Assembly: GCA_034696485.1 (NCBI GenBank)
Contig: JAQIWT010000082.1
Span: 1 to 37,798 of the forward strand
DNA length: 37,798 bases
Source: Isohypsibius dastychi
Taxonomy: Eukaryota; Tardigrada; Eutardigrada; Parachela; Isohypsibiidae
Reading direction: 5' to 3'
Part shown: one piece after another, positions 1-37,798 of the stretch
Layout: each line of letters starts with the position of its first letter
How positions within the stretch are numbered: position 1 is the first letter of the stretch
Notes under the pieces: model-generated
Database searches by the model: none
What the model saw: only the letters and a program-made list of their open reading frames with translations
What the model was told of the DNA's origin: nothing
Position numbers and translations under genes: made by a program

Positions 1-781
1 TTTTAACTGCCTCTGAAAATCGGATCCGGAATTCAAGATAAAGGCATTTGAATGCGTGCACTAGCCGGCAGTATTTTTGTTCAGATTTCAGGTATCGCCC
101 TCTGCTGGCTCAACTATAGAAGGCATAAAAGATGATGGTCATCTGAACAGTGACCATCTGGTTGTTTTATTACTCACTCTTGACTGTTTAATTAATCCTT
201 CTCGGCTGACCAGTGGTCATTCAACCGCAAGAGGCGCTACGTATGCGAATTCAGCACTTGGATTTACCGAGTCGAAATGCGCGAATAATATCTCGCGTAT
301 GAATAATTTTCCGTCATTTTTTTTGAAATGACCGTGTGATAGCTCTTTCAATTGCCTATCGATTGACGTATAGCAAACATATAAAAATCGTACGGTGGTT
401 CTTGTCCTTAACGCAAAAAAAGTAAGACGTCTTAAAGAGTACAGTTTTTCCATACCAGTTATTCTGCACCGGTTTCATTTTTGATATGGAAATTCAACTT
501 GAAAACGATATAGCCAACGAAACTAAATTTTGACCTGTTTGAAATCTTGTTCATCGGTCCTGACTGAAGCATTCAATAACAGCGTGATATTTACTGCGTC
601 AGATCCCATTAATAATCTCAACTTGCAGTTTTTAATCAGGAAGAACATTGAATATGGATTGCTGCGACAGCGAACCTTTCAGGATGCAGCTGAGCATTTT
701 AAAAACCGGAAGAGAAGTAGGTACAAAAGCTTGTTGCGATCGATGGATTGTTCTGTCACCGAATAGAAGTCAACACTCACA
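1..781. other. No gene recognised (upstream of first Kazal-like gene)
   Basis: I see no convincing coding exon. The open frames here are short, lack splice partners and resemble no family. The segment should contain the promoter of the gene starting at 782, but I find no TATA box in the last 100 bases. Confidence 0.5.
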
Positions 782-1234
782 ATGACAAAATATTCCCAAT
801 GTTTTGCCATCTATTCTTTAGTGGTGGCCTTTGGTATTCTCATTCATGCCGGTAAGTGCTTTGCAAACTCTTCACCGTATTCACTGATTCATTTCCGTAA
901 TTTCCGCTGCATGTGATGGAATAAATGGATTTCCCAAAGAGGTTAACGATTACTGATTTTTCGTCTTTTGTTCGTAGTCACAACAATGCCGGTTAGTGAA
1001 TCGACTTTCAAGGCAGAGGAAGAGGAGAAAATCAAGGCGTGCTACAAAGAGTCCTGTGAGAAAAAAGTCATTCTGACCAACAAACTCCTATGTGAAGTGG
1101 GAGCTGGAAAGCACTTCAAGAACCTCTGCCAACTAAGATGTGCTAGAACTGAAACTGGGTACGCAAAGGAAGTCGAAAGATGCACCGCAGATGATTCAAC
1201 TAAAATAATAAGTTTAGCCATGGAAGATTATTGA
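782..1234 (+). CDS. Kazal-like small secreted cysteine-rich protein, copy 1
   Basis: Two exons, 782-851 and 978-1234, with a GTAAGT donor, a CGTAG acceptor and phase 1; 108 aa. Residues 1-23 are a signal peptide (MTKYSQCF start, hydrophobic core, cleavage near IHA). The mature part has six cysteines. The end of the domain fits the Kazal spacing: C, ten residues (with GKHFKNL), C, three residues, C, then a final C after the ARTETGY stretch. Kazal domains are usually extracellular serine-protease inhibitors, but inhibition here is inference because the reactive-site loop is unusual. Its closest relative in the window is the gene at 17697-18119: both have KIK-C-x4-C, FKN-x-C and CARTxxGx in the same order. 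The intron directly after the signal peptide is shared in position with a candidate intron in that paralog. Copy 1 lacks the dibasic processing site of copy 2. Confidence 0.75.
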
Positions 1235-2171
1235 TGAGTGAACCATGGCTCACTAATCACTGTGCTTTGAATTTTTTGAGACGTTTTGATGTGAAATTGT
1301 TTACGTTGGTGGGCGCTTGGCCGTTCAGGAACAGAGAACCGTTCCGAAACTTGAAGTCTTGACTTGGGTGATAAAGCGCGAACATTGCGAAACATTACCG
1401 TGAACATTGCTGCCTCGGCTACATTATGAAATAAACACATGTTTCAGAGAAACTTGTTTCAAACAGTTTTCTGTACTAATTTGTCCAGTTACCATTACGA
1501 ATAAAAGTTTATCAACCGATATAGTTCCCACGTACGAAGACCGTGCCGCGCATGTGTTAAGAGACCTCACGTATCTTGCGTTCCAGAAAAAGACATATTC
1601 AATGCTCTTGTGGTTCACACCAACTCTATGTAAAATAAAAACTTCGAAACTGGTATGTTGTTTCTGACAAAGGCAGCTCAATCACCCAAGCGCCACGAAG
1701 GCTGGTCGACTGTCGTCCTATTGCTTTTCCAGACTTTTGCCATATTCGCCGCGACACTCCCCCTATAATCATTGGTCCAGTATTGGCCGAGTTGGTCAAC
1801 TCTACACTCACACAACAATCAAATTTTTTAACGAGATGCAGCATTAAAGAATATTTTAAGGATATTTTTCATCTTTGTTTGATTTTCGCTAATATCAATT
1901 ACTTTCCAAGTCGAGACGACTTTATTCATATGGAAGTGAGAAACAGCGGTTCATCAAGGAACGTAGGAAAATGACAACATGAAGACTGCAGTAACTTTTT
2001 AGACTCAATTTTGTGGAATGGCGACGAAGGAACTTTGGTCAAGGAACATGGAGCAAATCGTACGGTGGCAAAAAAATGTGGCGAAACCAGATGAGATTAC
2101 GGGTATGAGAACGACATCATGAAGAACGAAGGTTATGAAACAAGCTACTAAATGAAGAAAAAATTCCGAGC
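1235..2171. other. Intergenic; 3' end of Kazal copy 1
   Basis: AATAAA-type polyadenylation signals lie at 1430-1435 and 1500-1505, a plausible 3' end for the upstream gene. Nothing else coding is supported. Frames on both strands overlap each other and lack family similarity. Confidence 0.5.
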
Positions 2172-4712
2172 TTAGACTTCATCAGAATCATCTGCCTGAG
2201 TTCTCTTCGCTGGAGTGGGGTTGGCAGAAAGAACCGACGAATAACTACCGACCGACTGGTTCGGGCGTTTTCCGGATGTTCCATGTGCGGAAGTGCCTGG
2301 CTTATCTTCTTTCTTCTTGATGACAGCCTTTTTTTCTTCCCCGTTCCCATTGACCTTGATGCTGGGCTTTTTGTCGCTGGGTTTGGCAGGACCCGACGAA
2401 GTTGGCTTTCGAGGGTAAGACGACCTCGGTTCTTCGGATTCGGTGTCATCCAAAGTAATGTTGATTGGAGTTTTTGGTTTGACTGGTTTCTTGGGCTTTG
2501 CTTTTCCACTGGAACTTTGCTGAACACGAGTCGGCGGTTCTTCGTCCGAAGTGATGTTATCGCTTTCGGCACTTTCTTCCTTGAAATCTCTAAATGCTGG
2601 TTTCTTCTTGCGAGGCAAACGGACAGTTGCTGGTTGAGTGCTCGGTGGCTGAGTGCTTTGTGGCTGACTGGGACCGGCTGAAATTAAACAGAGATGACTA
2701 CAACACCGAAATAGCCAAAGATAAAAAAACATTATTCACAGAGCCAGATTTAGGAATTGAGTTCAAATACGCCGATTTAATTTCAAATTCCAAGCTGCAA
2801 ATTTCAACTTAAAATTACTTCCGTTTCAACCTCATTTATCCAAAAAAAACTTACGCTTTTCCTCGTCGGATTCCGAGACAAAAACACAATCAGTCTCAAC
2901 ATCAGTTTCATCATCCGAATTAGGATCAGTTCCCAGATACTCCTCCTCGTCAACCAACCCCAATTCCTCCATGTCGAATGTACGGCGGATAGCTGGTCCA
3001 TATTCTCCGGTTTCACGGCACATTTTTCGGATGACGTTGTATTGGTTATCGATGATGACCGGCGTAAAGATATTTCCTACTGACTTCTTCTCCACCGCGA
3101 ATTTCATGGAAGCTTCTTCGGGAATCCAGTAGTCGTAAGTTCGAGTGGACACGTGCCAAACAAATTTGGTAGTGCCGCAGATTTCCTCGAAACGACGACT
3201 GTGCAAAATATCGCTCTTGGAGGAATGTCCACTGCCATCCTGGATGAAGTTCCGTCCTTGGCGACTAAATTTGCCAGTGTAATTCTTTCCGGGCCCGAAA
3301 ATACCACAAGCCGGAGTGTCTTCTTCCTGTTAGAGAAGCAAATGTTTTAATTTAGGAAGGAATAAACTTGAACTGTGGTGAAGATAAACAAAGAAATTCC
3401 AAGAAAACCTGATAAGAAGGTATTTGGCGAAAATGATTCATACCTGATTCCAAATGCTTGGAGCGGTTCTCCCAACAGCGAAAACCTGCGCACGTTCGGT
3501 GATCGGGGTCATAGAATGATATTCCAAAATGACTTGCGACTCCGGTTTTGTCAGCTTGTTTATGGTCGGAGTTGGTTTCAGGATTGGGAAGCAATCGGGG
3601 CGGAGTACCCACATATGATGACTTCCTCGCAGACGCTCCATTTTGATGCCAAGTCCATCGAAAATACCAAACAGTCGATTTCCATGAGGAGTGAGCTGGA
3701 AACAACTGAGAATGAAACCCCCAAATACTTTATACTGACATTTAATATTCAAAGTGAGTCCTTCATCAGTTCACTAGTTTAGAGCTCACAAACCGTACCT
3801 CAAATATTGTACCGCTGCAGAACAAAACCAACTGCAGCTGGTCCTTCGGGGTTCCGGAGCTTGAATATGTCAGTTCATTCGACTGAGTGATCCTTCCCAA
3901 GACGGTAACCTTATAATCTCCGCCATGGATGCTGGTCAAAGGCTCCTCAACGCGGACTTTGTAATACACTTTCGATGTCCAGTCCTTGGGATATGGCTCC
4001 GGCGCAGTCACAGCACCATATTGATTAGCTGTGAAAATACCAAAAAGTAAGCGTCAATTCAAGTAATTTATTCAAGTGGTAAGGAAGATCATAAAATTCA
4101 CCGGAAGTGAAAAATTACCTGTTGCTTCGATCTTCACGTGTTCGGCCTCCTGTCGATTCAAATACATGAATTCGATTGCAGCTTTCTCGTCCGCCGATAA
4201 ACCTTCGAAGTGAGCTGGACTTCGGTATTGCAGATGAGGCTGTTCTCCGAAGTTGAGATCCCACAAATATTCTACCCCGGGTTTCCCGTCTTGAACACGC
4301 GCGCATGTATCGTTCTCGACCTGAAAAATGGAGTCTTGCTCAATTTTAATATTTAACTTGATACAGGATTTTGCAATACAGTTAATAAGTTAGCCTGACG
4401 GACCTGATAAAGAAGAATCCCGGTGGCAGAATGTTTGGAATAACTGACGAACTTCAGCTGGAATACGAAGTCGTTCGCGCTGACGTAGTCATTTTCAGCC
4501 ATTCCTTCAAAAGTGTCGATCTCGAAGACAGCTGGAAGTCGACGGAATCTTTTTGGCACTTCCTGGAGACGACCGATTTTGAAATCCATGTTGCGCAATT
4601 TCCACTTTGCGTCGTTCAGTTGCTGCTGCGTGGTGTCAGTCGCGTCGTACGGATAAGCTGTCCACAGATTAGTGTGAACCTCATTACGGAAGAAACCATA
4701 TGCATGCGGCAT
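2172..4712 (-). CDS. Orphan protein with acidic/basic low-complexity tail (gene E)
   Basis: Six exons on the minus strand: 4712-4404, 4320-4119, 4028-3799, 3695-3444, 3326-2855 and 2677-2172. They give one 656-aa frame with consistent phases (0,1,0,0,1). I chose the ATG at 4712 (MPHAYGFF) because it has A at -3. An upstream in-frame ATG would add a hydrophobic stretch but has a weaker context. Residues 1-400 look like an ordered, beta-rich protein with few cysteines, and I do not recognise the family. From about residue 400 the chain becomes acidic (LVDEEEYLG, SDDETDVET), then Pro/Ser/Lys-rich with several basic clusters (PRKKKP, KPKKPVKPK). The tail includes INITLDDTESEE, which looks like a SUMO-interaction motif (hydrophobic core plus acidic flank). 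Composition suggests a nuclear protein; this is inference. A C-rich tract lies about 145 bases upstream of the start. Confidence 0.7.
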
Positions 4713-4855
4713 GATGAAATCGAGAGCAGAACTAAAGAACTTTGAGGAATATAGTTGGAGAACCAGAATGATGAAACCGAACGAATGAGCAGACTCAGGC
4801 GACGGTTCACCGCGTGCAGCACTTTTCATGCAGAGGCGCCAGGAGCAAACGCACT

Positions 4856-4866
4856 CCCCCACCCCC
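4856..4866 (-). repeat. C-rich tract upstream of gene E
   Basis: Two runs of five C separated by one A on the plus strand. On the sense strand of gene E this is a G-rich tract about 145 bases before the start codon. Longer C tracts sit in the same relative place before three other minus-strand genes. Confidence 0.6.
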
Positions 4867-4964
4867 TTCCCTTATGTTCTATGTTCCATATGCCCATGTG
4901 CTACCGTGATTTTGGTAACAGGGAATTTGACTACAGGGATCTGGGCTCTCTGACTCAAGTTGGT

Positions 4965-4970
4965 TTTATT
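4965..4970 (-). promoter_or_regulatory. Polyadenylation signal of the transposase gene
   Basis: TTTATT on the plus strand (AATAAA on the sense strand), 15 bases beyond the TGA stop at 4985-4987. Confidence 0.5.
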
Positions 4971-4984
4971 TTTCATCACGAATA

Positions 4985-7715
4985 TCAGTCTCTGGACATT
5001 TGGAAAAGAATCGGGATCCATCGCAGACTTGTTTTCCTTGATTCTTTCACCATGAGAAGTTGACGGCACAAATCTTCGGTACAACAAAAAGCTGGTTCGC
5101 AATGAACGGTTTCTGAGGGACAAAAATGCTCGAAGAAATTTAACGTTAAGATGTTATGGGGGTTGGTGGTAGACTGCCACACAAAGTTTTGCTGAACATC
5201 AATTCGCCGACGTCCTACATAGAAGATATCGTTGTCACCGACAGAGTAGCTCATTCTAATGATACCGTGGACTTCAAATATTTTCAGCGGACCCTTCGAA
5301 GTGACCCAGTATGAATTAGTGATGGGTCTTTTTAGATGTCGTCCCCACGATAGTGCATCCACCTTTTCCCCAGATTGCAACACGGCATATTCAAATACTC
5401 TGATGTCCGTAACTTCTCGTGGTTGCCCGGCGGCTATTGTATTGATGACAAAAAGCTGGAGTTCCTCTGATAAATGTGATTCCTTCAGGGACCGGCCACT
5501 CCCAGATATTCGCTGTTTAAAAGGCGCCGGTCGAAAGCTGTCCAAAAAACGCACAGTTTGCCACATATCAAGTTTCCGAACCACTTCTTTGTCCACGTTG
5601 ATTTTGCCGCATTGGAATCGTTTGATGACCCGAAAGAAGTCTTCATTTGCATAGTTGGCGAAATTGATGAGAGGTCCCCAACGACGATAGCACAGGGGCA
5701 AGTGAAGCAGCTGGTGCCAATTCCAGCCGATTGACTCCTTTCCGAAATAATTAGAACTTAGGTGGATGAATTCATTGATCATTAGGGTCGCTGCTTCCTC
5801 ACGGTCATCCATGACTCTTTCGGCTGACATGACTGGGTCGACCGGATACCAATCGGTTAGCAACAAAACGAGCGCTCCCGTTACAGTCCGCATAACATGA
5901 CGAATTTCGGAATCAATATGCGCTTTGAGCAAATGGTTTTCCCCGCATACGAAGAGGAACAAATAAATAACACACATCAGCGTTTCAGATGATTTCCATT
6001 CCTGAAAACTCGCAATACTACCACGAGGCCACCTGAGAAAATAAACAAATGTCTATACCATACAAAACCATCTTTGATTAGAAGCTTCATATTCACCGGC
6101 AAAGATTACTTGGCTTTAAAATTGTTCGGTTCAATGCATCAATTGCGGTTACGCCGGCGGCAGTTATTAACCGGGAACGCCTGTCATGATATTTCCGGTG
6201 TGCTGGTTGACCAGGTTGTACGGATGGGTCGGTTATAAGAAGTCGAGATTTCCCGTATGGCATCTGATCGATTGGAACCTCGATCAAGATATGCAAGAAG
6301 TTTTTGACAAAGCCTTGCACAATATGCATAATATCATGAGGGAAACCTGTTCCAAAGTCGAGGTGATTTTTGCCTGCGAATCAATATGAAATATAAATCA
6401 TGAGATCAAAAAAAAAAGAAAATATACCTAGTCTCTGCAACTCGGATAACCGTTTGACTCCGCGAACCCCCGCCGCTTTAATCGATTTTATAGCAGTGGG
6501 TGTAGTGGCATTCATCAACCGTTTTCTCAATTCCAAATAGTGGTCGAGGATACTTTCATGAGTTCTCAACCTGGCTGGTTGATCCCGATATGGGAAACAG
6601 GCAGTACTTGGTGGATTTCCGGGAGAAGAAATGATTTCACATGTCGTACACGGTCCATCTCTCTTATTATAACGCGAAAGCCCCGACGTGTCGCTCCTGG
6701 CAGGTGAGTCTGCCTCGATAAATCGCAAAAAAACCTTCCGTGTTTGTCCGATCACAAGCATTCCGTTCGCGGATAAATCAAGTAGCTGTCTGACGATTGG
6801 TCGCCACAACACATCCGGTGGGATTGATTTGTCCGTAACACTGATGGCTATGACGAAGGAGTAATTCTGGCGCATCTTGAACGGCAAATTGTTGATGATG
6901 ACACGAACAATGACCATTGAGTTCGTTCTTGACACATTGTGAACCGGCGCTCCGTCAACGAACATGGATAAAGATATATCACCTGGCTGGATATCACCAT
7001 TGTAAAACTCCGTTCCGTCTTGCATCGTCAGATGACCACATCCCGGGTGTCGATCAAACCATTTGGTAACGCTTTCTTCACTTAGGGCACTCCTTATGCT
7101 ATGTTCTAGATTGGCTACATAAAACCGGCTCGTCAAATTCTCCGAATCAACAGCTGTTCCTACGAAGCCATCTGATTCACACGCCCTGCAGTTTTGAATA
7201 CGCTGATCGAGTTCAGGACCCAAATATCGGCCATGTTTCGAACAATATCGATAGCAGTTGTATGCTGATTCCGGATTCAGAATATCTTTGTCCATGATCC
7301 ATTTTGATCGCGGCATACAATTTCCGGCAGGCAAATATTTGGCAAGATAACGCAGTATTGATCCGACACAGGCATGCGACAAAGCAAATCTATGACTTAG
7401 CATCAGCAGATCGACTATCGCTTCTTCGCGATCATAAGGTGATCCGCTGAAAAGCCTGCCATTCGTGCTTTCGGTATCTTCTTCGGAGTCTAAATCTGAG
7501 CCAGATTCAGATGTTTGGTTCGAATAATCCGAAGATTCCAGGTGGGACTCTGCGCGCTGTTGTTGTTGTTGTTGTATGCTTTCTTCATCTACTTCTTGGT
7601 CCGGCCAGGCAATATCCTCCTCATCGTCAGAACTCATCTCATGGCGAATCCGTCGTTCCCGCGACTGCAGTCCGCGTTTCGTAAGCCGATCAATGGGTTT
7701 ACGTCGTGGCGCCAT
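4985..7715 (-). mobile_element. Intact CACTA/EnSpm-like transposase gene (Tnp2-type)
   Basis: Three exons, 7715-6428, 6373-6097 and 6032-4985 (phases 1 and 2), give an unbroken 870-aa protein. The N-terminus is basic (MAPRRKPIDRLTKRG), then acidic/Ser-rich with a short poly-Gln run. Around residues 150-180 a Cys/His cluster (YRYCSKHG ... NCRAC) resembles the metal-binding motif of this family. Around residue 250 comes FVDGAPVHNVSRTNS, matching the family's FxDGxPLxxSS segment. Exon 2 carries DFGTGFPHDIMHIVQGFVK (the D-x-MH-x-x-GxVK block). Exon 3 carries the WKSSE block, then WNWHQLLHLPLCYRRWGP and a C-terminal region resembling DUF4218-type sequence. No stop or frameshift interrupts it, so it is either recently mobile or retained as a host gene. 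No convincing terminal inverted repeats or target-site duplication were found. The assignment rests on remembered block order, not on a search. Confidence 0.75.
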
Positions 7716-8242
7716 TTAAAAACCTGTTGGTGCTGACATGTTATGATCAAGACCACACAGATGTAGCAAAAGAACTTACCGCAGGCTGTATAAAGTAAAC
7801 TCAATATTCTTGGTTTGATATCGCTGGCTTGATATCGCTGGTTTGACAATGTGGTGGACAATGTGGAGTGACAAAAATCCATTCAGATCTCTGAATGTCT
7901 GCTTTCGATTTGTTTGTTTTGGAAAAGCACTGGCGCACGAGCACTACCTTTTGATTGAAACCACAGAGCCCTTACGCCGACCGGTTCTATGCAGACACCA
8001 ATCCCAACATGCGCCAACTTTTGCTTTGTAAAATAGTGCTTTTAATAAAACTTTGCTCGTTTTCTCACTTCACTCGCACACTATCGGAAGAAAGAGATTA
8101 ATTGAAAATATCGCTCAAGTGTATTAAAAAGGAAAGATCGCTGAAGAGAACGGAGCATCCAGGTCAAAAGAAACATCGAAAAGAAAGATCTTGAAGCACA
8201 GCGGAGTTGCACAATAAAACAGACCAGCTCACGAATACTATT
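7716..8242. other. Intergenic between transposase and ELAV-like genes
   Basis: 5' flank of the transposase gene and 3' flank of the RRM gene. It contains the short nested tandem repeats at 7815-7866. Otherwise nothing is recognised. Confidence 0.5.
7815..7866. repeat. Two nested short tandem duplications
   Basis: TTGATATCGCTGG occurs twice with a 14-base period (7815-7827, 7829-7841), followed by GACAATGTGG twice with a 12-base period (7845-7854, 7857-7866). They lie 100-150 bases upstream of the transposase start. CACTA elements often carry short subterminal repeats bound by their proteins, so this could be element sequence; that is inference. Confidence 0.6.
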
Positions 8243-9647
8243 TTACTGGTTATCTGTCTTCAGTTGTACCAGCCATTTCATCCCACTAGGCTGAATGAAT
8301 CGATGAAGTTTTCGGACGGCATTGACAGCACCAGTAGCGTTTTCCATGTTGACGAATCCGAACCCAGGTTGCGAGACTGACCCAAGCTTCATGATCTAGA
8401 AAGCGAAAAGATAAATGATAATAAATCTCAAAGCATTTTGTCGAAAAATTTTAATGACTAAATATGAGTCACTTATTGCCTGAACTTACTCGAACACTCG
8501 TAACCACTCCATATTTGCCGAATTCAGTGCGCAGAACTGCCGGAGTGGTTGAATCGTCCAAATTCCCGACGAAGATAGCAATGGAATCCTGACCAATTTC
8601 CGGTGTGACAGCAGCGGAAAACCCAAATTGTTGTTCAACGACTGGCAACGGAGAAGCGGGGTTCGAGCTTGATGGCGAATTATTCGCGGATTGAATCCTT
8701 CCAGCGTGAGTGAAGCTAACTTGAATAGGCTGACTTTCTCCAGCTGGCACTTTTCCGTTCCAAGTTTGTCGCACAAAATCAGCTTGAAGTCGCGTTGCGA
8801 ATCGCACAAAGCCAACACCTTTACCGACTCCAGCTGGAAAAAAAGTTACCGAGATTCAAATCATTGGCATTGGCCATTCAATTTACTTTGTTCATCCAGA
8901 AGAATTTTCGTTTCGACCACCTGGCCCTGATATTTGAAAAAACTATACAACTCGTGTACAGTCCATGATGGATGCAATCCACGAATATGCAAGTTGGCCC
9001 TTCGTGCGTCTTCCACGTGTGGGCGAGCTGGCATGACCTAAATACCAACACCGATAAAATGACCGGAAGAACAACAATCTGCATGTTCGAAAAATAATTT
9101 GTGCTTGCCTTCAAGTCTTTCCCGTGAAGTCGTCGTCCATGAACCTCCAAACTTTGTGCCGCAGCAGAATCCTCCAAGAATTCAATAAAGCCATAACCCT
9201 TTGCCTCACCTATAAGCACTTCCGGTCAGTGTTCAAATAAAAAACACCACTAACTTAATAAGCAGTCCAATTCACGTTAGCAAATATATGTTGTTTTTCC
9301 TCACCAGTCACAATATTTTTAACGAGTCGAATATCCTGGATCACACCGTAATTTTCGAAGATGGCTCGGATTTCTGCGACGGTAACCTGTGGCAAAAGAA
9401 TTCACGTAGTGAACATGAATTTTGTATGATTTCATTTGATTTCACTCACACTGGCAGCAACATGAGAAATCACGATTTTGTTGGGGATCGGAGCCGTGGA
9501 AAAACCGTCGATGGCGAAATCCAATGCCACTTGCTCGGGGAGAAACCCAACTACCAAATCCACATAAGTTTTCGATGTTCCACGAATTCCTTCAGGAACC
9601 TTCTCGTAGACGGGAGCTGGACGCGACATGAGTGTAGTCAAATCCAT
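8243..9647 (-). CDS. ELAV/Hu-like RNA-binding protein with three RRMs
   Basis: Six exons, 9647-9450, 9386-9305, 9209-9109, 9037-8887, 8833-8490 and 8395-8243, encode 342 aa, a usual ELAV-like length. RRM1 spans about residues 55-128, with RNP2-like KIVISHV and RNP1 KGYGFIEF (97-104). RRM2 spans about 140-220, with NLHIRGL and RNP1 KGVGFVRF (182-189). RRM3 spans about 260-341, with IAIFVGNL and the weaker RNP1 PGFGFVNM. RRM1 and RRM2 are close together, followed by a Ser/Pro-rich linker and a C-terminal RRM3, which is the ELAV/Hu and Sex-lethal arrangement. Such proteins bind U-rich or AU-rich RNA in splicing and mRNA stability. The intron between 9108 and 9038 is GC-AG (AAG|GCAAGC); all others are GT-AG. 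The sequence is divergent, so it may be a lineage-specific paralog rather than the elav ortholog. Confidence 0.82.
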
Positions 9648-10075
9648 GGATGCAGGAATTTTGACAAGCAGAAAAGAAATGATGTTTACCGAAGATCACT
9701 GGCCAGATTTGGAGTCAGGAAGTCGCAATCCGAATTGCAGAAAATGAAAAGTCGACTGAACTTTTGACCGACCAAATATGCTGAATCCCGTCTCGCGCAT
9801 ACCGAGGCCCTAACCACCCCCCCCCCCCCCCCCCCCCGTGTCACCGCCGTACACTGTCATTCACCGGAAGTTGTTTATCAAGTAGCACTTAACATCGGTA
9901 GTGCATAGAAGTACGAAGTTCAGCTAACCACAATAAAAAAAACCCTGCCGGTTAAAAAACAATAGATCTCGGTGACAAATCAAAAAGTCAATCGCGATCA
10001 GTGCATATCGACAAGAAAACACCATGTAAGAGAAATCTCCAGAAAGTCAAACAAAAGCAAGCGTATGAACTAATT
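9648..10075. other. Intergenic; likely promoter of the ELAV-like gene
   Basis: Contains the 21-base C homopolymer at 9817-9837, about 170 bases upstream of the ELAV-like start. No coding exon is supported. Confidence 0.5.
9817..9837 (-). repeat. Poly-C (sense-strand poly-G) tract, 21 bases
   Basis: Uninterrupted run of 21 C on the plus strand. It lies 170 bases upstream of the minus-strand ELAV-like start codon, so the sense strand carries a G homopolymer. Confidence 0.9.
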
Positions 10076-10785
10076 TCATTCGAACTGTTGAGTGCCGAAC
10101 TGCTGGGTGCCGAACTGCTGAGTTCCTTTGGGCAGATCCGCATCTTTGTCATCGTCAGAACCAGAGTCGACAACAATAATTGGAACCTGCTTATCAGAAG
10201 ACTTTCTGGTGCTGGTTTTCTCCTTTGGTTTGGCCATTCGTCGAGTTCCATGTTGAGTCCCAGTAGAATTTCTGGCAGATCGATAATGCTTGCGAACTTC
10301 AAAACGCTTGGGAGGCTGATATGCAACCTCGAAATGGAACTTGGATTTCAGTACTTCCGGTCCGTTCTTGGTTGGGTTACGATAAGCACGCTCAATCTGA
10401 GATGCCGGAATCAACTCTGGCAAGGCATATTGTCCGCCGTTCATTTCACGCAGCTTGACTTTTTTTTCTCGATCAAGTGGAAAGAAAAAAGTAGAAATCA
10501 ATGGCTGACCATTAGCAAATTTGCCTCTGGCTGCGATACGATGGCGACGGATGGCTTCGTGATTCTGCACTTGAGTTCCAGTAGCATCATCTGGAAGAGG
10601 AGCCTGCTTTTTGGCCGTAATTTCTTTATACCACTTTTGCGCTGGCTGAAATGGAATCAGAATGAATATGAGCAGAAGAAAAAACGTGGTGACGTAGCAA
10701 GCTGGCTACTGTAAAACACCAGAAATCGGATCAATCGAAGTTAACCCACCTCATGGTACATCTTCTTGAAGGTTCTCGAAGACAT
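10076..10785 (-). CDS. Small basic orphan protein with SUMO-interaction-like motif (gene H)
   Basis: Two exons, 10785-10750 and 10645-10076, with donor GAG|GTGGGT, a TTTCAG acceptor and phase 0; 201 aa. The protein begins MSSRTFKKMYHE. A basic middle region (IRRHRIAARGKF, REKKVKLREMNGG) is followed by a Lys/Ser/Thr-rich stretch (MAKPKEKTSTRKSSDK). Next comes PIIVVDSGSDDDKD, a textbook-looking SUMO-interaction motif: four hydrophobics followed by Ser/Asp. The C-terminus is three tandem TQQFG/E units coded by a 15-base repeat. I do not recognise the family. Basic composition plus the motif suggest a nuclear or chromatin-associated protein (inference). A 15-base C tract sits about 97 bases upstream of the start. 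Confidence 0.68.
10081..10125 (-). repeat. 15-base coding tandem repeat, three units
   Basis: Units at 10081-10095, 10096-10110 and 10111-10125 differ at a few positions and encode TQQFG, TQQFG and TQQFE at the extreme C-terminus of gene H. Unit number could vary between individuals. Confidence 0.8.
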
Positions 10786-10881
10786 CGCAGAAATTTGGAA
10801 CGATTGGATTGCGAGAAACTAAGAGACTTCTAAATGGACTTCTACAAACATTCCGAAAGTGTTGCTTGTGACGCATGGGTG

Positions 10882-10896
10882 CCCCCCCCCCCCCCC
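10882..10896 (-). repeat. Poly-C (sense-strand poly-G) tract, 15 bases
   Basis: Uninterrupted 15-base C run on the plus strand, 97 bases upstream of the minus-strand start codon at 10785. Confidence 0.9.
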
Positions 10897-11224
10897 AATA
10901 CTACAAACAGAGAGGCAAGGTTGTTTTTCAAAAAATGCAATTTGCAATTCGTTCATCACCCGTGACAAAATCCTGAACTCATTTGGCCGAAAATCGGTAA
11001 GCGAATTTTTATTAAAATCAGTCTTGAGGACAGAAGATTGTATCAATCTGGTTGAGCTCTAATTAAGTTATCAGCCGAAAAAACCGCCACAAAATCACCT
11101 CAGTTCACATAAATCATCACAACACACATTATCCTTCGAGTTTTATGAAAATGCATCATTAAAAAAACTTTGGTAAGAAAAAATTTGGTTGAACTGTCCA
11201 ATGGAAAAATCAGCAGGAATGAGA

Positions 11225-11230
11225 TTTATT
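11225..11230 (-). promoter_or_regulatory. Polyadenylation signal of the RING gene
   Basis: TTTATT on plus (AATAAA on the sense strand), 112 bases beyond the stop codon at 11342-11344. Confidence 0.45.
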
Positions 11231-11341
11231 TACTCGAAAAATACCGACAGCAAAATATCGAATCCAGAATTGTTGACAGGTGCTAGTCCGGGAGGAAGCA
11301 AATTGAAGCAAATTGAGAAGAATCCGGGGGAGAAAAACCAA

Positions 11342-12328
11342 TCACATCCAAATAGTCAGCGCGGCTGCTTTCAGATCCAGTTTGCAGATCGGGCACTTCG
11401 CACCATATGGATGTCCCGAATGATTAATCAAATCAGTGTTACAGTCAACGCACAAGCAGTGACCACATGGACGAAGCAGTACGAATTTCCCACCGCTGAC
11501 GGGCATCTACAACAAAATACTTATAGTTCATTGCATAATGAGATAACTTGTTCGATTACAGTTTCAATGCAAATCGGACAATGATGTCGTTGAATTTCCA
11601 GCTGCTGCTGCAACTCCCGAATTTGGATTTGTGCCTGAATACGAAATCAAATTAAGAATCAGAAATTTGAGGAATAAATAAAGGTACCTTACCTGTGCAT
11701 TGAACACGCGAAGATTATGATTTTCGTCCAAAATGCTGTTATCTGTTGCCACGATGCCACTTCCGGGTATATTGCTCGAAATAATTTCAATCTCCGAATC
11801 AGCCGAGGATGGCTCTGCTCCGGATTCAGCAGAAGATGAATCACTTGATGAAAGCGCAGCAATCCCACCTCCGGAACCTCCAACACTGCTACTGTTTCCT
11901 CGTCCTCTTCGCGGAACTGCGGTGGTTTTGGTTGTCAAATTGCGCATTTTCCCACCGACATTCATCTTGGCTCTAGGCTGACCAATTCCACTCCCAATCG
12001 CACCACTTCCACTAGCGATACTGGAAGAATAATGACCAGCTCTACTTCCGGATGAAATCTGATCAATTCCTAAATTTCCAACGGAGCGATGATAGCTTGT
12101 CAAAAGAGTCGATGTACGCGCAGGCTGCTGGCGTCGGCTTGTCGATGGTGAACTTTGCTCCATCTGGTTCATCCTTTCCATCATGGCTTGTTGGATGGCG
12201 CGAACCTGCAGCGAGCAATGAAAATTAAATGAAATGTCAAATCAAACAAACCGACAACAAACCTCAGCCAACGCATCTTGCACATCAGCCAGCTGTCGAG
12301 TCACTTCTGCGGTAGATTTTGTAGCCAT
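11342..12328 (-). CDS. C-terminal C3HC4 RING-finger protein, probable E3 ubiquitin ligase
   Basis: Four exons, 12328-12263, 12205-11693, 11634-11560 and 11506-11342, all phase 0; 272 aa. Residues 1-35 form a helical, Gln/Met-rich segment (TRQLADVQDALAE). A long Ser/Gly-rich disordered middle follows. It includes SADSEIEIISSN (about 157-167), which resembles a SUMO-interaction motif. A short coiled coil (QIRELQQQLEIQR) leads into the RING. Ligands read as C212-x2-C215, C232-x-H234, C237-x2-C240 and C256-x2-C259, a complete C3HC4 set. RING domains of this type recruit a ubiquitin-loaded E2, so ubiquitin-ligase activity is likely. A SIM-like motif before a C-terminal RING is the layout of SUMO-targeted ligases such as RNF4, but this has only one candidate motif and orthology is not claimed. 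Confidence 0.8.
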
Positions 12329-12545
12329 TCCAATCGAAGAAAAGGAGATTGTAGGCACAAAATAACGTGAAACCGTCGATGGAATCACAGCAAAAGTCAA
12401 AAGGAAATGAAGAACCGAAACGAACCGTGATGAAAGTGAGATGCTGCATGTACTGACTAATTGCTTGATTGCTTACTTACTTGTGTGACCAAATTCACAA
12501 ATTGCGATATCCCTGATCACGTCAACCCCGAGCCAGAATTTTCGA

Positions 12546-12551
12546 TTTATT
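12546..12551 (-). promoter_or_regulatory. Polyadenylation signal of gene F
   Basis: TTTATT on plus (AATAAA on the sense strand), 27 bases beyond the stop at 12578-12580. Confidence 0.45.
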
Positions 12552-12577
12552 CATCTCATCAACATAAACGATTAAAA

Positions 12578-13439
12578 TCATTTCTTGTATTCGGGACTTT
12601 CATCCTCCAAGTCTTCGGTAGGTAAACGATGTTTACGATTTTGAACTGACATCGGCATGAAAAAATTGCGCTTGATATCAGCCCCGATAGCCGGGCCAAT
12701 ATCTTTCAAACCCATAGCTAGTTGCAAATTCCAAATATGCATCGTAGAATTATGAACACTTCTAGCAGCCTTGAAATAAGAAACACTGGACCAATCTTTG
12801 GTGCTTTGGTCCCTGACTCCAGCTTGGCGTTTTCGTGCTACGGCAACAAGAAAACGATACAGTTCGGCATTTCCTGGATGTCCTATCCCAGGCACTTCCG
12901 GTTCGGCGATGCTAGTCCCTGACGAAGCGCTTGTTGCATTGTCATCTATCAATGCTTCTCAGTACTGATCGTGTTGAAATCAGTGTTCTGAAAATATCGA
13001 ACATACCTTTTTTCAAAGAGTCCAGCTTCGTTGTATCTTGAATTATGCCAGGCCCGGAGTCAGGATTGCACTTTGCATGATCCGTTGTGTCAGCGGGATC
13101 CGGAGAAGCAACTACAAATCAAGAATTCAAGAATCTTTTATAATCCATAAGAAAAAACAGAACTAAATCATATTCAGTACCTGACGATGGAGCGATTCCG
13201 AAATACATCTCGGTAAACTTGAATTCAGCCGAGGATCCTCCAAAAATGTTTCGAGCTCGATCAATGTCGAACCACTCCTCCGTTTCAGAAACAATGCTAG
13301 CACCTCGACGAAAATCATAGCCATTCTCCGTTGAACAACCTCCGGCGTATTCCTGATCTAGCTGTTTTCCTTTCTCGAGAAGAGCCCAGACAAGACCGCG
13401 GTTAATCTCATTCTTTATTTCCATCTTGTCAATGCGCAT
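12578..13439 (-). CDS. Orphan protein (gene F), start uncertain
   Basis: Coding exons 13439-13181, 13111-13007 and 12957-12578, both introns phase 1, give 247 aa. The ATG at 13439 sits in a strong context (GCCACCATGC). However, the exon continues in frame to an acceptor at 13474, and a possible 5' exon ends at the GTAAGT donor next to 13548, so an N-terminal extension without a clear ATG is possible. The N-terminal third is charged and helical (MRIDKMEIKNEINRG, ALLEKGKQLDQEYAGG) and contains ETEEWFDIDRARNIFGG. The middle is Ser/Asp/Pro-rich linker. The C-terminal part is a compact basic region (AELYRFLVAVARKRQAG, HIWNLQLAMGLKDIGP) ending LEDESPEYKK. No family was recognised, and there is no signal peptide or membrane segment. 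It is divergently arranged with gene G, starting 376 bases away. Confidence 0.65.
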
Positions 13440-13815
13440 GGTGGCTGTATAATTTGGATCAACTGAAGCAATCTCTGAAAAGAACACAAATTATTAGAAA
13501 TAATACGTAATCAAATGCACGAACAAACCCATATCACCGCAACTTACCGCGCTTCGGAGAACTCACGATGTCTCGAGGAACCTTCAGACGAACCCAACCA
13601 AACTCAATATTAAACAAGCCGTATTTTGCAACCTCCCCCCCCCCCACCCCGTCCCCCGCTTCGCTTTTATTGATTTGTTTACATTTTTGTCGCTTCGTCG
13701 ACGAATATTGCGAATCTTGGAAAACGAGGTTCCCCGATGGGTTCTGTGATATCATTATACTCTCGTTCATCTGGCTATTATTAATAAATGAATGAGATGA
13801 CTCGTTGGCGATGAA
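13440..13815. promoter_or_regulatory. Shared intergenic region of divergent genes F and G
   Basis: Only about 375 bases separate the two start codons, so both promoters must lie here or overlap. It includes a C-rich tract of 11 C followed by shorter C runs (13635-13657). A possible 5' exon of gene F ends at 13548. A short upstream reading frame starting at 13811 overlaps the gene G start in another frame. Confidence 0.5.
13635..13657 (-). repeat. C-rich tract between divergent genes
   Basis: Eleven C, then A, four C, GT and five C on the plus strand. It lies about 90 bases before the putative first exon end of gene F and 160 bases before gene G. Confidence 0.85.
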
Positions 13816-16512
13816 ATGGAGAGACGTATGAGGAATCACAAGAACAGCGGACCTACAAATGGACATCGATCTACAGCCGGTGAAGACTTTGTTCCGGAGA
13901 TACTTGACACTCGACTGCGAACTCGGTCGAATGCCTCGATCAGTACAGTGGTGGACGAAGAAGACGATAAATCTTTTGTGAAGCGCATGACGAATTATCA
14001 CCGCGTCGAGAAAGGTATGATTGCTTCGGCTACATGTGGTTAAACAGATTTTGTCCAGTTCGTTTCCTGAAACTACGGAAAATTATCCCATGACAATTTT
14101 CAGATTTTGTCGTGGTGAGAGTCGAGCAAGATGGAATTTCTACCGTGCTGGATTTCACCGGTGCACGGAACAACCATCGATTTCAAAAATCATTCGGAGA
14201 ACACCGGGCGGAAATGAGTTGTTATCAAGTTGGAGATATTCTTAAAATTCCTTGGGTTCCATTTGGATACAAGTAAGTGCTGTGTAAATATTCTGTGCAT
14301 ATGGAACGTAATCTGATCCGCAGGAAAGAAGAGTGGTATGAGGCGGGAGTTATCTTGGTAACCAAAAGCGTCGCGGAAGCTTATAAAATGCGAGATGATC
14401 TGAATCAACAAGCAGAACAGGAAAGATCCGTTAAGAATACTAGTACCTAAAATTAAATGTTATTTACAAATGCTCGTTTGATTCCAGGAACGAGGTGAAT
14501 CCGGAAACGACAGTGATACGGAAGAACTTGAAGCTGCTGTCTTTGGAAAATCCAACACCAATACCAAACGATCGTCCCGTGCAAAAACCCGTGATGACAT
14601 TAAAAAAGGTGGTTGATTGTTTCATATGCCAGTGAATCAAGATATATTTTTACTTAAGTTTATCTCGGTTAAAGGTGCACAAAAGAAGCCTCCACCCTCC
14701 TCCGGAACAGTCCCGCACGCCGCGAAAACCGGACAACAAAAACCGACACCGGAAGTTGTGAAACTACGAAAGCGTCAATCTGAAACACTTCCGGGTAAAG
14801 CAAACAGATTGAACTTGTTCACTGGAAATATTATTTAAATTCAACTTGTGTGAAGATTGAGAACTCGTTTTAAAAAGAAAAGATTTTGAGTATCCTCAAC
14901 CTTCAGTTATCTCATGCGTATTGTGTTGTGTCTCTTCAGCTAAGCATCCAAGTGGAACTGGCAGTTCCAGGATTAAGCCACCTAATTCAAGCTCCGGCAT
15001 TCAGATCAAACCAGGATCTCAGCCAGTCCATAATTTTTCTCGTGATTCAACGCCCCGACCTTCCCGATCCGAATCGCCGCAAACTACTATCAGTCAGTCA
15101 GGTTCGTCGTTGGTTTTCTGCGTGGTTCCAGGATTTTTAAGTCGTATTGCATTTAGGCGGAGTAAACAGGAATAATAATACTGGAACAGACTCGACCGGA
15201 AACTCGGACAGCGACGAACAAGAGATCACATGTGAGTCAAATTCGGATCACTTTGGCTGCACTTTTGTTGCTAAATTCGTCATCTGTTTTAGCACGTGTT
15301 TTAGCACGCAGAAAGCGAAATAGAATCTTATCAGATTCTGCAAGCCCCACTCCGACTGCAACCCGTCCCACCGGTAAATCAATTTCCGTCTGCAAACAGA
15401 AATCTTATTTTAAATTTAAACAGATATGAAAAACCAAGCCGTTATGACCGACAAACAACGAGTGGCCCCCAAAAGACCAAGTGAGTCTGTGAATACGTTT
15501 TTCTAATGTAGATTTAATACCGTTTGTTATCTACCCCAGGAAAAAGTATCCTTGGACGTCGTGAACCTGTCAATGATGTTACTGAACACAGTACAGGAAC
15601 TGCAAGCGACGCAGAAGGCCCTCACAGTACGCCGATGTCCAACTTGTGACCTACAGTATAACCAACATTTAATGTAACAAACAGTGACAAAATCACCGGA
15701 AGATACAACGATTGGAAGTCATTTGCGGCGACCGGAAACGAAGAACCGTCCAGCTCAAATTCGTCACAGACAAGGTATTAGACCCATCCCCCTCTTTTTC
15801 AGTGGATTAAAACGAGTCAGTCTGTTTCCAGATAGAAAATCATTGCGAGCTAAAATCAAAGCGATTGATGAGCGGCCATCCATGAGAAGTGAGCATTCCT
15901 CAGAACAAGTAGTCTTATGATCGAATATGTGTCTTTTACAGAACGACTGTTTCTCAAACATTATTGGCAAAATAAACCAAAGGACAAATCAAAGCGAGCA
16001 GATGTCAAGGAACTCTTCAAAGGACGGCGCTGTTGGATATATCGCACCGTTCTCAAGCAACTTGAAGATGACCGCGGGCCATCATCGGGAACAGACCAAC
16101 GATCAGTCTTCGATTTCGCAAATGAACTATTCCTTCACATGTGCGGTGGAGAAGCGGCCATCATTGACTTGAAGCGACGATTCAAAGACGTCGCTAGTGT
16201 TTCGCTTCTGAGTAGCGAGGATGCTGCTCCAGCGATTATCGGTATGCAGTTTTCTAAAACGATGATAAACTCGCTAAATTCATCTCTTCAGGCTATGTCA
16301 ACCAGTTATTCGGTTTGGATGGAGCCCGAAAACTTAGGCGGGATTCAACTCTTCGACGCTTCAATGCCAAAGCCCAAACACTGTTTGAAAATGCAGTCGA
16401 ATCTGATGCCATACGCGCCAAAACCATGAAAGCGAAGCGACTTCGATTACAAAAAAGTTCATCGGAGTCCAGTGCTGCCAGTGAAGACGATGAGCCAAGA
16501 ATCGACAGCTAA
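13816..16512 (+). CDS. Orphan 14-exon nuclear-type protein (gene G)
   Basis: Exons: 13816-14014, 14104-14272, 14324-14429, 14488-14608, 14675-14794, 14940-15101, 15157-15231, 15293-15373, 15424-15480, 15540-15626, 15685-15774, 15832-15888, 15942-16241 and 16292-16512; 614 aa. Introns 4 to 13 are all phase 1. The N-terminal 160 residues look folded: DFVVVRVEQDGISTVLDF, then YQVGDILKIPWVPFGYK and EEWYEAGVILVTKSVAEAY. A disordered Lys/Arg/Ser/Pro/Thr-rich middle follows, with many basic patches. The C-terminal 170 residues look folded and helical (RLFLKHYWQNKPKDKSKR, WIYRTVLKQLEDDRG, FDFANELFLHMCGGEAAI, YVNQLFGLDGARKLRR) and end in an acidic tail. I recognise no family; a DNA- or chromatin-binding role is only inferred from composition. 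Exon 8 has a second acceptor 12 bases downstream (15305). Confidence 0.75.
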
Positions 16513-17696
16513 TTTTCCTCAGGTAGTCTGACTGTTTTATTCCGATGAGCTGATCATTTACTCTGTTTTTGATGTGAACGACTTTGCCGAGCTTAATAAT
16601 TCTGCTACTCGTAAATAATTTTCCGTTGAGTTAAAAAATGCTTCGGAATTTACTTCATTTTTCATCTGATTCAAAATGCTAGAAGCGCGGGCAAAAACGA
16701 AAAAAAGTGAAAATAAAGGCCGTGACCTTTTGTGGATTTTGGTTCTATCCCTGACACAGAATCGAGGTTAATCCAGTATTCACACGATATTCAAACCATC
16801 ATTGAGCACAGACTTCATACTGCTATAAATCTGCCATTCAATCAGGTTACGACCCGACATTTGTAGCCACATGATATCGTCAGTGAGCAAGACATAGGAC
16901 GTATAGTTACTCGTCACAACAGTGGTCCAGTACGAAGGGATTTAATCCCTAGTGTCAGCGCGAATGTGGTGTCCAATGTTTACCTTCCGCTTGGGCAGAG
17001 GATGGTCACGTCTCACGTATGCATATTTTTTTCTATCAACTTCCGAATCTTGCGCTTCAAATGATACCACAGTCGGGGTACCAGTTATGCCAACTGTGTT
17101 GCAGAATCCAGAAGAAAACAAATCGCCATGAAAAGCTGTATTGATTGTGCATCTTAATGTACCTGTATTCGGAAAACAGTTTGAATGGTAATGGTTTCGA
17201 ATCGTCGTTTCCGCTTGCGTGTCGTCACTAACATCTCCTCAGATTATTGTTATGTACATTTAAAACCATCGTGAACGTAAACTTGATATTGGTATGTACA
17301 TTTTTGTGATCTCTCAAGTGCTGCCTGCTGCAAACGCAGCAGAAGCTGCACCTAAACGGAACAACGAAAGCCACCACACGTGTGCTGTTGTTCGAGACCT
17401 CACCACACCAGTCGTCCAAGGTAACGTTTCCGCGAATTTCTGCTCACGTTGAAAACAAATCTGTGATTTTCGAAATTGGTGCTTGATTTTAGACCTGACC
17501 CAGCTGATTTAAATGTCACGTTGTCGTCAAAACTGAAGAGATGAATCAAAGAACTTTAGCATTCTCGGAAAAGTTTCAAGGATATGCGGCCAGTATAAAA
17601 CCCATGTGAAGGAAAGATTCTATACGACACAGTTCAGTTTGCTGCCCCAGTTTATCCAAAACCAAATCTTCAAGACGATATTTTCTCGCCAACGAA
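16513..17696. other. Intergenic; no gene seen
   Basis: AATAAA at 16712-16717 is a plausible 3' end for gene G, 200 bases past its stop. TATGTACATTT occurs twice near 17249 and 17293. A TATAAA at 17594-17599 precedes the second Kazal-like gene. No exon is supported. Confidence 0.5.
17594..17638 (+). promoter_or_regulatory. Candidate core promoter of Kazal-like copy 2
   Basis: TATAAA at 17594-17599, and the arthropod-type initiator TCAGT at 17634-17638, about 60 bases before the ATG. The spacing (about 40) is somewhat longer than the usual 30, so the true start may be a few bases earlier. Confidence 0.4.
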
Positions 17697-18119
17697 ATGG
17701 AAAACATGAAGTTCTGCGTTTTGGCCGTCTTTTTGGTCAGCATCATGATCTGTGCCGTCACTGCAGGCAAGTTCAGCGAAGGAAATTACAATGGTAGTAG
17801 GGTGCAGCTCAAATCTCTTGTTGCAGAAACTGACGCGGAATCCAGATATTTGGCAAGGGTGAAACGTGACTGGAAATGCAACCCAGGCTTCAGCGCCGAA
17901 GAAAAAGCCAAAATAAAGTCCTGCTTCCGGGCCAATTGCAAATCCGCTGGAAAGAAGGGGAAGAAAGACAAGGAACCCAAAGTTTGCACCGCCGACGGGA
18001 AGCGATTCAAGAACCAATGTAAGCTGAATTGCGCTCGCACTCAGGTTGGCTTCATGAGCGAACAAATCACCCCTTGTCCACTGAACAAAGCTGTTTGCGC
18101 CACTGATGCCGAAGTCTAA
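17697..18119 (+). CDS. Kazal-like secreted protein with furin-type site, copy 2
   Basis: Open as one 140-aa frame. Residues 1-23 are a signal peptide (MENMKFCVLAVFL, cleavage after VTA). A propeptide-like segment ends in RVKR, a furin-type site, giving a mature chain starting DWKCNPGFS. The domain has eight cysteines, with KIKSCFRANC, a Lys-rich insertion, then VCTADGKRFKNQ-C-KLN-C and a closing C, which fits Kazal spacing (C-x10-C-x3-C). Protease inhibition is the family's usual role; the target is unknown. It is clearly paralogous to the gene at 782-1234. The bases 17767-17826 begin GCAAGT and end TTGTTGCAG, are 60 long and in frame, and start exactly where the paralog has its intron. Splicing would remove 20 residues and give 120 aa. 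AATAAA lies at 18165-18170. Confidence 0.78.
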   Translation: MENMKFCVLAVFLVSIMICAVTAGKFSEGNYNGSRVQLKSLVAETDAESRYLARVKRDWKCNPGFSAEEKAKIKSCFRANCKSAGKKGKKDKEPKVCTADGKRFKNQCKLNCARTQVGFMSEQITPCPLNKAVCATDAEV

Positions 18120-18164
18120 ACTGGCAGTGTTTTGTGAGTTTAAAACGTCGGCCGATGAGAGCCC

Positions 18165-18170
18165 AATAAA
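18165..18170 (+). promoter_or_regulatory. Polyadenylation signal of Kazal-like copy 2
   Basis: AATAAA 46 bases after the stop codon. Confidence 0.6.
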
Positions 18171-18396
18171 AATGAGAGGCCGATACTACAATACGTACAT
18201 GATCTTTGGCCGACTAGTGTGAACCATTTTCAACCAGATTCTATCGGTCATTTTTTGCAACTTGAATTTACAAACGGGGCGAATACTCCGCCCGCGATAA
18301 CTAGGGTGGAGGGAACTTTGAAATAGCACTTCGGAAGTCAAAGTTGTCACAGAGTTCAGCGAGCTCAAATTTCTTCACAAACAGTAAGGTCGGTTG

Positions 18397-21300
18397 TTAT
18401 CTTTCAGGTTTCTTTCTCCTGTTGCTTCCTTTCTTTATTTTGCATTGTACGCTGGATGCTTTATCACAGGCTCCAATTAAGGAGTTGAACGATAGTCCAT
18501 CTGAACAGGCGAATGTCACAAAGGACCCATCCGGTTCGCAGTTGTAGAATGTTTTGCAAGACTGGTCCGGGTCGGGGGTTAGACCGGTCTTTCCGTTGCA
18601 GTCAAAATAGGTTTTCTATTAAAAACCTTGGTCGAGCTGTCTGCGTTTAGAAAGTTCTAGAAGAACTTACGGAAACTCTGATTTGAGCAAATCCTGGCGA
18701 GCCACTTGTCAAACATGGAACGTTTCTCTCCAGATCGCAGGCTCCAAGCTTTTCGTTGAATCGAAGCTAGAAAAAAAGCATTTCCAGTTGCGACAGAGTA
18801 GAATACCTCTACTAAACTTACATTATTTGGGCATGAGAAAGAGAAGTTCTTTCCATCCACTCGGCAATAAAAGTATTTGCGACAGCTGGAAGAAACGTCA
18901 GCAAAGAAGCCATATTTCCCGGTGTCACACCGAAATGAGTTGTTCGCCCCCGATCTCAGGAGTGACTGCTGAATAGCTGATTCCTGTGCTTCATTTGGAC
19001 TTATGGATAACTAAAAATGAGCAAATCGGTTAAAAAGAAACAAATTTACTATGTATACTTTGTCTGCATGCATTGGGCAGCACGGCTTTACAAAGTCACA
19101 GTCGGGACCCGCATTCTCAAAAGGTCATGAGATTCACACTACGGTGCACATACGTGATTGGACTTACCCCTAAAGCAACCTCTGTTCCAGAAATGGGGTT
19201 GAGATTGCGGTAGAATCCACTATTGCTGTCACCACCAGAAAGTCGTTCTGGCCAGTCACAAGATCCTATCTGGAAGTTGAAAACCAGATTGTCTGGGCAT
19301 ACATGCTTGATCGTGGATCCATCGGTTTGACAAAAATAATAGACACTCGGGGTATTGAGATTGCCAAAGTATCCTCGTTTCCCGGTACAGTCGAACTCTT
19401 GCTCCTGTGAGAAACAAAAGTATCAGGGCATATAAATGCATCTTGATTTGAGCGGGAGTGTGTCCTTACGCCAACGTATGGTCCCTTGAATATATTTTCT
19501 GGCCAATCACATGCTCCTCGCGCATCCTTTGAAAATAAGTAGTTTCATTACCGGAGAATTCAGAGATGTGGTATTTTACGTTGAATCGGAGATTTGAAGG
19601 ACACACAAAACGATGTTTTCGTCCATCGTTTTCACAGTAATAAAATACTCGGTATTCTCGAACAGAGTCGCCAAAGAACCCACTCCTTCCTTGACAGTCA
19701 AAGAAGGGCGTCTCGTTCCAGGTGGGTGTATTGCCCTATAGACCAATGACAATAAAACGTCGTATCCTGCTCTTTATCTCTGGTCAGTATGCACATACCG
19801 GACCAACACTTTGTTGAGCGCAGTTGACGTTGGCCGGCCAGTCACAGACACCAATGCTGCCGTTGTACTTGAGATCAGCTAGAATGGAACACTAAATTTT
19901 TCGGATATTATGAAACAAGATATGACTGAGGGTAATACCTGGACAGCGAAACTGAAACTTTGATCCATCAGCTTTGCAATAGTAATATACTCCTGTAACA
20001 AAATGATAATGATGGGTTTTGGGAAAAAGTGTGTCGATGTGTCGTCTATTTGCGCTTACTGCAGTCTTCCCTTATGTCGGGATAGTATCCAATGTGTCCG
20101 CGACAATCAAACGAACCGTCCGTGCTTCCCTGAAAATCGGTGTGTAAATTTTGAGTGCAAAAACCTGAGTTCGATCAACTGCACCAGTGATCCAGCATTT
20201 CCAGCACCACCAGACGACCCAGGTGCGTAAGCAGGAGCGCCAGAAATGCCAGCCCCCTCCTGTGCGATTGATGCAAAGTATCCGTTGTTTCCCTGCACGA
20301 CTGGTCGTTGAGGCTGCTGATACCCATTGTCAGTCTGGTATGCTGGCTGTGTATTTGAAGTTTGTGAGAATGGCACATTCTGCTGAGCTTGATATCCAGA
20401 AGACGGGTTGGTCTGACCATAGCTTGAACCAGAAGGGACTAAACTTGGTTGTTGATATCCTGTGGAAAACTGTACTGAAGGAGCCGATTGTCCGTAATCA
20501 GGACCACTTTGTTGATTGCTGGTATACTGAGGACTTCCACCAACAGGGTAAGAAGGAATATTCGGCTGAGCTGGGAGTGGAAGCTGAGAGCCAGTGCCTC
20601 CGTTTGGTGACAGCTGGGCTCCGTAGCTTGCTTGGCTTTGCGGACCTAAGATCGGGATCGCTGGTTGTTGAATCCTTCCCTGAAGGTCTGGTATGGTACC
20701 TGTGCCAAGATTCGTTGTGGAGGATGGCAACTGATTTCCTTGAAATGGTTGGTTGACTTGGATCCCTTGTTGTTGGGTGACGAACTGTGATTGGTCGTTC
20801 GCAACTGGCTGATTCCCTGTGGGAGGCTGACCAATGAACGTCTGCTGGTTGTTTGTTGATGGCTGAATGCCATTGGTCACTTGATTGAATATGGATGGTT
20901 GATTGTTTCCCAGAATTGGTGGATTGCTCAGAGATGGCTGAATTCCGTTCCCGAAAGTTCCGAAGCCATGTGTTTGTGGACGATCGTTTCCCAAAGTTCC
21001 CTGCTGGCGTTCCTGGAGGTTCTCATTGTTGGGCATGGTACCGACTTGATTATTGTCAACAACAACATTGAACAATGGAACGTTCCCATTCACTGGAACC
21101 TGATTGCCCATGATATTGATCATCTGGAAATTACTGCCATCACCGGGCATTGGTTGCTGATTCTGATTTGGAAACTGCTGAGCTTGGTCACGTGCTTGTG
21201 AGTTGAACTGAGCCTCCTGCATCGGTTGGATGTTCGGCTGCTGAAAAAGCGGCGGACGTTCCTGGACAGGTGGAACTGTGTTCTGATTGTTGATGAATGG

Positions 21301-24300
21301 TTGTTGCTGCTGATTCTGCTCGAACTCCTGCCGAATGCCAAAGTCATTCATAAGTGGCAATGGTTGTTGGAGCAGTGATTGTTGTTGTTGTTCCTGCTGT
21401 TGCTGGATCTGTTGCTGTTGCTGTTGCTGCTGCTGCTGCTGTTGTTGTTGTTGCTGATTCGGTTGCTGCTGCTGCTGTTGTTGCTGTTGTTGGTTCTGCT
21501 GGATACCACCAAAATTACTGTTTGGGTTGTCTGGCATCGGAACATTGTCACGAGCTTCGAAATTGTGAGTCTGTTGAGACTGGAAATTCAGGGGGATCGC
21601 CTGTTCACGCTGTTGAATATCTGGTCCATATCCAGCTGGAAAACCTTGTTGATCCATGAAATTATTCGTTAGTCTTCCTTGGAACTGTTGATTGGGGTTC
21701 CTGATATCGGTCAATGCCATCGCTTCGTTTTGTCGAGCAATATTCTCTTGCAATTGGATCAGCTGAGGGGGTAGCATCTCGTTTTGTGGATTCGGCGCTT
21801 CTAGAGGGTTCATGATTGATGGTAACTGACCAACCCGAGACTCCAGAGAGTTGCCAGTTTCCAGAGACAACGTGCTACCCGATCGCCCACAAAATACAGT
21901 ATGCTCGAGGTCACATATTCCCAGCCCTTCAAATCCGCTTCGTTTGAACAAAAAAAAAGTTTTCAGAACATCGAAAATCTCACTTTCGTTGAAGATTTGT
22001 CCCTGTGGGCATTGTAACCGAGTCTTCTTCCCGTACGCGTTACAATTGTAATACACTCTGCAGCCTTGGGTAAGATCAGCAAAAAGTCCCATCTTCCCAG
22101 CACAGTCGAAGTCCTGACACAGTCATTAGCGTACATACATGAAGAAATCAGAAAGCCTCGAGGCTTACGTCCAAACTTCTGGATGTTAGGCAGTTCACGT
22201 TATGTGGATCGTCGCATGCTCCGCTGGATTCATAAGCTTTACGTAAACCAACACGTGAAGAAGTAGTTGAAAAACACTCACTTCACTTCGTTGTACATCA
22301 GAATGCCCGGACATGTGAAGCTGGAAGAATGGTACAACACATTGACCTTTGAAATTAACTTCATTTTGAATCTCCATACTTGTACGTTCTTCCCTCTGCC
22401 GAACAAAAGTAATACGACTTGCAGTTGCTGACGGGATCTGGGTAGAAGCCGATTTTGTCCGAGCAAAACCCTCCGCCAACCTGAATTACATTCAAATCAT
22501 TGACATACAGAAATAAGCGCATCGTAGACTTCTCTGAATGAATTTCAAACAAAACCCTCGCTTTTGTGGTAACGCATTAGAAGTGTCATTCATCACTGCC
22601 ATTATTGAAGCACTATTCATCGTTGAAAGTTCCACGAAAAATATCCGATAACACGTTTTTGGTTGTGATCTTTTTTTGCATGAGCATTAAGATCTAACAG
22701 TAGCTGACTTGTTTCTGACATGGTCGGGTGGCAAGAAATTAATTGACCAGGTGGCCTTGAGACACAACATGAGTTCTCTCCAAAATCTGCACGCCTGGCG
22801 TTCGTTCGCATTTCTTGGTGGACAGTCACTTACCAGAAGAGAACTGCAAGAGACCCGTTCGGGAAAGTCGCAGCTGCCAAGGAGTTCGTTGAATCTCAAG
22901 TGCGCTGGACACTGCAAGAGATGCTTGGGACCATTTGGCATGCACACCCTGCAGAACAAGAGGACATTTTCGTTGACCAGCTCGAAGGCTTTGTCACAGG
23001 CACTCGACGAAAAAAGGCGAAACTACTTACCAGTAGGAAGTGCATCCTGAAGAAATATCGGCAAACAAACCGTATCTGCCGCTGCAGTCAAAACTCTATA
23101 ATGAACATTTTTCGGTCCAGTTCAGTTCAAAACAATGTTTTGTCGTTTTATCCAAAATTTAAAATCAAGAAAAGTTTGTGGCTGTGGTCCAATTTTGGCG
23201 TTTGAAAATATTCGTTTTGTAAAGATTATTTCGTTCCGTTTCATGTAAGTTTAAAACAATACTCAGTTGCGACTCACGCTGCTCGTCGTGAAAGATATGG
23301 TATTTCCAGTTGGGCTCTGGCGTTCAGAGATTGACTCCGCTGCAAAATCAGGAGCTGGTCTAGCACCATCAATATTTCCATTCAGCGTCGGTTGCTGCTG
23401 TCCATCGGTAAAGTGGGATCTCGCAGGGACTACAAGACGGTAGATAAAAAACAACCGGAACAAAATCGGCATTTCATTATGTTGTTACTTGGTTGAGAAG
23501 GTGTTGGACTAAGAACATTGTTACTGGTAGCTGTTTGTGTCGAATAGCGACTGAATGGTCCCGAAAGGACATAGGAAGCCGGAGAAACAGGTCCGCAGTT
23601 TTGTGGTAGATCACATGCCCCGCAGTTCTGAAGCAAAATACCTTTGTAATTGGGCTGGTATAAACAGTGCCTTTATTGCGGAGGACAAAAAATAATGAGT
23701 AGCATGTTGCACCTCATTAAAAAACAATCCTTCCGGACAGCGAAAGTGACTTTTCTCGCCGTTTATACAGAAGAAGTATGAGCTACGATCTGTGCTGAAC
23801 GGGTCCGCGAAAAAGCCGGTCCGGCCATTACAACTAAAAATCTGTGAAAATAACAATTCAATATGTGATAGGAGGTGTCGCTTCAGTGATCGTCTTTGAC
23901 ATTGAAGTATAGTTCGCCGTTGGCAGAACATGATAATCAACAGTAATTAGGTGGTTCGTGGCATTGTTATGTGACCAATTCAAACTTCACCACACTTTTG
24001 TCATTTTTTATGTTGTATCAGAAAAAACGTATCAAAAGGTAATTATAAACTTCAAAAATATTGGAAGACATACCGCATCGGAGGAACAAACAACTTTGTT
24101 CGATTTCTGGCATGATAATGTGTCTTGATCGAATATCAATCCAGCTGGACACGATAGTTTGTCGAATGAACCATCCGGAAGGCAATTAAAGAATGTTTGG
24201 CAGTTGTGTTCTAGGTCAGCGACATATCCGGTATTTCCTCGGCATTTCGAAAACGTCGAACTTCTCGGAATACTTGTGGGTCGTTGTATCCAAACATCTG

Positions 24301-25083
24301 CGGTGGGGATCGTCGCAAACGTGCCTGGGAAAAATGGACTGGCGTTTTGGACATCTATTCCGTTTTCCTGGAGAATCTGGAGACGAGTTTTGTCGGGGAC
24401 AGGTTGATCTTGGCTAGAAACCTTTACACAGGAAGAAACATTGTTTGAACCAACTAGTTGAGTTAAAAACCTCCGAAAACGGTATAATTACCTGGTTTAA
24501 CGACTGCGTTATTATTCTGGGAATCAAATTAGATTCCATTTGCGATGTATTGAATGGTCCATTTTGTAATAAGCGTGGGTTGAAATTTCCGTTTTTTCCA
24601 GAGAAACTGGAGTTTGCGCCACTTCGGGATTGAAGATTCGAATTCTTTAGATGGTTTGTCACTACAGTCCGTATCATAGAGGAATTCAGCTGTGGAGCAG
24701 TCTGATTGAGCACCTGATAACAGTCGCTGCCGATTTTTCTTCACAGAAACCGTTAAAATTCAATGGACTTACTTTGGTCATTTCATATCGAAGTTTACTT
24801 TCAGGAGATAAAGCAATACCAACAAATCTTTCCGCTATGGGCATATCTTGCGTAATAACAGAACAAAAGGTGGCAATCAAGACCACTGTCCATCTGGTCA
24901 CACAACCTGCGAATTTTTGCGTTCAATTGTAGTATTGGTAAATTAATTTACTTCGATGTTTGTTTTCAAACTTTGAAAAGGAAACAATGATATTTCATTT
25001 TGAAATACCCCAACAAATATATATGCTAGCCAAAAATATTTCATAAAAATGGCACTCTTACCAGACGCTGTAATCCAAAACAT
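18397..25083 (-). CDS. Secreted ten-domain CBM14 chitin-binding protein with Gln-rich centre (gene B)
   Basis: Exons: 25083-25062, 24906-24773, 24713-24492, 24421-24074, 23841-23713, 23627-23489, 23429-23278, 23095-23031, 22948-22834, 22480-22380, 22320-22282, 22223-22169, 22113-20165, 20124-20060, 19992-19939, 19878-19799, 19735-19580, 19526-19470, 19404-19168, 19010-18822, 18766-18671 and 18615-18397. Frames join throughout; 1540 aa, or 1521 if 21983-21927 is also spliced out. Signal peptide MFWITASG plus WTVVLIATFCSVITQ. Ten peritrophin-A domains, recognised by C-x-G-x-x-G, YYxC, CP and FN-x-CD-x-P-x-x-V-x-C. Five lie before and five after a roughly 590-residue Gln/Asn/Pro-rich segment with poly-Gln runs. 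Domains 7 and 8 lack cysteines 2 and 6; domain 2 lacks cysteine 2. Expected to bind chitin outside the cell in cuticle or gut lining. Domain 1 resembles domain 1 of gene A (CRGxTGYVAD), so the two are related tandem genes. Confidence 0.82.
21372..21503 (-). repeat. CAA/CAG poly-glutamine tract in gene B
   Basis: Mixed CAG/CAA codons encode runs of 10 and 16 Gln plus shorter ones, broken by Asn-Pro, Ile and Glu. The mix of both codons makes it less expansion-prone than a pure CAG run. Confidence 0.85.
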
Positions 25084-26067
25084 TTGAGAATCCGATTCGC
25101 TCTCAAGCGCAATTCGCGCCGATAACATTAATACATCCGGTGAAAAATATCCTCATAATGAACACGAGAATTCAGATATGGAATAACGCTGATTGTTCGA
25201 CAAAGAATATTGAAATTCATTCAACTTGATGCAAGAGCTAGATGATAAGATTTTTTCTCCACCGGAAGAGATATGAAGAGCGACACCAATTTAAAATTAA
25301 ATGATCTTAGGCCGATTAACGCTTAAGTACGATTCCACGCCATCATTTCACTCTCGACTATAAACAACGCCCGTTATTAAGTAGGCATAATATTTGCTAA
25401 GGACTTAGTAGCAGCTACCTGCTTTTTGTTCACCTCAAGTGTCTCTTCATCCCCATCAACTTGGAGAAGATGACTAGTTTCATTTGCTTAGTGCTCAAAT
25501 TAATTTCTATGAGGTGTTGGACCGTCACAAAAAACGTTCGCTAAATCATGTCTGACTTCTATTTTTGTGGTTTTTTTCCAAAGTTCAAGCGATGTTCCGT
25601 GTTTTGGAAACTCTGACCACTCATCTGCAATCAGTATTTCCGGTGGCATTGCAGTTTGTTCTACGTGGATAAAATAAAACATGCTAATTTTGTCGGAAAA
25701 GGATTTCGTTCCTCATTCGGTCGATGTCGTTTGTTAAACACTGGTCGAACATGACAATCACTTTGTTTCTTTATGTCCGACCATTCCCCAATCAACTAAC
25801 AAAGAAAGGCGGTAGTGGCTCATTTGAATGTTTGCACTCAAGTGGTTTCTGGATTGTAAAAAAACGATCAGGTCTAGGTGGGCAGCTCTGACAAAATTGG
25901 CTGAACTCACAGCTACAACCACTTGTTGCTCTTCGGAGAAAATTCGACGTTACAGTCAGAAAATAAACATATTTATTGCAGAAGTAAATTAACGGGAGAA
26001 AAATAAAACCAGATCTCTTACACCGGAAAAGGTTATTCGAAGGCTGCTGTTACTTACTTAGACACCT
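25084..26067. other. Intergenic between genes B and A
   Basis: 5' flank of gene B and 3' flank of gene A. A polyadenylation signal for gene A lies at 25972-25977. No TATA box is evident just upstream of 25083. No coding exon is supported. Confidence 0.5.
25972..25977 (-). promoter_or_regulatory. Polyadenylation signal of gene A
   Basis: TTTATT on plus (AATAAA on the sense strand), about 90 bases past the TGA at 26068-26070. Confidence 0.5.
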
Positions 26068-29000
26068 TCATCCCTGGAAAAATTTTAAATTCTGTACTAG
26101 ATTGCTAAAGTTCTGGGTTTGAAAGACTAGAGATTTATTCTGGGGTTTATAGTAACTCCTTTGTCTTGAGTCGCGAAGCCAGCTCTTTTTGGAGGTCATG
26201 TTGTCGGCCGTTGTTTTCAAGTCGATCACCGGTAACATCGATACCGGCGTTTCAGGCGCAATGTACTTCTTGGCAGTTGGATCGTCTTCCGAGCTTGACG
26301 GCGCTAGCTGTGCATTCTCTGAAAAGTTCGCTCCATTATAGTTCACATATTCATCGGCGTAAAAGCTTGGCAGACGTCCGTGTGTCGCGACTGTATCGGC
26401 GTAAAGAGAGCTATCGTAACCGCGAACAAGTGGTAACCTTCCATAGACTTGTTGCGAGTTGCTCAAAGGGATTTCCAGCTCCATAGATTGGTCAATATTA
26501 CTCGCGGCGTAATCAGCGGCATAAGGGGCTGCTCCAAAGTTGGACCCATATGAAGAAGCGAGGTTCCCAGACTCCCCACTACCGTAAGAGCCACCCGTGT
26601 TAACATTCTGCCCAGACCCGTCAAGTACGGTCGTGGTGACCGGTATCCTCACGTTTATGGTACCACCATTTCCCGCCACACAGTTGCAGTTGCTGCAATA
26701 ATCAGCGGTCAGTTTGGTTAAGCGAAAAAAAAACATGAATTACCGGGGATCATCACATGCGTTAATCTTTGTGTTGAATTGCATTCCGGTAGGACAACGA
26801 AAACCTGTGCCCCTACCGTTCTGTTCGCAGCTGTAAAAGGTCATACATGACTGTGTGACATCTGGAACAAATGTGTTGGCCGTGTTTCCTGTCATGCAGA
26901 CTTTTACACCCTGAAATTAATAGATACCGTAGATGAAACTGTCAAAAACTGCTATGCGATAAACTTACCGGTTGGACAATACCCGGTACATTTGTGAAGC
27001 AATTCACATTCTGTGGGACATCGCAGGTGCCTAGATTTTCATTGAACAGCAAGTTCCCACTACACATTCTCATCTCTCCGCTCCCATCTTCCGTGCACAT
27101 AGCGTACCAGCTGCACCCACTTGTGCGATCAGCAAACATTCCACTTCTTCCGATACAGAGCGTGGGAACCTGTCTTGAATCGGGTCCCTGTGGTGTTCCA
27201 CCTTGTCCCGCATTTCTAGGATCTTCTCTTCCGGTGAAAGTTATATCAACTGAGATACCGGGTCGTAGAACTTGTTGGCTCTCCGGTGTAAGCACAGCAG
27301 GTGGTTGGATCTGGTTGACTCCGTAGTAACCACTTCCCCACATTGGTTGATTTACATAATCGACCCGGGAACCGTAACCATTCTCATTGTTCCCGTAACT
27401 GTTGCCCTCCTGGTTACCTTGTTGATAGAAAGTCTGCTCTCCACTAGGCGGATAAGGATTATAAGTCACCGCTGGAGCCGTAACCACCTGTTGCGGGTAA
27501 AATGGCGCGTCGGTGACCACAGGCCGAGATCCACCGTTACCTATACCGTTGTTACCGTATCCACCAGCACCGCCGGAAACCGCGTATCTGATCTCGTTTT
27601 CATTGTTTCCAAACTGATTGGAGTTGAAGACAGTGGTGGTTTCAGGTCTGAAAACTGGACGAGGTGTTGCCGGACCCTGGTTTCCATATTCCCCTCCTTG
27701 GCTATACTGGATATTGTTTTCGCTGTTCACATTCTGCACTGGGTAGTTCGGCTGGACAGCCGGTTGCTGAATAGACCCATAGGAGCTCTGTGTTGTTACC
27801 AGAGGGCGTGTATTCTGGTATGTTCCGGTAAATGTTCCACCGTAAGCACTGTTGCCACTCGGTGCATAACCTCCAGTGAAATATCCATTTCCTAGGTTCT
27901 GGTTTTCGGTGGTTTGCGGGGTGGCTGGCGGTCTTTGTGAACCCGACCCAACTTGGAATGGGAAAACACATTGACCAAGAACGGGATCAAAGATTGTCTC
28001 CTGAGGACATCGCTGGGGGACGAAAGTCCCATCTGGTGTACAGCGTGCGTAAGCTTGCCTGTTGGTGGGATTAGCGTAGTACCCGGCAGGCCGAACGCGG
28101 CAGTCCAGCGGTTGGTTGTTCCAGTCCACGGAGACGTACTGCAAAATTTCCTGGAAAAATCGTTTCAATCAAATTGATCAAAGAGCACATAAGACAAAAT
28201 GTTAAAAGAATGACTATTAATCGTTCTGCTTTACACAGCTTTAGCGCTATATTGGTAAGTAGAAAAATTCGGTGATCTTGAAAGTAAGCTTGTTTTAGCG
28301 TACGCTTTGTGGTCGCTGAGTAAAGCCTCCTTGGCGCAGATAATCCGGCCAATCACACACAGCAGATTCTGAAAGACCCACGTCATTGTTCGGGATGCTG
28401 TTCATGAAAATATGCTTTTGACTTACGTTCATTGAAGACTAAATTGGCTGCAAGAAGAAAAACAACATGGAACTTGTGTTGGATGCTGACATGAGAAATA
28501 AATTGATCTCACATGGACAAACATATTGGAATTTAACTCCGTCAGCATGGCACATGTAGAATATTCTGCCACCGCGGTTCTGATCGGCATAGAACCCATC
28601 TTTGCCGCGACAATCAAAGTTCGGAGAGTTAAGCGTATTTGGCAAAAAGTCCTAGAGTCAAAGCAATCAACAATAATTTGCTGTTTGTATAACAAGATTA
28701 GTCATGTGAAAAAACACCAAAAAAAACGAAGTACCCATTTTTCGTTTTTTTGTTGACTCACCGGGACTACCTGGTTCCGGCACCGAACATTTTGGGGCCA
28801 GTCACACACGGCGAGTGACTACAAAAATAATGAATCACGATTATCCAAATAACCAGATCAAATCTTGATATTTGAACAGAATTATGACAGATCAGCATAC
28901 ATTGTTGAAGAGAAGGGTATTTGGACATTCGAATCGGTTTGGAATTCCTTCCGGATTGCAGTATATGAACTGAGAGCATCCCGTTTCGATGATTGCATAA

Positions 29001-31058
29001 TAGCCGATTTTGCCTCGGCAATCATAGTTATTGTCCTTTACGCAAACAAAGAGAAGAAAAGGCGTTATTTGTCATCACGTTCTACTCTCTCTTCAAGACC
29101 CGCTTACGATGCCTAATCCAGGATTAGAATTGGCGCTGCTGTAAAACGTCGTCGTACCTCCATTGGCTCCAGACTGTGGGGTGACCACATTGACCGACGG
29201 ATAAGTCGAACCAATACCATTCCACGGAAGTCGCTGCGTAATCGCATCAATATTACTTATCGGACTTTGGGTCATTCCTCCGTAATTATAGTTGTTATAG
29301 TAGGAGTAGAGTGGCGGACCAGGGGCTGGTCCGGAAGTCACCGCCGTGATAGGGGGTCGAATGACTACCGATGGTCGTGTCGTCGCACCACATGTCACCG
29401 TTTCTGGAGAGTCACAGGAAAGAGAGAGCGGATTCCAGCGAAGATTCCCCGGACATGTGTGGAGATATGTCACTCCGGCATTACAGTAAAATGAGCGTCG
29501 ACAGTCCGGATCGTTGCCCTGGTACCACCCGTTCCGGCCAGTGCAATCAAAAACCTGAATCAGACACTGTGTACCTAAATCATTATTTCAAAGCACCAAA
29601 TTGAAACCGATTTTGATAGAAAAAATGAATGCCGTGAAATTAATTTACGGAACCTACACTTGAATCAACGCGAACTCCGTAACATCTACTGAGATCATTA
29701 TCACAACTGCTGCTGAGCTCGTTGAACGCTTGACCGGTAGGACAGCGTAAAAACTGGCTGTTACCATCCTGACAAAAATAGTAGGTTGAGCAGTCTGCGG
29801 GATTTGAGAAGAATCCAGGTCCTCGTGTTTGGCAGAATGAATTCTGTAAAGTCAGCAAAGGAGCAATCATGAATATCAGCCATATTTATTGACAAAACAG
29901 AATTAATTCTTACTCGTCCATCCGCAGTTGGCTGACTCGGGTATGTCGGGGTTTGTGGTGGCTGGTTGCCACATCGGACATTCTGAGGGATGTCACAACA
30001 GCCAATTTGCTCGTTGAAGATCAGCCCATCTATAAGATGTTTCGTTTTAATATTTTGAACGAAAACCAATCTTTGAAGAAAGAGCGATTCCCTTGTGAAA
30101 ACGGAACTCACCAGGGCAGCTCAACTGGCGTGATCGTCCGCTTGGTTCACAGAAGAAGAATCTTCGGCAACCGGAAGAATAGTCCGAAAAGAATCCACGC
30201 TTTCCCGTACACTGATAAAGCATTACGACAAAGCATTACGATCAGTTCTGACTTCAAAATCGGACGGAATTAAAGTTGCCTACCGATACAGTTGTCTGAC
30301 CCGTCTGAGACCCATCCAGCAAACCAGCGCAGTTGACTTCATGTGGCATCTTACAGCACTGTGTGTTCTCATCGAACTGATAGTTTCCCGGACATGTACT
30401 TGTTGTTACCGTACCATCGGGAAGACAGTTGAAAAACACTTGACAATTTCGGTTAATATCTGCCACATATCCAGTTCGACCTCGACAGACCGAGGGAGAG
30501 AGCGGGGACGCTGGAGCCCCATAGGATGTGGGTCCGTATCCCTGCTATAAAATACCCGTTTTTCGCCACTAGTCTTTCTTGATCAATAATAGTACGTGAC
30601 CTTTTGAAAACCCCAACATGTTTGGTCATGATTCATTACTTAATAAAATCAAATCCGAATTTTGAATACTATGGTAGATGCCTGTTCTGGTCAACTCAGC
30701 AGAACGTGAGGACTAACACCAACTTGAATAAAAAAAGCCGCACACGTTCTTTGATTTTGTTGTAATGAATCACAAATTCGGGCAAGCTAATCCAAATGGA
30801 TATGATCGTAATGAGTGGAGATAATCCTCGCACTTCCCGTCACAAACTGGTCAAATTTCACCTTACCTGCGAAAGTTGTCGGATCTTTGGTAACTGAGTC
30901 TCATCTAATGCTTGAGCCGAGCAATGGACCACGGATATCAGAAGAAGTAGCAGTATGTCTGGGAAATATTAGCAGTTAATAATGTGAAGATTCAATAATT
31001 AAATTTTGTATAATAATTCGAAAAACAAGTTACCGAAACCAATTACACTTCCGGCCAT
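26068..31058 (-). CDS. Secreted nine-domain CBM14 chitin-binding protein (gene A)
   Basis: Exons: 31058-31034, 30958-30867, 30541-30284, 30211-30112, 30029-29914, 29843-29649, 29554-29108, 29035-28901, 28818-28762, 28651-28513, 28447-28427, 28368-28304, 28150-26969, 26910-26744 and 26692-26068. Phases agree throughout; 1207 aa. Signal peptide MAGSVIGFDILLLLLISVV, cleaved near CSAQA. Nine CBM14 domains follow: D1 on exon 3, D2 exons 4-5, D3 exon 6, D4 exon 7, D5 exons 8-9, D6 exons 10-12 (with a 21-nt microexon), D7 and D8 at the two ends of exon 13, D9 exons 14-15. A Gly/Asn/Tyr/Gln-rich linker of about 270 residues separates D7 and D8. A Tyr/Ser-rich tail of about 200 residues follows D9. 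D6 and D7 lack cysteines 2 and 6; the rest are complete six-cysteine domains. Extracellular chitin binding in cuticle or peritrophic matrix is the expected role. The upstream neighbour of gene B and structurally its sister. Confidence 0.84.
28427..28447 (-). other. 21-nt microexon in gene A
   Basis: Flanked by a TCTTGCAG acceptor and a GTAAGT donor, phase 1 on both sides. It supplies the SNLVFNE strip between cysteine 4 (CP) and cysteine 5 (AVCDWP) of CBM14 domain 6. Without it the domain would lack the conserved FN segment. Confidence 0.7.
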
Positions 31059-31118
31059 GCTTACCTAGAAGTTTCCCAGTGGGTGACATATTCCTTATCA
31101 CGAAAGATCCAGTGGTTG

Positions 31119-31124
31119 TTTATA
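31119..31124 (-). promoter_or_regulatory. TATA box of gene A
   Basis: TATAAA on the minus strand, 61-66 bases upstream of the gene A ATG at 31058, in the context GCTCTATAAACAACC. A transcription start about 30 bases downstream (near 31090) would give a short 5' leader. Confidence 0.55.
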
Positions 31125-32715
31125 GAGCTCGGATTTCCGGTGTAGCAACAACAATGGTGATAAACATTAGTCGCCACAGTCCGGTTGCTGTTGATAAACA
31201 ATAACAGCTGCTCAAGTTGCGATCGTTAGCTTCATGTGAAATAATTTCCGCCTCCACAATTATCAATTCCAGACTGAGCGTTACAGTCAAGAGATATGTG
31301 GTCAACAAAAGCGCGGTTCTCGAGTGAGACTCTTGGAGTAAAATAACTCGTCGGACATGCAGATGGTTTGCAGTGGATGGGTGCACAGAAAACTCGTTTG
31401 CGTTCGCTGACAGGGATGATCGGAAATATGATTGAGAAGATAGTTCATATACCAATAAATGGCAGCGGTCCGAGGAAATTCGCTTTTACATAGAGATGGT
31501 CTTTCACGATGAAAGCAAGTGACGCCCTCCCTTTGTTTGTTGTTTGCACAATGCCAGATTTTCACTGATCTCGACAAAACTTCACCAAGATTCGCGCCAA
31601 GATCATCAAAGAGAATCCAACGGAAAACCGACCGGAAAAACTGAAATTTCAAAATTTAATTTGCCGCAGCAATCAAGGTAAGAATTCAACAAATACTTTA
31701 CGTTAAATTGGATTTTGTTATTTTATTTGAACTGTTCTTTGATACCACATTAAATGTTACGTTTAATTTCTTCCCGTGCTTCGCGTAATATTTGATCTGT
31801 TACAATTCTGACAAGTAAACCAAGTGACCGAAAAATCATACAGAAACAATTGATCATATCGACGCTGCTGAACAGAACAGGTCGGTGTACCGGTGTTCAT
31901 ATTGTCTTGTCCGATTAAAACGAGAGGTTAACAATTTTAATGCGCAGTGTGCTTCATAACTAATCGGTTTATTGCGTCCAAATTTAAATACAGTTTGCTC
32001 TGATTATCTGGCTTTCTAATTTTTTGTTCACATGTCCAGGACAGGAATCTGATGGAAATTCATGGCCAACGACTCAGATCGCGTTCGTGCAGGTGCAACA
32101 GTGTATCAGAGCAATGCGCATCTGTTATCTTATTTATATTTTAATACTCGACGGATCTTAGATTTAGTCTGTCGAACCTCAAACTACTAGGATCTTAGCG
32201 TAGGTGACAAGAGTGACCATGAGCGGCAAACCACTTGTTGCTCGCGTGAGTGTTGTCATCGCGAAGTAACCGGCGGCTAATTTGGAACCATAACCGAGAA
32301 ATACAAAAAACTTTCAATCAAGAAAATGAATTCGTTCGAAACCTTCAAAAACTTCATGCCGTTTTTACTGAGTTGCTGACTTTCAGTGAACAGCTAAAAT
32401 CTCGCAATGAGTAACTACAAACACTTTGAACATCTCAGAGCGAAACTGCTCTAAGCACGTAGTTGGACGACACCATGAAATATTTCCACAAAGAAACATC
32501 TGCATCAAAACAATTGCAAAACAACGCGGCTAATCCGTAAGCTCCTATTGAACATCTAAACAGCCATAGTGAATCCATGGCCAAGTCCAAGTGATGAATC
32601 TCGCCAAAAATGCAAAGAATTGTGAACGGTCGAAAACTCCAATACATAAACAAAATAACAAGTGCCCAGTTTCCATTGCGAATACATGCCAGTAGATCAG
32701 AATTCAGAATCTAAT

Positions 32716-32721
32716 TTTATT
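32716..32721 (-). promoter_or_regulatory. Polyadenylation signal of gene C
   Basis: TTTATT on plus (AATAAA on the sense strand), about 150 bases beyond the TAA at 32873-32875. Confidence 0.4.
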
Positions 32722-32872
32722 TCCAGTCTAAAGAGAAGATGAAAACAAGCCAGATTAGTAAACTGTTCAACAAAAGCCATTTTTCACATGGGCCCAGTAA
32801 ACAAAACCTGGATTAGTAACAAAGTGCATAATGGAGAAATTACTCAAAGTAACTTCAGAATCTTAAAACTTA

Positions 32873-35317
32873 TTAACCAAGCATGCCCAAAGTTGGCAAA
32901 AGAAATCGCTGGGTGATGCCAGACGCCATCCCGTTGAGCCCGGCAAACATCGGATTGGCGAGGAAAGGCGCTGCGATGAGCTGACCAAAAGGTAAAGATG
33001 AAAGTACAGAGAGTCCGCCACCTGCAACAGACGGCGATGCTCCATAGAACGATCCATAATCTCCAGCCGCACTTCCACTTCCCCAACCTGAATTCGAAGA
33101 AACGGCAGACTGCAACCCAGTTCCAAGGGGAGCAGCGAAACTTTGAGCCGAAGATGAGGATCCCCATCCGGAACCGCCGGTCGACGCGGACTGGAGACCT
33201 GCGCCGAGCTGAGTGGATTGAACGACAACTTCAGAAGTGGGAACAGCTGCAACTGTGGCGACTTGAGCGGGAGCTGTAGAACAAAACAGAGTTAGAGCAA
33301 ATATTCAATTATTCAGAAAATCCAAATTTCAGTAATCTACAATAGAAGCTGAAAAGCATAAAAATCGACTTACCGATTGTGTCCTGGATGGTGGTGGTAT
33401 CACTGACGACAACCGGGGTTTGTTGGACTGTCGTGACAACTGGGGCGGAAACGGTGTTTATAATTTGGGCCGATGGGATCTCCTGACTCCATGTCTGGAC
33501 ATTATGTGCGGCAGCTGATGATGTTTGAAAACTGGGAACTGCGGCGACTTGAACTGGAGCTGAAAACAGAGGGAAAAAATAAGCAACGTGTAAGTTCCAA
33601 ACACACAACATACTGATATTAATGATAGCGGTACAAAATAAAATAAAATCAGAAATAATTCGAAGTTGAATGAAGAAACGAATAACAGAATTTCAAAATT
33701 AATTCGCAAATATAAACTCTGAATTCAGATAAGCCACAACAACTTACCAATCGTGTCTTCGATGGTGGTGGTATCACTGACGACAACTGGAGTTTGCTGG
33801 ATAGTTGTAACCACAGGAGCTGTGTGTACATTAGTTTTGACGATCTGGGCAGATGGGAGCTGTTGGTTCCATGTGCTAACAGCGTTGGTAGCGGTCACAA
33901 CTGTAGCCGGCTTGTAGAAGTTGGGGCGTCTAATCTCGGTGAAATAAGTGGTCTGAACAGCGTTGGATGAAGCGGGCCAGGTAGGAACTTCTTTGATAGT
34001 CGTCGTAGTTTGGACTGGAACTTGATTCGTGATGACGGACTGAGCTCCAACGCCGGTCTGAACTGGGATGATATGAGCAGTTCCGGTGACCTTTGATGCT
34101 TCGACGACTGGAGCTGAGACCACATTCTGTTGAGACTGGAGGTTGTTTGTGGCGGCGATGTTGTTGTTGACCAGAACAGCATCGACAATCTTGGAAGCAG
34201 CTGCGGTGCGGACTGGAGCGGTTTCTTGAGCGGCAAACTGGTTGGCGGAAATGAAGTTCTGCCCAGACTGGTGGATTGCGCTGTCATGAGATGGGACCAA
34301 AATGAGCGGAATGACCCATTGGGCTCCAGCAGGAGTGTGCTTGTCGATCTCTCCGAAGTGGCTTGATTGGACGTTGATGGGAACGGCGTTCGAAGAAGAC
34401 AACAGGGTCGATCCGGCGTTGGCGATATTGTTTGAAGTCGTCAGAGTCGTGATGGGGGCGACATTGGTGTTGGTCAAAGTCGTAACGGTGTTGATGTTAT
34501 TATTAGACGGAAGGATGACTGGAGACTGAGCAACCGATGTTGTCAGAAATGCGTCGTTGGCAGCATTGTTGTCTATGGTGACGATGTTGTTGCTGGCGAT
34601 GATTGGAACCGTTTGAGTGAAGGTGGTTTGGCTGGCGACGGCGTTACACTGGACTTGATGCCACCATTCGCAAACTTGACCTTTAAAGAAGAAAATTGTT
34701 AGAATAAAAAATAAATGACGACAAGAACAATTGATTTTGATCAAATATTTACTGAATTAACGAACTAAAGAAAAAAAACTCACTTTGGTCATTGAAGATG
34801 GTGTAGTTTGGGCATAAGAACTACAAGAAATAACCATATTAATACATTAAACAGGAATGACCCGATGATCAATAAATTCTTACGGATTCCTTGATTCCGC
34901 TTGAAGTGCACAGATGGAAGACTTGGCAGTTTGTTTCAGGGTCGGCATAATACACTTCAGGTTGGAGGTTAGTTTTCAGGCAATCGAAACTGGTGAGAGG
35001 AATCGAGGCATAAATTGGAAAGTCCCTGAAACCACAATAAATTTAGAACGAATTCTCGAAACTAAAACTGGAATGAAAATGCGTCTTAAAATTTCTAGTG
35101 AAAAATAACTTACACTCCAGGCTGAGCTTGTTGGTTGATTAGCTGTGCGTCGTCAGAACCCAGTGGAACAAGTCCCACACTTCTGGCGGTTCTGTGAGGA
35201 GCCGCGTGAATTTCGGCGATGGCCAAGAACCCTAAAACAAATTAAAGGTATATAACGCAAACCTGGGATTGAGCAGACGTGGAACTCACCAAATACGATC
35301 AACTCTTTCGTGAACAT
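32873..35317 (-). CDS. CPAP1-like cuticle protein with one chitin-binding domain and repeats (gene C)
   Basis: Exons: 35317-35290, 35231-35114, 35025-34884, 34820-34784, 34680-33748, 33559-33374 and 33273-32873; 614 aa. Signal peptide MFTKELIVFGFLAIAEIHA. One CBM14 domain runs over exons 3-5: TSFDCLK ... YYADPETNCQVFHLC ... FLCPNYTIFNDQ, then VCEWWHQVQC. The Y-Y-A-D, CQVFH and CEWW signatures are those of the extended chitin-binding domain in arthropod CPAP1 proteins. The rest is a long Ala/Val/Thr/Asn-rich chain without cysteines, typical of cuticle proteins. The end of exon 5 and most of exon 6 repeat one module (PSAQI ... APVVTT ... QQTPVVVSDTTTI), and exon 7 begins with a third, partial copy (APAQVATVAAVP). 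The C-terminus is Gly/Ser-rich, then hydrophobic. A good TATA and initiator lie upstream. Predicted secreted cuticle component. Confidence 0.82.
34784..34820 (-). other. 37-nt microexon in gene C
   Basis: Acceptor TTCTTGTAG and donor GTGAGT flank 37 bases coding FLCPNYTIFNDQ, the strip around cysteine 4 of the chitin-binding domain. The strip is isolated on its own exon as in genes A and B. Confidence 0.7.
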
Positions 35318-35947
35318 GATGCGGGATTGTCGAAAGTCAAAAGGTCAACAGCAAAGTAACAACTAAAGCGAAGTTAGACTCACGAAGTCAAAAGGACTGC
35401 AAAACGAAAACTGAAACTGTTTCATCTAGAAGTGAAGGAATTTATATGATTTGGACGCAGCACTTTCCTTTTCTCTTGCCGGCATTGTCAAAATGACGTC
35501 TCACATGAAGGGAATGGTGGACAGTGGTCAGTGAAAGTGTCACAGATGGATTAATGATCAAGTGTCATTGTTCGAATTTATTCGAAATAGGGAAGTAGGT
35601 CAATCGATTGTCTCAAGCTATTCAAAGTTATGAAGTGGACTGGCTTCAAAAAATGGTCATGGAAATTACCTATGGTTGTCGCTTATACATATGTAACGTT
35701 ATATACGTATATGTCATGTACTAGTATTGTTCATGAGAAGCAAATATCCAGCTATTCGATTCCAGAGCCAAAACCACTGACCTTTATGCTTTTTCAAAAC
35801 CCCGAATAATCCAAGAAAATTAACGAGAATTTCAACTCAAGAAAACGTTCGCTGATAAAAGAACGCTAAAAACGCGAAAACGTGCCTTTTTTACAGGATA
35901 GGATACCAAAAAGACGACATACAAAAACCATGGAACGAACTGATATT
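35318..35947. other. Intergenic between genes C and D; gene C promoter
   Basis: Contains the gene C core promoter at 35409-35446 and the 3' flank of gene D. No exon is supported. Confidence 0.5.
35409..35446 (-). promoter_or_regulatory. TATA plus initiator of gene C
   Basis: On the minus strand TATAAA occupies 35446-35441 and the arthropod-type initiator TCAGTT occupies 35414-35409. This puts the start near 35412, about 34 bases after the TATA and 95 bases before the ATG at 35317. Spacing is near the canonical value. Confidence 0.6.
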
Positions 35948-37573
35948 TTAGTTGGCAAATTTCAACCACGGAGGAACATAATCTTTCGATGGAGAGTCGA
36001 AGGCCGGAAGTTTAGAGTAGAAGCGTGGGTTCGAATATTCGTAGAACTTTTTTGATCTGAATAAAAATGACGTCAGAGTAGAAAACCCACCTACCAGGGT
36101 AGTGACTGAGGAAATCTTACTTGTTGCAGTCGACGTTGAAATACCAGTCACAAACCAAGGTGACCTGATTATAGACGGTTTGTTCGGGACACAAGTAGTC
36201 ACTTCGACGGCCATCAGGATCACAACGATGGAACACTTGACAGCCGGTTTCCTCATCGGCAAAAAACCCAGTCGATTTTCCGCAGGTGAATGAAGTTTCC
36301 GGAATAGTCTTGAATGTCGGATAAGTTTTTCCTGGAACCGCTGCGGTAAGCAGGCGCGTCATGTCAGAGTCGGTTTTTGGAGGTGCCAAAAAATCAAAGA
36401 CATAAAGCTCTTGGCCACTGGATGGAACTGGCGAGAAAATCGGGGATGAAGTGTTAACCAAACTGGTGGCTGGAATAAGAACGCCTGTGGTCAAGTTCGG
36501 ATCTTTTCCAGTTTGGTCAACAGCGACAGTCGAATCCACCATTTCATGGGAGATACTTGGGGGGTTCGAATGGATTGTCACCGAGGGGGTTTCGGATGAT
36601 TCAGCAGAGGCGTTTTGTGGGATAGTCGGCGCGACTGTGGAGTTACCAAGAAGTGGGAATGTTGACTTCTCGACTTTCTGGTTAAAGATATCAACGCCTG
36701 GCCCGAAGTGCAAGCTGCTGGATCCATCTTTGTTTCGAACGAAGTTCACAGCGGACTGATCCGTGGACAGGATCCTACCACTTCTTTGGTTGGTTTTCGG
36801 AATATCGATCCCGTCCATGAAGACTTGGATTTTCGGATTGTTGCGGCGTTTGTTAGATGTGTCATAGTTGAAATTGTTGAGCTGGATATGGAATGGAGGT
36901 GGAAATGTCGGTTGAAATGGAGATGGAAATGTCGGTTTTTCACGCTGGTTGTCCTCAAGCGGGCTCGAATCGGTGACATGACTTGTTTCCGGTGTCGAAG
37001 GAGACTGCGTCGACCTTCAAAAAATGAAGAAGTTCACATAAATTCCCAAACAATATGGAACTGAAAAACGCACTTCTCGAACCTGAAAGCGTTTCAAACA
37101 ACAAAGAGCGGAAATTCATAATAAGTAAGAAAATTAGCACTGAATACCAGACTCACGTAATGGAGTTGGCATATCCAGCGTAGTAGTTCTGTCCAAAAAC
37201 ACTGTTCTCCAGTTTCGACGGGCTTTGTGTTGACCTTAAAAAACAAGAGTATATGCAAAATGAAATGCACCGATGAGATCAAACGAATTGCTATTGAACT
37301 ACTGTAACTAGAAAAATTGGAGAGATTCTCAGCGGCTGGACATGAAAATACCCACGTGATAGAATTAGCATATCCCGCGTAATAACGTTGCTGGACAATG
37401 TAGTCTTGCAAGTTTTTGGTCATTTCAACATCTTTGAGTTGATCTTGTCCGAAAGCGAACGAGACACCTGGAAAAAGCAAGGTCACCATTTTCAAGGCCA
37501 TGTTTCCAAATCATTTTCAATCTTTCTTACCCAAGATACACATCACAAAATTGGTAACTGAAAAGAACTCCAT
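35948..37573 (-). CDS. CPAP1-like cuticle protein with duplicated small exons (gene D)
   Basis: Exons: 37573-37531, 37467-37356, 37234-37157, 37014-36121 and 36056-35948; 411 aa. Signal peptide MEFFSVTNFVMCILGVSFAFG. The N-terminal region carries QQRYYAGYANSIT at the end of exon 2, repeated as QNYYAGYANSIT at the end of exon 3. STQSPS begins both exon 3 and exon 4. A Pro/Phe-rich patch (TFPSPFQPTFPPPF) and a Ser/Thr-rich disordered middle follow. The single CBM14 domain near the C-terminus reads TSFTCGK ... FFADEETGCQVFHRC ... DYLCPEQTVYNQ ... LVCDWYFNVDC, with all six cysteines. It is followed by KSKKFYEYSNPRFY, the post-domain motif common in CPAP1 proteins. Predicted secreted, chitin-binding cuticle protein; a relative of gene C but with the domain at the opposite end. 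Confidence 0.82.
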
Positions 37574-37798
37574 TTCCTGGGCAAAAAACCGCTCCTGTGT
37601 TGGAATGGCAGAAGAGGTACGTACTTTCGAGTAACGAAGAAACAATCAGCAAATACCGAAAGTATGTTCTCGGCTTCAAATATCACAACTGCTCACTCTG
37701 ATCAGCCGAATTCAAAGAGAAATCTTCTTCCAACCCGCCACGGCGGGGCGCGTTACCGCTTTATTGAAGCGGCATGGGGATTGCCCTGTTGATTAAAA

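Follow-up and report, generated by a model that had tools for sequence, protein, structure and literature searches.

Paired loss of C2 and C6 in two adjoining CBM14 domains of both paralogous genes A and B of the tardigrade Isohypsibius dastychi

Domains 7 and 8 of gene B (B7 and B8), one of two paralogous genes with arrays of CBM14 domains in the tardigrade Isohypsibius dastychi, lack both the second and the sixth cysteine (C2 and C6), and the same two cysteines are missing from their counterparts in gene A, the consecutive domains A8 and A9. This paired loss is real, is common to genes A and B, and is conserved between genera. Both genes are located on the minus strand of the window (the whole stretch of DNA analyzed here, 37,798 nucleotides of contig JAQIWT010000082.1 in assembly GCA_034696485.1), and the positions of their domains are given in Table 1.

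The C-terminal part of gene B was spliced by hand on the minus strand. All internal exon junctions of this B5–B10 model are AG/GT, with a weak GTGC donor after the Q-rich exon; the gene B protein that was used as a search query lacks the last two residues. In the gene A model, exon A6 was added by hand from an open reading frame (ORF), and exons upstream of A3 lie outside the model. Inter-domain introns are in phase 0 (checked from B5 to B10 and between A7 and A8, within 18397–28651 on the minus strand), the domains being 0-0 units, and intra-domain introns vary in position and phase. A very long Q/N-rich linker (21926–20185, minus strand) extends from B5 to B6 within one exon, in a region that includes a CTG/TTG-type repeat (21379–21501 on the plus strand). 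Elsewhere in the window, a 444-amino-acid ORF (6384–7715, minus strand) that weakly resembles Transposase_21 (20.5 bits, below the cut-off of 28.6) is a possible transposon remnant. Just downstream of gene B, on the opposite strand, a 140-amino-acid ORF (17697–18116, plus strand) has an apparent signal peptide by eye and a weak match to Kazal_2 (20.2 bits, below the cut-off of 22.8).

Table 1. Positions of the gene A and gene B models and of their CBM14 domains in the window
Feature	Position	Strand	Remarks
Gene B, C-terminal model (B5–B10 and Q-rich linker)	18397..22113	−	11 exons; stop 18399-18397
B8, four-cysteine CBM14	19168..19404	−	Single exon; spliced model
B7, four-cysteine CBM14	19470..19735 (exons 19735-19580 and 19526-19470)	−	Spliced model, AG/GT ends
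Gene B, B1–B4	22190..24250	−	Splice sites read by eye; orthologous domains in P0001
B4	22471-22190	−	Intron inside
B3	23095-22846	−	Intron inside
B2	23841-23592	−	Intron inside
B1	24250-24077	−	
Gene A model (A3–A11)	26068..30541	−	Orthologs P0004, P0003
A9, counterpart of B8, four-cysteine	27926..28150 (start of exon 28150-26969)	−	CBM_14 42.3 bits
A8, counterpart of B7, four-cysteine	28304..28651 (exons 28651-28513, 28447-28427 and 28368-28304)	−	CBM_14 42.0 bits
A2	about 34990-34640	−	May belong to gene A or another gene
A1	36284-36126	−	May belong to gene A or another gene

The spliced translation of B7 reads FDCQGRSGFFGDSVREYRVFYYCENDGRKHRFVCPSNLRFN up to the exon junction and DARGACDWPENIFKGPYVG beyond it, and that of B8 reads FDCTGKRGYFGNLNTPSVYYFCQTDGSTIKHVCPDNLVFNFQIGSCDWPERLSGGDSNSGFY. 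C1, C3, C4 and C5 are present in both domains, C2 and C6 are absent from both, and neither has any cysteine between C5 and the next domain. Six residues before C3, the place of C2 in most six-cysteine domains, B7 has Tyr and B8 has Pro or an alignment gap, B8 being one residue shorter around this place. The Pfam CBM_14 profile (PF01607) matches B7 at 35.2 bits and B8 at 37.8 bits, above the cut-off of 22.1 bits that A8 and A9 also exceed. None of these four domains fits the canonical six-cysteine peritrophin-A register, C2 and C6 being missing, and all four have the two-disulfide, Der p 23-like set consisting of C1, C3, C4 and C5 only. The spliced translations thereby bear out the sequence-only reading, which had described Tyr at the C2 place of B7 without a C6, the loss of C2 and C6 from B8 with the other four cysteines intact, and two consecutive four-cysteine domains in gene A, where A8 and A9 have the identical set; the span that it had assigned to the gene B pair (19168–19735) coincides exactly with the B7 and B8 exons.

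How unusual the loss is was assessed from 151 CBM14 hits of more than 15 bits in 17 proteins retrieved by protein searches, of which 149 were parsed and two, with C5 missing or displaced, were dropped. C2 and C6 are both present in 139 of the 149 domains and both absent in six, and two domains have lost C2 alone and two C6 alone; these represent few independent events. A narrower parse of 128 hits yielded the same 10 exceptions, the 23 others mostly having further cysteines near C5. The six domains that lack both are all members of the four-cysteine pairs: Paramacrobiotus metropolitanus, a macrobiotid tardigrade, contributes B7, B8, A8 and A9, and Hypsibius exemplaris contributes A8 and A9. 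The two losses of C6 alone are in one beetle protein (P0006), and the two of C2 alone are in domain 2 of B-type proteins, which have an extra cysteine three residues before C5 (NCGAC). B2 of the window has lost C2, kept C6 and acquired a new cysteine three residues before C5 (NENCGACDLPQNC), a pattern also found in P0001 of P. metropolitanus and in protein P0016; B2 may possibly have a re-sited third disulfide that has long been kept. A profile search of the organism's own genome (30.4 Mb assembly) gave 46 CBM_14 hits, of which 30 loci plus four in the window were read and 12 left out; inspection by eye revealed no complete single-exon domain outside the window from which both C2 and C6 are absent, several of the domains being cut by exon ends.

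Gene B is 74% identical to P0001 (LOC129588682 of P. metropolitanus) over 96% of residues 625–1007, and gene A is 60% identical to LOC129588684 of P. metropolitanus and 63% identical to BV898_04525 of H. exemplaris. LOC129588682 and LOC129588684 share the contig given in their records, one of 1,290,421 bases, so genes A and B are very likely near each other in that species too. In the comparison with related genomes that had been proposed from the sequence, the same four-cysteine pair recurs in all three ortholog proteins that span the region (B of P. metropolitanus, and A of P. metropolitanus and H. exemplaris), which are listed merely as uncharacterized or hypothetical proteins. B7 is 93% identical to B7 of P. 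metropolitanus, with the same four cysteines, and shares the highest identity among the 10 B domains with B3; B8, at 75%, has the lowest. The conservation in orthologs fits purifying selection, except that B8 is the least conserved of the 10. Protein searches found no gene B ortholog reaching domains 7 and 8 outside Paramacrobiotus; for Hypsibius and Ramazzottius this is a weak absence, since such searches need shared words and similar length. A related array in Ramazzottius varieornatus (RvY_01036-2, P0015) has 14 matched CBM14 domains, all of them without the four-cysteine set, and is perhaps a third paralog.

Solved structures of CBM14 show the disulfides C1–C3, C2–C6 and C4–C5 (PMC10619976). 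Because C2 pairs with C6, losing the two together takes away a single whole disulfide, and no cysteine is left unpaired. The house dust mite allergen Der p 23 (PDB 4ZCE) is reported to have two disulfides only, Cys27–Cys46 and Cys56–Cys69 (PMC12609036), which are exactly C1–C3 and C4–C5, the bonds whose cysteines B7 and B8 keep; it and human chitotriosidase (CHIT1) are each described with just two of the four disulfides of Avr4 (PMC6128652). Four cysteines are also reported for domain 7 of HoCBP76 from the beetle Holotrichia oblita and for Tribolium PMP14 (PMC4013664). The suggestion in the sequence-only reading that four-cysteine CBM14 domains might be uncatalogued does not stand beside these accounts of Der p 23, HoCBP76 and PMP14; of its counter-proposition, that such domains are widespread and already catalogued, the second half holds. 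Two-disulfide CBM14 domains are not new; what is new is that they form an internal tandem pair, in both paralogs, with the tail kept and with Trp in three of the four domains.

Der p 23 is a single domain, whereas B7, B8, A8 and A9 are internal and tandem, with a tail after C5. The match to the solved chain of Der p 23 stops at C5 (residue 49 of 50), and therefore the Trp two residues after C5 is missing there. HoCBP76 domain 7 (P0010), which scored too low to enter the 151 hits, is like the tardigrade pair a four-cysteine peritrophin-A domain of a multi-domain protein, and its cysteines are C1, C3, C4 and C5; it is, however, single, C-terminal and without the Trp, its chain stopping three residues past C5, whereas the tardigrade pair is internal. 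PMP14, likened here by its description rather than its sequence, is likewise reported as a multi-domain protein that has a peritrophin-A domain with four cysteines (PMC4013664). The CBM14 domain of CHIT1 shares with B7, B8 and A8 the cysteines of the C1–C3, C4–C5 core and the Pro, Leu and Trp positions considered below (PMC4844120, PMC6128652), but unlike B7 and B8 it is reported to have a third disulfide, placed elsewhere (Cys460–Cys462). The HoCBP76 domain also resembles Der p 23 before C3 (a likeness that was not scored), which hints at a shared arthropod four-cysteine subtype. Literature searches among open-licence papers, covering CBM14 domains with four or lost cysteines as well as chitin-binding proteins of tardigrades, gave nothing recognizable from title or abstract opening as dealing with these genes.

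We interpret B7, B8, A8 and A9 as genuine CBM14 domains of the peritrophin-A fold in which, as in Der p 23, the C2–C6 bond was lost as one unit and the core cysteines of C1–C3 and C4–C5 stayed. The loss would be older than the duplication that gave rise to the tandem genes A and B in tardigrades, and would have been maintained since. These domains would fold without the third disulfide; the C-terminal tail, normally stapled by C2–C6, would be freed, making a looser hinge from one module to the next; and chitin binding would persist in B7, B8 and A8, three of the four. The observed part of this interpretation consists of the cysteine sets and their conservation, together with the collinearity of A and B; as a whole we consider the interpretation moderately probable. 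To judge from their family, the A and B proteins are probably secreted linkers of a chitin matrix, in the cuticle or the gut lining.

An AlphaFold2 model of B8, computed from nine exon stretches of the window, has a pLDDT of 78, with low values in the last 11 residues. Its structural matches are CBM14 domains. By Z score Der p 23 leads (Z 6.8, with an rmsd of 1.8 over 48 residues) in a tie with CHIT1 (Z 6.6); Foldseek ranks CHIT1 first and Der p 23 second, with no match at E 0.001. The residues of CHIT1 reported as crucial for chitin contact are Pro451, Leu454 and Trp465 (PMC6128652); placed by Cys450 and Cys463, they correspond to C4+1, C4+4 and C5+2. The full set occurs in three of the four four-cysteine domains (B7, B8 and A8) versus two of the 17 other window domains (A7 and B6), an enrichment (Fisher p = 0.028) that is post hoc, uncorrected and drawn from non-independent domains, A7/B6 and A8/B7 being counterparts; a comparison of aromatic residues (p = 0.021) is equally post hoc and uncorrected, on non-independent domains. 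B8 of P. metropolitanus has Ser instead of Pro, and in A9 of the window Phe replaces the Trp after C5 and the Leu is also absent. Because the Pro, Leu and Trp of CHIT1 are retained, chitin binding has probably persisted in B7, B8 and A8, and the freed tail would mainly alter stability or flexibility; the Trp follows C5, so release of the tail could also weaken chitin binding. According to the title of a 2003 paper, variants of a fungal CBM14 protein with disrupted disulfides are reportedly protease-sensitive but retain chitin binding. B7 and B8 are best read as stable modules, probably with chitin binding intact, that have a released C-terminal tail.

Chitin binding is called into question by Der p 23: this two-disulfide domain, the nearest relative of its kind, is reported not to bind chitin, and so is EHEP (PMC10619976). 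The four-cysteine domains might accordingly be structural spacers or protein–protein modules in which chitin binding has gone and the disulfide loss is a by-product of relaxed constraint, an explanation that would also suit the low conservation of B8 (75%) and the absence of Leu and Trp from A9. However, EHEP is described with six cysteines per domain (PMC10619976), so that failure to bind needs no lost bond; B7 is jointly the most conserved B domain (93%), and the Trp after C5 is retained in B7, B8 and A8 of the window, as it is in all four of the ortholog copies that were inspected. On balance we think this explanation rather unlikely.

The age of the layout was approached by scoring A3–A11 against B1–B10 with cysteines masked as X, each score being the mean over the copies from the window, from P. 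metropolitanus and from H. exemplaris. The highest-scoring path that preserves domain order is A3–B1, A5–B2, A6–B3, A7–B6, A8–B7, A9–B8, A10–B9 and A11–B10, and its score was reached by one of 10,000 shuffles of the B domain order (three of 10,000 without A3/B1). A8 and B7 are reciprocal best partners, as are the flanking six-cysteine pairs A7/B6, A10/B9 and A11/B10; A9 is the best partner in the B8 column, and B8 is second in the A9 row after mean-score correction. Since cysteine-masked collinearity equates A8 with B7 and A9 with B8, the four-cysteine pair is most likely older than the A/B split. The sequence-only reading had proposed that the layout either predates the duplication or is under selection; the former appears most likely, and selection would suit B7 and is at its least evident in B8.

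Alternatively, A and B may each have lost C2 and C6 from two adjoining domains after the duplication. In favor of this, ML trees (49 domains, 49 columns, cysteine columns removed) pair neither A8 with B7 nor A9 with B8; in these trees any given A or B domain clusters with its own copies, and strong support across genes is found for A3+B1 only. The joint constraint of separate A8+A9 and B7+B8 clades was seemingly rejected with fast searches, a result that was lost with better ones. In the AU test with these better searches no constraint was rejected, that for separate origins included; even a wrong control pairing was spared, so the trees of these short domains have no power on this point and neither constraint run is taken as evidence. 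The four-cysteine set also occurs elsewhere, in Der p 23 and HoCBP76. Nonetheless, such convergence demands four matching losses at matching sites, which is less economical, and both the position and residue similarity that link A8 to B7 and A9 to B8 and the reciprocal pairing of the flanking six-cysteine domains speak against it; we regard it as improbable. Erasure of the cysteines by sequencing or gene-model error, of which the sequence-only reading had warned, is practically excluded: the domain exons have GT–AG junctions, four domains are hit identically, and the same residues occur in the proteins annotated for P. metropolitanus and H. exemplaris, the repetition of the pair in three ortholog proteins making sequencing error very unlikely.

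The two adjacent four-cysteine domains could conceivably form one tardigrade-specific compliant hinge, older than the duplication. Each end of such a hinge would hold chitin, and the freed tails would give the matrix room to flex, as when the cuticle folds on drying; we regard this extension as improbable. With six-cysteine beside four-cysteine CBM14 domains in one protein array, and with a loss that probably preceded the duplication, genes A and B offer a natural series in which the purpose of the third disulfide, be it stability, protease resistance or chitin binding, can be asked directly.
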